This document shows positions 1 to 64,000 of a DNA stretch of 64,000 nt, one piece after another. The stretch's first letter is position 1; each line of letters begins with the position of its first letter. Below the pieces are notes generated by a model. It was not told the DNA's origin, did no database searches, and saw only the letters and a list, made by a program, of their open reading frames with translations. The stretch lies in contig NZ_FQWQ01000001.1 of NCBI RefSeq assembly GCF_900129725.1, positions 3,162,001 to 3,226,000 of the forward strand, written 5' to 3'. Both the position numbers and the translations under genes were made by a program. The stretch comes from Chryseolinea serpens. GTDB taxonomy: Bacteria; Bacteroidota; Bacteroidia; Cytophagales; Cyclobacteriaceae.

Positions 1-745
1 AAAATATCCGAATTCGGATTTCGCCAAGATCCTGATAAACCCCGACTACCTGAAGGAATCCAGCCAAACGGCCGAGAAGCAAAAAGAATTGTACAAAACG
101 GGCTACGACCTTTATCAGAACGGCGAATACCGCCAGGCCCTGCAAGCCCTTGACCAGGCCGCGGAAATGGGAGAAACGTCGTTTTCTTCCAACATCGAAT
201 TAATGAAGGTCATCCTGATGGGAAAAACAGAAGATATTAATCAATATCAATTTGCCCTGGACCAATTTATTAAAACCCATCCCGACGATCCCCTGACCAC
301 CTACGCCAAGAAGCTGCTGGATGCCTCGCACACCTTCCAGACCGACCAGGAGAAAGTGAAAGGCATACAATACATCCGCTCGTTTGAAGAACCTCACTAT
401 TTTGTGTTGGTTCACCGCAGGACCGACAACCTCAGCGCCGTGGTATCCGCGATGCTGGAGCGATTTGACGAGGAGAATTTCAAAGAACTGAAATTGAAGA
501 CCAGCAACCTGGTGCTAAACGACGAATACATCCTTACGCTCGTCGACGAATTGCCCCGCATCAGTTGGGCCCTGGAATACAAAAAAACGTTCAACGAAAA
601 GCTTTCCACACTCACCGAGTTAAGGAACCATAAATTCCATAGCTTTGTCATTACAAAAGACAATTTCGATATATTTTACCGAACAAAAGGTCTTGATGAA
701 TACCTCCAATTCTTTGAAAGAAACTACCCTGCAGAAAGTCAATAG
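1..745 (+). CDS. C-terminal part of PorW/SprE-like T9SS TPR lipoprotein (partial)
   Basis: The reading frame is open from base 2, so the gene begins before the window; the first in-frame start-like codon (TTG at 89) is not a real start. The visible 247 residues begin with a tetratricopeptide-like segment (KTGYDLYQNGEYRQAL) and end in a conserved tail with FVLVHRR, ELPRISWAL, FVITKDNFDIFY and LQFFERNY. This tail is what I recall from PorW/SprE, the periplasmic lipoprotein that links the type IX secretion motor to its outer-membrane partners. Encountering gldKLMN a few kilobases away fits. The 3' end overlaps the next gene by about 50 bases, suggesting translational coupling. A generic TPR protein is the alternative, because the N-terminal lipobox and repeats lie outside the window. 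Confidence 0.6.
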   Translation, partial: KYPNSDFAKILINPDYLKESSQTAEKQKELYKTGYDLYQNGEYRQALQALDQAAEMGETSFSSNIELMKVILMGKTEDINQYQFALDQFIKTHPDDPLTTYAKKLLDASHTFQTDQEKVKGIQYIRSFEEPHYFVLVHRRTDNLSAVVSAMLERFDEENFKELKLKTSNLVLNDEYILTLVDELPRISWALEYKKTFNEKLSTLTELRNHKFHSFVITKDNFDIFYRTKGLDEYLQFFERNYPAESQ

Positions 746-3023
746 AATCCTGCTCACCCGAAATCCTTGGTTTAAAAAAACTACCAAAGGCATCTGGATA
801 CTTTTTCTCTGCATCATACTCGGTTTTCCGCTCTACGTACTCTCGGTTAGCATCAACTTATTCGGCCTGTTTGGCGACATGCCCAGCCTGAAAGCCATTG
901 AAAACCCCAAGAACGACTTGTCGTCGGAACTGATCTCTGCCGATGGCGTTTCGCTGGGCCGGTATTTCCGGTTCAACCGCAGCCAGGTGAGCTATGAACA
1001 GCTGTCGCCGGACCTGGTGAATACCCTGTTGCTCTCGGAAGACCATCGTTTCTATGATCACTCCGGCCTGGATTTCCGTGCCTATATGCGGGTGATCTTT
1101 GGGGTGCTCACATTCAACTCTTCTTCCAAGGGTGGCGGAAGCACCATCACCCAGCAGCTGGCCAAAAATCTTTTCAGCACCCGCGGGGAGGAATTGGATG
1201 GACCTTTGATGGTGGGGCCGCTGCGCATCCTCATCAGCAAGACCAAGGAATGGATCATCTCCGTGAAGCTCGAAAAAAACTTCACCAAACAGGAGATCAT
1301 CACCATGTATCTCAACACGAGCGATTTCAGCAGCAATGCCTATGGCATCAAAGTGGCCGCCGAAACCTATTTCAACAAACAACCCTCCGAACTGAACGTG
1401 CAGGAAGCAGCCGTGCTGGTGGGCATGCTACAGGCCCCTTCTTTCTATAATCCCAAGCGAAATCCCAAGAATGCCCTGTCCAAAAGGAATGAGGTGTTAT
1501 TTAAATTATACAATCACGGCTACATCCGTTCGCGCGAAACCTACGACTCGCTGCTGAAGCTTCCCATTCACCTGGAGTATGCCGTACAAAATCAAAACGA
1601 AGGGCTGGCCACCTATTTCCGGACGGTGATCCTGAACGACCTGATGACCTGGTGCAAGGAACACGGCTATGACCTGTGGGAGTCGGGATTAAAAATTCAT
1701 ACCACGATCGACAGCCGTATGCAACGCTATGCCGAAGAGGCCATGGCCGAAAGCATGAAGCCCCAGCAAAAGACATTCGACGTCCACTGGAAAGGCAAGA
1801 ACCCCTGGATCGACGAGGATTGGAATGAGATCAAAGGTTTCCTCGACTCACGCATCAAACAAACGGAGACCTACCGAAACCTGGTGGCCCGCTATGGCGC
1901 CGGCAACGACTCGGTGAAGATCATGCTCAAGGTGAAGAAGCCCATGACCATCTTCACCTGGAACGGCGAGCGCGACACACTGTTCAGCTCGATGGACTCG
2001 TTGAATTATTACAAGCGCTTTCTAAACGCAGGTTTTATGTCGATGGATGCCCGCACCGGAGCTATCAAAGCCTGGGTGGGCGGCATCAATCACAAATATT
2101 TTAAATACGATCACGTCCGTCAGGGCACAAGACAACCGGGTTCGTCCTTCAAACCCTTTGTGTATGGCACAGCGATGGAGGCTGGCTATAATCCTTGTTT
2201 GAAATTGCAGGACGTATCACCCACGTTCAAGGTTCCTGGCGGCACGTGGAGCCCGCCCAACGCCGAAGGCGATCGTGGAACCGGCGAGTGGCTCACCATG
2301 CGGCAAGCCATGGCCAAATCGAAGAACTCCATCACCGCTCAAGTGCTGCAACGGGTAGGCGAGGTGAATGTGGTGAACTTTGCACACCGGGTTGGCATTA
2401 CCAGTCCACTGGATGCCGTGCCTTCCTTGTGTCTGGGCGTAAGCGATGTATCGTTGTATGAAATTGTTGGAGCCTATAGCACCTTCGTGAACTCTGGCAT
2501 TCACACAGAGCCCTTCTACATCACCCAGATCGAAGACAAGAATGGCAACGTGATCGAGAACTTTGTGCCCAAAACACGACAGGCCATCAGCGAGCAAACG
2601 GCCTACAAGATGATCTACATGCTGATGGGCGGTGTGCAGGAAGAAGGCGGAACCTCGAGGGGTCTGAATTTCAACCTCAAGACCGAAAACGAAATTGGCG
2701 GCAAAACCGGCACCACCAACAACGCATCCGACGGCTGGTATATGGGTATCACACGCGACCTGGTTTCGGGCGCCTGGGTCGGTGGCGACGAGCGCAGCAT
2801 TCACTACAAACAGTGGGATCTTGGACAGGGCTCAAAAACTGCGCGCCCGATCTGGGAAAAATTTATGTTGAAAGTCTATGCCGACGCTTCATTGGAGTAC
2901 AAAAAAGGACAGTTCAGAAGGCCCGCCACAAAAATGGACATCACCTTCGATTGCAGTTCGTATGAGCTGCCGCCCGACGAAGCCGGGACCCCTCAGGAAG
3001 ACTGGAACCCCAATAACGAATAA
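696..3023 (+). CDS. Class A penicillin-binding protein (PBP1A family), peptidoglycan glycosyltransferase/transpeptidase
   Basis: Bifunctional enzyme that polymerises lipid II and cross-links peptidoglycan in the periplasm, anchored by one N-terminal membrane helix (WILFLCIILGFPLYVLSV). With the start at 696 (ATG preceded at 5 bases by AAAGG) it has 775 residues; an upstream start at 645 would overlap porW by 100 bases and has no such site. The GT51 domain shows SEDHRFYDH with catalytic Glu115 and GGSTITQQLAKN. The transpeptidase domain shows SSFK (Ser483, Lys486), SKN in AKSKNS, and KTGT starting at Lys670. About 60 residues around 340-440, between the two domains, are charged and lineage specific. 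It overlaps the PorW-like gene and is followed 5 bases later by uvrC. Confidence 0.95.
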   Translation: MNTSNSLKETTLQKVNRILLTRNPWFKKTTKGIWILFLCIILGFPLYVLSVSINLFGLFGDMPSLKAIENPKNDLSSELISADGVSLGRYFRFNRSQVSYEQLSPDLVNTLLLSEDHRFYDHSGLDFRAYMRVIFGVLTFNSSSKGGGSTITQQLAKNLFSTRGEELDGPLMVGPLRILISKTKEWIISVKLEKNFTKQEIITMYLNTSDFSSNAYGIKVAAETYFNKQPSELNVQEAAVLVGMLQAPSFYNPKRNPKNALSKRNEVLFKLYNHGYIRSRETYDSLLKLPIHLEYAVQNQNEGLATYFRTVILNDLMTWCKEHGYDLWESGLKIHTTIDSRMQRYAEEAMAESMKPQQKTFDVHWKGKNPWIDEDWNEIKGFLDSRIKQTETYRNLVARYGAGNDSVKIMLKVKKPMTIFTWNGERDTLFSSMDSLNYYKRFLNAGFMSMDARTGAIKAWVGGINHKYFKYDHVRQGTRQPGSSFKPFVYGTAMEAGYNPCLKLQDVSPTFKVPGGTWSPPNAEGDRGTGEWLTMRQAMAKSKNSITAQVLQRVGEVNVVNFAHRVGITSPLDAVPSLCLGVSDVSLYEIVGAYSTFVNSGIHTEPFYITQIEDKNGNVIENFVPKTRQAISEQTAYKMIYMLMGGVQEEGGTSRGLNFNLKTENEIGGKTGTTNNASDGWYMGITRDLVSGAWVGGDERSIHYKQWDLGQGSKTARPIWEKFMLKVYADASLEYKKGQFRRPATKMDITFDCSSYELPPDEAGTPQEDWNPNNE

Positions 3024-3028
3024 TTTTT

Positions 3029-4825
3029 ATGTACGACCGGCTCAAAGAAGTTGTTCAGCGACTGCCGGAATCTCCTGGTGTCTACCGTTTTTATAACGAC
3101 GAAGATGTGCTGATCTATGTCGGCAAGGCAAAGAGCCTCAAGAAAAGAGTAAGCAGCTATTTCAGCAAGAGCACCGGCGTGAATCGAAAAACGCTCAAGC
3201 TGGTTTCGGAGATTGAACGGATTGATTTTACGGTTTCAAATTCCGAGTTCGATGCATTGTTATTGGAAAACAATTTCATCAAACAGAACCAGCCCAAGTA
3301 CAACATCCTGCTGAAGGACGACAAGACGTTCCCCTACCTGTGTATCCTTAAGGAGCGATTCCCCCGGATCATCTACACGCGCAAATACCTGCCCAAGCAA
3401 GGCGAATACTTCGGCCCTTTTTCCAGCGTAGTAGCCATGAAGAACGTGTTGGAGCTGACCCGCAAGCTATACTCCATCCGAACTTGCAATCTCCTGCTCA
3501 GTGAGACCAACGTCGAGCAAAAGAAATTCAAAGTATGCCTGGAGTATCATCTGGGCAATTGCAAGGGGCCCTGTGAAGCGTACCAGGATGAAAAATCATA
3601 CCTGGAGGAGATCGAGCAGGCCCGCAACATTTTGAAAGGAAATCTCAGCATCGTCTACAACCACTTTACCTCCCAAATGAAAACCGCGGCCGCCAATATG
3701 GAATTTGAGCGGGCGCATTTTTATAAGGAGAAGCTGGAAACCTTGGAGCGATTCCAATCCAAATCGCTTGTCGTCAATAAAGATCTTACCGACATCGATG
3801 TATGCACGATCACCAGCACGGAATCCTATGCGTATGTGAACTACCTGATGATCCGCGAGGGCGCCATCATCTTCTCCAAGACGATGGAAGTGAAGAAGAA
3901 ACTCGACGAACCCGACGACGAGATCCTGAGCTTTACGGCTTTCGAACTACGGGAGCAAACCCATAGTCAAAACAAACTGATCTTAAGCAACGTGGCGATC
4001 ACGCTGTTAGAAGATAAGGTTGAAAATGTGATCCCGCAGATCGGCGACAAGAAGAAACTGCTGGCGTTGTCGATCAAGAACGCCCTGGAACTAAAGCGTG
4101 AGCGCGAGATCTTCCGCGAAGGAAAGAAATCAAAACAAAAAGAAGTGCTGATGATCCTTCAAAAGGATCTGCAGATCCAACACTTGCCCAACATCATCGA
4201 ATGCTTTGATAACTCCAACCTGCAAGGCACCACACCGGTGGCCTCCATGGTGCGCTTTGTTGATGGAAAGGCGGATAAAAAAGGCTACCGGCATTTCAAT
4301 ATCAAAACCGTGGAAGGACCCGACGACTTTGCTTCCATGAAAGAGATCGTCGGCCGGCGCTATAAAAGGATCCAGGAAGAAGCTGGCAAACTCCCCGATC
4401 TGATCATGGTCGACGGTGGCAAAGGACAACTGAGCAGTGCTTGTGAGGCGTTGAAAGAATTGAATCTCTATGGCCAGATCCCCATCATCGGCATTGCCAA
4501 GCGCTTGGAGGAGATCTATTATCCGGAAGATCCCTTGCCCTTGCACATCAGTAAAAAATCACCTGGACTGTTGTTGATGCAGCAGATCCGGGACGAGGCT
4601 CACCGATTTGCCATCACTTTCCACCGGCAAAAGCGAAGCAAAGTGCAGCTGAAAACGGAGATGGAGGGTCTTGAGGGCATCGGTCAGAAAACCACCGTGA
4701 AGTTATTGCAGCATTTCAAATCCGTGAAGAAAATCAAGGAGGCGCCGTTTGAGGAGATCGAGAAATTGGTGGGGCGCAAAAAGGCGGAGATCATTTTGGG
4801 CATAAAAGAAAAGGAGGTCAAGTGA
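3029..4825 (+). CDS. uvrC: Excinuclease ABC subunit C
   Basis: UvrC makes both incisions in nucleotide excision repair together with UvrB. The 598-residue protein has the expected order: an N-terminal GIY-YIG nuclease (PGVYRFYN, IYVGKAKSLKKRV, residues about 14-95), the Cys-containing linker (RTCNLLLS, CLEYHLGNCKGPC), a UVR/UvrB-binding helix around 200-240, the RNase H-like endonuclease domain (ECFDNSNLQGT, MVDGGKGQL, about 385-500) and C-terminal helix-hairpin-helix motifs (LEGIGQKTTVKLL). It starts 5 bases after the PBP stop, so it is likely co-transcribed. Its 3' end converges with gldN with only about 30 bases between, and I see no clear hairpin terminator in that gap. Confidence 0.97.
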   Translation: MYDRLKEVVQRLPESPGVYRFYNDEDVLIYVGKAKSLKKRVSSYFSKSTGVNRKTLKLVSEIERIDFTVSNSEFDALLLENNFIKQNQPKYNILLKDDKTFPYLCILKERFPRIIYTRKYLPKQGEYFGPFSSVVAMKNVLELTRKLYSIRTCNLLLSETNVEQKKFKVCLEYHLGNCKGPCEAYQDEKSYLEEIEQARNILKGNLSIVYNHFTSQMKTAAANMEFERAHFYKEKLETLERFQSKSLVVNKDLTDIDVCTITSTESYAYVNYLMIREGAIIFSKTMEVKKKLDEPDDEILSFTAFELREQTHSQNKLILSNVAITLLEDKVENVIPQIGDKKKLLALSIKNALELKREREIFREGKKSKQKEVLMILQKDLQIQHLPNIIECFDNSNLQGTTPVASMVRFVDGKADKKGYRHFNIKTVEGPDDFASMKEIVGRRYKRIQEEAGKLPDLIMVDGGKGQLSSACEALKELNLYGQIPIIGIAKRLEEIYYPEDPLPLHISKKSPGLLLMQQIRDEAHRFAITFHRQKRSKVQLKTEMEGLEGIGQKTTVKLLQHFKSVKKIKEAPFEEIEKLVGRKKAEIILGIKEKEVK

Positions 4826-4856
4826 CCTCCCTTCTCAATATCAAAAAAGCAAATTC

Positions 4857-5768
4857 TTAGAATTCCCAAAGGTTGTGTTCCTTCTCCATGAGCATCATCT
4901 CCGTCCACTCGCGAGCCCAAACGCCTTCTCTGTAGGGACGCCCGTTGCCACGGTAAGTGTCGTCGATGGTTTCATCGTCGGGGTTCTGCACTTTGTAGAT
5001 CGAGCCCTGGAACAATCTCAGCAGGAATGCATCGGCAAAGTTCTTGTTTTGCGCGGTGTTCTGGCGATTGAACCAAACGGCCTTCGGAATGTTGTTTCTG
5101 AATAATTTTTCCAGGTCCTTGTATTTGAACCATCCGAGCGAGTTATCTATACCCGTGGTGGTCTTCGCACCCGGAACGATGATCTCAAAAGCCTGGATGT
5201 CATAGTACAATCTGGATCTTCTTCTGTCGAAGATCATGTCTTCCATCATGTGGATCGAGCTCATGTCGCCAACAGCATATTCAAGGCCGCTACCTTGGTT
5301 GGTACCTGCCCAATAGTCGGTGGCGTCTTCGCTGGGCGTGATGCCCTTGCTGTCTTGCACGGCGCGATAGTTCTTGCCGTTGAAGCTCACGATATCATCC
5401 GTGTAGAAGTCGGTGGTCGGGGTCCAGGCCGGGAAGGTCTGGGCTTGCTCTTGTACCAACCGTCCCAGGAAGTCTTCCTTCGATAATTTGGTGGTCAAAG
5501 AGTCACTGTTATAAATATCTGTTAGCTCCCCAGACTTTACGGCATCAACAATGAGTTTGCTGATCTCTCCGTTTTTGGCGAAGAAGCCTTTGTTTTGCTT
5601 TTCCCGGAGATCGATATTCCTCCACACACGCACTTTGTAGTGCTGCTCATACACGGGAATTGGATTGAGCGAATTCGGATTGTACTGAACTTCCAAATCC
5701 TGCACCTCCTGCGCAAATGCGCCGGTCAGTCCAACTGAAAACAGTGTTATAAAAATGCTCTTTTTCAT
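4857..5768 (-). CDS. gldN: GldN/PorN, type IX secretion ring component, with a CBM-like insertion
   Basis: Periplasmic protein that forms the GldK-GldN ring of the type IX secretion/gliding machinery. The 303-residue precursor has a Sec signal peptide ending in AFAQ. The flanking core is recognisable as GldN (RVWRNIDLREKQN, MEDMIFDRRRSRLYYDIQAFEI, LEKLFRNNIPKAVWFNRQN). Residues about 112-155 look like a chitin-binding/CBM5-12 module: W115, Y122, V127, G131, Y134, A136, G142, P145 and W153 follow the family spacing. I do not know this module in GldN of well-studied species. The start codon overlaps the gldM stop by one base (TAATG), so the two are translationally coupled. It is the last gene of the porP-gldKLMN run. 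Confidence 0.92.
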   Translation of the reverse strand: MKKSIFITLFSVGLTGAFAQEVQDLEVQYNPNSLNPIPVYEQHYKVRVWRNIDLREKQNKGFFAKNGEISKLIVDAVKSGELTDIYNSDSLTTKLSKEDFLGRLVQEQAQTFPAWTPTTDFYTDDIVSFNGKNYRAVQDSKGITPSEDATDYWAGTNQGSGLEYAVGDMSSIHMMEDMIFDRRRSRLYYDIQAFEIIVPGAKTTTGIDNSLGWFKYKDLEKLFRNNIPKAVWFNRQNTAQNKNFADAFLLRLFQGSIYKVQNPDDETIDDTYRGNGRPYREGVWAREWTEMMLMEKEHNLWEF

Positions 5769-7360
5769 TAGTTTATCGGTATGATTATAATACCACTTGA
5801 ACCTTTAACGGGAACCTTTTCTTCGCCATCGGTGAACGTTCTGCGGGCAACTTCTTTGATGTCGATAACCACACGGTCACCGGGTCTTGCCTGGCTTGAC
5901 CAGGAGCGAAGGTCCGGATTTTCGTTGGTTGCATTAAGACGTTGCACGCCGGCAGTTCCACGACCCAAGATTACTTCTGCGCGTTTGATCTTGTAGCGTG
6001 CATCCTTGGGAACTTCTTCTTTGAAGTTGTTCTCAGGTTCTGCTACAAAACGCAGGTTAGCAAGTTGGTTGGGCTTAATACCATTTCTCAAATCCACAGC
6101 TGTACTTCCAATGTAAGCCACATAGCGGGGATCCGGAACGTTCTTCACATCGAATTGCTGATCACCGATTTTCGTTCCACCGTTGGTAACACCCACAGTG
6201 ATTTTACGGGCACTCGGAATGATTGTAACACGGCCGGGCTTATCACCCTTTCTGATCTCAGCGCTCGCCGCAGAGAAAGTAGGATTGTAGTTTGTACCCA
6301 ATGCAGGCACTTCAATGTTCACCGTATTACCGCAATTCATGTAAAGCGTAGGAGCGTTACCCGTTGTTACACGGATCACAGGCTGCGCCACGAAGTACTC
6401 AATGGTTTGCTCAAAAGTTTGACCCTTCACTTTGATCTCAGCTTTGAACGATTTTTTTGCAATGCCGGTAGGGTCATAGCCACCACCTTGTGCTGTAAAT
6501 TCGATCTTACCCATTTGCACGCCGCTGGGATCCGGGACGATCGGAAGTTTCGCGCCGTCCTTGAAGAATTCTGACGTCAAAGATGTTGATGAACCGGAAA
6601 GGAACATCTCGGCCTCGTATTTTGCTCCCGCAGCTACCGTGGAAGACTTGGCGCGCACCATGGGAATAAACTTGTCGAGATTGATGCGTTTCGCGCCGGC
6701 GTCGGTTGCCAGTTTATCCAGGGCACGACCTTCGTAGTCAAGCACTTCGGTTTGTGCCTGGGTTACAGAGGCCAAGGCTGCAATAACGGGCGTGTTTTCG
6801 AAGGTGAATTCCAAAAAGCTCTTGTTAACATGGTTCGCATCTCCTGCGAAAAGCGGGAGATCTTTAGGAGCCTTGGCAATTTTAGGCAACGCGGGTTGAA
6901 TCTTGGAGAGATCATTTACCTGCGTTACATAGTCGTTCAACAGTTTTTCATAGTTTTTGCCATCCGGCGACGACACATCGATCATCATGGTGGCCACTTT
7001 GGAACTGTGGTCGTTGATCAGTTTTTCATCGACTTTATCCGTTCCGGATGCGCTCATCATCTTCTTCTTCAGATCGTCGATCTGCTTCATCGTGCTCTTC
7101 GTGAGCTCCCTCACTTTTTGAGCACGTGCCATTGCATCGAGCACGCCTGCATCCTGGGTCTGTCCGGCATCCTTTATGATTTGACCCAATACTTGCTCAC
7201 TCTTGGTATTACCTGCCGTGATCAAGCCATTCAGGGTTTCGTTGATGATGGCAAATTTCTGAAGTACCGCGTTACTTACTTGCAGCGCGAGGAGCGCTGT
7301 AAGCACGAGGTACATCATGCCTATCATCTTCTGACGCGGGGTTTCTTTTCCACCTGCCAT
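5768..7360 (-). CDS. gldM: GldM/PorM, type IX secretion/gliding motor rotor subunit
   Basis: Inner-membrane protein whose single N-terminal helix (MIGMMYLVLTALLALQVSNAV, residues about 12-32) sits inside the GldL pentamer and whose long periplasmic part spans towards the GldKN ring. The 530 residues include the conserved start MAGGKETPRQKMIGMMYLV, an alpha-helical first periplasmic domain (to about residue 220), and beta-rich D2-D4 domains ending in GSSGIIIIPIN. Length is normal for the family. It follows gldL after 44 bases and overlaps gldN by one base. The positive charge before the helix fits the N-in topology known for GldM. Confidence 0.96.
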   Translation of the reverse strand: MAGGKETPRQKMIGMMYLVLTALLALQVSNAVLQKFAIINETLNGLITAGNTKSEQVLGQIIKDAGQTQDAGVLDAMARAQKVRELTKSTMKQIDDLKKKMMSASGTDKVDEKLINDHSSKVATMMIDVSSPDGKNYEKLLNDYVTQVNDLSKIQPALPKIAKAPKDLPLFAGDANHVNKSFLEFTFENTPVIAALASVTQAQTEVLDYEGRALDKLATDAGAKRINLDKFIPMVRAKSSTVAAGAKYEAEMFLSGSSTSLTSEFFKDGAKLPIVPDPSGVQMGKIEFTAQGGGYDPTGIAKKSFKAEIKVKGQTFEQTIEYFVAQPVIRVTTGNAPTLYMNCGNTVNIEVPALGTNYNPTFSAASAEIRKGDKPGRVTIIPSARKITVGVTNGGTKIGDQQFDVKNVPDPRYVAYIGSTAVDLRNGIKPNQLANLRFVAEPENNFKEEVPKDARYKIKRAEVILGRGTAGVQRLNATNENPDLRSWSSQARPGDRVVIDIKEVARRTFTDGEEKVPVKGSSGIIIIPIN

Positions 7361-7404
7361 GTTGTAGTTCCTTTTAAGTTATAAACGTTAAAAACCCAAT
7401 TTCA

Positions 7405-8229
7405 TTATGCGTTCTGTCCGCCGCCTTTCATCGCGGTGAGCATGCTGCCATAAACCTTGTTCAAAGAAGTCAGGTTGTCTGTGAGCTTACCAAGTTCGGA
7501 AGTGAACTTCGCTGTGTTATCACCAACTTTGGAAAGTCCGGTCATAGCGCCAGTGAGGCTTTCATAGAACTTGTTCATGTTTTTAACGTGGCTATCGGCA
7601 TCCTTCAACTCCATTTCATACACTGAATTGAGAGCAGCAAGGTTCTTCGTCACTTTTTGTACTTGCGAGTGGTATTCGCCAGCGTCTTTGGATGCTTCAG
7701 ACATGCTCGATACGGCCTTGATGGCAGTGTCGTAGGACTTGTTCATTTCCAAAAGCTGTGTAGAAGCCTTCTTCACGTTGGTAGCGTAGTCGTTGGTGGC
7801 TACTGCTGCATCGGAGAGGTTCGACATTTTCTTGGCAGAGTCGGCCAGGTTGGTCAGACCTTTGCCTAAGCTATCCAACAGTTCAGGGCCAATTTTGGCT
7901 TTCTCCAGGGAAACATCCAATTGTTGTGTCAGCGATGCGCCTGCAGGCTTGTTAGAGATCCGGGTAGGCGTTGCAGGAGCTTCGTAGTCTTCGCCCAGTT
8001 CGGGGTATACTTTCGACCAATCGGGCTCTTGATGAGGCGGCTCAAAAGCGCTCAGAAAGAAAATAACTGCTTCAGTGGTCAAGCCTATGAACAGCATTTG
8101 GTCAGCACCTTCGTAGTGGAGGATCTTGAATAACGCCCCAATAATTACGACTGCCGCACCAATACCATAGACTTTTGGCATTATAGTTTTGTAGAGTAGT
8201 TCAACAAATCCGCCTTTTTTCTTGCTCAT
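7405..8229 (-). CDS. gldL: GldL/PorL, type IX secretion/gliding motor stator subunit
   Basis: Cytoplasmic-membrane partner of GldM; the GldLM complex converts proton flow into motion that powers secretion and gliding. Two membrane helices lie at about 17-37 (VYGIGAAVVIIGALFKIL) and 44-62 (MLFIGLTTEAVIFFLSAF). Glu53 in helix 2 corresponds to the buried acidic residue held to carry protons in this family; Tyr21, Lys35 and His38 in helix 1 also match polar positions I recall as conserved. The rest (about 100-274) is a cytoplasmic helical domain rich in Ala, Lys and Ser. It lies 71 bases after gldK in the same direction. Confidence 0.95.
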   Translation of the reverse strand: MSKKKGGFVELLYKTIMPKVYGIGAAVVIIGALFKILHYEGADQMLFIGLTTEAVIFFLSAFEPPHQEPDWSKVYPELGEDYEAPATPTRISNKPAGASLTQQLDVSLEKAKIGPELLDSLGKGLTNLADSAKKMSNLSDAAVATNDYATNVKKASTQLLEMNKSYDTAIKAVSSMSEASKDAGEYHSQVQKVTKNLAALNSVYEMELKDADSHVKNMNKFYESLTGAMTGLSKVGDNTAKFTSELGKLTDNLTSLNKVYGSMLTAMKGGGQNA

Positions 8230-8300
8230 TGTAGTAATGGTTTAAGTTTTGCCTTTTGATATTATAAAATATAGAAAATGGATTAGGGTCGATCTGAGTG

Positions 8301-9386
8301 CTAAAATTCCTGACCTGACGAACGGCCCAAGTGCGTCATGGCGCAACGGAAGCCTATATACGCACGGGTGGAATCTTTGAATTCATATGTCCGTGTACCG
8401 GTTTCCAGGTAGTAGGCCACGTCTTTCCACGAGCCGCCGCGAACCACTTTCTTGGGCGGAACACGGGGGTTGTACTTGGCACTTTCCGGGTTGGTACGGG
8501 GGTCGATGTATTGTGGGTTCAAGTCCCAAACCGTGGGTACGGATGCGGGGTTGAAGTCGTCGAGGCACCATTCGGATACGTTGCCTGACATGTCGTACAG
8601 ACCATAGTCGTTGGGGAAGTAGGACTGTACGGGTGAGGAGTAGGCGAAGCCGTCGTCGTAGAAGTTACCGCGGCCGGGTTTGAAGTTGGCCAGCATACAA
8701 CCTTTCGAGTTACGGATATACGGGTTACCCCAAGGATATTTTGCCATATCGCGGCCACCGCGGGCTGCATATTCCCATTCTGCTTCGGAGGGCAGACGGA
8801 AGGCGGGCATCGGAAAATCACCCACGCTCTTGCGGTAGTCGTTCAGGTAAGCGGTTCTCCATTGACCGAAGAACACGGCAGCGTCCCAGTTCACGCCCAC
8901 GACCGGATAGTCGTCGTAGCCGGGGTGCCAGTAGTAATAGTCCTGGATAGGATCGCCCATGTGGTGTGCGAAGTCGCGAACCCAGGAAGCGGTATCCGGA
9001 TAGTATTTCTGACGGAACGTTTCTGCGTCTACAGTTTCGAAGCCTTCAATGCTTCCGTTATCGACCAGGAAAAAGTTGGTGAACTGGCGATACTCATTGT
9101 TCGTGATTTCTGTATCGTCCATGAAGAACGAACCGATCGTTACTTGCTTGTTGAAGTTGATCTGCGTAGAAGCAGGGTCTTCATCCGCTTGCCCCATGTG
9201 GAATGTTCCGGCAGGAATGGGCACCATACCATAGGGGATGGTCATCACCCAGCCTTCTCGCCCGGGAACACCAACGAGTTCACCCTGGTCGCCGCCTTTT
9301 TTGCCGCCAAGGCCAAGTAATCCACAAGCACTGGCAACAGCCCCTGCGAATACTAAAACTACTTTAGAAACAACCGATTTATTCAT
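8301..9386 (-). CDS. gldK: GldK/PorK, T9SS ring lipoprotein with a formylglycine-generating-enzyme fold
   Basis: Outer-membrane-associated lipoprotein that forms the periplasmic ring with GldN. The signal peptide ends in a lipobox (VASAC, Cys21). The body is an FGE-sulfatase-like domain: PIPAGTFHMGQ near the start, TEITNNEYRQF, PVVGVNWDAAVFFGQW, FRLPSEAEWEYAARGG, DMSGNVSEWCLDD, VRGGSWKD and RAYIGFRC. In GldK this fold is structural rather than catalytic as far as is known. The 361-residue length is in the usual range. It follows porP after about 125 bases and begins the gldKLMN genes. Confidence 0.95.
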   Translation of the reverse strand: MNKSVVSKVVLVFAGAVASACGLLGLGGKKGGDQGELVGVPGREGWVMTIPYGMVPIPAGTFHMGQADEDPASTQINFNKQVTIGSFFMDDTEITNNEYRQFTNFFLVDNGSIEGFETVDAETFRQKYYPDTASWVRDFAHHMGDPIQDYYYWHPGYDDYPVVGVNWDAAVFFGQWRTAYLNDYRKSVGDFPMPAFRLPSEAEWEYAARGGRDMAKYPWGNPYIRNSKGCMLANFKPGRGNFYDDGFAYSSPVQSYFPNDYGLYDMSGNVSEWCLDDFNPASVPTVWDLNPQYIDPRTNPESAKYNPRVPPKKVVRGGSWKDVAYYLETGTRTYEFKDSTRAYIGFRCAMTHLGRSSGQEF

Positions 9387-9512
9387 ATACTTCTGCTCAG
9401 TTTGCTATGCTAAAATTTTGAGGCTCGAAAGTTACCCTTTATTCGCCTTACTTTTTGGAGAAACTATTTACAAATTCCACAAATTCTTAAAAATACCAAA
9501 ATCAAATGTCGG

Positions 9513-10463
9513 CTAGTGCCTATACCGGGGGGTCCGAACGACTTTTTTGCCGCTGGTGCCAACTACCGGTAGATCATAGCTTATCATAAATTCCAGTGAA
9601 AAAGTCTCTTTTGCAGCCCGATCCTTTACGATAAAGTCGATGCCCGTTCCCAACTTCAGTGACTTGTCTTTCAGCAGAGCATAACCCAGTAGTAAACTGG
9701 CCGCTTCCGACTGTCTAAACGCCACGCCTCCCCACATCGTATCTTTGATGTAGGCAATTCCCGCCAGATCGACTTGGGTCTTGTTCAAATCGGTTCTAAT
9801 GGCGGTGGAGAACTGTACTTTCAGGTCGAAGCTCACCTCGTAGAAATATCCACCGGTGAAGTTGATGTGATTTTCCAAGGCTCCGCGCACGCTGTCCTGG
9901 CCGAAGTTGAACTTGGAGCGCAAGAGGTGGTTGAAGCCTAAGCCGAGGTAGTATTTTTCGGCTCTATAGAAGACGCCCAATCCGAGGTCGGGTCTTACTT
10001 GTGATTCTTTTCCTTCGACAATGAGCGGGTCACCTTCCTGTACGTAGCGATAATATTTGCCGTTGACCGTTTGAGAGTAGATTCCGGCTTTGATACCGAA
10101 ACTTAGTTTGGTGTCTTTGATGCCCAGGTGATAGGCATACATCACTTGTGCTTCGAGGTTGTTCTGAGGACCGAGTTTGTCGTTCATAATGTACGCACCG
10201 GCACCGCTGTTGAGCTTGTGGATGGGTGTGTTGAACGAAACCATTTGCGTAGTGGGAGCACCGCCGTCGCCGAAGCTCGACTGGTAGCCCAACCATTGAC
10301 TTCTATGGATAGCCGAGAAATGGGTAACCCCGTCAACCCCTGCATACGCTGGTGTCATGTACAAGTTATTGAACATGTATTGCGTGAAGAGAGCGTCTTG
10401 CTGAGCAAAAGCCCCTGCGGTAACAAGCAGCAGCGAGAGGGTATAAAAAGTCCTTTTCAGCAT
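9513..10463 (-). CDS. PorP/SprF family type IX secretion outer-membrane protein
   Basis: Outer-membrane beta-barrel of the PorP/SprF family, known to work next to the GldKN ring and in attachment of secreted adhesins. The 316-residue precursor has a signal peptide (LLLVTAGAFAQ) followed by the hallmark DALFTQYMFNNLYMTPAYAG and HRSQWLGYQ. The rest alternates short hydrophobic strands with Gly/Tyr-rich turns, as expected of a barrel (GAGAYIMND, LSFGIKAGIY, YLGLGFNHLL). The gene lies directly upstream of gldK on the same strand, as porP does in other Bacteroidota, which favours the PorP role over one of the many SprF paralogues. Confidence 0.92.
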   Translation of the reverse strand: MLKRTFYTLSLLLVTAGAFAQQDALFTQYMFNNLYMTPAYAGVDGVTHFSAIHRSQWLGYQSSFGDGGAPTTQMVSFNTPIHKLNSGAGAYIMNDKLGPQNNLEAQVMYAYHLGIKDTKLSFGIKAGIYSQTVNGKYYRYVQEGDPLIVEGKESQVRPDLGLGVFYRAEKYYLGLGFNHLLRSKFNFGQDSVRGALENHINFTGGYFYEVSFDLKVQFSTAIRTDLNKTQVDLAGIAYIKDTMWGGVAFRQSEAASLLLGYALLKDKSLKLGTGIDFIVKDRAAKETFSLEFMISYDLPVVGTSGKKVVRTPRYRH

Positions 10464-10573
10464 TAAGTTTAAAAAGTAGAAGCTAAAGTAAACGCTTTTT
10501 TACGACACTGTCAACAAATGTAATTAAAGTGTAATAAAATATCTCACTTAGTAAAATTCAATGAATGAAGTAG

Positions 10574-11353
10574 TTACTTGATGCCGTTAGCCTTCTTAAT
10601 ATAGAGTTCCAGGGCCCCGGTCATGGACGGGGCGTTGGGCAGCGGGGCCTCGATATCCAGGATCAAACCGGCGTCGCGCACGGCTTTGGCCGTTGTGGGG
10701 CCGAAGACGGCGATGCGGGTGTTGTTCTGCTTAAATTCGGGAAAATTCACAAAAAGGGAGTTGATACCGGAGGGGCTGAAGAACGCCAGGATGTCGTAGA
10801 ACACTTCCTTCAGGTCCGACAGGTCGGCTGCAACGGTATGGTAGATGATGGCTTCGGTGTAGTGGTATCCGCCGTCTTTGAGGAAGTCGGGGATGTCGTT
10901 CTTGCGGATATCGGAGCACGGGAAGAGGTACTTCTCGTTTTTGTGCTTCTTCAGGATTTCCAGCAGGTCTTGCGCGGTTTTGAGACCGGTGAAGATCTTG
11001 CGCTTGCGTATGACGATGTATTTCTGAAGGTAGTTCGACGTTTGTTCGGAGATACAGAAGTATTTCATCTCCGGAGGCATTTCCACTTTCAATTCCTGGC
11101 AGATGTGGAAGAAGTGATCCACAGCATTGCGGCTCGTAAAAATGATGGCCGTGTGGTTGAGGATATCGATCTTCTGTTTACGGAATTCTTTGACGGGTAC
11201 GGGTTCGACCTGTATGAATGGCCTGAAGTCAATTTTCAGGTTAAACTTTTCAGCAAGTTTTAAATAGGGAGAATTAGCATCTGCTGGAGCTTCTTGGGTT
11301 ACGAGGATGCTCTTCACTTTGCGCATCCTTTCAGTAGCAATTTCACTCATCAC
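10574..11353 (-). CDS. hemD: Uroporphyrinogen-III synthase family protein (HemD)
   Basis: HemD cyclises hydroxymethylbilane to uroporphyrinogen III in haem and sirohaem synthesis. The 259-residue protein shows the two-lobed HemD pattern: an N-terminal SILVTQ strand, NHTAIIFTSRNAVDHFF in lobe 2, and DILAFFSPSGINSLF followed by TRIAVFGPTTAKAVRDAG near the end. The sequence is divergent, as HemD always is, so the call rests on pattern and on Bacteroidota synteny with the DUF4271 gene 14 bases upstream. The start at 11353 gives MMSEIATERM; a start at the second Met is equally possible. It is probably in one unit with the DUF4271 gene; the porP genes follow after 110 bases. Confidence 0.8.
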   Translation of the reverse strand: MMSEIATERMRKVKSILVTQEAPADANSPYLKLAEKFNLKIDFRPFIQVEPVPVKEFRKQKIDILNHTAIIFTSRNAVDHFFHICQELKVEMPPEMKYFCISEQTSNYLQKYIVIRKRKIFTGLKTAQDLLEILKKHKNEKYLFPCSDIRKNDIPDFLKDGGYHYTEAIIYHTVAADLSDLKEVFYDILAFFSPSGINSLFVNFPEFKQNNTRIAVFGPTTAKAVRDAGLILDIEAPLPNAPSMTGALELYIKKANGIK

Positions 11354-11367
11354 GTAAACGAATCGGG

Positions 11368-12474
11368 CTAATTATAAAGAACCTTAATTGTTATCAGAAA
11401 GGGTATTAATTCCGTCGCACAAATGTACGAAAATAAATGGAACATTGAGTGACCCATCGCGCGCTGTAACTTTAAAAGAATAAGGATGGTCCATCCTGCG
11501 AGCAACCACGACATCATGCTCAGCAGAAATACGTAGAAGCCTTCACGCTGTCCGTGGGTGATGAAGTACAGAAAAAGAATAATCGTTAGAACACCGAAAA
11601 CGCCCAGCAGCAACCGCACCCAATTAAAAAAATGGATGCCACTCACCTCGCGCATGCCGAACACAAAGGCAAGGCCATAGACCAGCACAATCTTCAGGAA
11701 AAACAGCGTCAGCACGATAAAACTCAACCTTGTCCACTCGAGCATCGCCTCCCAAAAGGTGGTCGCCTGGAAGGCGAGCGCAGCCGAATAGTGTGCCGGC
11801 AGAAAATGAAAAATAATGATCAGATAATAGCCGAGCATTAAGCTGCTGTAGGCGTAAAACAAAACGTTGGTGCTGCTGGTGATGCGCGAATAGACCTGGC
11901 TTTCCTCGCCTTCACGCATGGAAAATATTTTCGTAATGGAGAAATAATCTGATGTGAGTTTGGGATTTAGCTTGATGATGATCACCAGCATGGTGAGCAA
12001 AATCATCATCCCCACGATGGCAAAATCACGGAAAGAGGAGAATTGCAGCGGCACGATCGCGGTTGAAGCGGCATCGGAAACCGTCTCCAGGGTGGTTTGA
12101 AGGCCGCCTTCCTTGATGCGTGTTTGATGCACACCGACCTGGAGCACCGGGGCGTGAAATACTTTGCGGAGACTGTCAATTTTCAGATACAGGCCCGTGC
12201 TGTGCTGGGCGGCCAACTGTCCATTCACGAAAAGGGAGACGGGTTCGGTGCTGCTCACGTGGAGCACGACCCCAGGGTATTTTGCTGCCTCAATCCAGAA
12301 ATACACGGTGCTCACCTCGCCGGTCTTCTTTTGGAACGGCTCGAAGCGGTCGTCTTGACTCACTTGCCATTCAGCTTTCAAATCTTTCAACACCGTATAC
12401 TCCTGGCCGAGCAGCGCGGTGGCGCTCAGGAGGGTCAGGAGCGCGGCGATCAAAAAATGCGAGGTTGCCTTCAT
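11368..12474 (-). CDS. DUF4271 family membrane protein
   Basis: A 368-residue protein of unknown function. A signal peptide (LIAALLTLLSATALLGQ) leads into a periplasmic domain of about 120 residues containing VYFWIEAAKYPGVVLHVSS, which resembles a jelly-roll. Then come about seven membrane helices (FAIVGMMILLTMLVIII, LFYAYSSLMLGYYLIII, LSFIVLTLFFLKIVLVYGLAFVF and others). The C-terminal membrane part is the DUF4271 region found beside hemD in many Bacteroidota. Fourteen bases separate it from hemD, so the two are co-transcribed; a role in haem supply or membrane sensing is only a guess. Divergent from hemW. Confidence 0.75.
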   Translation of the reverse strand: MKATSHFLIAALLTLLSATALLGQEYTVLKDLKAEWQVSQDDRFEPFQKKTGEVSTVYFWIEAAKYPGVVLHVSSTEPVSLFVNGQLAAQHSTGLYLKIDSLRKVFHAPVLQVGVHQTRIKEGGLQTTLETVSDAASTAIVPLQFSSFRDFAIVGMMILLTMLVIIIKLNPKLTSDYFSITKIFSMREGEESQVYSRITSSTNVLFYAYSSLMLGYYLIIIFHFLPAHYSAALAFQATTFWEAMLEWTRLSFIVLTLFFLKIVLVYGLAFVFGMREVSGIHFFNWVRLLLGVFGVLTIILFLYFITHGQREGFYVFLLSMMSWLLAGWTILILLKLQRAMGHSMFHLFSYICATELIPFLITIKVLYN

Positions 12475-12538
12475 ATAACTTTCAAAAGTATCAGAATATC
12501 GCCTTATATCCGAAATGCAAGTAAGTTTGTATCGCTTT

Positions 12539-13672
12539 ATGCCGGGTATTTACATCCATATTCCTTTTTGTAAACAAGCGTGTCACTATTGTGATTTTCA
12601 TTTTTCAACCAATCTTGAAAACCGGGGGGCTATTGTACGGGCTCTTTTGGAGGAATTGGTTTTACAGCGCGATTATCTCGGCGGCGAGCAAGTGAACACC
12701 CTCTATTTTGGGGGAGGAACCCCGTCGGTGCTGACACCGGAGGAGTTGGACCAGATCCTGGATACGGTTCACAAAACTTTTTCGGTCAATCCCCACGCCG
12801 AAGTGACCCTGGAGGCCAATCCGGATGACCTTTCCCGCGAAAAGCTAAAGGCACTGCGCCAGGCCGGCATTAACCGGCTCAGCGTCGGCATCCAGTCTTT
12901 CGACGATGTGGTCTTAAAATTCCTCCACCGCGCTCATGATGCGGCCCTGGCCAGGCGATGTATTTCCGATGCCTACGAGGTCGGATTCCAGAACATCAGC
13001 CTGGATCTGATCTATGCCATTCCCGACCAGGACGAGGTCGTTTGGGAGCGGAACATCGAGGAGGCCCTGCGTCTCAAACCCCAACATATTTCGTCGTATT
13101 CACTCACGATCGAGGAAAAAACCACCTTTGGGCGATGGGCCGCCAAGGGAAAGCTCACACCCGTAGCAGACGATACGGCGGGACATCAGTTGCTGGTGTT
13201 GGTCGACCGGCTGGAGCGCGCGGGGTTCGAGCAGTATGAGGTTTCCAACTTTTCGCTGCCTGGATTTCAGTCCAAACACAACAGCAGCTATTGGCGGTCG
13301 GAGAAATATCTCGGTGTAGGTCCCAGCGCACACTCCTACGACGGAGTCAGCCGACAATTTAACGTGAGCAATAACGCGTTTTACCTGAAAGCCCTTCAGG
13401 AACGGCGAATTCCCGCCACGATAGAGGTTCTCACGCGCGAAGACCAGATCAATGACTATTTGCTCACCACCCTGCGCACATCGTGGGGGACCGACCTGGC
13501 GCGTATCCTGAACCTGTGGGGGTATGACCTGCTGGCGGCCCACGAGGGATATATCGGCGCACTGGTGGAGAACGGCCATGCGCTGCTGGAGAGCCGGGTG
13601 CTGCGCCTCACAAAAAACGGCAAACTGCTGGCCGACAAAATTGCTTCCGATCTATTTTTGCTAACGCCCTGA
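12539..13672 (+). CDS. hemW: Radical SAM haem chaperone HemW (coproporphyrinogen-oxidase-like)
   Basis: HemW is a radical SAM, 4Fe-4S protein that binds haem; it resembles HemN but acts as a haem chaperone. The 377 residues show IYIHIPFCKQACHYCDFHF, which has the CxxxCxxC cluster motif with the HemW-type extra residue (C-Y-C-D-F), the SAM-binding GGGTPS motif, and the C-terminal HemN region. I chose ATG 12539 (MPGIYIHIPF) over the ATG at 12515 because the conserved sequence begins right there. Its stop codon sits inside a small inverted repeat (AACGCC 13663-13668 and GGCGTT 13674-13679) with no T run. It is transcribed divergently from the DUF4271-hemD pair. Confidence 0.93.
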   Translation: MPGIYIHIPFCKQACHYCDFHFSTNLENRGAIVRALLEELVLQRDYLGGEQVNTLYFGGGTPSVLTPEELDQILDTVHKTFSVNPHAEVTLEANPDDLSREKLKALRQAGINRLSVGIQSFDDVVLKFLHRAHDAALARRCISDAYEVGFQNISLDLIYAIPDQDEVVWERNIEEALRLKPQHISSYSLTIEEKTTFGRWAAKGKLTPVADDTAGHQLLVLVDRLERAGFEQYEVSNFSLPGFQSKHNSSYWRSEKYLGVGPSAHSYDGVSRQFNVSNNAFYLKALQERRIPATIEVLTREDQINDYLLTTLRTSWGTDLARILNLWGYDLLAAHEGYIGALVENGHALLESRVLRLTKNGKLLADKIASDLFLLTP

Positions 13673-13739
13673 TGGCGTTGCGGGGCCACGAAGAACTTTT
13701 GTATTTTTCGATGTTGTTTCATCCCCTAACACCATCATT

Positions 13740-14108
13740 GTGAGATCAACGGAAGAAAAAAAGGTATACATGCTCCTGAAATCGGTCATTTTCCACTACC
13801 ACGGACTGGACGAGCAGGAAAAGGAAGACCTTGACAAGACCGCCGACGAACTGGACGCCCACGTGGAATACAAATGGGCGCTGGATTTTGTGGGCCAGGA
13901 CCACCTTACTTCCTTTGAGCGGGCCCGCCTTTACCTGAACGACATCATCGCCGACTATCCAAAAGAAAAAAGAATCGAATTGATCAACATGGTGTGGCAG
14001 GCAAACAACCTGAAGGGCTATGTTACTGAGATGGAAGCTACCGCCATGCTGAAACTTGCCAAAGATTGGAATGTGCAGCGGGAGTTGATTGAGTTGGTGC
14101 TAAAATGA
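13740..14108 (+). CDS. Conserved hypothetical protein, small and acidic
   Basis: A 122-residue soluble, mainly helical, acidic protein that I cannot assign. Start is GTG at 13740 (no in-frame ATG upstream); ATG 13770 would give a 112-residue form. Visible features are the helical stretches YMLLKSVIFHYHGLDEQEKEDL, HVEYKWALDFVG and MEATAMLKLAKDWNVQRELIELVL, reminiscent of TerB-like or other all-helical adaptor folds. It follows hemW by 67 bases on the same strand. I believe homologues occur widely in Cytophagales without known function. Confidence 0.7.
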   Translation: MRSTEEKKVYMLLKSVIFHYHGLDEQEKEDLDKTADELDAHVEYKWALDFVGQDHLTSFERARLYLNDIIADYPKEKRIELINMVWQANNLKGYVTEMEATAMLKLAKDWNVQRELIELVLK

Positions 14109-14270
14109 CCTTTCTGGAGACCATCCCTCCCCTCCTGACACTTCATGGACGACTTACAGCCTCACGCCAGAATCTTCGCTGGCTCTATCCCTGCTTTTGA
14201 CCGAGTCCTGACGCATAAGCGAGCGCGTACATTTTTATTCCGTCTACATCTGATCTCCCCAAAACAAAAA

Positions 14271-14298
14271 AAGAGGCTGCCTTTTCGGGTAGCCTCTT
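14271..14298 (-). terminator. Rho-independent terminator downstream of rho
   Basis: AAGAGGCTGCC at 14271-14281 pairs with GGTAGCCTCTT at 14288-14298 around a short loop. Read on the minus strand, the hairpin is followed by a run of T (TTTTTTTG). It lies 25 bases past the rho stop codon, so the natural reading is the end of the rho transcript. It is mildly ironic that the rho gene ends in an intrinsic terminator. Confidence 0.8.
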
Positions 14299-14322
14299 CT
14301 TTCGTTAAAGTGTTGCTATGTT

Positions 14323-15927
<1,605 letters not shown>

Positions 15928-16100
15928 GTTAATTTAAAAATGAGGTTGTTGAAAAAAAGTGTTTTTGTTGAATTGATTGTGTTGTGATCAGCCAAGCTGA
16001 AGTTAGGATCATGGAAACAACTAACTAGAGAACTAAGTTTTGGGTAAATAAAGTTCGGAATTTTTGTTCAGAAGGCTTGAGATGAAGCCGTATGATGATG

Positions 16101-16131
16101 CAAGTATAGGCGAAATTTGACTATTATCAAA
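16101..16131 (-). promoter_or_regulatory. Bacteroidota-type promoter for rho
   Basis: On the minus strand TTTG (16131-16128), a 19-base spacer and TATACTTG (16108-16101) match the Bacteroidota TTTG/TAnnTTTG consensus with one mismatch. The predicted transcription start would leave an untranslated leader of roughly 165 bases before rho. Confidence 0.55.
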
Positions 16132-16182
16132 TTGTGAAAATATTTTATTCGCCCCAAAAAGCCGTCCGCTGTGCAAAAAAAC

Positions 16183-16190
16183 TAATTTTG
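16183..16190 (+). promoter_or_regulatory. Candidate -7 element for serS
   Basis: TAATTTTG matches the TAnnTTTG element exactly and lies 28 bases before the serS start. I see no good TTTG at the expected upstream spacing, so the promoter is only half supported. The 290-base gap between rho and serS holds nothing else I recognise. Confidence 0.35.
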
Positions 16191-16217
16191 AATCCTTAAA
16201 AAAAACTAAAAATTCTC

Positions 16218-17492
16218 ATGCTACAGGCAGTTGTCATCCGCGAACACACAGCGAAAATATTGGAAGGCCTCCGGAAACGAAATCTGAAGGACGCCGATGT
16301 CCTTATACAAGCTATCCTGGACAATGATCTGCTGCGCCGCGACACGCAAAGGATCTTGGATGACCTGAAAGCAAAGTCGAACCTGGATTCCAAAAAGATC
16401 GGCGAGCTGATGAAATCCGGCCAGGCCAACGAGGCCACGGCCCTGCGCGCTTCTGTCGCTGCCGATAAAGAAAAGATCAAGAATCTGGAAGCCGACCTGG
16501 ACGTGTATGAGAAAAAGCAAACCGAAATTCTTTACAAGATCCCCAACGTGCCCCATGAAAAGGTACCCGCCGGTAAAAGCGCAGAGGATAACATCACCGT
16601 ACACCAACACGGTACCCCTCCTACGCTCGGTGCTCAAGCCTTGCCGCATTGGGATCTCATCAAGAAATACGACATCATCGACTTTGATCTCGGCAACAAG
16701 ATCAGTGGCGCGGGCTTCCCCGTCTACAAGGGAAAAGGCGCCAAGCTTCAGCGGGCCCTGATCAATTTCTTCCTCGACGAAGCGGAGAAACAAAACTACA
16801 AGGAAGTGCAGCCTCCCATCGTCGTGAACGAAGCGTCCGGTTATGGAACCGGCCAGTTGCCCGACAAGGAAGGTCAAATGTACTTTATCACCGAAGACGG
16901 TCTCTACCTCATCCCCACGGCAGAGGTGCCCATCACCAATCTCTATCGCGACGTGATCGTGGCAGAAGAAGAATTGCCCGTGAAGAACGTGGGCTATACG
17001 CCGTGCTTCCGTCGCGAGGCGGGCAGCTGGGGAGCACACGTGCGCGGGCTGAATCGCCTCCACCAATTCGACAAGGTAGAGATCGTGCAGATCGCGAAGG
17101 CCGAAGATTCTTATGGCATCCTGGACGAAATGTGTGCCCACGTGCAGGGCCTGTTAGAGAAGCTGGAACTCCCCTATCGCAAGTTGCTGCTTTGTGGCGG
17201 CGACATGGGATTCAGCTCTGCGTTGACCTATGACATGGAGGTGTACGCAGCAGGACAACAGCGTTGGCTGGAGGTTAGTTCCGTCAGCAATTTTGAAACC
17301 TACCAAGCCAATCGGTTGAAGCTTCGCTACAAAAGCAAAGAAGGCAAAACGCAACTGCTCCACACCTTGAACGGCAGCGCGCTGGCCTTGCCCCGCATTG
17401 TGGCGGCGTTGCTGGAAAACAATCAGACACCGGAAGGCATTCGCATTCCCAAGGTGCTGGTGCCCTATACCAAATTTGAATTCATCAACTAA
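16218..17492 (+). CDS. serS: Seryl-tRNA synthetase
   Basis: Charges tRNA-Ser with serine in the cytoplasm. The 424-residue enzyme has the long N-terminal coiled-coil arm (about 30-105, LRASVAADKEKIKNLEADLDVYEKKQ) that grips the long variable arm of tRNA-Ser, followed by the class II core: motif 2 around FRREAGSWG, and motif 3 in LNGSALALPRIVAALLENNQ, with the NFETYQANR serine/ATP-site segment between. Start ATG 16218 begins directly before the arm. It is followed after 48 bases by the nucleoid-associated protein gene. A tRNA-Ser(UGA) gene lies later in the window at 51 kb. Confidence 0.97.
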   Translation: MLQAVVIREHTAKILEGLRKRNLKDADVLIQAILDNDLLRRDTQRILDDLKAKSNLDSKKIGELMKSGQANEATALRASVAADKEKIKNLEADLDVYEKKQTEILYKIPNVPHEKVPAGKSAEDNITVHQHGTPPTLGAQALPHWDLIKKYDIIDFDLGNKISGAGFPVYKGKGAKLQRALINFFLDEAEKQNYKEVQPPIVVNEASGYGTGQLPDKEGQMYFITEDGLYLIPTAEVPITNLYRDVIVAEEELPVKNVGYTPCFRREAGSWGAHVRGLNRLHQFDKVEIVQIAKAEDSYGILDEMCAHVQGLLEKLELPYRKLLLCGGDMGFSSALTYDMEVYAAGQQRWLEVSSVSNFETYQANRLKLRYKSKEGKTQLLHTLNGSALALPRIVAALLENNQTPEGIRIPKVLVPYTKFEFIN

Positions 17493-17540
17493 TTTCGTCA
17501 ACGATCCCACGGGATAAGACGGATCATTCCTACCGCGCTT

Positions 17541-18581
17541 ATGATCGAACGCAGTCAAAGTAGTATTCTCCAGGTGTCGGTGCATGTGGTGGGCAACCGT
17601 GGTGCGCAAGAGTTGCTGAGAATTTCCGAAGAACCGCTGGATGTGGAGGACGACGCTTTGCAAGACCTGCTCCTCACCTATTTTCTATCCAACTTTACGA
17701 CGCCGGAATATTATGCCTTCACGTTTTCGAACGAGGATTTCTCGCTAAACCCGTTGTTTCAATTTGCCCGAAACATTTTTGAGGAGGCCGAATCGTTTCA
17801 TGAAAACACGGTCAACATTGCGAAGCATTTATACGAGGCGACGCAGCATCCCAACATCAAGTCGGGCGATTTGTATGTGGCACGTTTGTCGGGAGTGGTG
17901 ATCGACAACCAGTCGATGGACGCCATTGGTATCTTCAAATCAGAAAACAAAGAGACCTATTTAAAGCTGAAGGCCAATCCCGGCGACTTCAACCTCCACG
18001 CCGACGAGGGGGTAAACATTCGCAAGCTCGACAAAGGATGTCTCATCCTGAACCGAGGTGTGGAGGAAGGATATTCGATCCTGATCGTGGACAATGCCAA
18101 CAAGTCGGACGCGCAATTTTGGAAAAGTGATTTTCTCCATGTGAAGCCCGTGTCGGATGCCTTTCACCATACGCATAATTTCATGAACCTTACCCGTCAG
18201 TACGTAGGGGATCAGTTGGATGAGGAGTTCAGTGTTTCGAAAGCCGACAAGATCGACTTGCTGAACCGGTCGATGGAGTTCTTCAAATCGAAGGAGCAGT
18301 TCAACCAAAGCGAGTTCGAGGTAGAGGTACTGGCAGATGCTTCGGTGATCGAGTCTTTTCGAAAATATGAGAAAACGTTTATGTCGGACGCCCAGATCGC
18401 CGACAACTTCGAGATCTCCGCGCAGGCGGTGAAGCGGCAGGCCCGCGTCTTTAAGAGTGTGCTCAAGCTCGACAAGAATTTTCATATCTATATTCACGGC
18501 AGCCGCGAGCTCATCGAAAAGGGCTACGACGAGGCGATGAACAAGCACTATTACAAGATTTATTTCGACGAGGAGAGCTAG
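17541..18581 (+). CDS. Nucleoid-associated protein, NdpA/YejK (NA37) family
   Basis: The 346-residue protein matches the NA37 family pattern: VHVVGNRGAQELLRISEEPL near the N-terminus, FARNIFEEAESFHENTVNIAKHLYEATQHPNIKSGDLYVA, FKSENKETYLKL and YSILIVDNANKSDAQFW. Family members bind DNA and associate with the nucleoid; no enzymatic role is known to me. It lies 48 bases after serS on the same strand, probably in one transcript. Length and content are ordinary for the Bacteroidota members of the family. Confidence 0.85.
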   Translation: MIERSQSSILQVSVHVVGNRGAQELLRISEEPLDVEDDALQDLLLTYFLSNFTTPEYYAFTFSNEDFSLNPLFQFARNIFEEAESFHENTVNIAKHLYEATQHPNIKSGDLYVARLSGVVIDNQSMDAIGIFKSENKETYLKLKANPGDFNLHADEGVNIRKLDKGCLILNRGVEEGYSILIVDNANKSDAQFWKSDFLHVKPVSDAFHHTHNFMNLTRQYVGDQLDEEFSVSKADKIDLLNRSMEFFKSKEQFNQSEFEVEVLADASVIESFRKYEKTFMSDAQIADNFEISAQAVKRQARVFKSVLKLDKNFHIYIHGSRELIEKGYDEAMNKHYYKIYFDEES

Positions 18582-18639
18582 TGGCTTTTTTTATCAGCAG
18601 GTCCTTTAGTAACTTTAATGACCTCTAAAAAAAAGACCT

Positions 18640-19062
18640 ATGGAACGTCAGACCCTCGGCGAAAGAATTAAGCGCACCTCAAAAAAAGTTCTCCGCATTG
18701 TTATCGCGCTGGTTGTGATCACCCTCATTTCGCTTTTCAGTTTTTACTACTGGGGCGTGTATGAAGACGGCGTGATGGCCGGAAGAATATTGCGGGTCAG
18801 TATAAAGGGCGTGGCCTTCAAAACGTATGAAGGCAAGATCGACCTCCAAGCCTTTGGGGCTTTGAAGAACGCCAGTCCTATTGCAGAATCGTTCGATTTC
18901 TCGGTCGAGAAAAGCGACAAAGACCTCATCAAGGAATTGGAGACCGTTGCCCTCAGTGGCGAGCGTGTGAATCTTTACTTCATTAAGCGTTATGCGATCT
19001 TCCCCTGGCGAGGTGAAACCCGATATTTTGCCACGCGTATTGAACGGCTTGATAGTAAGTGA
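18640..19062 (+). CDS. Conserved small membrane-anchored protein of unknown function
   Basis: A 140-residue protein with one N-terminal membrane helix (VLRIVIALVVITLISLFSFYYWG, about 16-39) preceded by a Lys/Arg-rich stretch, so the C-terminal 100 residues should be periplasmic. The soluble part has a VYEDGVMAGRILRVSIKGVAFKTYEGKIDL segment that I recall from short Bacteroidota proteins often misnamed 6-phosphogluconate dehydrogenase; nothing here resembles that enzyme. It follows the nucleoid protein by 58 bases. A bidirectional terminator lies about 140 bases downstream. Confidence 0.75.
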   Translation: MERQTLGERIKRTSKKVLRIVIALVVITLISLFSFYYWGVYEDGVMAGRILRVSIKGVAFKTYEGKIDLQAFGALKNASPIAESFDFSVEKSDKDLIKELETVALSGERVNLYFIKRYAIFPWRGETRYFATRIERLDSK

Positions 19063-19201
19063 CCCGCGGCTGTTGTCGCGCTGAAAAAGTCAGGAGGCCA
19101 TTCCAGCATCCCACGAAGGTGGATTGAAACAACACGAAGGTCGAATACAGAACTAAATAAACGGACTGCTCTTTGTGTTGCAGGCGTTTTATGAAACAAA
19201 A

Positions 19202-19230
19202 AAAGGCTGCCCTCTTAGAAGGCAGCCTTT
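19202..19230. terminator. Bidirectional intrinsic terminator
   Basis: AAAGGCTGCC (19202-19211) and GGCAGCCTTT (19221-19230) form a 10-base-pair perfect stem with a 9-base loop. T-rich tracts follow on both strands (TTTTGTATTTTT on plus, TTTTTTTG on minus), so it can end both the plus-strand gene at 18640 and the minus-strand gene whose stop is at 19256. Its stem core resembles that of the rho terminator. Confidence 0.8.
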
Positions 19231-19255
19231 TGTATTTTTGATTGGCTTGCAGATC

Positions 19256-19993
19256 TTATGCTGTAGCAGCAGACGACTCTTCGAATTTCTGGGAGATTCT
19301 CAGTGTTACGGTCTTCTTGGCTTTGTAGCCGCAATAGCCGCACTGGAAATGTTTCAGCAGCTGGCCTTCTTCACCTACGGAAGGGGCCTTCAGGATCTCT
19401 TCGCGCACCACCTTGAAAGTTTGGTAGTTGCACTCAGGGCACTGCAGCGCGTGCAGGTGACCAGAATAGCGCTCGATCTTTACGTAGCCGGTTTCTTCAT
19501 CTTTCCACACATCGTAGTCGACAGAGAAAACGTTTTCTTCGGCTTGCATACCTTCATCGAGGTAAGCATCTTCCTCTTCTTCGCCCAGGAGCTTCATAGC
19601 TTTGCCGGTCTTCGGAGAAACACGCGGTTTGTAGCGCAGTGCCTTCAACCGTTTTTCGATGAAGAAGGGGTAATAGAATTTGAGCATGTTTTGAATGATC
19701 AACGCCACGATCATACCCATAGCAAACGTTGTGAATCCGCGTACGAAGATCCAAAGGGGTGACAACTCGCCGATGTTGGCGTTAGCGTAGAAGCAGCATC
19801 CGATGATAAGGATAATAGCAGCTATCCAGAGCGTTCTGATCTCGCTTTTGTTGATGAAATCGTATTTCACCTTGGCGTCATTCATGGTCGCCAGACGGAT
19901 CACGTGGTAGATTACGATCAAGATTGAGATTGCCCACGCGACATAAGCAATGTTTTTGGCCATTGCGTTCCATGCGTCAAAATTTCCTTGCAT
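19256..19993 (-). CDS. Membrane protein with C-terminal zinc-ribbon-like domain, unknown function
   Basis: A 245-residue protein. Three probable membrane helices occupy the first 110 residues (NIAYVAWAISILIVIYHVI, LWIAAIILIIGCCFYANA, FVRGFTTFAMGMIVALIIQ). A charged cytoplasmic stretch (GEEEEDAYLDEG) follows, and then a four-cysteine module, CPEC at about 185 and CGYC at about 222, that looks like a zinc ribbon. I do not know a named family. A promoter with an exact TATATTTG element precedes it and a strong hairpin follows, so it is probably monocistronic. Confidence 0.7.
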   Translation of the reverse strand: MQGNFDAWNAMAKNIAYVAWAISILIVIYHVIRLATMNDAKVKYDFINKSEIRTLWIAAIILIIGCCFYANANIGELSPLWIFVRGFTTFAMGMIVALIIQNMLKFYYPFFIEKRLKALRYKPRVSPKTGKAMKLLGEEEEDAYLDEGMQAEENVFSVDYDVWKDEETGYVKIERYSGHLHALQCPECNYQTFKVVREEILKAPSVGEEGQLLKHFQCGYCGYKAKKTVTLRISQKFEESSAATA

Positions 19994-20025
19994 AAACTCG
20001 GATTGGTTATTAGTATTCTTAATAG

Positions 20026-20033
20026 CAAATATA
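20026..20033 (-). promoter_or_regulatory. Candidate -7 element upstream of the zinc-ribbon membrane protein
   Basis: On the minus strand the sequence TATATTTG, followed by C, is an exact match to the Bacteroidota TAnnTTTG element and lies 32 bases from the start codon. The -33 TTTG is not obvious at standard spacing. Confidence 0.45.
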
Positions 20034-20093
20034 ATTTCCTCTTTTCTTTAAACCTAGCAAGTATCGGTAGTTAATGTCGCCAAAATGCCGTTT

Positions 20094-20870
20094 TCAATCT
20101 TTGAAATGTGAGATTTTGCCCAAAAAGTCCCTGATAATGGCGGCTGTCTGTTCGGGTCGCTCGAACATGCCCATGTGGGCTACGTCCTGAAGCAGGTGAT
20201 TTTCAGGATGTTGACACAACTTGGACTGCGTCAAAATGGTCTGCACCGGGATCCCGCCGTCCTTTTCGCCGCTAATAAATAAAGTAGGGTTTTTGAAATT
20301 TTTTAACGTTTTGAGTTGTTCAGGGCGATCACGCATGGCGATGGTGTAACTTTTCACCGCATCGGCCGTGGCCTGCATCGACAGCTTCCTCACCTGCGGG
20401 ATGGCGGGATGATCGGGCCGTGCAAAAAGCTGCGGAATAAAATTGGAGGTGAAGGGTTCGGCGCCGTGCTGGTTCACGAACTCCACCACCTTCGTGCGCG
20501 AAAATTTTTTCTCCTCCGAATCGGCATAGGCCGTAGAATGAAAGAGTCCCAACCCTGCAAAACGCACGGGATTTTTTTCGACCATCGCCAGCGCCACGTA
20601 GCCGCCCAGCGAATGGCCAATGACCACACTGTTGTGAATTTCTTTTTCCGCGCAAAAATTCAGGATTTCCACGGCCACGTCGGCTATTGAAAAGCCTGGT
20701 GGCAGTATGGGGCTCTTGCCCAATCCGGGAAGATCGGGTGTGATGACGCGGTAGGTGTCGGCCAGGCGGGGTGCGAAGTCGTTCCACACTTCCTGGTGCA
20801 TCGGGAATCCATGCAGGAGTACCACTGGTCGTCCTTGTCCACGTTCCTGGAAAAAAATTCTGCCCATCAA
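20094..20870 (-). CDS. Alpha/beta hydrolase
   Basis: A 258-residue serine hydrolase of the alpha/beta fold, substrate unknown. The oxyanion segment VVLLHGFPMHQEVW, the nucleophile elbow VIGHSLGGY (Ser87), an acid at LFISGEKDGG and the histidine in DVAHMGMFE give a full triad. A cap domain covers about 115-180. It is like the BioH/peroxidase-type hydrolases often annotated only as family members. The start lies 12 bases after the dxs stop, so it is translated from the dxs transcript; whether it has any link to isoprenoid synthesis is unknown. The second Met (20867) is an equally good start. Confidence 0.85.
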   Translation of the reverse strand: MMGRIFFQERGQGRPVVLLHGFPMHQEVWNDFAPRLADTYRVITPDLPGLGKSPILPPGFSIADVAVEILNFCAEKEIHNSVVIGHSLGGYVALAMVEKNPVRFAGLGLFHSTAYADSEEKKFSRTKVVEFVNQHGAEPFTSNFIPQLFARPDHPAIPQVRKLSMQATADAVKSYTIAMRDRPEQLKTLKNFKNPTLFISGEKDGGIPVQTILTQSKLCQHPENHLLQDVAHMGMFERPEQTAAIIRDFLGKISHFKD

Positions 20871-20882
20871 ATGTCGTGGTTG

Positions 20883-22796
20883 CTATGCGTGTTCCAACAT
20901 GCCGATCACGGCTTTTTCGATGCCATCGGGATCGAAGCCACTCTCGTGGTGGAGCTCGAATTGTTCACCGTGTTCCACGATGCGATCGGGGATGCCGAGG
21001 CGTTTCACGTCCGCGTGATAGTTGTGGTCGGCCATGAATTCGAGCACGGCACTTCCAAATCCACCCTGTACGCAGCCGTCCTCCACGGTGAGCACTTTTT
21101 TGTAGGTCGAAAATATTTCGTGGAGCATGGCCTCGTCGAGTGGTTTCACAAAGCGCATGTCATAGTGTGCCACTTCGATGTGTTGGGCGGCCAGGCGTTC
21201 GCACACTTCGACGGCGTAGTTGCCGATGTGACCGATGGTGAGGATGGCCAATTCTTCGCCGTCGCGGATCTTGCGGCCGGTGCCGATCTTGATCTCCTCC
21301 ATGGGCGTGCGCCAATGGGGCATGACGCCCTGGCCGCGAGGATAGCGTATGGAAAATGCTTTTTCGGTGCGCGGTAGCTGTGCCGTGAACATGAGGTTTC
21401 GGAGCTCGGCTTCGTTCATCGGTGCGGCCACGATCATGTTGGGCAGGCACCGGAAGTAGGCCAGGTCATAGGCGCCGTGGTGTGTTGGGCCGTCGGCTCC
21501 GGAAAATCCGGCGCGGTCCAGGAAGAAATTCACGGGAAGGTTCTGAATGCAGACGTCATGGATCACCTGATCATAGGCGCGCTGCATGAACGTGCTGTAG
21601 ATGTTGCAAAACGGGATGAGGCCTTGCGTGGCCAGACCCGCCGAGAAGGTGACGGCGTGTTGTTCGGCAATGCCCACGTCGAAGGCGCGTTCGGGCATCT
21701 CCTTCATCATGATGTTGAGGGACGAGCCCGAAGGCATGGCGGGCGTGATGCCCATGATCTTGTCGTTGGCTTTGGCCAGTTCTACGATGGTGTGGCCAAA
21801 AACGTCCTGGTATTTAGGTGCCTGGGGGACGCTGTATATTTTTTTATGGATCTCTCCGGTGATCTTGTCGAATGTTCCGGGAGCATGCCAGGTTGTGGCG
21901 TTGCCTTTTTCTGCGGGGGCATAGCCCTTTCCTTTTGTGGTGATGCAATGCAGAATTTTCGGACCCTTGATATTTTTCAGGTCGTTGAGTACAGCCACGA
22001 GGTGATTCACATCGTGACCATCCACCGGACCAAAATATCTCAGGTTGAGGGATTCAAACAGGTTGCTTTGGCTGAGGAGCGTGCCTTTGATGCCGTTCTC
22101 CACTTTGGAGACGATCTCCTGCGCGCTTTTTCCAAACATGGAGAGTTTGCCGAGCAAGTTCCAGACTTCGTCCTTCAGTTTGTTGTAGGTACGGCTGGTG
22201 GTGATGTCCGTGAGATAATCCTTCAGGGCGCCCACGTTGGGGTCGATCGCCATGCAGTTGTCGTTGAGGATAATGAGCACGTTGGTGTCGGACACGCCGG
22301 CGTGGTTGAGGCCTTCGAAGGCCATGCCGCCGGTCATGGCGCCATCGCCGATCACGGCTACGTGTTGTTTATCTTCAATTTTGAGGTATTGCGACGCTGC
22401 GGCCATGCCCAGGGCTGCCGAAATGGAGGTTGACGAATGGCCTACGCCAAAGGTGTCGTATTCGCTTTCTTTTCTTTTGGGGAAGCCGGAAAGGCCATTG
22501 TAGAGCCGGTTGGTGTGGAATTGGTCGCGGCGGCCGGTCAGGATCTTGTGGCCGTAGGCCTGGTGGCCCACATCCCAGACCAATTGGTCGTAAGGGGTAT
22601 TGAGTACGTAGTGGAGGGCCACCGTGAGCTCGACCACGCCCAGGCTGGCCCCAAAATGGCCGCCATACACGGAAACGTTGTCGATGATGAATTGGCGGAG
22701 GTCTTCGCAAAGTTGCACCAACTGCGCCTGATCCAATTTTTTGATGTCTTCCGGGCTATTTATACCGGCCAATAATTTTCCGGGGGTTATCAGCAT
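20883..22796 (-). CDS. dxs: 1-deoxy-D-xylulose-5-phosphate synthase
   Basis: First enzyme of the MEP isoprenoid pathway, condensing pyruvate and glyceraldehyde 3-phosphate with thiamine diphosphate. The 637 residues have the N-terminal thiamine-binding domain (VWDVGHQAYGHKILTGR, GHSSTSISAALG, the GDG...NDN motif starting at AVIGDGAMTGG and ending at ILNDN), the pyrimidine-binding domain (DVGIAEQHAVTFSAGLA, DRAGFSGADGPTHHG) and the C-terminal transketolase domain. Length is normal. It heads a two-gene unit with the alpha/beta hydrolase. TAACTTTG lies about 65 bases upstream on its strand as a weak promoter candidate. Confidence 0.97.
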   Translation of the reverse strand: MLITPGKLLAGINSPEDIKKLDQAQLVQLCEDLRQFIIDNVSVYGGHFGASLGVVELTVALHYVLNTPYDQLVWDVGHQAYGHKILTGRRDQFHTNRLYNGLSGFPKRKESEYDTFGVGHSSTSISAALGMAAASQYLKIEDKQHVAVIGDGAMTGGMAFEGLNHAGVSDTNVLIILNDNCMAIDPNVGALKDYLTDITTSRTYNKLKDEVWNLLGKLSMFGKSAQEIVSKVENGIKGTLLSQSNLFESLNLRYFGPVDGHDVNHLVAVLNDLKNIKGPKILHCITTKGKGYAPAEKGNATTWHAPGTFDKITGEIHKKIYSVPQAPKYQDVFGHTIVELAKANDKIMGITPAMPSGSSLNIMMKEMPERAFDVGIAEQHAVTFSAGLATQGLIPFCNIYSTFMQRAYDQVIHDVCIQNLPVNFFLDRAGFSGADGPTHHGAYDLAYFRCLPNMIVAAPMNEAELRNLMFTAQLPRTEKAFSIRYPRGQGVMPHWRTPMEEIKIGTGRKIRDGEELAILTIGHIGNYAVEVCERLAAQHIEVAHYDMRFVKPLDEAMLHEIFSTYKKVLTVEDGCVQGGFGSAVLEFMADHNYHADVKRLGIPDRIVEHGEQFELHHESGFDPDGIEKAVIGMLEHA

Positions 22797-22936
22797 AGTA
22801 TTTGTTCAAAGGACCCTAACAGTGGTACAAGCTAAGTGTTCTATCGAGCTTTTCAACGCCAAACAGGCCACAAAGTTAGTTATTTCTACCCTATCCATTT
22901 TTATTGTCGGATTTAAATAAATTTGTGCCCATTCTT

Positions 22937-23701
22937 ATGACAACACAGGAAAACTTTGAAGTAAAACTTCCCCTTTTTGAAGGTCCTTTTGACCTTTTGT
23001 TGTTCTTTATCGAGCGCGACGAGTTGGATATCTACGATATTCCCATCGCCAAGATCACAAACGATTTCCTGGACTATATCCGCCAAATGGAGGCCCTTAA
23101 TATCGAGGTGGCCAGCGAATTTATTTTGGTAGCGGCTACGCTGATGCGGATCAAGTCAAAAATGTTGTTGCCCCGCCCGCAGTTGGATGAAGCCGGCAAC
23201 GAGATCGACCCGCGCGAAGAACTGGTGAAGCACCTGTTGGAGTATAAGAAATACAAGTCGGTGATCGATACCTTCCACAAGATGGAAGAGACCGAGCTGA
23301 TGAAAGAACGCCGCGGCAACCTGATGAAGGAATTGAAGGCGTTGGCCGAGAGCACCAACGTGGAGGCCGAGTTGCAGGATGTTACGGTTTTCAAACTGAT
23401 GACCATCTTCGAAAAAGTGTTGAAGCGCTTTGATGCAGAGAAGAACAAGCCTGTTCACCAGGTGATCCAATATCCGTATACCGTTGAAGGGCAAAAGAAG
23501 TTTATCGTGGAGGAGCTTACCCGCCGTCAGCGTATGTCGTTCACGGAGTTGTTGGAGCAATATCCTACACGCATCGGTGTGATCTTTAATTTCCTGGCCA
23601 TCCTGGAGATGTTGGCGTTGCAGATCCTTACCATTCAGATCGGTGAGGGCTTTGGCAATTTCTGGATCTCGAAGGGCGAGTCGTCGGAAGCGGTGCTTTA
23701 A
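22937..23701 (+). CDS. scpA: Segregation and condensation protein A
   Basis: Kleisin subunit that bridges Smc heads and binds ScpB. The 254 residues open with the typical FEVKLPLFEGPFDLLLFFIERDELDIYDIPIAKIT and contain SEFILVAATLMRIKSKMLLPRP. A charged helical middle and a C-terminal winged-helix segment (FTELLEQYPTRIGVIFNFLAILEMLALQ) complete the kleisin layout. I chose ATG 22937 over the upstream TTG at 22904, because family conservation begins there and a TAAATTTG promoter-like element lies at 22918-22925, inside the longer version. It is divergent from dxs and no scpB is nearby. Confidence 0.95.
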   Translation: MTTQENFEVKLPLFEGPFDLLLFFIERDELDIYDIPIAKITNDFLDYIRQMEALNIEVASEFILVAATLMRIKSKMLLPRPQLDEAGNEIDPREELVKHLLEYKKYKSVIDTFHKMEETELMKERRGNLMKELKALAESTNVEAELQDVTVFKLMTIFEKVLKRFDAEKNKPVHQVIQYPYTVEGQKKFIVEELTRRQRMSFTELLEQYPTRIGVIFNFLAILEMLALQILTIQIGEGFGNFWISKGESSEAVL

Positions 23702-24085
23702 TTTTTCTTTTGCTGACATTCTTATCGCACGTAGCCAATCCGGCCCCGTGCATTTCCTGTCGTTTTTAAGTTACCGTATTTGCGGCCTGCTTTCACGGAG
23801 CAACAGGCATTCCATTCCCGGCCAGGGATAGAAGTGGAAAGCCCGAAGTGCGTGGGTGTGCGCGTGGACGGACTTGGAACGGATAGCCCGGCCCTGAGGC
23901 TTCCGAAGGGGGCCGCCAAAATTTGTTTTACTTCGAAAAGACTTAGCAGGGAAGTGTCAAATGCATTGAACCGCCCTCCTTCGCTAAAGCTTCGGCGGGC
24001 AAGCAAAGTCAACGCAAAGAAATAGAGAGGGCGCAAGTGCACAAAGTCGAAGCGCTTCTTGCCGCTTGCTTCATTTCAGCGTCCA
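23702..24085. other. Intergenic region between scpA and the creatininase-like gene
   Basis: A 384-base gap between convergent genes. Besides the Flavo-1-like element it contains a small inverted repeat near 23971-24000 (CCGCC...CTTCGCTAAAGCTTCGG...GGCGG), a form often seen in bacterial spacer DNA. I find no convincing coding sequence; the short open frames on both strands lack family resemblance. Confidence 0.6.
23819..23896. ncRNA. Flavo-1-like structured repeat
   Basis: Two conserved-looking blocks face each other: CCAGGGATAGAAGTGGAAAGCCCG and, after a variable middle, GGACTTGGAACGGATAGCCCGG. The outer ends (CAGGG near 23823-23827 and CCCTG at 23892-23896) can pair. The GATAGnAGTGGAAA...GCGGATAGC layout is what I remember of the Flavo-1 RNA/repeat family of Bacteroidota intergenic regions. 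Function is unknown. The family call rests on memory, not on a covariance search. Confidence 0.45.
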
Positions 24086-24847
24086 CTAGGCGTACAGATC
24101 GGTGCGATCTACTTTGGCCACTTCGATAAAAAACCTGGCGATTTTTTCGGTGACGGCTTTGAAATAGGTGGCTCCTTTTTCTGGTGTGGCCTTGCGGGGA
24201 TCGCCCACACCGGTGTCTTTGGTCACTTGCAGCCATTTGCGTTCGGCCCATGCCCAACCTTCGCGCATCGCCGAGATGCGGAATTTTTTTGCTGCGCCGT
24301 CGCCGGCGGTGGAGAGGGGCGTCACCAATTCGGGCCGGAGGTGCATGATCATGCTGGTTTCCATTTCGCCGGCGTGGTCGTCTTTGTTTTCGAAGAATTC
24401 TTTTTGATCCAAGGCCTGGTACCAATTGCAGGAGCACAAGAACATGTCGGGAAAGACCAGTCCCAATTCGCGGATCATGGTCTTGAAGTCGTTGCCACCG
24501 TGACTGTTGAGGATGACCAGTTTGAAGATGCCCTGGCGATTCAGCACGGTGATGATATCGCGCAACACGGCGAACTGTGTGCTGGGGTTCATGTTGATGT
24601 CGAGCTTCACGTCGAACTGGCCCGTGTTCACGCCAAAGGGAATGGTGGGGAGCACGATCACGCGCGATCCGCTTTCCCAGGCAATGCGTGCTGCTTCTGC
24701 CGAGACCTGATCGGCTTCGATGATATCCGTGCCATAAGGCAAATGATAGTTGTGGGCCTCACACGCTCCCCAGGGCAGCACGGCTACTTCGAAACCTGTT
24801 TCGTTGATTGTTTTCCAATTGTTCTCGGCAAGGATATAGGGACGCAT
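24086..24847 (-). CDS. Creatininase-family amidohydrolase
   Basis: A 253-residue protein of the creatininase/MftE-like fold, metal-dependent cyclic amide hydrolases. The metal site is visible: GACEAHNYHLPYGTD (Glu, His, Asp), NSHGGN (His) and DDHAGEMETS (Glu). Substrate is not predictable; bacterial members act in creatinine, riboflavin/F420-type or peptide-cofactor pathways. ATG 24847 (MRPYILAENNW) is preferred to the upstream ATG at 24886 because conservation begins there. It stands alone between an intergenic repeat and the transglycosylase. Confidence 0.85.
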   Translation of the reverse strand: MRPYILAENNWKTINETGFEVAVLPWGACEAHNYHLPYGTDIIEADQVSAEAARIAWESGSRVIVLPTIPFGVNTGQFDVKLDINMNPSTQFAVLRDIITVLNRQGIFKLVILNSHGGNDFKTMIRELGLVFPDMFLCSCNWYQALDQKEFFENKDDHAGEMETSMIMHLRPELVTPLSTAGDGAAKKFRISAMREGWAWAERKWLQVTKDTGVGDPRKATPEKGATYFKAVTEKIARFFIEVAKVDRTDLYA

Positions 24848-24973
24848 AGCATTTTTTTTTACGACAGCGAAGGTAAAGAAAAGCATGGTCTCACCCCATC
24901 CAAATCCTGACCGCAGGTGTAAAAAGCTCTGCTCCCAAAATGGTTTGAAGGGGCAAGTTGGCGGCGCGATCCG

Positions 24974-25915
24974 TTATGCCGGCAGGGCGATCCGGTAATG
25001 TTCGCCGCGCTTCACCGTGAGGCGATCTTCGCGCAGCCAGGGATTGTGGCGCTTCAACAATTTATAGTTAGTGCCCTGTGCCTTGGCAAAGGAGACGAGG
25101 TCTTTTATAGATTCCGTCACTTCAATATATTTCAATGGTTCTTCCTGGTACAAGTGAGACGGATCGATCTTGAAGCCGTAGCGCAGCGGATGTTCGGCAA
25201 TTTCTTTGATGGCCAGGATCCGAAACACATAGCGGGAGGTTTCGTCGTTGAGGTACAGATCGTAGTACGATTTTTCCTGTTGATCTTCCAAAGCCCGTTC
25301 CATGCCCCCCATGCCGCGGTTGTAGGAAGCTGCCACCATGGTCCAGCTTCCAAACTTTTGATAGGCCTTCTTCAAATATTTGCATGCTGCCTCGGTGGCT
25401 TTCAAGGGATCATAGCGCTCATCCACTTCGTCGGTGATCTCGAGGTTCAGTTCCTTGCCGGAAGTTTTGAGGATCTGCCAATAGCCGACGGCATCGCGGG
25501 GCGACACCACGTTCAACAAATTGCTTTCGATGAGGGGGAGATATTTAAAGTCCTGCGGGATGCCATGCTTCTCCAGGATCTCTTGCATTTGCGGGAGCCA
25601 GCGGTTGGCGCGCTTGATGAGAAAAATGGTGTTGCTGTGCAGGTAGCAATTGATCTGCAATTCCTTATCGAGTCGCTCGTGGACATCGGGAATCGTGAGG
25701 GGCACGGTCTCGCCGGCAAAGGTCATTTCGGTGGGCACATCGAACGACACGGCGGGCAGACGCTGCTGATCCGATTCTTCGTACGGAATTTCGTACACGC
25801 CCTCGTCGGAGATGGCGTGCTCGGCGGTTCGGGTGGACACTTCGTTATAGGTGATGTATCCAAAAAGAATAATCAAACAACCGATTGACAGAAAGTTGGA
25901 GAGGTTCATTTTCAT
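24974..25915 (-). CDS. Membrane-anchored lytic transglycosylase (SLT/GH23)
   Basis: Cleaves peptidoglycan glycan strands to 1,6-anhydro products. The 313 residues begin with a membrane anchor or uncleaved signal (FLSIGCLIILFGYITYN) and carry an MltD-like SLT domain at about 115-255: LIESNLLN with catalytic Glu130, AVGYWQILKTSGK, YDPLKATEAACKYLKKAY and ASYNRGMGGM. A short C-terminal stretch (YKLLKRHNPWL, LTVKRGEHYRIALP) looks like one LysM-like half repeat. The PBP1A at the window start makes the opposite reaction. It is followed by the DUF5686 gene's 3' end on the same strand, 127 bases apart. Confidence 0.88.
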   Translation of the reverse strand: MKMNLSNFLSIGCLIILFGYITYNEVSTRTAEHAISDEGVYEIPYEESDQQRLPAVSFDVPTEMTFAGETVPLTIPDVHERLDKELQINCYLHSNTIFLIKRANRWLPQMQEILEKHGIPQDFKYLPLIESNLLNVVSPRDAVGYWQILKTSGKELNLEITDEVDERYDPLKATEAACKYLKKAYQKFGSWTMVAASYNRGMGGMERALEDQQEKSYYDLYLNDETSRYVFRILAIKEIAEHPLRYGFKIDPSHLYQEEPLKYIEVTESIKDLVSFAKAQGTNYKLLKRHNPWLREDRLTVKRGEHYRIALPA

Positions 25916-26042
25916 CGCTGCACGTTACGGGGGCCCAGAATTGGAGACCAAGATACTGATCAAACGCAATACCCCCCATACAATGTTCGACCGAAACCAT
26001 CACGCACATGCCTTTCACCCTATTTTTCGACGAATCTCCGGG

Positions 26043-28778
26043 CTACTGATCCGAGAATGACCCCATGAAGTTGGATGTGATGCCGATCCGGATTCCATAG
26101 TCGAGGTATTTCCCGTCCTGAAATGCTGCTGCTGCCTCCAACCGGAAAATGCGTAAAATGCCATCGATGGAATAGCCCACTTCGGTGTAGTTCTTGGACG
26201 TGGGGGTGGCCAGGTAATTTACAAACACGTTTTCACGGATGCCGGCCAATCGCACCAGCGGAATATTGGTGACGAGAAATTTCCGGAATTGATAATGCAG
26301 GTTGCCCGCAAAATATTTGTCGGCCGTGCTGAAGCGATAGTAATCGAGCAACCGGAAGCTGCCCACCGGGTCGCTGGTGATGAACGGTGTTTGGTTTCCG
26401 AGGAAATGTTTGTAGTCCATGAAATACATCTTGTCGGTGCTCAGGAATGTGCCGGCGCGCAAGGCGATGTCGGTTGTGCCGCGTGCCCCGACTTTAAACC
26501 GGTGTTTGAATCCTAATTCGATTTGATCATAGCTCACATCGCTTCCCAGCACGTTATCGAATGCGCGCCGGTAGTCCAGCATGAAGGAGGGTGACGAGAA
26601 GGCTATCTCCGATTTGTGTCCGTTCCGGATGTTGTACTTTATCCAGGGGCGGGCCACAAGCCCTACGGAACCGATGAAGGCCTGGTGTTCCGGGAAGGAC
26701 GTGTCGGCCAGTTCATCGTTCACGGGCTGGTTTGGGGTGTAGCCTTCGATTTTTTCGCGATCGACCCATTTATAATTGGTATTGTTGAAAAGTTCGCGCC
26801 GGTTCATCCACGACCAGGTGGTGTTCACGGTGAAGTATTCATTGAGGTGGCGGGTATAGTTCACGTCTACATATTCGCGCTCATAGATCTTCATGAGATT
26901 TTTTTCCAGCAGCAATGTGGTAAAATCGTTGATGATGGGCAGGATGGGCTCGTCGCGGTTGTATTGTTGGATGTAACGTCCGCCCTGTACGTCGAGCTTG
27001 TATTTTTTATTTCGAAGCCCAAACGTGAGGTTGCCGGAAGCCACTTTGCGCGAAAAAGCGTAGCGGAAGGCTGGCGTGATGGTGAGGCGCGTTTTGTTCG
27101 TATCCTGCAGCACGGTGCCATAGGAGACTTTGTAGACCAGGTTCCATCCCTCCACCGTATTGAAACCCGGCATGGGAAAATGAATTTTGAAATTCGAATG
27201 TTTGGAGACTTTATAGCTATCACCAATCAAAAGATCCCACGGTTGAAATCCCTTGTGTTTTGATTCCTTCAACGTGTCGCCCTCTGCTTTCTTGCGCTCC
27301 ACCACGGCCATGCTGTCCATCTTGTGGTAGCCCTTCACTTCCTGTTCGGTCAAGGGTACAGGTCGCACCTCTGACCAATAGGTGGAGTCTTTTTTATAAG
27401 CCATGCTATCCACTTTAAACGTGACGTCCGACAGCACTTCGGGTTGTTTCTCTTGTTTGGCTTCGGCTTTCTCGTAGTCCTTAAGCATGCTGTTCAGTTC
27501 CTTGCGGGTGATCTCTTTGCCGGACGCCAGGCGTTCTTGCAGTTGTTTGGATTGTTCCTCCGCCTCCTTGGCTTTTTTGGCGCTCTTACTCAGCTTCTGG
27601 TTGGCAGCCTGGTTTGCGGCGGCTTTGCTTTTCTGCGCGGCCAGGGCTTTCTGCTGTACCTTCTTTGCCTCTTCTTTGTCTACTTTCTCGTCTACCACCT
27701 CCATCTTGTCGGTCTCCACGTACAGTTCGGGGTTCATTTTGATCTTGTAGTTGCTTACCGTAGCCAGGTAGTTGTATTCAAATTCAAAACCAAAGATCTT
27801 TCCCGAAACCATAAAGCGGTGTGATACGGGAAGCCATGCTTTATCCTCGATGGGCGCATACACGGCTTTGATGTTTACGTCGATGCCCAACTTTACCGTG
27901 TGGATGTCCATGCTGTGGATGCTCCACCAGTTTTCCACAATGTTCAGCGTGCCATCGATCACATTGTCGCCTTTGGAGCGGGGGATGACCTTGATGATGC
28001 TCACTTCATAGTCCCGGTCCTTAAAGGTGCCCAGGTATTCGAAGCGATAATAGGAAAAGGCTTTTGGCGAGAGCGGGCTGATCGTCTCGGCGATTTCCGG
28101 TTCGTAGAAGCTTCCAAAAATATATTGGTTTGGAGACGTGTTGTTGCTGTTGCCGTCGCTGCGGATGGAGATGACTTTCTCCTCGAATTTCTTTGGACGG
28201 GTATATTTTATATCGCTTACCGATTCGGTCACATATGCGTCGCCCTTCTTGATGCCTTCCTTCGCCAGGGCGCGCTTGGCCAGCCAGGGATAGTCCTTGA
28301 GCACGCCCGTGCCTTTGATGTATACGCGTGCTGAGTATGTATCGATCTCCTGTGTATGATACTTCGCTTTTGCGATGGCCTTGCGCATGATGGTGTAGGC
28401 CGGGTCTTCATCGCCACCCTTCACGACGACGGATTCCAGCAGGGTGGCCTGATCTTTCAAGGTGACGTTCACTTCAAGGAAGTCGTCGCGGACCTCGACT
28501 TGTTTCACCACCGACTCGTGGCTCAGGTATTGAAAGCTCACGTCGTATTTTCCGGGCGAGAGTGTGATCTCGTAGAGACCATTCACGTTGGTGGTCGTGC
28601 CGCTTCCGGTTTGTTTTACGAAAATAGTGGCGTAGGGCAGCGGATCGCCTTTGTCGTCCTTTACCTGGCCGCGGAGGCCTCCGAGTCCAAAGGCGTTGAC
28701 GATGCAAAAAAGAAATAAACAGAAAAATAAAAGCGTTCCCCGGATGGAGAACCTGTAGGGTAACGTTGGAACACGCAT
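26043..28778 (-). CDS. DUF5686 outer-membrane protein with carboxypeptidase-regulatory-like N-terminus
   Basis: A 911-residue surface protein. After a signal sequence (LLFFCLFLFCIVNAFG) there is a carboxypeptidase-D regulatory-like beta domain (LRGQVKDDKGDPLPYATIFVKQ, NGLYEITLSPGKYDVSFQYL, about 33-115), the usual cap on TonB-type outer-membrane proteins. The DUF5686 region follows, with a C-terminal series of amphipathic barrel strands. Between about residues 365 and 450 sits a highly charged Ala/Lys/Glu coiled-coil insertion (KEEAKKVQQKALAAQKSK) that interrupts the barrel-like part. Role unknown. The start codon is 22 bases from the nadD stop, so it follows nadD in the same direction. Confidence 0.85.
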   Translation of the reverse strand: MRVPTLPYRFSIRGTLLFFCLFLFCIVNAFGLGGLRGQVKDDKGDPLPYATIFVKQTGSGTTTNVNGLYEITLSPGKYDVSFQYLSHESVVKQVEVRDDFLEVNVTLKDQATLLESVVVKGGDEDPAYTIMRKAIAKAKYHTQEIDTYSARVYIKGTGVLKDYPWLAKRALAKEGIKKGDAYVTESVSDIKYTRPKKFEEKVISIRSDGNSNNTSPNQYIFGSFYEPEIAETISPLSPKAFSYYRFEYLGTFKDRDYEVSIIKVIPRSKGDNVIDGTLNIVENWWSIHSMDIHTVKLGIDVNIKAVYAPIEDKAWLPVSHRFMVSGKIFGFEFEYNYLATVSNYKIKMNPELYVETDKMEVVDEKVDKEEAKKVQQKALAAQKSKAAANQAANQKLSKSAKKAKEAEEQSKQLQERLASGKEITRKELNSMLKDYEKAEAKQEKQPEVLSDVTFKVDSMAYKKDSTYWSEVRPVPLTEQEVKGYHKMDSMAVVERKKAEGDTLKESKHKGFQPWDLLIGDSYKVSKHSNFKIHFPMPGFNTVEGWNLVYKVSYGTVLQDTNKTRLTITPAFRYAFSRKVASGNLTFGLRNKKYKLDVQGGRYIQQYNRDEPILPIINDFTTLLLEKNLMKIYEREYVDVNYTRHLNEYFTVNTTWSWMNRRELFNNTNYKWVDREKIEGYTPNQPVNDELADTSFPEHQAFIGSVGLVARPWIKYNIRNGHKSEIAFSSPSFMLDYRRAFDNVLGSDVSYDQIELGFKHRFKVGARGTTDIALRAGTFLSTDKMYFMDYKHFLGNQTPFITSDPVGSFRLLDYYRFSTADKYFAGNLHYQFRKFLVTNIPLVRLAGIRENVFVNYLATPTSKNYTEVGYSIDGILRIFRLEAAAAFQDGKYLDYGIRIGITSNFMGSFSDQ

Positions 28779-28799
28779 AGCACCGGTTTCGTGATGTGA

Positions 28800-29387
28800 T
28801 TAGTCTTGATAAAATCCCTTTACCCTGATCATCTCCTCCACCGCATCGGGAACAAGGTAACGCACAGATTGTTTTTTTCTGATGCAGTTCCGGATAAAAG
28901 TTGCCGAAATGTCGAGGGTTGGGGCGTCAATCATGGTAACGTTAGGATGCGTCCGGAGTTCTGAAAGTTGCGTGTGGGGTCGCGGATAAACGTATAAACC
29001 GTAATAATCCAGGATCTGCTGATAATTTTTCCACCGCGTGAAGCTCTCCAGGTTGTCTTCGCCCAGGATGATGCGGAATTCTTTGTCGGGGTGCTTCTCT
29101 TTCAGGTGTACCAGCGTGTGGATGGTGTAGCTGGGTTTTGGCAGGTGGAATTCCACATCGGACGCTTCCAGTTTGTAGTTGTCAAAAATGGCAGCGCGGA
29201 CCATATCATAGCGATCGAATTCGTGGAGCAATCCCTTGGCGGGTTTGAGTGGGTTTTGGGGTGACACCACGAACCATACTTTCTTGAGATCGCTGGTTTC
29301 TGCCATCAGGTTGGCGATGATGAGGTGGCCCATATGGATAGGGTTGAAGGAGCCGAAGAAAAGTCCGATCTTCTGGGTGGCGCTCAT
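28800..29387 (-). CDS. nadD: Nicotinate-nucleotide adenylyltransferase
   Basis: Converts nicotinate mononucleotide to deamido-NAD. The 195 residues have the nucleotidyltransferase signature GLFFGSFNPIHMGHL and the C-terminal ISATFIRN motif. ATG 29387 (MSATQKIGLFF) is clearly the start; the longer frame upstream runs through the gmk 3' region and lacks family sequence. It lies 82 bases after gmk on the same strand, in the sigma-anti-sigma-gmk-nadD row. Confidence 0.95.
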   Translation of the reverse strand: MSATQKIGLFFGSFNPIHMGHLIIANLMAETSDLKKVWFVVSPQNPLKPAKGLLHEFDRYDMVRAAIFDNYKLEASDVEFHLPKPSYTIHTLVHLKEKHPDKEFRIILGEDNLESFTRWKNYQQILDYYGLYVYPRPHTQLSELRTHPNVTMIDAPTLDISATFIRNCIRKKQSVRYLVPDAVEEMIRVKGFYQD

Positions 29388-29469
29388 ATGGGTTGACCTT
29401 CCGGTTAAGGGAAAATTTTGGTATGGGAAGGATGTCTGTAAAATTAGTGCCTTTTGCAGGATGTGCAAA

Positions 29470-30033
29470 CTAGCGGAAGTTGTCGTACAGCCGCTGGGCT
29501 TCGGCCAGGGAAGTGTCCAGGTGCTCGTTGACCAGCACGACATCGAATTGATCCTGGAAGGACATTTCGAAGTTGGCTTTGAACAACCGGCGCGAGAGGC
29601 TTTCTTCGGTTTCGGTGCCGCGGTCGTTCAACCGGGCTTTGAGCACTTCGATGGAGGGAACTTTCACAAAGATGGCGAGGGCTCTGTCGCCGAAATATTT
29701 TTTGAGATTCAATCCGCCTTTCACGTCCACGTCGAAGATCACGTCTTTGCCTGCGGCCCAGATGCGATCGATCTCGGATTTGAGGGTGCCATAGAAATTG
29801 CCGGCATAGACTTCTTCCCACTCGATGAATTCGTCGGCGTCGATCTTGTGTTTGAATTCTTCGGGCGTGAGAAAATAATAATCCTTGCCATGCGATTCGG
29901 TCCGTCCCCTTCTGTCGCGGGTGGATGCGGAGATGGAGAAGCCGAGGCTGGGGTTGCTTTCAAGAAGATGTTTGACGATTGTCGTTTTTCCGGAACCGGA
30001 GGGTGCTGAAAAAATGAGTGCTTTGCCTGCCAT
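29470..30033 (-). CDS. gmk: Guanylate kinase
   Basis: Phosphorylates GMP to GDP. The 187 residues carry the P-loop [10 protein letters not shown], the GMP-binding region [22 protein letters not shown] and the LID-region Arg/Tyr residues. Length is typical. It begins 5 bases after the anti-sigma stop, so translation is coupled to that gene, and nadD follows. The placement behind an ECF sigma/anti-sigma pair suggests the nucleotide genes are transcribed with that regulator. Confidence 0.97.
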
Positions 30034-30038
30034 CCGGA

Positions 30039-30305
30039 TTATGCTGCGCCGATTTTATTTTTGATTTGCTCTACCAGGTCGGAAGGGGCCTGGCCGCCAC
30101 AGCATTTTGTTTTGAGCAATTCTTTGATCTTCATTTCGAGATGATAGTTTTTATAGCAAGGCAGGCATTCGTCGAGGTGATGCTTGAGAAATTGCTCTTT
30201 TTGTTCGTAGGTGGCTTCACCATCCAGGATGAGTTGTAACATCTCCAGACACTCGCGTTTGTTCGAACAGTCTTGCTTCATATGGCTCTGATCGGAATTA
30301 CTCAT
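30039..30305 (-). CDS. Zinc-finger anti-sigma factor (ZAS/RsrA-like)
   Basis: An 88-residue cytoplasmic anti-sigma factor. The signature [10 protein letters not shown] (His-x3-Cys-x2-Cys) is the ZAS motif; further cysteines are [10 protein letters not shown] near the N-terminus and KCCGG near the C-terminus. In the RsrA group the zinc-bound cysteines sense thiol oxidation and release the sigma factor. There is no transmembrane segment. It starts 3 bases after the sigma-factor stop, confirming it as the cognate partner. Gmk starts 5 bases after it. Confidence 0.82.
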
Positions 30306-30308
30306 GGT

Positions 30309-30899
30309 TCAGGTAGTTTTATAACCCATTTGTTTAGCGTACTCGCTTAATTTTTCTTTCAGTAAGTTTCTCGCCCGGTGTAACCGGCTTCTCACGGTTC
30401 CAATAGGGATGTCCAATATCTTGGCCATCTCATCATATTTAAAACCTTCCAGATCACAAAGTATGATCACGGTTCTGAAATCTACGTCAAGCGCGTTGAG
30501 GGCATTTGATATCTCATCGCCGATCATATCTTTCAGCGCCTCCACACGCAGATCGGGCGTTATTTGCCTGTCAACCTCTTCGGAGTTATAATACGTTTCA
30601 ACCTCCTGGTAATCTACCTTCGAGGGCTCCTTGCTCTTCTTCCGGTAGTCATTAATGAAGCTGTTTTTTAAAATTCGAAACAGCCATGCCTTCGCGTTAG
30701 TTCCTTTCTGAAAAGATTCAATGAATCGATAGGCTTTCAGGTACGTGTCCTGCACCAGGTCTTTGGAGTCGTCCTGGTCCAGCGTGAGCCGATAGCCAAA
30801 GTTGTACATTGAGTGTATATGGGGCATGAACTCGTTGTTGAAGATGTTTTGTTTCTCCTCCTCTGAGTAATGCTGTTTCGGGGCCTCTTCTAGTTCCAT
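30309..30899 (-). CDS. ECF sigma factor (SigH/RpoE-like)
   Basis: A 196-residue ECF sigma factor. Region 2 shows HIHSMYNFGYRLTLDQDDSKDLVQDTYLKAYRFIESF and AWLFRILKNSFINDYRKKSK, region 4 shows RTVIILCDLEGFKYDEMAKILDIPIGTVRSRLHRARNLL. Paired with a ZAS anti-sigma factor directly downstream, it likely responds to oxidative or thiol stress. It leads a run with gmk and nadD, which would place basic nucleotide genes behind a regulator gene, though internal promoters may exist. Confidence 0.92.
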   Translation of the reverse strand: MELEEAPKQHYSEEEKQNIFNNEFMPHIHSMYNFGYRLTLDQDDSKDLVQDTYLKAYRFIESFQKGTNAKAWLFRILKNSFINDYRKKSKEPSKVDYQEVETYYNSEEVDRQITPDLRVEALKDMIGDEISNALNALDVDFRTVIILCDLEGFKYDEMAKILDIPIGTVRSRLHRARNLLKEKLSEYAKQMGYKTT

Positions 30900-30991
30900 G
30901 TGGGCCTAAAAATAGTAAAAAGATAGTGCTAAAAAATACGATTCTGCAATCCAGTGCCCGAAAACGAGACACTTTTCGGAAATCACCCCCC

Positions 30992-31885
30992 TTATCCCCT
31001 CCCCTTGTCCCCTCCCCGTTGCTTGACGTAAACGACCCCTTTGGGTGGATATAAACCATTGAGCATCCTGATCCACCGGGCATGTGCGCTGCTCCGTCGT
31101 GTGCGCAGCGGCTCACTGAAAAAGTCGAATGCCCGCAGTGCGTCGAGCTCTTTGTCGAGGGTTGATCTTCGCAGATAACTTTCCACAAAAAATTTTGTGA
31201 TCACTTCGTTCCATCCCTCCTTGTTTCCCCAATAGTGCCCAATGAAGTCGGCGCCGGCGTGCAATGGGTAACTTTCGAAGAGTGCTACGGCAAGCGCAAA
31301 CTGCTCGACCAACCGGCGCTCCACATCGGCGGCACACATGTCGTCGCAAATCGAAAGCGCGAGTTGGATCGCCTTCAAATTATTTGCGCCCGGCACCGCC
31401 ACCACGCCAGCGTTCCACATGGCATGATCGCCGCGAATGGTCACGCCACCAAAGGCTTTGCCCACGATTTGAGCTGCCATGCGCCGTTCGGTTTTTGTTT
31501 TGAGTGTTGCCAGCGCGCCTTCGTTCTCGTGCATAAATGCTTCGGTGGTCAGACGCCTGGCCATTGTGGCCCCATCGCCAAATAAAAATGTATCGGTGTC
31601 GAGGTAAACCATGGGCTTCTCGCCCAGCTTCAAGGCGAGATGTTCCAGGGCTTTGATCTTGATGCGCCAGAAAAAATCATGGGGACCTCGCCATTCCTTC
31701 AAGGTGTCGGGTGTGATCGCGATCAGTTCGACGTGGTCGCGGACGTGTCCATAGAATTCGGGAGCGTCGGTGATGAGGGTTATGGAATGGATGTGCTCTT
31801 TTTGCGTGAGGAAACTCAGCATGGAGAACGCTGCCTGGTGGTGGATCTCGAGTCGGGGGCCAAATGTGATGTAGAGTAAATTCAT
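30992..31885 (-). CDS. GT-A-fold glycosyltransferase-like protein
   Basis: A 297-residue protein with a GT8-like look: ITFGPRLEIHHQAAFSMLSFL at the N-terminus, PMVYLDTDTFLFGD (D96-T-D98, a DxD metal/nucleotide-sugar site), MWNAGVVAVPG, and a late HYWGNKEGWNE. I do not recognise a subfamily. It lies 13 bases after the GT2 gene at 31899-33134, so the two are co-transcribed and probably act on one surface glycan. The last 20 residues are rich in Gly/Lys and may be disordered. Confidence 0.75.
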   Translation of the reverse strand: MNLLYITFGPRLEIHHQAAFSMLSFLTQKEHIHSITLITDAPEFYGHVRDHVELIAITPDTLKEWRGPHDFFWRIKIKALEHLALKLGEKPMVYLDTDTFLFGDGATMARRLTTEAFMHENEGALATLKTKTERRMAAQIVGKAFGGVTIRGDHAMWNAGVVAVPGANNLKAIQLALSICDDMCAADVERRLVEQFALAVALFESYPLHAGADFIGHYWGNKEGWNEVITKFFVESYLRRSTLDKELDALRAFDFFSEPLRTRRSSAHARWIRMLNGLYPPKGVVYVKQRGGDKGRG

Positions 31886-31898
31886 CGCTCTCGGTTGC

Positions 31899-33134
31899 TC
31901 AGTTTATATCGGGCGCAGCGCTACGGCTCACTCCGTATCCCCACATGCCTTTTTTTATTTCATAAAAGGAAACAGAACGCTGTTTCAAATGTTCGATCCA
32001 CGTCTTCGCTGTGTCGGGAGCTCCGGCACCTCCTTCGTCTCTCCAGAAAGAGATCATCGTTCCTTTTTTCGAACGACGGTCGACGAGGGCTTTATCTTTC
32101 CGGGCGTATTGCTTGTGCAGGGCGATGGTTTCTTCGGAAAAATCTGCCGGCCCTTCAATCCATAAAATGTATTCTTCCGTGGCCGCTGCCAGGAAATTAT
32201 CATCCTCTGATTGCACAAAAGGAATCGCCAAACTTTCCTGATACGCCTTCACGACGTCGCGCTGTTCTTCCGTCAATTTTTGTGTGACCACTTCGTCTGG
32301 CAAAACCGCTTGCCCGTTGAGGCCTTGAAGAATTTTCTGAAGTTCTGCTGTTTCCCTGGTGGTGATGACGAGCGACAGTTTAAGCGAGCGGTTGCGCTCG
32401 AGCAGCTTGGCATATTTATAGAATGCTCCATTGGCGTTCGAGCCCGAGATGAGCAGACCTTCGTAGCCATCAAAAATTCCTCCATTCAAAACATAGCTCT
32501 TGAAGAATGCTGCGATGGTTTTATAAAAGATCTTGAAGGGCGTGACGGTTTTGCGAAAGGCATGTTCCTCGGCATACAGGTCGGCATACTGAAGTTGCAT
32601 TTTGCGGATCAGCTGTGAAGCGTTTTGATAAGCCTCATGCAGCAGGTCTCCCTTTAGTGTTGCCGTTTTTGTGCCCGGCTGCATCACCACCGTTTCGTGG
32701 ACTTTGCCGCCGGCCCAGTTGCCTTTGCGCCTGTCCCACAACCGGATCTTGCGATCGGGATACCAGCCGCTGGACTTTATCCATTTACCGGCATAACTAT
32801 TGAGCCGGTTGAAATCGTAGGCGTCGGCTGTCCAGTTGGATTTTGCCTGGAGGATTGACTGCTCAAGTTCTGGTGACAAATATTCATCCGCGTCCAGCGC
32901 TAAAATATAATGATGGGCAGCTTGTGTGACGGAAAATTTCTTTTGTGCCGTAAACCCTGTGAAGGGATGTTCGACGAATGTGACGCCTTTCGCCAGGCAT
33001 ATTTCACGTGTGCGGTCTTTGGAGAACGAATCGACGACCACCACTTCATCGGCCACTTTGCGCACCGAGTCGATGCACCGGCCGATCCTTTTTTCTTCAT
33101 TGAACGTGATGATGACCGCGCTGATGTTGACCAT
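31899..33134 (-). CDS. Family 2 glycosyltransferase with a second, degenerate GT2-like half
   Basis: A 411-residue protein. Residues 1-230 are a complete LPS-type GT2 (WaaE/KdtX-like): SAVIITFNEEKRIGRC, VVVDSFSKDRTREI, LALDADEYLS with D81-A-D83, and a C-terminal YGKWIKSSGWYPDRKIRLW / GKVHETV region. From about residue 250 a second GT2-like stretch starts (LSLVITTRETAELQKILQGLNGQAVLPDEVV) and runs through EDDNFLAAA and EYILWIEGPADF, where a DxD would be expected but is EGP. The second half therefore looks like a compacted, non-catalytic transferase domain. Start ATG 33134 (MVNISAV) is chosen over ATG 33173. The gene sits 13 bases before the GT-A-like gene. Confidence 0.85.
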   Translation of the reverse strand: MVNISAVIITFNEEKRIGRCIDSVRKVADEVVVVDSFSKDRTREICLAKGVTFVEHPFTGFTAQKKFSVTQAAHHYILALDADEYLSPELEQSILQAKSNWTADAYDFNRLNSYAGKWIKSSGWYPDRKIRLWDRRKGNWAGGKVHETVVMQPGTKTATLKGDLLHEAYQNASQLIRKMQLQYADLYAEEHAFRKTVTPFKIFYKTIAAFFKSYVLNGGIFDGYEGLLISGSNANGAFYKYAKLLERNRSLKLSLVITTRETAELQKILQGLNGQAVLPDEVVTQKLTEEQRDVVKAYQESLAIPFVQSEDDNFLAAATEEYILWIEGPADFSEETIALHKQYARKDKALVDRRSKKGTMISFWRDEGGAGAPDTAKTWIEHLKQRSVSFYEIKKGMWGYGVSRSAAPDIN

Positions 33135-33196
33135 GGGTGTAGTAATGCCTGCAAAGGTCCGCGTTGACAGCAACTAAAACAAGCGTCATAAAAAAA

Positions 33197-33231
33197 GCCT
33201 GTTCAAAAAACTCGCGCTTTTTGAGACAGGC
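33197..33231 (-). terminator. Intrinsic terminator after the VWA gene
   Basis: GCCTGTTCAAAAA (33197-33209) and TTTTTGAGACAGGC (33218-33231) form a long stem with few mismatches. On the minus strand the hairpin is followed by TTTTTTA. It is 65 bases after the VWA stop at 33296. Confidence 0.8.
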
Positions 33232-33295
33232 CCGGGTGTTGCAGGCAACGATAGGCTAAGGTAACGGTAAGGTTATTTGATCAACCTGGCGCCTT

Positions 33296-35179
33296 CTAAT
33301 GCCGGCCAGAGCTTGCCGTTGATCCGAAGGCTTTCACCAGGTTGATAAATTCGATACGGTACCCTTCCGTGTCCTCGCCCTTGGCACCCTGTGCCATTTG
33401 TACCACTTGGTCGTATGTGAAATGATTGACATATTCCGACTCGCGCAGCAGCATGCCGAAGGAAGCCACCGAAGCCGACCAGCGGAAATTGTCGGTGGTC
33501 TTTGCCAGTGGCGTGTTGTCGTCCACCAGGGGGTGTACGATGAGCTTGCTCACGTCTTCGTCGGGTTTTTTATAGCGCAGTTTGATGGTCAGCAGTTCTT
33601 TGGAGGTGTTTGCCGACGGGTTTACTTGCGTGGTCTGATATTTCAGGTCGTCTATTTTATAGAACTCGCTCTCCACGCCCACCGGGATGATCTCATACAA
33701 AGCCGTCACCGTGTGGCCCGAGCCCAATTCGCCGGCGTCCTTTTTATCGTTGTTGAAGTCTTCGCTTTTCAGCATCCGGTTTTCATAGCCGATGAGGCGG
33801 TAGGCTTTCACTTTTGCGGGGTTGAACTCGAGTTGCAGCTTCACGTCTTTGGCGATGGTGAACAACGTGCCGCCGAATTCATTCACCAGCACTTTGCGTG
33901 CTTCGGTGATGTTGTCGATGTAGGCATAGTTGCCATTGCCTTTATCGGACAGGATCTCCATTTTGGAATCTTTGTAGTTGCCCATGCCAAAGCCTAGCAC
34001 GGTGAGGAACACGCCATCTTTTCTTTTCTCTTCGATCAAGCGTTCCATGGACGCATTGCTGGATTCGCCGATGTTAAAGTCGCCGTCGGTGGCCAGGATC
34101 ACCCGATTGTTGCCTCCGACTTTGAAATGTTCTTTGGCCGTGGCATAGGCCAATTGGATGCCCGCGCCGCCGGCCGTTGAGCCACCAGCCTGGAGGTTGT
34201 CAAGGGCTTCGATGATCTTGTTTTTGTTGGCACCCGATGTAGGTTCCAATACCAATCCTGCCGCGCCAGCATATACCACGATGGCCACGTGATCTTGTTC
34301 CCGCAGTTGCTCCACCAACATTTTGAAAGATGCCTTCAGCAGGGGGAGCTTGTTGGGTTCATCCATGGAGCCCGACACGTCGATAAGGAACACGAGGTTG
34401 GAGGGCGGCAGGTTGTCGGTGGGGATTTTCTTTCCTTGCAGGCCGACGTGTACCAGCTTGTGTTTGGCGTTCCAGGGTGCTGTAGAGATTTCGGTGATCA
34501 CAGCAAAAGGGTCGTCGCCTTTTGGTTGCGCATAGTCATAGTTAAAATAGTTGATCATCTCTTCGATGCGCACGGCGTCTTTCGGAGGGCGCTGACCGTT
34601 GTTGATGAAGCGGCGCACGTTGCTGTAGGAAGCCGCATCCACGTCGATGGAAAATGTGGACAGGGGGTTCTTCAAGGCGCCGAGAAAAATATTTTCGTTT
34701 ATGGCGTCGTATTCTTCGGTGTTCCACTGAGGTTGTTGCTCGTCATAGTAGGCCGATACAATGCCTTCAGCGGGAGCGCTTGCCATGTCCGCGCTTTTTA
34801 AAGTGGCTACGGAGCCTGTTAAACTTTTCTTTCTCTGAACGCCAGATCCAGTGACAACCACCTCCTGCAGCGCAGTAACGTCTTCTTCCAGTTTTATGTC
34901 GAGCGTATTGCTGCTGCCCAATGTCACTTCCTTGGATTTATATCCGATAAATGAAAACACCAGCTTTCCGCCTTTCTCGGGCACTGTAATGCTGTACTTT
35001 CCCTCTGCGTTGGTGGTCGTCCCGTTAGCGGACCCCTTCAAAATAACGGTGACGCCAGGGATGGGATTGCCATCGCTATTGGCTGTGACCTTGCCGGTGA
35101 TGATGCGGGGTTGGGGTGGGGCCATAAAGCCGGCCGAGACCATGAACAGCGCGACGAGCATCCAGATTGACTTTTTCAT
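33296..35179 (-). CDS. VWA-domain protein (YfbK-like) with N-terminal regulatory-like and plug-like segments
   Basis: A 627-residue secreted/outer-surface protein. After a signal peptide (MLVALFMVSAGFMA) there is a carboxypeptidase regulatory-like domain (about 26-105, ITGKVTANSDGNPIPGVTV) and a TonB-plug-like strand (LQEVVVTGSGVQRKKSLTGSV), the start of a SusC-type receptor with no barrel. The rest is the YfbK-type VWA protein: VWF N-terminal part, MIDAS motif DVSGSMDEPN (Asp near 265) and the DUF3520 C-terminus. So a receptor-like front is fused to a metal-dependent adhesion domain. The start is ATG 35179; 35263 adds an unconserved 28-residue leader. It is divergent from the ECF sigma gene at 35266. 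A terminator follows. Confidence 0.85.
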   Translation of the reverse strand: MKKSIWMLVALFMVSAGFMAPPQPRIITGKVTANSDGNPIPGVTVILKGSANGTTTNAEGKYSITVPEKGGKLVFSFIGYKSKEVTLGSSNTLDIKLEEDVTALQEVVVTGSGVQRKKSLTGSVATLKSADMASAPAEGIVSAYYDEQQPQWNTEEYDAINENIFLGALKNPLSTFSIDVDAASYSNVRRFINNGQRPPKDAVRIEEMINYFNYDYAQPKGDDPFAVITEISTAPWNAKHKLVHVGLQGKKIPTDNLPPSNLVFLIDVSGSMDEPNKLPLLKASFKMLVEQLREQDHVAIVVYAGAAGLVLEPTSGANKNKIIEALDNLQAGGSTAGGAGIQLAYATAKEHFKVGGNNRVILATDGDFNIGESSNASMERLIEEKRKDGVFLTVLGFGMGNYKDSKMEILSDKGNGNYAYIDNITEARKVLVNEFGGTLFTIAKDVKLQLEFNPAKVKAYRLIGYENRMLKSEDFNNDKKDAGELGSGHTVTALYEIIPVGVESEFYKIDDLKYQTTQVNPSANTSKELLTIKLRYKKPDEDVSKLIVHPLVDDNTPLAKTTDNFRWSASVASFGMLLRESEYVNHFTYDQVVQMAQGAKGEDTEGYRIEFINLVKAFGSTASSGRH

Positions 35180-35265
35180 AGCAAAATGATTTTGTTTGCT
35201 ACTGAGATGATGCCGGTCTTCCGATTCCATAAAGCATCCAATTATTTTTTTACTATTTTTCAAAA

Positions 35266-35829
35266 ATGCTTTCTCCCAAAGAATATAAGGCGTCGACCGA
35301 CGCCGAGCTGATCCAACACTATAAGGTGTCGGGGGCGTTGGATATTTTGGGGGAATTGTACAACCGCTACATGTCGCTCACCTACGGGGTGTGTCTGAAG
35401 TACCTGAAAGACAGGGAGGAAAGCCGCGATGCGGTGATGCAGATCTTCGAAAAGCTGGTAAACAGTTTAAAGGAGCACGACGTTGCTCATTTTAAGAGCT
35501 GGCTCTATGTAACAGCCCGAAACCACTGCCTGATGCAGCTCAGGGCCCGAAAAGGCAAGAATTTCGAAGAAATTTCACCTTTTCTTATGGAAGACAGCCC
35601 CGCAGTGCATCTGGAGGATGAACCGGACCTGGAAGCCAACCTTTCGCAGCTGGAAAAGTGCATTGGCACACTGGCCGCTGAACAGAAACAGTGCGTGGAG
35701 TTGTTTTATCTCCAACAGAAGTGCTATAAAGACATTGGCGACCTGACCGGCTACGACGCAAACAAAGTGAAGAGTTATATTCAAAACGGAAAACGCAACC
35801 TGAAGCTCTGCATGGAGCAACATGGCTGA
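35266..35829 (+). CDS. ECF sigma factor
   Basis: A 187-residue sigma-70 family factor. Region 2: ELIQHYKVSGALDILGELYNRYMSLTYGVCLKYLKDREESRDAVMQIFEKLV, then FKSWLYVTARNHCLMQLRARK. Region 4: LAAEQKQCVELFYLQQKCYKDIGDLTGYDANKVKSYIQNGKRNLK. It differs from the one at 30309 in having no ZAS partner; its partner is the membrane anti-sigma/TonB gene overlapping its last 8 bases. The divergent start of the VWA gene is within 90 bases. Confidence 0.92.
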   Translation: MLSPKEYKASTDAELIQHYKVSGALDILGELYNRYMSLTYGVCLKYLKDREESRDAVMQIFEKLVNSLKEHDVAHFKSWLYVTARNHCLMQLRARKGKNFEEISPFLMEDSPAVHLEDEPDLEANLSQLEKCIGTLAAEQKQCVELFYLQQKCYKDIGDLTGYDANKVKSYIQNGKRNLKLCMEQHG

Positions 35830-37270
35830 CCTGAAAAACGATATCGACAAATACCTGAAGGGCGAGCTTAGCCCGGCAGAAATGCACGCGCTGGAAAAAA
35901 AGGCGCTGAACGATCCTTTTTTGGCCGATGCCCTAGAGGGTGCCGGTGAAATACAGCCTCCACAATTTGAGGCCGACCTACATGATTTACAGCAGGCTCT
36001 CCAACAACGCATCGGCAGAAAAGAAGAAAAGAAAGTCGTTTCGCTTTGGGTTTGGAGCGCGCGGATTGCTGCGGGGCTTGCTGTTGTCGCGGTTGCTTCC
36101 GTTATCATTTTTCAGCTCACCCAACGCAACAAAAGCGAGCAGCTGTCGATGGTCCAGGACAAGGACATGACACCCGCGCTCCCGAAAGAAGAACCGGCGC
36201 CCGTGCCTGAAGTAGAAAAACCCATACCCTCGCAGCCCTCGATCGTGGAGGAGAAACCGAATCCCATTGCATCTCGAGAAGATCGGAAAACTACATCCAC
36301 GGCTTCGGAACCCGCATCCGAGGGTGTCAGCACAGTTGAACTTCCCGTCGTTGAGCTTGAAGACTCGGAACCCGTCGCGAAAAATGAGTTGTCGACGCAA
36401 CCTACCGAAGCCGCTGAGGAAAAAGCAGAGCAATTTATCCTAAAGGACAAAGCCGATGGCTCACTGATACAATCCGACGCCAAAAAGAAACGTGTCGCTC
36501 AAAATGAACAAGCTGCTCCGGCGGCAATGGATGGGTACTTTAATTCTAGCAATGCCGATAATCATAGCGTTGACAAAAAATACAGCATCGATAAAAAAAC
36601 TTTCCCCGATTCAACGACCTTCCTATTCAAACCGACTCCAGGCATTGTGGCCGGAGTGGGTGCCAGCAAACCAAAAGTGGTAACCGGGAGAGTGACCGGT
36701 GAAGATGGCGAAGGGTTGCCCGGCGTGAACGTGATGATCAAAGGCTCCAGCGTCGGCACCGTCACCAATGCTACCGGAGATTACCAGATCACGCTACAGG
36801 AAAACGACAAACTCGTATTCTCCTACATCGGCTACACCGGCCGGGAAGCCGACACCCAGAAAGACAAAGTAGATGTAGAAATGGACGTGGATGCCTCCCA
36901 ACTCAGCGAAGTGGTGGTGGTGGGCTATGAACCCGCTTTCGACAAAGACGAGGAACGCGCCGAAGCCCTGGAGCTTGCCAGCCCGGAAGGTGGCCGGCGC
37001 GCCTACAAACAATACCTTGAAAAAAATCTGACCTACCCACAGCAGGCCATTGAGAACAAAGTGGAGGGGCGGGTAACTATCCAGTTCACCGTCGAATCCA
37101 CCGGGTTGCTTTCGAATTTCTCCGTTTTAAAAGGAATCGGTTCGGGTTGTGACGAAGAAGTGATCCGCCTGGTGCGCCAAGGCCCCAAATGGTATCCCAC
37201 CAAACGCAGCAACGAGGCCGTGCGCGACCGGGTGAAGGTGAGAATGAAATTTGTGTTACCCAAAAAATAA
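35822..37270 (+). CDS. Membrane anti-sigma factor fused to regulatory-like and TonB C-terminal domains
   Basis: A 482-residue inner-membrane protein. The cytoplasmic N-terminus (DKYLKGELSPAEMHALEKKALNDPFLADALEGA, 1-45) looks like the anti-sigma regions of Bacteroidota. One helix (WVWSARIAAGLAVVAVASVIIF, about 76-97) follows. A periplasmic Pro/Glu/Thr-rich spacer of about 170 residues leads to a carboxypeptidase regulatory-like domain (about 284-355) and a TonB C-terminal domain (about 393-480, KNLTYPQQAIENKVEGRV, VTIQFTVESTGLLSNF). The design couples a sigma factor to a TonB-type reach across the periplasm. It overlaps the sigma gene by 8 bases and is 21 bases before the DUF4230 gene. Confidence 0.82.
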   Translation: MADLKNDIDKYLKGELSPAEMHALEKKALNDPFLADALEGAGEIQPPQFEADLHDLQQALQQRIGRKEEKKVVSLWVWSARIAAGLAVVAVASVIIFQLTQRNKSEQLSMVQDKDMTPALPKEEPAPVPEVEKPIPSQPSIVEEKPNPIASREDRKTTSTASEPASEGVSTVELPVVELEDSEPVAKNELSTQPTEAAEEKAEQFILKDKADGSLIQSDAKKKRVAQNEQAAPAAMDGYFNSSNADNHSVDKKYSIDKKTFPDSTTFLFKPTPGIVAGVGASKPKVVTGRVTGEDGEGLPGVNVMIKGSSVGTVTNATGDYQITLQENDKLVFSYIGYTGREADTQKDKVDVEMDVDASQLSEVVVVGYEPAFDKDEERAEALELASPEGGRRAYKQYLEKNLTYPQQAIENKVEGRVTIQFTVESTGLLSNFSVLKGIGSGCDEEVIRLVRQGPKWYPTKRSNEAVRDRVKVRMKFVLPKK

Positions 37271-37291
37271 ATCCTCCACCAACCCTCACGC

Positions 37292-37942
37292 ATGTTCTCC
37301 AACCGAAAGATCATATTGCTCATCGTGTTACTGATCACGGTGGCGATCACGGCCTATGTGATCGTGGTGGTTATTCCCACCCGACTGGCGGAGAAAAGCT
37401 ATGCCGGCGCAAAGCAAATCGGCCACGACATCGCCGCCGCCTTTCATGTGACACCCGAAATCACCGTGAACAACACCGTGGTGCTGCAACAACAAACGCC
37501 CATCCTCGAAGTGGCTACGCTCTCGCAAAAATTTCAACACCACTATGCCTGGACAAACACGATGCTGGGCAGCACCAAAAAGATCGACATCACGGGCACG
37601 TTCGAAGCCAAGGCCGGCTTCGATCTGAACAAGCGGTTCAGCATTACCATCGACGACACAAAAGCTATCGTCACTCTCCCCCACGCGCAACTGTTGTCGC
37701 TGGAGCCCATGCCCGACGTAAAGTTTCAAGATGAGCACGGCTTGTGGAATTGGGTGCATCAGGATGACCGTTCGCAAGCCATGAATGCCTTTACGCGCGA
37801 TGCCCGCGCGTATGCAGAGCAAGGCACCTTTGTGAGTAAAGCGCAAGCCGAAATGGAAACGAAGCTTCGGGCCATTTTGAAAGGGCACGGCAAAGACGTG
37901 GAGATCCATTATGTGGAAAGCGCCCGGATCGAGAAATTATAA
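37292..37942 (+). CDS. DUF4230 domain membrane-anchored protein
   Basis: A 216-residue protein with an N-terminal membrane helix (IILLIVLLITVAITAYVIVVVI, about 7-28) and a periplasmic domain that matches DUF4230 as I recall it: NTVVLQQQTPILEVATLSQKF, GTFEAKAGFDLNKRFSITIDD, AIVTLPHAQLLSLE. Function unknown. It follows the TonB-anti-sigma gene by 21 bases, so it is likely the third member of that unit. Confidence 0.78.
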   Translation: MFSNRKIILLIVLLITVAITAYVIVVVIPTRLAEKSYAGAKQIGHDIAAAFHVTPEITVNNTVVLQQQTPILEVATLSQKFQHHYAWTNTMLGSTKKIDITGTFEAKAGFDLNKRFSITIDDTKAIVTLPHAQLLSLEPMPDVKFQDEHGLWNWVHQDDRSQAMNAFTRDARAYAEQGTFVSKAQAEMETKLRAILKGHGKDVEIHYVESARIEKL

Positions 37943-38003
37943 GCCAAAAAAAAGGACCGCACCTTCCGGCACAGCCCTTCCAATCTGGGTTGAATAAAAA
38001 ATC

Positions 38004-38747
38004 TTATACTACTTTTTTGCGTATCAATTTCGCATACGTCCGGCTCACCGGGAAACTCTTGCCGTTTAGCATCTTCACCACCATGCCGCCATTGAAATGT
38101 TTTTCAATTTCTTTCAGGCTGTTGATGTTGATGATCGTGCTGCGGTGGACGCGGATGAACGTTTCGGGATTCAAGATCTCTTCCAGTTTACCAATACCGG
38201 AAGAACTCACAAACTGGTCGTTCTTTGTCGTGAGGATGGTGTAGTCGCCGGAAGCTTCCAGGTAGACGATTTCCTCCACGGGCAGATTGAGCAGCTTCTC
38301 CGATTTTTGCACGAAGATGTGCGAGTCGTAGCTGGTCTTGTTTTCGGTCTTCAGGTTGCGCAACAGTTCCCCTACGTTGTTCTGTTCCACCTTCATGCGG
38401 TTGATGGCCCGCTCCACGCCGAGCTTGAAGCGCTCCTGGTCCAGGGGTTTCAGAATATAGTCGACCGCATTTTTTTCAAAGGCTTTGATGGCATACTGGT
38501 CGTAGGCCGTGCAGAAAATGACATAGGGATCGTGCGTGATCTCGTCGAGTACGTCGAAGCCGGTCATGCCGGGCATTTGGACGTCGAGGAACACGAGGTC
38601 GGGTTTCAGTTTGTCGATGGTTTCCACAGCGTCCTTTCCCTTGCTGGCTTCGGCCAACACCTGGATGTTGGGCATCTGTTGCAAATATTCCTGGAGAAGA
38701 TCACGTGCTAACTTTTCGTCGTCTACTATAACACAGGTTATGTTCAT
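38004..38747 (-). CDS. LytTR-type response regulator
   Basis: A 247-residue response regulator. The receiver holds DDE at 9-11, phospho-acceptor Asp55 in DLVFLDVQMPG and KPLDQERF for the switch Lys, so it is intact. The C-terminal LytTR DNA-binding domain runs from about 145 (LNLPVEEIVYLEASGDYTIL, FIRVHRSTIININSLKEIEKHFNG, FPVSRTYAKLIRKKVV). The start overlaps the last 4 bases of the histidine kinase gene (ATGA), typical of LytS/LytT pairs. Confidence 0.93.
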   Translation of the reverse strand: MNITCVIVDDEKLARDLLQEYLQQMPNIQVLAEASKGKDAVETIDKLKPDLVFLDVQMPGMTGFDVLDEITHDPYVIFCTAYDQYAIKAFEKNAVDYILKPLDQERFKLGVERAINRMKVEQNNVGELLRNLKTENKTSYDSHIFVQKSEKLLNLPVEEIVYLEASGDYTILTTKNDQFVSSSGIGKLEEILNPETFIRVHRSTIININSLKEIEKHFNGGMVVKMLNGKSFPVSRTYAKLIRKKVV

Positions 38748-39889
38748 ACTGCTTTGCTATTTAATTCGTCTATGGTTGATGATACTTGGTTTTGCTGTTC
38801 GGCATCTTCAAACGGAATGAAGAAGCTCACGGAATATCCCCACTCGTTCGACCGTATGCGGAGCCCGGAACCTGGTCCGAAGATACTCTTTAATCGCAGA
38901 TCGGTGTTGTTCAGGCCCACTCCGCTGGAACTTCCGTCCATTACTTTCTTGGCGTTGGAGCCCAGCCCGTCATCTTTAACCTCAAAAAAGATCATATTGT
39001 TAAAGCGCTTCACGGTGAGAATGATGGTGCCGCCGTCGTCTTTGGGAGCGATGCCGTACTTTACGGAGTTCTCCACCAGCGGCTGGAGGATCATGGGCGG
39101 GATTTCCACCCCCAGACAGGTGAAATCCACCTGCTTCACAAACTTCATGCGGTCGCCAAAGCGGACCTGCTGAATGCGAATATAGTTGTCGATAAAATCC
39201 AATTCGTGGATGAGCTTCACCATCTGGTCGCCGTGCGAATCCAGGGCATAACGGAAGATGTCCGAAAGCTGGGTGATCACTTTGCGGGCCTGTTCCTTGC
39301 TGGAGCCGATGAGGGTGTTGATGGAATTGAGGGTGTTGAACAAAAAATGGGGGTTGATCTGCGACTTCAGCAGCGAGATCTGCATTTCTCGGTTCTTCAA
39401 CGATAGCTCGCTCTTTTCGGCCTCCCGCTTCTGCAAGCCTTTGAAGTAACTGATCACATAATACACCCCTACGGTGATGATGTATTGGTCGTGAAAATGC
39501 AGTCCCTCCCAGCGCAACAACCCTTGCAAGTGTGCCAGCCACACGTCCCACCCGATATAGCCTTCCACATAATTTTCCAGATAATACGACAGCGACCCCA
39601 TGATCAAAAAGTGCAGGGTCGCCCCAATGGCGTGGCCGGCCACCTGGACGTAAATACTAAACTGGAACAGCCAGTTGGAGTAAAAAAAGATACCGATGAT
39701 GAGGAGGCAGAGGGCCTCAAAAAGGTAGAGCGCGTTCCAGAAAATGTAGGTGTGTGGTGTGTTCAGCTCCCATTCAATAAAGGTTCCAACACCATAATTT
39801 ATGGCATACCAAAAACACAGCCACAGATAGGCTTTCTTCCAAATGCGCGGTATATCCTCTAAAAATTTCAAGGGGTACAAATTGTACAT
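38744..39889 (-). CDS. LytS-type sensor histidine kinase
   Basis: A 381-residue membrane kinase. Four to five helices fill the N-terminal 160 residues (LWLCFWYAINYGVGTFI, ALYLFEALCLLIIGIFFYSNW, FSIYVQVAGHAIGATLHFLIM). The His_kinase motif SQINPHFLFNTLNSINTLIG (His near 182) is followed by an HATPase_c domain (ILQPLVENSVKYGIAP, VKDDGLGSNAKKV, GVGLNNTDLRLKSIF). ATG 39889 is preferred to 39922 because it precedes a plausible start MYNLYPLKF. The stimulus is unknown; no periplasmic sensor domain is evident. Confidence 0.9.
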   Translation of the reverse strand: MYNLYPLKFLEDIPRIWKKAYLWLCFWYAINYGVGTFIEWELNTPHTYIFWNALYLFEALCLLIIGIFFYSNWLFQFSIYVQVAGHAIGATLHFLIMGSLSYYLENYVEGYIGWDVWLAHLQGLLRWEGLHFHDQYIITVGVYYVISYFKGLQKREAEKSELSLKNREMQISLLKSQINPHFLFNTLNSINTLIGSSKEQARKVITQLSDIFRYALDSHGDQMVKLIHELDFIDNYIRIQQVRFGDRMKFVKQVDFTCLGVEIPPMILQPLVENSVKYGIAPKDDGGTIILTVKRFNNMIFFEVKDDGLGSNAKKVMDGSSSGVGLNNTDLRLKSIFGPGSGLRIRSNEWGYSVSFFIPFEDAEQQNQVSSTIDELNSKAV

Positions 39890-40022
39890 TAAAGTTACGG
39901 AATGAAACGTAAACCCGTTCAAAGAAAGATTAACGGGGGTAAATCTTCATTTTCGGGGAATATCCTACAGGGAGTTTGAAAGACGGGGGCAAATAGCCAT
40001 CTTTCGTCTTTCAGGACTTTTC

Positions 40023-41228
40023 ATGAGGGTACTACTCCTTTTCGCGGCAAGTCTCCTGTTTTTTGGCGCCAACGGGCAAAAATTGACCCTCTCCGCCCGG
40101 GTGCTCGACAACGAAACACAGGAGCCTCTAACCTATGCCTCCATTGGCATCAAGGGCAAACCTATCGGGACCATTTCCAACCTGAATGGGGAATTCGATT
40201 TTCATTTTCCAGCGGAATACCGCAACGAGCTGCTCATCATCAGCATGATCGGCTATGAGAATTTTGAGGCCCCGATCTGGTCGTTGCTGGAAAACGACAC
40301 CAAGATGATCCTCATGTCGAAGTCCACTACCGTGCTCCCTGAAATCGTGGTGACCGACTCGCTCACCGGCGGCGAGATCCTGCAGGTCGCCTTGGCCCGT
40401 GTGGACCAAAATTTTCCCATGCAGCCCTTCATGCTGGATGGCTTCTACCGCGACGTGAAAAAAGTGGGCGGCACCTACATCAGCCTCCTGGAAGCGGCCG
40501 TAAAAATATTCGATGAGAACTATGCAGAGCCCCGCAACAAATCCAAACTGCGCGAGCGCGTGAAGCTGGTGGAAGTGCGCAAGAGCCTGGGCTACGACAA
40601 TAAGTTTACCACCTATTTCGGACAGCGCAACTTGCTGGAAGACCTGTTGCTGCACAACAACATCCGGTACCGCCAGATCGACGTCGACGATGAATTTCTG
40701 AGCAGCATTGTGCGGGAAAAAGATTCGTTCTATAATGATCAGGAAATTTATGTGGTGTCGAACACCAAGGATTTTTTCCTGCAGGTGTATATCAATAAGG
40801 CCGACTATTCCATCCTTCACCTGGAGTTTGAGATCAGCGGCGATAGCCAGGAGAAACGGAAGAACCTGGTGAGCAAGTTTGTCTCCTTTAAGAAGTCCAT
40901 CGATTTTAAGCGGTATGACGGGAAGATGTATCTCAACTACATCACGGTGACCTCGAAGGAGCGTTGGTATGAAGCCTCTACCGATCAATTCAAATTTGAG
41001 ACAGAGCTGGTGCAGCATTTGCTGATCAACCACGTGCTGCCCAATCCGTTGTCACGGATCGGGACAACGGAGAAGATGCGGAATTATGGGCTGCAGTATC
41101 AGGACTATCCGTACAATAAAAAGTTTTGGGACGAGTATAACGTGATCAAAGAGACGCCAATCGACCGGAAGGTGTTAGACGATTTGGAGAAGATCGCGCC
41201 GTTGGAGAAACAGTTTGAGAATAATTGA
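40023..41228 (+). CDS. Secreted carboxypeptidase-regulatory-like protein
   Basis: A 401-residue exported protein: signal (LLLFAASLLFFGANGQ), a carboxypeptidase regulatory-like domain (LSARVLDNETQEPLTYASIGIKG, NLNGEFDFHFPAE, to about 105), then about 280 residues of unknown fold shared with many Bacteroidota proteins of this domain layout. The tail has no TonB barrel signature. It is divergent from the histidine kinase and converges with the VOC gene (13 bases apart). Confidence 0.75.
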   Translation: MRVLLLFAASLLFFGANGQKLTLSARVLDNETQEPLTYASIGIKGKPIGTISNLNGEFDFHFPAEYRNELLIISMIGYENFEAPIWSLLENDTKMILMSKSTTVLPEIVVTDSLTGGEILQVALARVDQNFPMQPFMLDGFYRDVKKVGGTYISLLEAAVKIFDENYAEPRNKSKLRERVKLVEVRKSLGYDNKFTTYFGQRNLLEDLLLHNNIRYRQIDVDDEFLSSIVREKDSFYNDQEIYVVSNTKDFFLQVYINKADYSILHLEFEISGDSQEKRKNLVSKFVSFKKSIDFKRYDGKMYLNYITVTSKERWYEASTDQFKFETELVQHLLINHVLPNPLSRIGTTEKMRNYGLQYQDYPYNKKFWDEYNVIKETPIDRKVLDDLEKIAPLEKQFENN

Positions 41229-41240
41229 CGAGGCTTGCGT

Positions 41241-41675
41241 TCAAGATGCACGCTTTTCTACACCGAACTTCTTCATTGCCTCGGGACTGACAGGCGTGAA
41301 GAAATTTATCAAATTACCATCGGGGTCGCGGAATAGTAGCGACCTGTTTCCCCAGGGCATCGTCATCGGCTTTTGCACAACCTCACTTGTTAGGTCTTTA
41401 ATCCTCTCGTAGTCTTCATCTACGTTTTCAACGAGGAACTCTATGATCACGCTCTTATTACCAGCTGCCTGAGCAACCCCTTGGCCGAACAGGCTTAGCG
41501 TTCGCGTACTCCCTATCGCAATGGTGAAAGAATTTGAAGCTATCTCTGCAAAGTCCTCTGTCGACCACCTGGCCGATAATTTCATGGCGTCTTCAAAAAA
41601 TTGGACTAACCGTTTGATGTCCGCGGTAATAATTCTGATGGATGTAAAATTCATGGTGTGGTTTTGCATTGTCAT
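41241..41675 (-). CDS. VOC-family (glyoxalase-like) protein
   Basis: A 144-residue single-domain VOC protein. Two beta-alpha-beta-beta-beta units are visible: SIRIITADIKRLVQFFEDAMKL in the first, and VIIEFLVENVDEDYERIKDL followed by SLLFRDPDGNLINFFTP in the second. Substrate unknown; such proteins include bleomycin-resistance-like and dioxygenase members. Starts at Met1, Met3 or Met8 are all possible. The gene stands alone between convergent and co-directional neighbours. Confidence 0.8.
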   Translation of the reverse strand: MTMQNHTMNFTSIRIITADIKRLVQFFEDAMKLSARWSTEDFAEIASNSFTIAIGSTRTLSLFGQGVAQAAGNKSVIIEFLVENVDEDYERIKDLTSEVVQKPMTMPWGNRSLLFRDPDGNLINFFTPVSPEAMKKFGVEKRAS

Positions 41676-41830
41676 GATCGTTTAAATTGATAACTGACAG
41701 GAACAATTTTTTAGCTGTTTCTGCCTTCCTTGAAACAAAACAAAGTACGATCACTGTCAACCCTATGTCAGGAGAAAACGAAAACCTGATTATTTTATGA
41801 CCATATATCCAACCAACCCTACGATTTTTT

Positions 41831-42724
41831 TCACGCGATGCCACCGATTTCTGCTTTTCTTCTGATCAGATAATCTACTCCTATCTCAGGTCTTTGAGGT
41901 TGGCGGGTGTAGTCGCTGGGAGAGCTGTGGTGGTGTTCTTTGAAGCAGCGGGCGAAGTAGGACAGGCTGGTGAAGCCCACGCGGTAGGCAACTTCACTGA
42001 CGTTGCCTACTTTTTTGTGAAGCATTTCGGCGGCGCGCTGCAGGCGGAGACGGCGCATGAAGTCGTTGGCGGAGTAGCCGGTGACGGCAATGAGGCGGCG
42101 GTAGAGTTGCGCGCGGCTCAGGCCCATTTCGCGGGCGAAGGCGGCGATGTTGAAGCTGCTGTTCTCCATATTTTTTTCGGCGACAGCCATCACCTGTTGC
42201 AGGAAGCGCTCATCTTCCGAGGGCATGTTGGCTACGGCGGTCGTTTGCGTGGCGGTCTTGCTATATTTTTGCTGGAGCATTTTGCGCGATTGAATGAGGT
42301 TTTGAATCCGCATCTGCAGCTCCAGGAAATGGAACGGGCGGACTACAAAATCGTCGGCCCCCAGGTAGAGACCTTTCATCTTGCTATAATGGTCCGTTTG
42401 CTCCGACAGGAGAATGACGGGAATATGACAGGTGCTGTTTTGTTGTTTGAGTTGTGAACAGAGCGGCATGCCTTCTTCGGTGAGCATCATCAGCTCGGTG
42501 AGGATGAGGTCGGGCATAACCCGCTGCGCGAGCGCGAGGCCGTGTTCGCTCGTGTTAGCCAAATGCACGTTGTAGTTGTTTTGGAAAACGGTGGCCAGCG
42601 AAGCGGCGAAGCGCTCATCGGCATCGATGATGAGCAGGGTGCAGCGGTTATTGGAACGCGGCTCGGCGGATAGCGACAGGAAGATCTCCGGTTCGCTGAA
42701 GGTGGGAAAAATATAAGGTTTCAT
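41831..42724 (-). CDS. Response-regulator-like AraC protein with degenerate receiver
   Basis: A 297-residue cytoplasmic transcription regulator: receiver-like domain (about 28-140) joined to an AraC HTH (about 185-285, FNIAAFAREMGLSRAQLYRRLIAVTGYSANDFMRRLRLQRAAEML, VAYRVGFTSLSYFARCFKEHH). The receiver keeps the acidic pocket (IIDADER) but the phospho-acceptor Asp is Glu77 (LILTELMML) and the switch Lys is Arg129 (VVRPF). This matches the C-terminal output half of hybrid two-component proteins, but as a separate polypeptide that cannot be phosphorylated in the usual way. Start ATG 42724 is preferred to 42811. Confidence 0.88.
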   Translation of the reverse strand: MKPYIFPTFSEPEIFLSLSAEPRSNNRCTLLIIDADERFAASLATVFQNNYNVHLANTSEHGLALAQRVMPDLILTELMMLTEEGMPLCSQLKQQNSTCHIPVILLSEQTDHYSKMKGLYLGADDFVVRPFHFLELQMRIQNLIQSRKMLQQKYSKTATQTTAVANMPSEDERFLQQVMAVAEKNMENSSFNIAAFAREMGLSRAQLYRRLIAVTGYSANDFMRRLRLQRAAEMLHKKVGNVSEVAYRVGFTSLSYFARCFKEHHHSSPSDYTRQPQRPEIGVDYLIRRKAEIGGIA

Positions 42725-43060
42725 AAGGGTGTTTGTTCGTGCTTGATGAAGACCCGCGGTCGGCGATCCCAAACATTTTCCCACACGCACCTCCCCCGCT
42801 CTCCTCCTCATTCCCTCTTATCCCTGCCTTCATGTTTAAAGATGTAAGCCTGCTTGGTGCAGGTGGCGGCCGCTCCAACAGGCCGCGAGAAACTTCGATT
42901 CGAAAGTAATGGGTGGGCCGCGCCGCGCCGTGGCATATTCTCCTATCCCCGAAATAATCTTAATGGAAACTAACCCGCAGATCGCCCGACAGGGGATGGA
43001 AAGGCGCGGAGATTTGCATTTTTTGCAAATGGCCGCAAACTTTAGTAGTATTATTTGCAA
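42725..43060. other. Intergenic region between the AraC-type and HTH genes
   Basis: A 336-base gap between divergent genes. It holds a GCGGCC/GGCCGC stem (42866-42871 and 42881-42886) and, near the HTH gene, the ATTTGCA palindromes listed separately. The remainder is GC-rich and shows no coding sequence I can support. Confidence 0.6.
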
Positions 43061-43062
43061 AT
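43012..43062. promoter_or_regulatory. ATTTGCA inverted repeats: candidate autoregulatory operator
   Basis: ATTTGCA (43012-43018) faces TGCAAAT (43024-43030), and a perfect palindrome ATTTGCAAAT lies at 43053-43062, overlapping the start codon at 43061. Two related palindromes 35-40 bases apart directly before an HTH-regulator gene suit self-repression. Confidence 0.5.
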
Positions 43063-44041
43063 GATCCTCACAGACAACATCCAATCGGCCTTTTTAGACC
43101 AGGTGAAGAAACGCCTACCCCCTAATCTTTCCATGGCCGACGAACTTTCAGAGATCCTGAACATCAGCCGCGACAGCGCCTACCGCCGGATCCGGGGCGA
43201 AACCATCCTTTCGCTGGACGAGGTGAAGACGCTTTGCAACCGTTTCGGAGTGTCGGTGGATGCCCTGCTGTCACCTTCTAATGAGATGGTGTCGTTTCAC
43301 TATCGGGTGGTGGATTCGCAGCACTTCACGTTTGACAAGTGGCTGAAGTCCGTTTTGAATAACCTGGAAATGCTGGTGCCGTTTGCCGATAAGCAGCTGA
43401 TCTATTTTGCGAAAGACATCCCGGTGTTCTACTATTTCAATTCGCCACTGATGGGGCCGTTCAAAATGTTTTTTTGGATGAACTCGGTGTTGAAAGAAGA
43501 AGGATACCAGAATGTGCCCTTCTCGCCCGACCTGATCCCGAAGGAATTAATTACGCTAGGGGAAAAGATCTGGAAGCGTTATTCGGAAACACCGCGTATT
43601 GAAATATGGAGTGAGGAAACCTTAAACGTGACGTTGCGACAGATCGAGTTCTATCATGAGTGTGGGTTCTTTGCCGATCCAAAATATGGCGTGCAGCTTT
43701 GCAATGAATATATCGCGCTGGTGCAGGAAATTCGTTCGTGGGCGAGTGTGGGATTTAAGGCGAGTGTCGAGAATAAATTTCACCTCTATAAAAACGATTT
43801 GCTGATTGCGGACAATACGATCTTGTTTCGCATGGGGGATAAGCGGGTGACGTTTATTCCTTATAATACTATGAATATTCTTACTACAACACAGGAACCG
43901 TTTTGTCAGCAGACGGAAGATTATCTAATTAATCTGATTAATAAGTCGGTGCTGATCAGCACGACAGGAGAAAAGGAACGCGCAAAGTTTTTTAATCAGA
44001 TGGAGCAGAAGATCGTGCAATTGAGGAATCGTATCGGCTGA
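43061..44041 (+). CDS. HTH transcriptional regulator, BetR-like/XRE family
   Basis: A 326-residue regulator. The N-terminal helix-turn-helix is LSMADELSEILNISRDSAYRRIRGETILSLDEVKTLCNRFGVSVDAL (about 23-70). The remaining 250 residues form a ligand-binding-like or dimerisation domain rich in aromatic residues (MGPFKMFFWMNSVL, VTLRQIEFYHECGFFADP). I recall this layout from many Bacteroidota proteins, without a known inducer. The first Met is 43061; the frame opens six bases earlier at a TTG. The palindromes over the start codon suggest self-control. A terminator follows. Confidence 0.8.
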   Translation: MILTDNIQSAFLDQVKKRLPPNLSMADELSEILNISRDSAYRRIRGETILSLDEVKTLCNRFGVSVDALLSPSNEMVSFHYRVVDSQHFTFDKWLKSVLNNLEMLVPFADKQLIYFAKDIPVFYYFNSPLMGPFKMFFWMNSVLKEEGYQNVPFSPDLIPKELITLGEKIWKRYSETPRIEIWSEETLNVTLRQIEFYHECGFFADPKYGVQLCNEYIALVQEIRSWASVGFKASVENKFHLYKNDLLIADNTILFRMGDKRVTFIPYNTMNILTTTQEPFCQQTEDYLINLINKSVLISTTGEKERAKFFNQMEQKIVQLRNRIG

Positions 44042-44107
44042 CGCTTTCATTTAATTGACGACACATTGATCGCCGGAATATAGAAATCCAGGCGTTCCTA
44101 AAAATGC

Positions 44108-44149
44108 ATCAGCCCAACTGGACCACATGGTGGGTTCCGTTGGGCTGAT
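44108..44149. terminator. Intrinsic terminator between convergent genes
   Basis: ATCAGCCCAAC (44108-44118) pairs perfectly with GTTGGGCTGAT (44139-44149); the loop itself can pair internally. TATTTTTTTT follows on the plus strand, ending the HTH gene; on the minus strand GCATTTTT gives weaker termination for the aminotransferase. Confidence 0.85.
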
Positions 44150-44210
44150 TATTTTTTTTGAAGCAGCACCAATGAAGGTGTGTCAATTCAGTGGGGCGTG
44201 GGGCCGCTGA

Positions 44211-45410
44211 TTACTTCAGCGTGGCAAGCGCATCCTTCATGCGCTTCAGTGCTTCCTTGAGGTCCTTTTCGGAGGCGGCGTAGGACAGGCGGACACAGTT
44301 GTCGTCGCCAAAGGCGCCGCCGGGAACGAGGGCTACGTGGCCTTTCTCGAGCATCCACATGCAGAAGTCATCACCATTTTTGATGGTGGTGGTGCCGTCG
44401 GATTTGCCGAAGTAGGCGCTCACGTCGGGGAAGAAGTAGAAGGCTCCTTCGGGGAAGTTGGTTTTCACGCCGGGGAGTTCTTTCAATAATTTATAGACGA
44501 GCTCGCGACGGTTGCGATATTCGGCCACCATCTTGTTGGTGGGCTCGATGTCGCCGGTGATGGCCGCGAGGGCGGCGCGCTGGGCGATGGAGCAGTTGGC
44601 GGACGTTACCTGGCCCTGCACTTTGTTGCAGCCGTCGGCGATCCATTTGGGGGCGGCGATGTAGCCTACTCTCCAGCCGGTCATGGCATAGCCTTTGGCA
44701 AAGCCGTTGACGGTGATGGTGCGGTCGAACATGCCGGGGAACGAAGCAATGCTCACCTGCTCGCCGGTGAAGTTGATGTGCTCATAGATCTCGTCGGCAA
44801 TGATGATGATGTCTTTGTGTTTGAGCACCACGTTGGCGATGTCCTGAAGCTCTTTGCGCGAGAACACGGAACCCGTGGGGTTGCAAGGCGACGAGAAGAT
44901 GATGAGTTTGGTCTTGGGCGTGATGGCGGCATCCAGTTGGGCGGCCGTTACCTTGAAGTCATTTTCGAGTTTGCCGTTCACGATAACGGGTGTGCCTTCC
45001 GACAACCGCACAAGGGCGTCGTAGCTTACCCAATAGGGTGAGAACACCACGCATTCGTCGCCCGGATTGAGCAGCGCCAGCATGGCGTTGGCGATGGATT
45101 GCTTGGCGCCGTTGGAAACGACGATGTTTTCGGCTTTATAGGGTACGTTGTTTTCTTTCTGATACTTGGCCGCAATGGCTTCGCGCAAATCCTGGTAGCC
45201 GGGCACGGGAGGGTAGGCGAAATACTTTCCTTCGTCGATCGCTTTCTTCGCGGCCTCGCAAATGTGTTGAGGCGTCTTGAAATCGGGCTCGCCCAGGCTG
45301 AGGCCGATCACGTCGATACCTTTGTTTTTGAATTCACGAGTCTTTGCCGCCATGGCCAGCGTGGCTGACTCCTGGATGGCTTCGATGCGGTTGGAAAGTT
45401 TTGTTGTCAT
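44211..45410 (-). CDS. Class I pyridoxal-phosphate aminotransferase (aspartate aminotransferase-like)
   Basis: A 399-residue fold-type I aminotransferase. Visible markers: NGAKQSIANAMLALLNPGD, SPCNPTG, IIADEIYEHI (Asp for the pyridine nitrogen), and NGFAKGYAMTGWRVGY, in which the Lys binds pyridoxal phosphate and the Arg follows in GWRVGY; the C-terminal Arg is in NCVRLSYA. The length and pattern suit the AspB/AspC group of the I-gamma subfamily, likely transaminating aspartate or related amino acids. The start lies about 145 bases after recR's 3' end. It is a single-gene unit. Confidence 0.9.
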   Translation of the reverse strand: MTTKLSNRIEAIQESATLAMAAKTREFKNKGIDVIGLSLGEPDFKTPQHICEAAKKAIDEGKYFAYPPVPGYQDLREAIAAKYQKENNVPYKAENIVVSNGAKQSIANAMLALLNPGDECVVFSPYWVSYDALVRLSEGTPVIVNGKLENDFKVTAAQLDAAITPKTKLIIFSSPCNPTGSVFSRKELQDIANVVLKHKDIIIIADEIYEHINFTGEQVSIASFPGMFDRTITVNGFAKGYAMTGWRVGYIAAPKWIADGCNKVQGQVTSANCSIAQRAALAAITGDIEPTNKMVAEYRNRRELVYKLLKELPGVKTNFPEGAFYFFPDVSAYFGKSDGTTTIKNGDDFCMWMLEKGHVALVPGGAFGDDNCVRLSYAASEKDLKEALKRMKDALATLK

Positions 45411-45555
45411 AGTTGTTCAAATGAAAGCGGGCAAAGAAAATAATTAAAATCGGAAGTTGGAAAATATCCGCCGGTGTTAACGGAGAAATTTTCGAAGAGG
45501 TTTCTGCTAACGAAAGGTAGTTAATGTGGTGAAGAAAAAAATTCCGCGCGGCTTT

Positions 45556-46161
45556 TTAGCCGAAGAGCGTGCGGCCGATGATGCTCCGCCCCAGCGTGAT
45601 CTCGTCGGCATACTCGAGGTCGCCTCCCACGGGCACACCGCGGGCAATGACACTGATCTTGAGAGAAAGGTCCTTAATGCGGCGGTTGATGTAGAATGCG
45701 GTGGTGTCGCCTTCCATGGTGGGACTGAGGGCAAGGATCACTTCCTTGATCTCGATCTGGCCCTGAAGCCGCTGCACGAGACTTTCGATGTTGAGGTCGG
45801 CCGGGCCGACACCGTTCATGGGCGAGATAACACCGCCGAGTACGTGGTAGGTGCCGTTGTATTGGGCTGTATTTTCAATGGCCATCACATCCTTGGAATC
45901 CTCCACCACACACAGCAGGGCGCGGTCGCGGCGGTGGCTTTGGCAGATGGAGCAGACGTCGTGGTCGGAAATGTTGTGGCAGGTAGCGCAGAACTTGATC
46001 TGGGTGCGCAGCGTGGTGAGGGCCTCAGCGAGGGCCAGGGTGTTTTCTTCCTTGTCCTTTATGAGGTGAAGCACCAGCCGCAGGGCTGTCTTTTTGCCGA
46101 TGCCCGGAAGTTTTGCGATCTGGTTGACGGCGTTCTCAATGAGTTTTGAAGGATATTCCAC
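45556..46161 (-). CDS. recR: Recombination mediator RecR
   Basis: A 201-residue RecR. The N-terminal helix-hairpin-helix (IAKLPGIGKKTALRLVLHL), the four-cysteine zinc finger (CATCHNISDHDVCSIC) and the Toprim domain (CVVEDSKDVMAIE, VLALSPTMEGDTTAFYI) are present and in order, ending with RSIIGRTLF. RecR works with RecO and RecF to load RecA on single-stranded DNA. It lies 26 bases after the clpS stop in the same direction. Confidence 0.97.
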   Translation of the reverse strand: MEYPSKLIENAVNQIAKLPGIGKKTALRLVLHLIKDKEENTLALAEALTTLRTQIKFCATCHNISDHDVCSICQSHRRDRALLCVVEDSKDVMAIENTAQYNGTYHVLGGVISPMNGVGPADLNIESLVQRLQGQIEIKEVILALSPTMEGDTTAFYINRRIKDLSLKISVIARGVPVGGDLEYADEITLGRSIIGRTLFG

Positions 46162-46186
46162 CCGGGTTGTTTGCGTTTACAAAAGA

Positions 46187-46468
46187 TTACAAGATCCTGG
46201 CGTCGATGCCGGCTTCACAAATGGCCTCGCGCATGGGCTTGAGAAAATCGAAAGTGCCCATCTTGACGGCACACTTGCCCTTGTGGTGGATGAGCAACGT
46301 GCATTGCTCGGCCTGTTCGGGTGTGTGCTCGCATACGCGAATCAGCGTGGCGATAACGTGTTCGAATGTGTTTACGTCGTCGTTGAAGACCACGAGGTCC
46401 ATCTGGTCGATGGTTTCGGTGGCTTCCATTACCTCTACAAGTACTTCTTCCTGGTAAGCGGGCTTCAT
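46187..46468 (-). CDS. clpS: ATP-dependent Clp protease adaptor ClpS
   Basis: A 93-residue ClpS from ATG 46468. The core VVFNDDVNTFEHVIATLIRVCEHTPEQAEQCTLLIHHKGKCAVKMGTF is intact and carries the substrate-binding Asn/Asp region (FNDDVNTFEHV). ClpS delivers N-end-rule proteins to the Clp unfoldase. A longer frame upstream to 46621 has no family sequence and was rejected. Next to recR, 26 bases apart. Confidence 0.93.
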   Translation of the reverse strand: MKPAYQEEVLVEVMEATETIDQMDLVVFNDDVNTFEHVIATLIRVCEHTPEQAEQCTLLIHHKGKCAVKMGTFDFLKPMREAICEAGIDARIL

Positions 46469-46819
46469 GGCTTTCTGGAAATTTTCAAGGATACAAAGGT
46501 AGCTATTTTTCGGGTTTTTGGCCAGGGTGGGATGGGGGCGTGGATATACGGATTTTTCGGGGTGGGGAACGGCTGGAACGGTGGGAATGCTGAATGGGAT
46601 TTGTTGGTGGGACACCAACAAATGGGTTTAACCGAGGCTTGGAATGGTGGGGATGAGGGAATGAGCGGACTTGGGAATGGGATAGCTTTTTAAAATGTGG
46701 CGTTGTTTGTTGTGCGTGTTGCTGAAAGATCGGGCCGCCAGGCTCACCTCCGGGAGAAGGGGATTTGGATTTTAGGGGATTTACTGATTGCTTGGCATCC
46801 GAAAAAAACGCTTTACAGT
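46469..46819. other. Intergenic region between clpS and the symporter gene
   Basis: A G-rich gap of 351 bases between divergent genes. It includes a perfect 11-base-pair inverted repeat (listed separately) but no coding sequence I can support and no clear TTTG/TAnnTTTG promoter. Confidence 0.6.
46599..46623. repeat. Perfect inverted repeat ATTTGTTGGTG-GGA-CACCAACAAAT
   Basis: The 11-base arms 46599-46609 and 46613-46623 are perfectly complementary with a 3-base loop (GGA). It lies about 130 bases before clpS on the minus side and about 195 bases before the symporter. No T-run follows, so it looks more like an operator or a structured leader than a terminator. Confidence 0.6.
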
Positions 46820-48274
46820 ATGACTCCTGGGCTGGTGGTAACGATCATGATCGTGTATTTCGGGGTGCTTATTTTGATCTCCGTGATCACCTCGCGGGGG
46901 GCGGACACGACTACTTTTTTTACGGCCAACCGGCAGTCGCCCTGGTACCTGGTGGCGTTTGGGATGATCGGGTCGTCGCTGTCGGGGGTGACTTTCATTT
47001 CGGTACCCGGGAATGTGGGCAAGATCGGGTTTGGATATTTTCAGGTGGTGTTGGGATACCTGGTGGGCTATTGGGTGATCATCGGGGTTTTGATGCCCTT
47101 GTATTACCGGTTGAACCTGATCTCCATCTATACCTATCTGGAGCAGCGATTTAGTTTTTGGTCCTATAAAACAGGTGCTTTCTTTTTCCTGATCTCGCGC
47201 ACCATAGGTTCGTCGTTACGCTTGTACCTGGCCGCGACCGTGCTGCAATTATTTTTGTTCGATGCGTGGCACGTTCCCTTTGTGGTGACGGTGGCGACGA
47301 CCATCGTACTCATTTGGGTCTACACGTTCAAAGGCGGCGTGAAGACCATCGTGTGGACCGATTCGTTTCAAACTATTTTTCTGATCACGGCCGTGTGCAT
47401 CGCCGTGTGGCAGATCACACAACGCATGGGGTGGTCGCTGCCGGAAATGGTGACGACGTTGAAAAACGGACCCTACACACGCGTGTTTTATTTTGACGAT
47501 GTTAATTCGACGATGTTTTTCTGGAAACAGTTTCTTGGCGGAGCGTTCATTGCCATTACCATGACGGGAATGGACCAGGAGATCATGCAAAAAAATCTGA
47601 CGTGCAAGAACCTGGGTGAGGCACAGAAAAATATGTTCTGGTTTAGCCTGACGCTGGTCGTCGTGAATGTTTTGTTTCTGGCCTTGGGTGCGCTGCTCTA
47701 TTTGTACAGCTCAGCAAACCACCTGGCTGTTCCGGCTGCCACCGATGAGTTGTTTCCTTCCCTGGCGATGCATGAGCTGGGATTGGCGGTAGGAGTTTTC
47801 TTTTTGTTGGGGATAACGGCATCGTCATACGCCAGCGCGGATTCGGCGTTGACGGGGTTGACGACTTCTTTTTGTATCGATTTTTTGGATTTCAAACACA
47901 AGGATGAGAAGACAAAGAAGCGGCAGAAGTTTTTGGTTCACTTGGGATTTTCTTTGTTGTTCTTGTTGATCATCGTCGTGTTTAAAGAAATCAACAAGCG
48001 CTCGGTGATCGATGCGGTGTTGAATGTGGCCGGGTATACGTATGGGCCGTTGCTGGGGCTTTTTACCTTTGGGATTTTTACGAAGCGGGTGGTGCGCGAT
48101 CGGTTGGTGCCGGTGGTTTGCGTGTTGTCGCCAATGTTGTCGTATGTGGTGAGTTCGAATTCGGAGGTTTGGTTTGGGGGGTATAAGTTTGGGCTGGAGA
48201 TATTGGTGTTGAATGGGTTGATCACGTTTGGGGGGCTTTGGATTGTTTCGCGTGAGGGAGAGAAGGCTTTATAG
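46820..48274 (+). CDS. Sodium:solute symporter (SSF family)
   Basis: A 484-residue membrane transporter with about 13 predicted helices. Recognisable SSF features are MIGSSLSGVTFISVPGNVG and KGGVKTIVWTDSFQTIFLI, the latter matching the family core, plus MDQEIMQKNLTCKNLGEAQKNMFW and ASADSALTGLTTSF, which contains the Na+-site serines. Substrate cannot be told. ATG 46820 (MTPGLVV) begins at the first helix; the 41-residue N-terminal extension of the longer frame is not conserved. Confidence 0.9.
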   Translation: MTPGLVVTIMIVYFGVLILISVITSRGADTTTFFTANRQSPWYLVAFGMIGSSLSGVTFISVPGNVGKIGFGYFQVVLGYLVGYWVIIGVLMPLYYRLNLISIYTYLEQRFSFWSYKTGAFFFLISRTIGSSLRLYLAATVLQLFLFDAWHVPFVVTVATTIVLIWVYTFKGGVKTIVWTDSFQTIFLITAVCIAVWQITQRMGWSLPEMVTTLKNGPYTRVFYFDDVNSTMFFWKQFLGGAFIAITMTGMDQEIMQKNLTCKNLGEAQKNMFWFSLTLVVVNVLFLALGALLYLYSSANHLAVPAATDELFPSLAMHELGLAVGVFFLLGITASSYASADSALTGLTTSFCIDFLDFKHKDEKTKKRQKFLVHLGFSLLFLLIIVVFKEINKRSVIDAVLNVAGYTYGPLLGLFTFGIFTKRVVRDRLVPVVCVLSPMLSYVVSSNSEVWFGGYKFGLEILVLNGLITFGGLWIVSREGEKAL

Positions 48275-48532
48275 AATGTGTGAGTCGTGATGGGGGAAGC
48301 CCTACGGGCTTAAAGGCAAACCTCAACGCGCAACCGAAATCAACCACAACAAAATTGTCCCTTTACTTGAGCGATGGTGAAATGTCTTTACGCCCAGCCG
48401 TGTTCTTGATGATGGGATGGGCTGAAAAAGGAAAAGGCCGATCCTCTGTTGAGAAGACGGCCCGATCCCGATTAAAAAACCAACCCCACTATCTTGTTAA
48501 ACTTTGCTGGCCTAGACAGGGCCGGCGGAAGT

Positions 48533-48847
48533 TTAGTGTTTTATGTACTGATACTCGCGTCGCGCGCCACCTTTGGTGATGCGGATGGTGTATGTGTCGG
48601 TGGTTGCGCTACCGAAGTCGATGATCATTTTACGACGCTCGAGGTTCTGCGTGGTGAGCAGGTTGCCGTTGGAAGCGTAGATCTCTACGGTGGCGCCCAC
48701 AAATTTTTTCTGCGCCTTGAATACAAAGAATGTCCTATGCTTGGTGCTGCCGACCGTGATGGTCTCGTCGGCATGTTTGCCAGACGCGAAGGCCGTGGCA
48801 GCGGTGAACACGAAGGCCACCACTAAAATCCTGTGGAGAAGCTTCAT
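48533..48847 (-). CDS. Small exported beta-rich protein, sorting-domain-like
   Basis: A 104-residue precursor with a signal peptide (FVFTAATAFAS). The mature 80 residues are strands: FFVFKAQKKFVGATVEIYASNGNLLTTQNLERRKMIIDFGSATTDTYTIRITKGG. This arrangement, with VEIYASNGNLL and DTYTIRITKGG, resembles the type A sorting domain of T9SS cargo, but with no cargo domain attached. It might be a DUF3244-like secreted protein or a decoy. ATG 48847 is the start (MKLLHRIL); the frame upstream to 48877 has no family sequence. It is flanked by unrelated genes. Confidence 0.65.
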   Translation of the reverse strand: MKLLHRILVVAFVFTAATAFASGKHADETITVGSTKHRTFFVFKAQKKFVGATVEIYASNGNLLTTQNLERRKMIIDFGSATTDTYTIRITKGGARREYQYIKH

Positions 48848-48874
48848 AGGGGTCGTTCTTTGGCGGAGACAAGC

Positions 48875-48906
48875 CAAACCCTATGCCACGGGCGGAAAGG
48901 CCCAAA
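48875..48906 (-). promoter_or_regulatory. Candidate promoter of the small exported protein
   Basis: On the minus strand TTTG (48906-48903) and TAGGGTTTG (48883-48875) are separated by 19 bases. The -7 part has one extra base relative to TAnnTTTG. It is about 28 bases from the start codon. Confidence 0.35.
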
Positions 48907-48981
48907 TTGGGCTGGATTGGGGTGGTCGTTTATAAAAAAGTCCTGATACGGGACAAAATTTTCTTGATTTGGTAAACGGCC

Positions 48982-49329
48982 TTACAAGGCAAGCTCTTTG
49001 GAGGGGTCCCAAAAAACGGTTTTGAAGTCTTTGACCTTATCGTTAACCACCTTGATTCCTTCCTTTTCCAACCTTTTTTGCATGCTGTTGGGGTCTTTGA
49101 AGTGATGTTTGCCTGACAACAGGCCTGCGCTGTTGACCACGCGGTGGGCTGGCACATCGCGTGGACAGCCATGCATGGCCCATCCCACCATCCGTGCACT
49201 CGATTTCGCCCCCAAATAGTGGCCTATGGCGCCATAGCTGGTGACGCGACCTTTGGGGATCAGGCGGGCCACTTCATACACATCTGCGAAAAAGTCGTTG
49301 GTTGTACCTTTCTTTTTGACCGTTGGCAT
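48982..49329 (-). CDS. Alkyltransferase-like protein (ATL), Cys-less MGMT family
   Basis: A 115-residue protein with the C-terminal DNA-binding fold of O6-alkylguanine transferase: VYEVARLIPKGRVTSYGAIGHYLG, SSARMVGWAMHG for the arginine-finger region, and VPAHRVVNSAGLL. The active-site motif PCHR reads PAHR, so Cys is Ala and no alkyl transfer is possible. ATLs of this kind bind O6-alkylguanine and pass it to nucleotide excision repair (the Thermus homologue likewise has Ala). The uvrC gene at the window start is a possible partner pathway. Lone gene, divergent from the next. Confidence 0.88.
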   Translation of the reverse strand: MPTVKKKGTTNDFFADVYEVARLIPKGRVTSYGAIGHYLGAKSSARMVGWAMHGCPRDVPAHRVVNSAGLLSGKHHFKDPNSMQKRLEKEGIKVVNDKVKDFKTVFWDPSKELAL

Positions 49330-49393
49330 ATCATAGAATTTTGATCTTGCTAAATTTACCCCTCTAAAATCTTAAACATCTTAAACATCTATT

Positions 49394-50929
49394 GTGAAGC
49401 GGTTCCATTTCATTGCTCTCCTACTCATCACCACCCTCTCCGTAAATGCTCAAGTTCAACTGGTCTTCCCCGACTCTGTGGGGTGGAATGTGTTGAACGA
49501 AAATGAAGAATTAAACTTCCAGGTCAAAACTCACCCGGACGTAAAAAAACATTTTTCGATCGAAGGTGTAGATGGCCTGGGCATCAACTTTGACTCGCTT
49601 GGAAATTTTAGCTGGAAGCCATCATTCGACCTGGTGGACCGCGTGTCGAAGACGAAAGATTTTTCCGTCATCTTCCAGGCGGCCTTTGCCGATGGCAAGC
49701 GTGAACGCAAAACGATAACCTTCACCGTGAAGCACGTGAACCGGCCGCCAGTAGTGGAAGAGTTGCCTGTTTTCTATGTGCGACAATCGAAAGAAAATAC
49801 CTACCAGATCAGCAGCGACTTTGTTTACGACCAGGATGGCGACCCCATCTCCTTCCGCTCGTCGCAAACCCAGCTGCCCGAAGGCGCCACGCTCTCGTCG
49901 CAAGGACAGTTTACGTGGACACCATCGCGTTTGCAATTTGCCAACTTGAAAACCAACCCGCTCACCATCGAATTCATTGTACAGGATCAGCCCGACAAAG
50001 CGGAAAAGAAGGGCCAGCTTCACCTGGCACAAACCCAATTGGACCTGCCCTCCGAAATTCAAATTCTTCCGATCGATACACTCTTCACGATAAAAGAAGA
50101 CGAGACGCTGAACCTGCGGATTTCCGTGAGCGACCCCAACGGCGACGACAATGTGCGCAGCGTGGGATTCATTGCCTCGGACAAACGCATCCCCACTGCG
50201 GCCTTCAAAGAAAACACACAACTGCTCTACGAGTTTACGTGGACACCCGGCTATGATTTTGTGGACGACGCACAGACAGCACTCACCCCCGAGCTCACTT
50301 TCTTTGCGCTTGACAAATCGAACAACCGCACCCAAAAGAAGGTCCGCATAAAGGTGCTGGACGCGGAGAACATGATCAAGAAAGATGCGCTCCTGTTTTC
50401 CAAATACCGCAGCAACCTGATCGACTGCATGGTACTGCTCCAACAACTAGACCGCAACCAAAAGCAACTGAACCAGGACTATAAGAAGGCCAAAAAGGGC
50501 AAGAAAAACCGCAGCATCGTGAACGCCAGCCTGGGTGCGGTGACCGGCTTCACGCCGATCATTGTGGATGATCCCACCAGCGCCAAGGCCGTGAGCGGAG
50601 TCGGTGGTACGACCGTGCTGACGCTGGGCACACTGGAGGCTACCGAAGTGATTGGCCGCAGCAAGGAAAATATCATGGACAAGATCAAGATCAACATCGA
50701 CCTGCGCAACAAGGTCCAGTCGAGTGGCGATGATTTTGCCCGCAAATACGCCCTGAAAAACAGCCGGCGCAGTCCCGAATTTGACAAAGACATCGACAAG
50801 CTCCGCGCAAACCTGAACGACCAGCGCATCGTGCTGTTGGAACTGGACGCCTACAACAAAAACCTGGGCCACATCGACGACAAAGACATCAAGAAGGTGT
50901 TTTTGGACTATGGCGACGAGACGAAATAG
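49394..50929 (+). CDS. Large periplasmic/secreted Ig-like protein of unknown function
   Basis: A 511-residue exported protein; GTG 49394 gives a signal peptide (FIALLLITTLSVNAQ). The body has several cadherin/Ig-like beta repeats: RPPVVEELPVFYVRQ, DQDGDPISFRSSQTQLPEGATLSSQGQFTWTPS, IKEDETLNLRISVSDPNGDDNVRS and ELTFFALDKSNNRTQKK. The C-terminal 130 residues turn helical (LIDCMVLLQQLDRNQKQLNQDYKKAKKG, TEVIGRSKENIMDKIKINIDL) with a membrane-like Gly/Ala patch. No T9SS sorting domain is seen. It ends 77 bases before the tRNA-Ser gene. Confidence 0.75.
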   Translation: MKRFHFIALLLITTLSVNAQVQLVFPDSVGWNVLNENEELNFQVKTHPDVKKHFSIEGVDGLGINFDSLGNFSWKPSFDLVDRVSKTKDFSVIFQAAFADGKRERKTITFTVKHVNRPPVVEELPVFYVRQSKENTYQISSDFVYDQDGDPISFRSSQTQLPEGATLSSQGQFTWTPSRLQFANLKTNPLTIEFIVQDQPDKAEKKGQLHLAQTQLDLPSEIQILPIDTLFTIKEDETLNLRISVSDPNGDDNVRSVGFIASDKRIPTAAFKENTQLLYEFTWTPGYDFVDDAQTALTPELTFFALDKSNNRTQKKVRIKVLDAENMIKKDALLFSKYRSNLIDCMVLLQQLDRNQKQLNQDYKKAKKGKKNRSIVNASLGAVTGFTPIIVDDPTSAKAVSGVGGTTVLTLGTLEATEVIGRSKENIMDKIKINIDLRNKVQSSGDDFARKYALKNSRRSPEFDKDIDKLRANLNDQRIVLLELDAYNKNLGHIDDKDIKKVFLDYGDETK

Positions 50930-50949
50930 GAGAAAGTTGTGGGGCGGGG

Positions 50950-50980
50950 TTTGCCAGAAAGCCAGAAACGGCTAGATTTG
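50950..50980 (+). promoter_or_regulatory. Promoter of tRNA-Ser
   Basis: TTTG (50950-50953), a 19-base spacer and TAGATTTG (50973-50980) match the Bacteroidota promoter consensus exactly. The implied start is about 20 bases before the tRNA. Confidence 0.75.
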
Positions 50981-51006
50981 CACTCCCAAAATGCACCGCA
51001 ACACAC

Positions 51007-51091
51007 AGAGGAGTGGCAGAGCGGTCGAATGCGGCGGTCTTGAAAACCGTTGAACCGCAAGGTTCCGGGGGTTCGAATCCCTCCTCCTCTG
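51007..51091 (+). tRNA. tRNA-Ser (anticodon UGA)
   Basis: Acceptor stem AGAGGAG (51007-51013) pairs with CTCCTCT (51084-51090). The anticodon loop CTTGAAA has TGA at 51041-51043, between GCGGT and ACCGT. A long variable arm (GTTGAACCGCAAGGTTC) is typical of serine tRNA, and the T-loop TTCGAAT is present. CCA is not encoded. It is preceded by a consensus promoter and followed by an intrinsic terminator. Its 3' end forms one edge of a long direct repeat. Confidence 0.95.
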
Positions 51092-51265
51092 CATACAGCT
51101 TCAAAACAGCCCCGAGAAACTCGGGGCTTTTTGTTTTTCGTAGGGCTGAGCCAAAACTGCAGTATTGAGCGAAGACATACGGAAAACAAAAACGAGCGAA
51201 GTGTTTTGGAGTTGTTTGACACGCCACCCCAAGGGATCACTGAAAGTAATCCCTCCTCCTCTGCT
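51078..51265 (+). repeat. Left copy of the tRNA-Ser 3'-end direct repeat (attL-like)
   Basis: A 188-base unit, repeated at 53116-53308 with about 90 percent identity by eye. It starts in the tRNA 3' end (TCCCTCCTCCTCTGC) and ends with a second copy of the same 15-mer (51251-51265). It contains the intrinsic terminator and a short inverted repeat GGGAT...ATCCC just before the second 15-mer. The flanked segment is 1.85 kb and AT-rich. Confidence 0.85.
51108..51128 (+). terminator. Intrinsic terminator of tRNA-Ser
   Basis: AGCCCCGAG (51108-51116) and CTCGGGGCT (51120-51128) are perfectly complementary with an AAA loop; the T tract TTTTGTTTTT follows. It lies 17 bases past the tRNA. Confidence 0.9.
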
Positions 51266-51290
51266 TGAAATCAATCATCCGAAATCAAAA

Positions 51291-51316
51291 GCCCCGATTC
51301 CCTATGAATCGGGGCT
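51291..51316 (+). terminator. Second terminator downstream of tRNA-Ser
   Basis: AGCCCCGATTC (51291-51301) and GAATCGGGGCT (51306-51316) are perfectly complementary; six T follow. It probably stops read-through into the integrase-like stub beginning at 51333. Confidence 0.88.
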
Positions 51317-51332
51317 TTTTTGTTTTCATGGC

Positions 51333-51365
51333 ATGTCAAAATATTCAACAGCGCTCATTCTCTAG
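51333..51365 (+). pseudogene. Stub of a tyrosine integrase start, ten codons then stop
   Basis: The frame reads MSKYSTALIL followed by TAG. This resembles the opening of Bacteroidota tyrosine integrases as I recall them. After the stop the same frame stays open for 46 codons (VPEKVPVDIENLLAP...) to TAA at 51504, without integrase similarity. It sits where an island integrase normally lies, just behind the tRNA. I call it a remnant with modest confidence, because ten residues cannot prove homology. Confidence 0.35.
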
Positions 51366-51409
51366 GTGCCAGAAAAGGTGCCAGTAGATATTGAAAATCT
51401 ACTGGCACC
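51365..51409. repeat. Strong inverted repeat with tandem GGTGCCAG half-copy
   Basis: GGTGCCAGTAGAT (51377-51389) and ATCTACTGGCACC (51397-51409) form a perfect 13-base-pair arm around ATTGAAA. A further direct copy GGTGCCAG lies at 51365-51372. No T tract follows. It may be a recombinase or regulatory site. Confidence 0.7.
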
Positions 51410-51492
51410 GAATCGTCGAAATCAGGCTGAAAAGAAAAAATTAAAGGACGCCCTCTCGAACGTCCATTCTGATGTGAAGCAAAAGTCCTTGC

Positions 51493-51940
51493 CTAGTTCG
51501 GGATAATGTTGACTATTTCAAAGACGTCAAGGGCAACTGCAACTAGTACTGTTACGCCAATAGCCGTTAATAATTTTGGAATCACTTCAAGCTGGATCTT
51601 AGGATAGGTCACGATATCACCCGGATCGCTAGGGTTGTAGATAATAGACAATTTCCTTCCTACTGACATTGGTGGATTAAATCCAATGCTTAATTGCTTG
51701 GTGATGAGTTCATTCTTATCAGTCATAAAATGAATAACCGGATAATATGTCCCTGATTCATCATCATTGATATCGTGAGCATTTTGGATTAGCGTAATTT
51801 CATTAGGACAATAAACACTTTTCACTATTTGTCGCTTCCGCCAACTTGCCTCTAGCTAAAATCCGTCTACCCGCCCTCCAAAGTATTACCCCAATGGTTA
51901 TGCACACTAAAGAAAAAAATACAATCTGCCGCGTTATCAT
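51493..51940 (-). pseudogene. DUF3592-like membrane gene broken by a frameshift
   Basis: Two frames add up to one DUF3592-type protein. From ATG 51940 an upstream frame reads MITRQIVFFSLVCITIGVILW (a membrane helix) then AGRRILARGKLAEATNS and stops near 51806. The downstream frame, open from about 51825, reads VYCPNEITLIQN, YYPVIHFMTDKNEL, GRKLSIIYNPSDPGD and a second helix TAIGVTVLVAVALDVF. The overlap around 51820 has a run of four A where a one-base shift would join them. Either the gene is decayed, or the two halves are read by frameshifting. It belongs to the AT-rich tRNA-flanked segment. Confidence 0.6.
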
Positions 51941-51982
51941 TCCCTATATTATTCATCAATTAACACGTGCTGCGAGTAAGCA

Positions 51983-52759
51983 TTAATTGATTGGGTTACT
52001 TTTAAATTCTACGTTTTCTTCCTTCAAGTATTTTTTACGGTTGTAATCAAACAAGTCTACGTTCTCACATTCCATGCTATAAAGAACGTCATTGAAAATC
52101 TCCAAGTCAATTGCGGTGCTTTTACCTATGGCATTCTTGTACGTTAGGTCATACAAATAATCCTTTACAACAAAAATATAGGAAGTTGCTTCGTACTTCG
52201 ATTTTCTTTCAGTTGCAACCTTTGCCCTGAATACCTCAATCCCTTCAAAGCAAAATTTCTTAAACTCTTTTGATCGCAAAGTTTCTTCGGTATTGCTTTT
52301 CCAGGATTCGTTGTACTGATATATATAGTCATAGACTGAAGACTTTAACTCCTTAAGGTTATATCTCAATAAAATTAAGTAGGTGTTCTCGTCATTGTCA
52401 TCAACGTCAGCTTGAAACAATACGGGTGGCTCTACCTTATTGATCTGCTTAAGATGTTCTGGTATATTGAACTTTACACCTTGTTCATTGACGACACGCC
52501 ATGTTGTGCTAATGGAATCGGCTTGCATTTTATAAACCCACTTACCCATTTTATAGCCGTCAGTATAGCTTCCACTTTTTGATACACCATCAACGCCACC
52601 GTAGTACGTCCAAAATCCCGTTTCCAATGTATCCCCATTGGCTACAGATAGTTGATTTTGATTTTGCAACGCTTGAACTTTCCCTTCCTTACTCCTTAAT
52701 CCCTCACAAGACGAAAAAAGGATTACCCCAAAAAATAATATATGTTTAATTCTAATCAT
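51983..52759 (-). CDS. Lipoprotein of unknown function in the tRNA-flanked segment
   Basis: A 258-residue protein; the lipobox LFSSC (from MIRIKHILFFGVILFSSC) marks it as exported. Visible features are a FWTYYGGVDGVSKSGSYTDGYKMGKWVYK segment that resembles MORN-type repeat units, and a helical C-terminal half (YDYIYQYNESWKSNTEETLRSKEFKKFCFEGIEVFRAKV). No family is recognised. The frame stays open to 52894 but the extension is unconserved in appearance. Codon use is AT-rich compared with neighbours, as expected of acquired DNA. Confidence 0.6.
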   Translation of the reverse strand: MIRIKHILFFGVILFSSCEGLRSKEGKVQALQNQNQLSVANGDTLETGFWTYYGGVDGVSKSGSYTDGYKMGKWVYKMQADSISTTWRVVNEQGVKFNIPEHLKQINKVEPPVLFQADVDDNDENTYLILLRYNLKELKSSVYDYIYQYNESWKSNTEETLRSKEFKKFCFEGIEVFRAKVATERKSKYEATSYIFVVKDYLYDLTYKNAIGKSTAIDLEIFNDVLYSMECENVDLFDYNRKKYLKEENVEFKSNPIN

Positions 52760-53100
52760 TGATCTGCTACTTTGGTCACCCCCTACAGATGCGCTACCAC
52801 CAAATTTGATAAACCAGCCACCCGCTGACACTTTCTGTTCTGTTCTTACTCCAGTACCTGGCAAGGTTTTACATTCTGATTCGCTCTTTGGCAAAATTCA
52901 AGCAGCCGCCATGCGAGAAATTTGGCCCGTCTGCGACCTTTGTGGTTTTCCACAGGAACAAATCTAAAAAAATAGATTAAAGTCCGGGGGTTCGATTTCT
53001 TTTCACCAAATTGTTCTCCGGAAAATTGCAGTCAAAAGTGGTGAGTGACCTGGTGAGTCTACCTAAACCACGCTTCTAACGTATTGAAAATCAAAGCACT

Positions 53101-53130
53101 GAGGAGTGGTTCATTTCCCTCCTCCTCTGC
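53101..53130 (+). pseudogene. Collapsed tRNA-Ser remnant
   Basis: GAGGAGTGG (53101-53109) equals bases 51008-51016 of the tRNA. It is joined directly to TTCATTTCCCTCCTCCTCTGC, which equals 51072-51092 apart from three consecutive substitutions. The D arm, anticodon arm and variable arm (55 bases) are missing, so it cannot function as a tRNA. Confidence 0.6.
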
Positions 53131-53308
53131 AAACAGTTTCAAAACAGCCCCGAGAAACTCGGGGCTGTTTGTTTTTCGTAGGGCTGAGCCAAAACGGCAG
53201 TTTTGAGCGAAGACATACGGAAAACAAAAACGAGCGAAGCGAAGTGTTTTGAAGTTGTTTGACACTCACCCCACAAGGGATCACTGAAAGTAATCCCTCC
53301 TCCTCTGC
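53116..53308 (+). repeat. Right copy of the tRNA-Ser 3'-end direct repeat (attR-like)
   Basis: A 193-base copy of 51078-51265. It again starts and ends with TCCCTCCTCCTCTGC (53116-53130 and 53294-53308), includes the terminator AGCCCCGAG/CTCGGGGCT at 53146-53166, whose stem is extended here by AAC/GTT, and differs by a few substitutions and short insertions (GCGAAGCGAAG for GCGAAG). Confidence 0.85.
53146..53166 (+). terminator. Terminator in the right repeat
   Basis: Same hairpin as at 51108-51128 (AGCCCCGAG, AAA, CTCGGGGCT), followed by GTTTGTTTTT. There is no known transcript to stop here, since the tRNA in front is only a remnant. Confidence 0.7.
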
Positions 53309-53555
53309 CAAGCCCATACCAAACAAAGTCAAAACCTCGAAGCCGCAATGGATTCAAAGGGTTTTTCTCTTTCAGGGGTAGTCAAAGCATGCAATAGTAA
53401 TCAATTCGAAGGTGGAGAATCGGAGCACCTGATAAAGCGATAATACCAGGTATACCGAATTGTCCACGATACCTATTTTCGCCAGTGTTTGAGTTGCAAG
53501 TTAAACCGAACTGCTAATTAAGACCTACAGCAACCAGACAGAGTTTACATAGACT

Positions 53556-54110
53556 CTAGTCGCATTCGATATATGGCAAAAAGTAGGCTCCAGATTCAGA
53601 GAATGTCATCACAAGTTCGCGCTTCTTAAAAAGTTCAAAAACAAGGCATTTCTCCTTTTCAATATCCAAAGGTCGCTTGACCTTAAGTAGGAATTTCACA
53701 TACCTATCTCTTTTTTCTAATCCCTGCAACGAAAACACGACAGCACATGAATCGTCCGGTTGAAGAAGATACGGCTCCAATTTCTGTTTGAGTTCCTCTG
53801 GCAAAACCAACGGCTCCGCACGTCGCTTGAGTTCCAACATCGTCTTCACATAACCTTCTTTAAAATCAAGCCCCGCCTCTCTAAAAGTCGCAACTAGAAA
53901 TCCGTTTCGAACAATTACCAGATTGGAACGATTGCTATTTGCAAACTTAACCTCCGCAACGGCAAATGGACTGGCCGAAGTTTCATCACGGAACATCGCA
54001 GTATAAAAACAAACATCGCTGTCAGTCAAGGTTTGTGCATTGATTTCAATTGACGCAATGCTTATAACAACAAACGCAATGGTGGTTAAAATCAGTTTCA
54101 TTTTATTCAA
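53556..54110 (-). CDS. Secreted hypothetical protein
   Basis: A 184-residue precursor with a signal peptide (LILTTIAFVVISIASIEINAQ). The mature part has the strands FAVAEVKFANSNRSNLVIVRNGFLVATFREAG and alternating charged helices (EELKQKLEPYLL, VKFLLKVKRPLDIEKEKCLVFELFKKREL), without a family I know. Start 54110, or the Met at 54101. It lies between the right repeat and an AT-rich gap, and its composition fits the accessory segment. Confidence 0.55.
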   Translation of the reverse strand: MNKMKLILTTIAFVVISIASIEINAQTLTDSDVCFYTAMFRDETSASPFAVAEVKFANSNRSNLVIVRNGFLVATFREAGLDFKEGYVKTMLELKRRAEPLVLPEELKQKLEPYLLQPDDSCAVVFSLQGLEKRDRYVKFLLKVKRPLDIEKEKCLVFELFKKRELVMTFSESGAYFLPYIECD

Positions 54111-54733
54111 TCGTTCTTTCGAAGCTCTTCAACAGAATGTATGTACTGAGTGGGAATTAACATACCTCCATAACCCTATCTAAGGTTATCACCAGTCTTC
54201 AGTCTTGCTCGGTTGGAAAATTTACGTCGTCAATATCCTCCACAGGAACTAGTCCTCGATTTGGTTTTCCAGCCATATTGCGACCGCGGATAAATTTGAC
54301 CCTGTTGAATTTATTGAACGCAAATGTATTTCTGAAGCCGAGAATGAAAATATCTTTATAATAACTTTTAATATTTAACTTTTTCCCTTTTTGTTCACGG
54401 GATCAATAACTCGGTTAGATTCAATTGAGAATGCATTGGAACTAAATTTCAGTACAAGATTTTATCGACCAACTGAACAATGATTTTCACGTACAAAAAT
54501 AAATAAGTATTTGAATTCCCTTGAAAAAGGCTAACATTTTTCCTAACACATGTATCTTACACGGCGGTCCGAATAAGGAATTTCAAAGAATTTGATAGGC
54601 GTATATATATATCACGTCATGAAATATTAAAAAATTATTAATTCAGCTTTTGCAACGGTATCGGCATCGTGGAAAAGTGATTGAAAGGCTATTGTGCTGT
54701 TAGTGTCGCTCGTTCCTTCTCACCTATACCTAC
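54111..54733. other. AT-rich gene-free stretch
   Basis: About 620 bases that are clearly AT-rich (for example ATATATATAT at 54602-54612). I see no coding sequence, tRNA or strong hairpin. It probably closes the accessory region before the efflux cassette. Confidence 0.6.
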
Positions 54734-55297
54734 CTATGAATTCTGATTCACTTTCAGCCCATTGAGCATCAAATCGAGGAATTGACTTTGTTTGAATTTA
54801 ATGGGCATGGTGTCATGGTCTGCTCTCATGATATCCCATTCCAGTACATTGATCCTTAATTCAGCTGAAAGCATGGGATCGATGTTGCTTCTGAATGTTC
54901 CTGAACGTTGGCCCTCCACCAAAAGATCATTTAAGTAAACGATCATTTCATGTTTATGCTGCTTCACCAGCTGATAGGCAGATGGGTAATACTTCCGGAT
55001 ATCATAAAGGAGAACAGCCCCCAAGGCCAGGGCTTGGTTGACGATGAACTCATTAAAAATTGAAAATCGAGCCGCCAACGTCCGCCCGCAGGTTTTCTGA
55101 TTCTTGAGTTCTAGCCTGCTTTCTTCTACAAACTGTCTCACGACATCCGCGACGATTGCGTCCTTGTTGTCGTAGGCCTTGTAAAGCGTTTTCTTTGACA
55201 CACCAAGATGCCCGGCAACATCGTCCATGGTTACGCGGTGTACTCCCCACTTTCCAAATAGATGTCTGCAAACCTTCACTATGCGACCTTTCTCCAT
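54734..55297 (-). CDS. TetR/AcrR-family regulator of the RND cassette
   Basis: A 187-residue TetR-type repressor. The HTH is VTMDDVAGHLGVSKKTLYKAYDNKDAIVADVV (about 22-53); the C-terminal helical half should bind a drug-like ligand. It is the last gene of the co-directional efflux cassette, about 95 bases downstream of the TolC gene, and likely controls it. Confidence 0.85.
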   Translation of the reverse strand: MEKGRIVKVCRHLFGKWGVHRVTMDDVAGHLGVSKKTLYKAYDNKDAIVADVVRQFVEESRLELKNQKTCGRTLAARFSIFNEFIVNQALALGAVLLYDIRKYYPSAYQLVKQHKHEMIVYLNDLLVEGQRSGTFRSNIDPMLSAELRINVLEWDIMRADHDTMPIKFKQSQFLDLMLNGLKVNQNS

Positions 55298-55391
55298 ACT
55301 CCTTTGTATATGTAGATGAGCCCATCATGAACTCCTTGCCTATCATTTATTGCACATCTCAGCAACTGTCTGGTCTATTCCGTGTGCCGGT

Positions 55392-56687
55392 TCATCTACC
55401 CAATTCTCCCAATGCCCGTTTCAGATTTGCTTCGGCAATTCTATAACCTACTTTAGATTCGATAACGCTGCTATAGGCCTGTTGCCAGATGGTTTGTGCA
55501 TCGAGAACATCTTTTCCGACAATGGTTCCTGCTTTTAACCGATCCTTGCTCAGTCGCAAATTTTCCTCTGCTTGCACTAAGGAGAGTGCTGCCAGCGTAA
55601 CACGTCTCGCACTTTGGTTCACTTGCAAAATGGCCTGTTGTACTTGCAATGAAATGATCTCTTTACTGTCCTTCAGTTGGTGCTCCTGCGCCCGGATCCG
55701 GTATTGCTGTTCTTTCACTTTTTCCGTTCGCTTGCCCCAACCGAAGATGGGTACGTTTACCGTTAACAAGCCATAATACGTTGCTAACGTATTGTTGTTG
55801 TTCTCGGGGTTGATCCCTTGCTTGCCATATGCCGTAACACCGCTTACACCCAGGGATACACTGGGCAAGAGGTCTGCTTTATAGATTCGTTCTTGCAGCC
55901 GGGCCGACTCCAAAGTCTTCTCCTGAATGCGGATCTCTGACCGAAGACTTTGTGCACGTACCGACAGGTCGGAAGTCTGGAGCGAATCAAACGTTCCGCT
56001 GATGCTATCCGGGACGACGAACTCGACACTGTCGCCAAGCCCTGTCAGTTGGGCCAGGTTCAGCTTCGCTAACGTAAGGGCATCTTTCGCTTGTCTCAAG
56101 CTCAACTCATTCTGATTTTGCTGTACGCGTGCACGCAGCAGATCATTCTTATATGTTAGACCCGCTGTGTATTGATTGTTTATGTCGGTAACCAAAGCGG
56201 TCAATTGCCGCTGGCTTTGTTCGGCCAAGTTGATTTGTTCCTTTGCCGAGACCACTTGCCAGTACGTTACTTCCGTATTATACAATACATCGGATGTAGT
56301 AAGGGTCTTGCGTTCGGTTTGAATATTTACGGTGTTCGCGGCGACGTCGCGTCCCAATTGATTTTTCCTTCCTGCATAGATGGGCTGATTGAAATTGATT
56401 CCCGGACTTACTCCGTATTCGGGCAATATTGTACTCAGCGGCTTGCCGAAATAGAATCCCGTAACCGTACCGTCAAGGGTAAACCTTCCGCTAGCATCAG
56501 CCTGATTTTTCTGGGCCTCGGCTACAAGAATATTTTCGTCGGCGGCTTTTACGTTGTTATTCTGACGAATGGCAAGTTGCCTGAATTCCTCCAGGGTTAT
56601 GCTTCGTTGCGCTACCGCTAGCGAAGACATGAACATCGATGCGATAAGGAGGGATCCGGGAAGAATCCCTTTGACTGTCAACTTCAT
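55392..56687 (-). CDS. TolC-family outer-membrane efflux channel
   Basis: A 431-residue precursor with a signal peptide (SLLIASMFMSSLAVAQ). It has two OEP repeats of long alpha-helices (NNVKAADENILVAEAQKNQADASGRF and LRSEIRIQEKTLESARLQERIYKADLLPSVSLG) with short beta segments. It forms the outer-membrane exit of the tripartite pump encoded just upstream. It is about 95 bases after the RND gene. Confidence 0.9.
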   Translation of the reverse strand: MKLTVKGILPGSLLIASMFMSSLAVAQRSITLEEFRQLAIRQNNNVKAADENILVAEAQKNQADASGRFTLDGTVTGFYFGKPLSTILPEYGVSPGINFNQPIYAGRKNQLGRDVAANTVNIQTERKTLTTSDVLYNTEVTYWQVVSAKEQINLAEQSQRQLTALVTDINNQYTAGLTYKNDLLRARVQQNQNELSLRQAKDALTLAKLNLAQLTGLGDSVEFVVPDSISGTFDSLQTSDLSVRAQSLRSEIRIQEKTLESARLQERIYKADLLPSVSLGVSGVTAYGKQGINPENNNNTLATYYGLLTVNVPIFGWGKRTEKVKEQQYRIRAQEHQLKDSKEIISLQVQQAILQVNQSARRVTLAALSLVQAEENLRLSKDRLKAGTIVGKDVLDAQTIWQQAYSSVIESKVGYRIAEANLKRALGELGR

Positions 56688-56782
56688 TTGATGTTGTTTA
56701 TGATATTTTGATTTCGATAAAGACTTAATCTATTCGTGACCACTTACCCTCGGGTCAAGAACATTTCCTGTGATGTGGAAGA

Positions 56783-59700
56783 TCAAACGACCTCCGGCTT
56801 ATACTGAATGTGTTCATCCGCGTCGGGCTGGCTGATTTCCTGGTGGGCAGGCTGGGGCTTTATAAACCAGAAGTAGAGCACGGGCACGACAAACAATGTC
56901 ATCACCATAGAGAAGACAAGGCCAAGCGCCAACACACTGCCCAAGGGCGACCACAAGGGGGACTTGCTTAAAATCATCGGAACAACGCCGATGGCCGCCG
57001 CCGAAGAAGTCAAAAAGATCGGCCTCATTCTTCGTTTGGCGGATGCAATGGCCGCAGCCTTCAGCGTATAGCCATGCTCGCGAATTAACTCATCGGCATA
57101 GTCAACCAGGATGATTCCATTGCGTACCACAATTCCCATGAGACTGATGATGCCGATGAATGCTGTAAAACCCATCGGGTTGCCCGTTAAGAAAAGTCCC
57201 AGCATAGCGCCGAGCAGACTCAGCGGAAATGCGGCCAGCACGATCAACACCTTTCCGATACTCTTAAACTGAAATAACAACGTAAGGAAAATGAGCATCA
57301 GGCTAATCAATAATGACTTGCCCATGTCGGGCGATGTTTCTCCCGAGGACTCCACTTCGCCCCCATAATTAATGGAAATACCTTCGGGCAAAGGAAGGGC
57401 CTCTATTTTTGGCCTGACTTCATTGACAATCGTAGTTGCCGTCACACCAAGCTGTGCCTCGGATCGCACGGTGAGTGTGCGTATTCCATTGCGATGAGCA
57501 ATTATACCGGTATGCCATGCGGGTTGAAGTTCGACCACATCCTTGAGCGGCACTTTTGTATTGTATTGTGAAGTGACGTAGATGTTCTCAAGCTTGTTCA
57601 AGCCGTCCCTATTTTTGCCGTCCAGTCGCAAAACGATGTCGATTGGCTTATCCTCTTCCCATAATGTGGACACGATGTTCCCTTTGATCTCACCACCCAA
57701 GGTTTGTGTAATCGCAGCATGGCTTACTCCCAGGCGACTCGCAGCATCTTCTTTGATGATCGCGCGCACACCAAAGTAATCGTCCTGGTAGTCGGTGCGG
57801 ATCCAATTGGCTCCTTTTGCTCGCTCGACAATGGCCGCCACTTGCGCAGCGACTTTTTTCTGATCCTTGAGATTATCTCCCACAACGCGGATCTCTACCG
57901 GGGCGGGAGTTTCCTTGTTTGATAGCTGTCGTACCCGTACATATCCGTTGGGCAGAAAGTTTTGGAACTTGGGCAAGTATTCTGCGATCAGGTCAACCGT
58001 GGCTTGTTCGCTGGTTGTATTGATAAATATTTGTGCAAAATTTTCACGTGGCGTTTCCGGCGCATACGTAGCGTGGAATCGCGGTGAGGAAGTCCCCACA
58101 AAACTGGCTGTCGTTACAATGCGGGGATCGCCTTTTATTGCGGCTTCCACTTTTTCCACTGCCCTGGCGGTCTCTGTCACATCGGTTCCGTTTTGCATCC
58201 ATAGCTCAAGATTAAATTGATTTCGCTCGGCCATCGGAAATAGTTCTTCTTGCACATTTCCACCGATAAACATGGCCAGGAAAACGGAGAACAGGCCCGA
58301 GAACATGGTTAACTTTGGCCAGCGGAAACAAAACTCTACTGCCTGGTTAAATCCCTCCTGTAAATAATCGAGCACGTTCCTCTTTACCGGACGGTCGCCC
58401 ACATGATGCTTAAGTCCCTTTTTCAAAAAGACATAGCACATATAAGGCGTCAACAACAGGGCCACCAGAAATGACGCGAATAGCGCGATGGATACAGCAA
58501 TGGGCAACGATACAATGAACTCTTTGGGAAGTCCTCTGAGCACAAAGGCCAGGGGCATGAAGGCGAAGATAATCGCAGCGGTTGCCGTGAACACCGGCAC
58601 CATGAGCTGTGTGGCGCTTTGCCATGCCGCCGTCCAGTTGGCAACGCCCTCATCGAGTTTTTCGATGTAATTATCTACGATGACAATTGCATCATCGACC
58701 ACCATGCCCAGCACCACAATCAGTGCGGCGAGGGATACCTGGTGAATTTCTATGCCGATTAAATTAAGAATGGCAAAGGTAATAGCAATGGATACCGGCG
58801 CGGCAATAGCGGATATCGAAGCAATGCGAAAAGGCAACAGCAACATGACCACTACAATAACCGCGGCGATGGCAATGCCAAACTCCACCATAAAGTGACT
58901 GACCCGTTCGCGCACTACTTCCGGCTGATCAACAATGGTATTGATGTTCACATCCGCAGGCAGGGTTTTCTTTACTTCTTCAATCCTTTCTCTCAGATCC
59001 GCTCCCAAAAAAACGATGTTGTTCCCGGGCTGCATCTGTACGGTGAGCATCATCACCTTGTCGTTGCCGACCTTTATAAAACTATTCAGTTCTTCATAGC
59101 GTCTTTCAATACGCGCCACATCTTTCAGACGAACCACTTTGCCGTCGGGGGTACTGAAAATAATCTGGTTGCCAATGGCGGCCTCATCTTTATACCGGCT
59201 GTTGGCAAAGATGGGGACATTGCTGGCCGACAGGGTGATGTCGCCCGTGTAGTTGGTCACGTTCTGGGTTTGCAATACAGACGACAACGCAGCGAAATCA
59301 AATCCATATTGCTGCATCTTCTCATCGTCTACCACGATGTAGATCTGTTGACGCTGCCCGCCATAGCGATTGATCTTGGACACCTCGGGTATGGTCTTGA
59401 TGCCATCCTCCAATTTGTCGAGGTAGTTTTCCATTTCCGCATAGCTTCTGCCGGGTGCACTCACCGTGATCATTTGCGCCACCACATCACCAAACTCGCT
59501 GTTAACAATCGGACCTTGCACACCCGGCGGAAGCTGTGGACGCAGCGTGCTGTTCAGCCCATGCTGCAGCGTGCTCCAAAACTTTTTGGGATCTTTTACT
59601 TCATCGTTCAACTCTGCAATAATGACAACCTGCCCTTCTTTGGTTTCCGAGCGCGTCTTTGCTTTTTTGATTTCTTCAAAACTGAAGAGGAATTGCTCGA

Positions 59701-59914
59701 TCTTATCGGTCACCTGTTTTTCAACCTGGATTTCATCCGCACCCGGATAGAGCGCAAAGACAATACCCTGCCGTACCGTAATGCGTGGGTCTTCACTCCG
59801 GGGCATGGTGATCAAGGCCACGATACCCACAACGACCAGCAATCCGGCAATCAGCAACGATAGCTGGCTATACTTCATCGAAGCTTCAATAATATTTATT
59901 CTGCGTTTTTTCAT
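56783..59914 (-). CDS. RND-family efflux permease (AcrB/MexB-type)
   Basis: A 1043-residue RND pump with 12 helices and two large periplasmic loops. The proton-relay aspartates are in VVDDAIVIVDN in TM4 (near residue 408). SFIGIISLMGIVVRNGIILVDYADE in the C-terminal half matches the duplicated region. Length fits the family. Substrate is unknown, from drugs to metals; the acidic DD favours the HAE-type drug pumps. It lies 55 bases after the adaptor gene. Confidence 0.95.
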   Translation of the reverse strand: MKKRRINIIEASMKYSQLSLLIAGLLVVVGIVALITMPRSEDPRITVRQGIVFALYPGADEIQVEKQVTDKIEQFLFSFEEIKKAKTRSETKEGQVVIIAELNDEVKDPKKFWSTLQHGLNSTLRPQLPPGVQGPIVNSEFGDVVAQMITVSAPGRSYAEMENYLDKLEDGIKTIPEVSKINRYGGQRQQIYIVVDDEKMQQYGFDFAALSSVLQTQNVTNYTGDITLSASNVPIFANSRYKDEAAIGNQIIFSTPDGKVVRLKDVARIERRYEELNSFIKVGNDKVMMLTVQMQPGNNIVFLGADLRERIEEVKKTLPADVNINTIVDQPEVVRERVSHFMVEFGIAIAAVIVVVMLLLPFRIASISAIAAPVSIAITFAILNLIGIEIHQVSLAALIVVLGMVVDDAIVIVDNYIEKLDEGVANWTAAWQSATQLMVPVFTATAAIIFAFMPLAFVLRGLPKEFIVSLPIAVSIALFASFLVALLLTPYMCYVFLKKGLKHHVGDRPVKRNVLDYLQEGFNQAVEFCFRWPKLTMFSGLFSVFLAMFIGGNVQEELFPMAERNQFNLELWMQNGTDVTETARAVEKVEAAIKGDPRIVTTASFVGTSSPRFHATYAPETPRENFAQIFINTTSEQATVDLIAEYLPKFQNFLPNGYVRVRQLSNKETPAPVEIRVVGDNLKDQKKVAAQVAAIVERAKGANWIRTDYQDDYFGVRAIIKEDAASRLGVSHAAITQTLGGEIKGNIVSTLWEEDKPIDIVLRLDGKNRDGLNKLENIYVTSQYNTKVPLKDVVELQPAWHTGIIAHRNGIRTLTVRSEAQLGVTATTIVNEVRPKIEALPLPEGISINYGGEVESSGETSPDMGKSLLISLMLIFLTLLFQFKSIGKVLIVLAAFPLSLLGAMLGLFLTGNPMGFTAFIGIISLMGIVVRNGIILVDYADELIREHGYTLKAAAIASAKRRMRPIFLTSSAAAIGVVPMILSKSPLWSPLGSVLALGLVFSMVMTLFVVPVLYFWFIKPQPAHQEISQPDADEHIQYKPEVV

Positions 59915-59969
59915 TTTGTCTTTTCCATCAATGTATCTGCTTAACTAATCGACGTATCGGAAAGGCCTT

Positions 59970-60995
59970 TTAAAGCGATACGGTTTGACCGTCTTTCAGC
60001 TGCGTTTGCCCCTGAATGATCACCCGGTCTCCAATGTGAAGTCCCTCCGAAACAATGACCTCGTTCATCGACAGGCCATCGACAACGATTCTCTTTCTGA
60101 TGGCCCTGTTTTTATCGTCTACAACAAAGACGTAGGTAAACTCTTCCGGATCGCGTACAACGGCATCGGCAGGTACCGTCAACACGTCGCGTTTGTGATC
60201 CGTGGAGATAGTGATGTTTGCCAACATTCCGGGAAGAAGTTTCCCGTTGGCATTGGCCAGTCGCACTTTCACTTCAAAGCTTCTGGTCGAAGCATCCGCT
60301 TGTGGGTTAAGGATGCTGATCTTTCCACTTCGTGTATCCTGGATGGCAGGAATGGTGACGGTCGCGCCCGTACCGATCGCGAGCTTACTGATCTCACTTT
60401 CCGAAACCGAAATTTTTGCATACACCAAATCCGTCTTCACGATGGTAAAGGCCATGATTCCGCCGGACGCGATGGCTCCCTTTTCAATGTCTTTGGCCGT
60501 CACCATGCCGGCGAATGGCGCGTACAGTTTTGTGTCTGCCAATCGCTTCGCCGCAATGCTCTTGTTTGCTGTCGCTTGCGATAGGGCAACCTTGGCCGTC
60601 AAATGTTCACGGGCAGGCAAGCTTCCTTTTGCATAGAGCTCATCGAGCCGGTTGAAGTTATCCTGTGCCTGCTCGAGCGACGCTTCCGCCAGTAGCAAAT
60701 TGTTTTGATATTCGACGGTTTCTATAGCCGCCAGCAACTGTCCTTCCTTCACGTGTTGCCCTTCTTCCACATATACCGCCGTTACTCTTCCGGGAACCAG
60801 AAAGCCCAAGGCCACTGAATTGTCTGCTTCTATCGATCCGCTATAGGAGAGTGTCTCCGCGATTCCATTGGCCGTCAATTGCCGCGTGCTGACTTTCAAA
60901 ATTGGAACCGTTACTTGATCGTCCCCTTTTTTACCACAGCTTGCCAGCAGCACGACCGCCAGGCTTATCAAGGACAATTCTTTAAGTACATTCAT
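59970..60995 (-). CDS. Periplasmic adaptor (HlyD/MFP) lipoprotein of the RND pump
   Basis: A 341-residue lipoprotein: lipobox LLASC (Cys near 19). The hairpin and lipoyl halves are clear (LSYSGSIEADNSVALGFLVPGRVTAVYVEEGQHVKEGQLLAAIETVEYQNNLLLAEASLEQAQDNFNRLDELYAKG), then AKRLADTKLYAPFAGMVTAKDIEKG and the C-terminal beta domains. It joins the RND pump to the TolC channel. The start at 60995 (MNVLKEL) is preferred to 61037. Confidence 0.93.
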   Translation of the reverse strand: MNVLKELSLISLAVVLLASCGKKGDDQVTVPILKVSTRQLTANGIAETLSYSGSIEADNSVALGFLVPGRVTAVYVEEGQHVKEGQLLAAIETVEYQNNLLLAEASLEQAQDNFNRLDELYAKGSLPAREHLTAKVALSQATANKSIAAKRLADTKLYAPFAGMVTAKDIEKGAIASGGIMAFTIVKTDLVYAKISVSESEISKLAIGTGATVTIPAIQDTRSGKISILNPQADASTRSFEVKVRLANANGKLLPGMLANITISTDHKRDVLTVPADAVVRDPEEFTYVFVVDDKNRAIRKRIVVDGLSMNEVIVSEGLHIGDRVIIQGQTQLKDGQTVSL

Positions 60996-61050
60996 AAAAA
61001 TTATTCGTTTTTGTTTTTTAATGGGTATGGGTATCAACCGGTGAAAGGTT

Positions 61051-61749
61051 TTATAATACGGTGGTAGCGAGCAGGTGTTCCGGCGATGTATGAAACAGTG
61101 CCTTGGTCTGATTCATGTTGTCCTGATACAGTCCAAGAATGTAAGCAGCCTCCTTCGACCGGTCTACTTCTTCATTTTCAGGATGCGAGAATACATGGTA
61201 GTAGTGCACGCCATATACGCTCACCTCGCGATCGAGTTCCTTTGAGATCTCCATTTGCAGCATGCCTGCGATCCTGCCCAGCGGCGATGGCGCCTGTGAT
61301 TTTTGAACAGGGTCGTTGCAAATCTGGATGAAGGTGCCACGTCGGTGATGTTTCATCAAGGGAAGTAATAACCTTGCGGACATAAACCAATACGACAAAC
61401 TATCGCATTGCATCGCATCCCAGGTAACATAGTCCAACTCGGTAAGCGGTAGCGCGGGATAGGTGGTGCAGGAAAGAATAATCACCAGGTCTATTCTGCC
61501 GTAGTTAGATTGAATGTGATCGGCAATCTCTTTTGACCTTTCGTAGTCCATCGGGTCGGTGAGCAGTGTGACCAGTGAACCGGTGGCAATATCCGCCACT
61601 TCGCTTTTGATTTGCAGGATGGTATCCGCATTGGATGCCGGCACAATCACCAATGCATCGCGCTGAAGCAGTTGCCGGATAATAGCAATCTCCAGTGGCT
61701 GCGTAAGGCCTGCAACGATTGAAATGATGTTTTTTGATGAACTGTCCAT
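61051..61749 (-). CDS. SDR-like protein with degenerate active site
   Basis: A 232-residue Rossmann protein of the short-chain dehydrogenase fold: IISIVAGLTQPLEIAIIRQLL in place of the TGxxxGIG dinucleotide motif, then DLVIILSCTTYP where NAG is expected, and FIQICNDPVQKSQAPSPLGRIAGMLQMEI in place of Ser...YxxxK. The catalytic Tyr and Lys are absent, so it may bind a nucleotide or serve as a regulator rather than a dehydrogenase. It is placed between an AraC regulator and the adaptor gene, 55 bases upstream of the latter, so it belongs to the efflux unit. Start Met 61749 is chosen over 61779. Confidence 0.75.
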   Translation of the reverse strand: MDSSSKNIISIVAGLTQPLEIAIIRQLLQRDALVIVPASNADTILQIKSEVADIATGSLVTLLTDPMDYERSKEIADHIQSNYGRIDLVIILSCTTYPALPLTELDYVTWDAMQCDSLSYWFMSARLLLPLMKHHRRGTFIQICNDPVQKSQAPSPLGRIAGMLQMEISKELDREVSVYGVHYYHVFSHPENEEVDRSKEAAYILGLYQDNMNQTKALFHTSPEHLLATTVL

Positions 61750-61820
61750 GTTGATCGCCCTCTCGGGATGACGATACAAAAATGGCGTGCACGCAACGTG
61801 CTAAGAATGTTGAAATGTAC

Positions 61821-62798
61821 TTAAGTTATGTCTGAAAGTACTCGTTCCTGTGAATGGACCGACAATTCTTCCGGCATCATGGGCGTATGTTGTTTGCTCT
61901 TGCGATACTCGGATGGCGTAAGCCCTGTCTTGTTTTTGAAAAACTTGCTGAAAAAGAACTGATCGCTAAACTGCAATAAACCGGCCGCCTGCCCGACAGA
62001 ATTATCAGGGTCATTCAGCAAGATCATCGCTTCCGTGATCACCATCTCGTCGATCAGATCGCCCGCTGTTTTGCCTGCCACTTCCTTCACCGTTTGCGTG
62101 AGGTATCGGGGCGTGATGGCCAGTTGACCCGCGTAAAATTGGACACTCCGTTCCTCCCTGTAATGCTTTATGAGCAACTTCATAAAGCGCGCGGTAATAT
62201 CCTGTTTGCGCGTGGGTTTCGATTTTAGTTCCTGATTATGATGATAGAAAACATTGATCAGTTCATAAATCACCATGCTGAAGTTATGCTGAATGATCTC
62301 TTGCGAGAACTCATTCTTTTCGCGGGTCGCAATATTGGCGTATAGCATTTTAAAAATGCCCGACAGCAGCGCGACCTCTTCCCTTTCCAAAACCACGTGC
62401 ATGCTTAGATTGGGGCCCAGCAACTTGAAAGCGGAAAGGTATTTCTGGTAGATGCCTGCTTTCAACAAAAAATCGTTTGAGAAAGAGAGGCATGCGCTGG
62501 AAATAAACTCGGATGACCCTGTGAATTGACAAATTGTACCCGGTTCGATCAAAACAAACTCACCTTCGCGTATGACATGACTCACCAGGTTCAGCTTTAA
62601 CGACAATTCTCCCGCGGTAACCATGAAGAAAAAATATTGGTCGACCCGGAAAGGGTAGAAGATGGGAATCGCTTTTCTTTCGTTCTCTGTAACCGATACC
62701 TGAAGTCCATCCAATTGCCTGGTTTGTCCCAGGATAATGAGCAATTCTGAAAAGGTGTGATTACGCACGGCCTGATTCTCAATTTTTACGGGTTCCAT
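61821..62798 (-). CDS. AraC-family regulator of the efflux cassette
   Basis: A 325-residue regulator. An N-terminal cupin-like sensing domain (FYPFRVDQYFFFMVTAGELSLKLN, HVIREGEFVLIEPGTICQFTGSS, to about 180) and a C-terminal AraC HTH (about 220-315, FYAGQLAITPRYLTQTVKEVAGKTAGDLIDEMVITEAMILL, VGQAAGLLQFSDQFFFSKFFKNKTGLTPSEYRK). It heads the run of genes down to TetR, so the cassette has regulators at both ends. The start at 62798 (MEPVKIENQ) is chosen because family sequence begins there; the frame is open up to 62954. Confidence 0.87.
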   Translation of the reverse strand: MEPVKIENQAVRNHTFSELLIILGQTRQLDGLQVSVTENERKAIPIFYPFRVDQYFFFMVTAGELSLKLNLVSHVIREGEFVLIEPGTICQFTGSSEFISSACLSFSNDFLLKAGIYQKYLSAFKLLGPNLSMHVVLEREEVALLSGIFKMLYANIATREKNEFSQEIIQHNFSMVIYELINVFYHHNQELKSKPTRKQDITARFMKLLIKHYREERSVQFYAGQLAITPRYLTQTVKEVAGKTAGDLIDEMVITEAMILLNDPDNSVGQAAGLLQFSDQFFFSKFFKNKTGLTPSEYRKSKQHTPMMPEELSVHSQERVLSDIT

Positions 62799-63111
62799 CA
62801 CACAGGGGTTGGGTTGATGCTTGTGAGGACGAAACGACTTTGATTTTATTTTAACCTCCTGCAACAGTTGCAAACAAAGCAGCCTCCAGACCCCGTGGAT
62901 TGATCTCCTGGGCAAACACTTTGTTGAAAAGATCGAATCTGAAAAAGGGGCCAAAAAGGTTTTTATCCAGGCAGGTTCGGAGCATTGGCGGTCGCCAGAA
63001 CGATGAGCGTAGGTAAGATCTTATCGGGTTAAACCATTTTGCCTTAAAATGCCCCAAAAACCGCGAGGGCCGTTAGGTTCGGCTTTTCCTTTTTTGGAAA
63101 TTGGCTCTACC
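62799..63111. other. Intergenic region between two divergent AraC-type genes
   Basis: About 310 bases with control regions of two divergent regulators. A weak GCCG...CGGC hairpin followed by T-rich sequence lies at about 63070-63095. No promoter can be assigned with confidence. Confidence 0.5.
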
Positions 63112-64000
63112 ATGAAGGAACTACCCGAAATCGTCTTGAATTTTTGGAATTTCTTGTTTGTCGGGCTTTCGTTTATCGGCCTATTTTTTTCGATCAAACT
63201 AATTATCGTACCCCGCCTGAATAACCGGGCCTCTAAGGCCCTGGGCCTCTATCTTCTTTTGCAATCTCTCGGTTTATTGGAGTCGTGTCTTTATTGGACG
63301 AATTACGTTTATCGCGTCCCTGAATTCTACTCGTCAACCTTTCTCTTCGCCCTGCTCTATGGCCCGCTGCTCGTTATTTATTTTGATGCCGTATTTGAGA
63401 ATCCTAAACCTGTCCTCCACTATAGTTTTCATTTTTTACCCTTCCTGATCATGCTGGGTCTCAAAATGCCCTATTATCTCAGTTCACCAGAAGTCAAGAT
63501 TCTGTATCCGGACCAGGCTCCTCTCTCCTATTTGATAAACGGACTAATCGACTACGCCGAAATCGTCAACATCACTCACCTTTCCATTTACGGCTACGTT
63601 TTATTCAGGAAGATCCGTTCCCACCCGGGCATCGGATACATGCGCCGCTGGGCCAATTCGATACTGGCGTTCTACATCTCATTCATTGCGTTGACAATCC
63701 TGTATTGGTCGATCGTTGTGGCTCAGCAAAGTACTTTGCTTGCCGACTATTTCATTTCGCTCTCGGCTTGCGGTGCCATTATCCTGCTCGCCTGGTTTGG
63801 CGACCAGTACGAAAAAATGAAAGAGGGTGAGCCCATCATGGACTCGCTTTGGCCTCGTTTAAAGGATCAGCCTCAAAATCATCAGTCGTTGTCACCTATT
63901 CTCCACCCCGGTGAAATCCTTGTCCATGAAGCAGAAGATATAAAATATAAGAACTCCGGTCTGCCGGACTCGCTGGCTAAAAAACTTGCCGCGGATCTTG
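63112..64000 (+). CDS. Membrane-anchored AraC-type regulator (partial, runs off the window)
   Basis: The gene starts at ATG 63112 and is open to the last base (296 codons). The first 230 residues contain six to seven hydrophobic helices (FWNFLFVGLSFIGLFFSIKLIIV, LGLYLLLQSLGLLESCLYW, FYISFIALTILYWSIVVAQ, ACGAIILLAWFGDQY). The last 20 visible residues, YKNSGLPDSLAKKLAADL, match the lead-in to the AraC HTH in membrane-anchored Bacteroidota regulators as I recall them. The HTH itself is outside the window. It is divergent from the efflux AraC regulator. Confidence 0.75.
   Translation, partial: MKELPEIVLNFWNFLFVGLSFIGLFFSIKLIIVPRLNNRASKALGLYLLLQSLGLLESCLYWTNYVYRVPEFYSSTFLFALLYGPLLVIYFDAVFENPKPVLHYSFHFLPFLIMLGLKMPYYLSSPEVKILYPDQAPLSYLINGLIDYAEIVNITHLSIYGYVLFRKIRSHPGIGYMRRWANSILAFYISFIALTILYWSIVVAQQSTLLADYFISLSACGAIILLAWFGDQYEKMKEGEPIMDSLWPRLKDQPQNHQSLSPILHPGEILVHEAEDIKYKNSGLPDSLAKKLAADL

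Follow-up and report, generated by a model that had tools for sequence, protein, structure and literature searches.

A CBM5/12-fold module inserted in the type IX secretion protein GldN of Chryseolinea serpens

Two described systems bear on the gene studied here. The first is the ring of the type IX secretion system (T9SS): as presented in the available sections of one structural study, the PorK/PorN ring comprises 31-35 pairs beneath the outer membrane, two glycosylation sites are present on each of PorK and PorN in the Porphyromonas gingivalis structure, a prediction of weak confidence places the PorM tip on the periplasmic face, in a cleft formed between PorN copies, and the authors argue that GldK/GldN belong to the moving gliding track (PMC12635249). 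GldN is placed on a ring or track pushed by the proton-driven GldL/GldM motor, according to the accessible parts of that study and of a second one (PMC9127263; PMC12635249). The second system is the CBM5/12 group of carbohydrate-binding modules (PF02839; 2d49, 2rts, 1ed7 and 6z40), usually found beside a catalytic domain; for family 5, the available text of PMC8449059 describes two consecutive exposed aromatics (Tyr-Trp or Trp-Trp) as important for chitin binding.

The window analysed here, a stretch of 64,000 nucleotides from Chryseolinea serpens (contig NZ_FQWQ01000001.1, positions 3,162,001 to 3,226,000), carries on its minus strand a T9SS/gliding operon made of a PorP/SprF-like protein, gldK, gldL, gldM and gldN (Table 1), so that the gldK-gldL-gldM context of GldN/PorN is present. 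The window GldN is like described GldN/PorN proteins (PF19841, TIGR03523; 9mzu, 9ots, 9myj, 7pvh) in family, in its gldK-gldL-gldM-gldN operon and in core fold: it passes the cut-offs of both families (PF19841, 213.1 bits against 23; TIGR03523, 120.1 against 85.9), the Pfam match spans residues 41-302, and its complete model matches the P. gingivalis PorN structures in Foldseek with E-values from 1.3e-9 (9ots) to 1.5e-7. Its closest genome relatives belong to Chryseolinea (93% and 87% identity). Base 5768 of the window is shared by the end of gldM and the start of gldN, a one-base overlap that suggests coupled translation. One segment distinguishes the protein from the other canonical GldNs examined: a CBM5/12 module, here inside a secretion-ring protein, where these have a variable module-free linker or almost nothing. 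By analogy with the P. gingivalis structures, as far as the available sections describe them (PMC12635249), we infer that the window GldN would assemble with GldK into a ring or track, and each of these would then bear one module per GldN. No description of a module in GldN was found in the literature titles and abstract beginnings that we searched, subscription papers being mostly outside our reach.

Table 1. Features of the gldN locus and their coordinates in the window
Feature	Coordinates	Strand	Basis
PorP/SprF family outer-membrane protein	9513..10463	minus	TIGR03519, 221.2 bits
gldK, ring lipoprotein	8301..9386	minus	TIGR03525, 446.8 bits
gldL, motor protein	7405..8229	minus	TIGR03513, 257.8 bits
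gldM, motor protein	5768..7360	minus	TIGR03517, 312.3 bits; coordinates
gldN, 303 aa, type IX secretion ring/track protein	4857..5768	minus	ORF; PF19841; TIGR03523
GldN N-terminal part ahead of the insert, residues 1-104, including a signal peptide called by eye from the sequence	5457..5768	minus	A1 alignment and model
Complete replaced segment, about residues 105-163; linker or deletion in the other Cytophagales GldNs examined	5280..5456	minus	alignments; lengths by class
CBM5/12-fold module, residues 112-155 of GldN	5304..5435	minus	Pfam; PDB profile search; AlphaFold2; Foldseek
Codons of Q138-D139, aligned with the chitin-binding Trp-Trp of CBM5	5352..5357	minus	alignment with 2d49; residue counts
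GldN core downstream of the insert, residues 164-303	4857..5279	minus	profile match to PorN/GldN chains 9myj, 9ots, 9mzu, 7pvh

A CBM5/12 fold within GldN

Residues 112-155 of the window GldN are a CBM5/12-fold module. A preliminary description of the locus had proposed such a module at about these residues, and both the module and its position are borne out by Pfam, by the orthologous segments, by a profile search of the PDB, by AlphaFold2 and by Foldseek. Taken in isolation, the segment matches CBM_5_12 with 26.8 bits (E 5.2e-6), above the curated cut-off of 26.2 bits; the complete protein stays under that cut-off, with 21.7 bits (E 2.1e-4). Among orthologues, 42 of 44 isolated modules match the Pfam family at E <= 0.01 (best 2.5e-9) but it is found at E <= 1e-5 in only 13 of the 55 complete GldNs of our alignment A1 (53 with the module, two without), meaning that routine annotation may detect or miss the module depending on the species. 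A1 was built from the window GldN plus 54 of 67 loci found in an ortholog scan (the 13 omitted include partial ones), and the module alignment A2 keeps 44 of its 55 rows, leaving out near-duplicates, the tandem L064 and the module-free L076 and L077; mean column identity is 50% in A1 and 51% in A2. One of the six seeds of the ortholog scan was the module peptide, which favours module-bearing GldNs, a bias from which the PF19841 searches described below are free.

Profile searches against PDB sequences point the same way. With the profile of the 55 orthologues, the top match is the chitin-binding domain 2rts (E 1.3e-4), PorN/GldN chains ranking below it and aligning only from about position 157; with a module-only profile, 2rts (E 4.6e-6) is found together with 2d49 (6.9e-5) and 1ed7 (1.5e-4). 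Chance likeness to CBM5/12 was rejected by a shuffle control: the window segment scores 76.4 bits and the best of 4954 scored shuffles (of 5000) 15.9 bits, against a profile built from the 35 of 44 modules that are less than 55% identical to the window module, itself excluded.

AlphaFold2 models the module alone with a mean pLDDT of 93; in the model of GldN, the block means across residues 111-160 are 78-89. The predicted structure is a small beta fold with conserved core aromatics. In Foldseek, it resembles the chitinase C domain (TM 0.77 to 1wvv and 0.74 to 2d49, probability 1.00) and 2rts (TM 0.73), with phage tail fibres among the matches that follow and no E-value below 0.001 for a query of only 53 residues. 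The 50 matches listed, of 123 in all, consist of chitinases, deacetylases of chitin or oligosaccharides, chitin-binding domains, proteins of phage tail fibres or baseplates, and a baseplate of a contractile injection system. The likeness to CBM5/12 covers fold, length and the core residues W115, F121, Y134, W153, G131 and P145. The nine residues originally read as following the spacing of the family (W115, Y122, V127, G131, Y134, A136, G142, P145 and W153) are all at their positions, but Y122 is not the canonical Tyr of the module: in the HMMER alignment to 2rts it is F121 that takes the place of this Tyr, leaving Y122 as an additional aromatic. All 52 aligned modules have aromatics at residues 115, 134 and 153, and 51 have Tyr or Phe at 122.

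The module also has weak matches to phage tail-fibre families of PHROG (best E 4.2e-4), and the CBM5/12-like, putatively dyad-less modules of such fibres (8fqc, 9rkv, 8kec) also match it in fold while belonging to a different host protein; the weak PHROG matches hint at a phage-type source without establishing it. Elsewhere in the same genome, locus L002 (643-2403, minus strand; C10:988583-990340) encodes a 586-aa membrane protein whose module closely resembles that of GldN (60.8 bits to the module profile); in other genomes of the family, different portions of this protein correspond to distinct, shorter frames, which suggests that it is a fusion.

Occupants of the insertion site and their history

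The module is an insertion, as the preliminary description had proposed: CBM_5_12 does match the segment, and orthologues do not share it as common core, relatives having a variable linker in its place. The 30 order-level GldNs compared (L081-L110, the best-scoring order-level matches rather than a random draw), together with L076 and L077, have a variable module-free linker there, in most cases with an abundance of Gly, Asp, Glu, Ala or Lys, and none of the linkers scored against the module profile exceeds 2.5 bits. A reading of the segment as ordinary GldN core was therefore rejected, the other Cytophagales GldNs examined having a linker or almost nothing there. When a linker-type GldN was compared with the PDB by phmmer, there was no match at E <= 0.01.

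Searches with PF19841 find GldN in 145 of 148 genomes of the window's family, and the module profile matches inside GldN, by overlap of coordinates, in 30 of these 145; diverged modules were recognised in four further family genomes (G235, G277, G069 and G149) by reading their sequences. Of the 130 family rows placed in trees (the window and 129 others), the module is found in 30 and a linker in 69, and in the remaining 31 just nine residues separate the anchors. Over 79 linker rows, ten of them from the order sample, the linker measures 32-106 residues (median 48) and is 51% Gly, Asp, Glu and Ser. Module-bearing GldNs include those of Chryseolinea, Ohtaekwangia, Dawidia, Chryseotalea and Fulvivirga. 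In the order sample (148 genomes, 136 with GldN), the module profile matches the GldN of three genomes, and those of G069 and G149 were recognised by eye in addition; the five genomes all belong to the window's family, so that no module was seen in a canonical GldN from outside that family in this sample. A weak match in G048 (L278) was rejected, as the protein is not a GldN. In the class sample, five of the 15 outside-family matches were inspected (L263, L272, L273, L274 and L276) and none is a GldN; the other ten sit in frames of at least 534 aa.

The site has further occupants. Two GldNs from metagenome bins (L064, 3241-3546, and L066) carry a tandem pair of modules. In 31 GldNs of one family branch (L228-L233, L235-L240 and L244-L262) the linker is almost entirely lost, and the long branch that these near-linkerless proteins occupy in the core tree gives the impression of a remodelled ring subunit. 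In five order-sample GldNs (L092, L094, L095, L103 and L110), the linker contains repeated Asp-Asp-Gly-Trp-Gly units, which make it an acidic, Trp-bearing stretch.

Trees of the GldN core, built without the insert, gather all module rows. In a tree of 140 rows (the window, 129 of 130 family loci and ten of the 30 order loci, the divergent L154 being left out), the 30 module rows cluster as a single clade with an SH-aLRT of 99, and a 59-row tree drawn from these 140, inferred with a mixture model, gives this clade a bootstrap of 100 and an SH-aLRT of 99, its three-row outgroup not forming one side of a branch. The fewest changes on the core tree is one, a single gain with zero loss. Given that all module-bearing canonical GldNs lie in one clade, the simplest history is one gain: the module appears to have been gained once and kept since. 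The sister row of the clade, L150, has an acidic linker, and one genome, G158, holds both states, in the module-free divergent L154 and the module-bearing L224. The module is under purifying selection: over five close pairs only, its dN/dS is 0.098, compared with 0.067 for the core. Five GldNs from two branches of the module clade (L219, L224, L227, L234 and L241) have strongly diverged modules, with 3 to 27 bits to the profile, L241 counting as a module by eye and by its tree position only (3.2 bits; Pfam E 0.24); separate captures were rejected for these five, as core trees nest them in the single module clade.

Confinement to one clade holds for canonical GldN only. A double-GldN paralogue family occurs in the order, with two GldN-like halves in about 460-680 aa (L277, L279, L280, L282-L285, L348-L363); six of these proteins were run against Pfam, and all six exceed the PF19841 cut-off, with 34.6 to 78.1 bits. 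CBM5/12-like modules lie at the GldN linker site in six of 23 double-GldN paralogues examined and are lacking in 17, the 23 being frames of this length chosen among the matches listed rather than a census. The modules are in both halves of L279, L280 and L277 (the first L277 copy by eye only, at 0.4 bits) and in the first half of L283, L284 and L352; L279 also passes the CBM_5_12 cut-off, with 28.0 bits. These six thus share the site with canonical GldN and differ from it in their two halves and in the weakness of their sequence likeness. L277 and L352 both come from G056, a genome outside the window's family, and the genomes of L283 and L284 (G263 and G212) have canonical GldNs with an acidic linker (L155 and L163). 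The single gain consequently applies to canonical GldN only; as for the double-GldN paralogue, it may have given the module fold to GldN, received it from GldN or come to use it independently. Seven genomes (G026, G042, G057, G085, G112, G141 and G151) have five or six GldN matches each, and one match in each of G026, G042, G085, G112 and G151 is a double GldN.

Chitin-binding residues and the role of the module

The pair of consecutive aromatics typical of chitin-binding CBM5 is absent from the GldN module. Positions 138 and 139 are both aromatic in none of 52 aligned modules; across the 83 distinct copies of the GldN module, position 139 never holds an aromatic (Asp in 71, Asn in eight, Pro in three and Ala in one), and position 138 is aromatic in 18. 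The Trp-Trp or Tyr-Trp dyad is therefore replaced by x-Asp in most copies. None of the 52 has an aromatic at position 150, the residue that, judged by its offset from the core Trp, would correspond to the third aromatic used for binding in CjCBM5. As a control, we considered 36 module copies outside canonical GldN, from the window's own genome and the order, family and class samples, selected by likeness to the GldN module and not as a census: Trp-Trp is present in 11, others share the Asp form, and 25 in all lack Trp-Trp or are cut short there. In this list L002 and L264 are one protein, L122, one of the 36, sits in a double GldN, and the flag for GldN also marks proteins that match via the module alone. 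Since most control copies also lack Trp-Trp, loss of the dyad is common in the CBM5/12-type fold rather than specific to GldN, and the GldN module is thus a member of a dyad-less branch of this fold.

On balance, we think it somewhat probable that GldN has captured a fold of lectin type, which now serves the GldK/GldN ring or track as a knob with a structural or protein-contact function, and not as a chitin or peptidoglycan anchor. The module could have come from the dyad-less kind of CBM5/12 fold by capture, or GldN and the double-GldN paralogue could have exchanged it. It would now form a small rigid knob on every GldN subunit, and this knob might brace neighbouring subunits or contact a protein, be it GldM, GldK/GldJ or another periplasmic partner. 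The strong divergence of the module in five GldNs of the clade tells against this reading, as does the frequency of dyad loss elsewhere in the fold. A bolder proposal, which we regard as tentative, is that the GldN linker offers CBM5/12-type folds a place to dock, both in canonical GldN of one clade and in the double-GldN paralogues, with the modules set in a regular row of knobs along the GldK/GldN ring or gliding track and acting as a tread that would engage GldM, peptidoglycan or glycosylated subunits and alter the grip or slide of the motor.

Alternatively, the module might be a passive folded spacer, at a site that accepts many fillings and from which a folded domain is rarely removed cleanly. 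The variety of occupants, from linkers of any length in the observed range or a nine-residue stretch to one module or a tandem pair, would suit such tolerance, but no module-free row is found inside the module clade, and the low dN/dS of the module speaks against a spacer, even if maintenance of the fold alone would demand the same. The recurrence of this fold at the linker site of double-GldN paralogues slightly strengthens the structural or contact reading and weakens the spacer, which we regard as unlikely.

We give still less credit to a glycan-binding role, in which the module would bind peptidoglycan, a glycosylated ring subunit or an envelope polysaccharide via a site other than the dyad, and so anchor or guide the ring or track. 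CBM12 (1ed7) binds through a different Trp, and absence of the dyad is for this reason no proof that all sugar binding has been lost. The predicted CBM5/12 fold itself would be in keeping with a glycan role, as would the extra conserved aromatic Y122 and the aromatics at position 138 in a minority of copies, and the glycosylation sites of PorK and PorN, in the sections of PMC12635249 available, imply that sugar could be near. Yet the dyad is missing in 83 of 83 distinct copies, with Asp at 139 in 71, and no aromatic stands at position 150; the anchor to glycan or peptidoglycan put forward in the preliminary description accordingly finds no support in the residues. Moreover, if GldK/GldN are the moving track, as argued in the accessible part of PMC12635249, a wall anchor fixed on it would be expected to act as a brake on movement.

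Lastly, that the CBM5/12 likeness is chance or convergence and the segment a clade-specific piece of GldN core is extremely improbable: the sub-threshold Pfam score of the whole protein and the Foldseek E-values of the short module model would fit it, but the matches of nearly all isolated modules to CBM_5_12, the PDB profile search, the chitin-related and phage- or injection-baseplate proteins among the Foldseek matches, the shuffle control and the tandem copies in L064 and L066 all oppose it.

A module in GldN bears on how the ring meets the motor and the cell wall, an open question in the available parts of the two studies of this machinery (PMC9127263; PMC12635249). Domain capture in GldN provides a natural experiment, in which one machine can be compared in versions that have a linker, next to nothing, a single module or two modules, and the module itself is a folded handle for mapping this part of the ring by cryo-EM. 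More broadly, the GldN module is a case of a carbohydrate-binding fold retained without its usual binding site; if the linker is indeed a docking site and the knobs a tread, a captured lectin fold would have been turned into a machine part.
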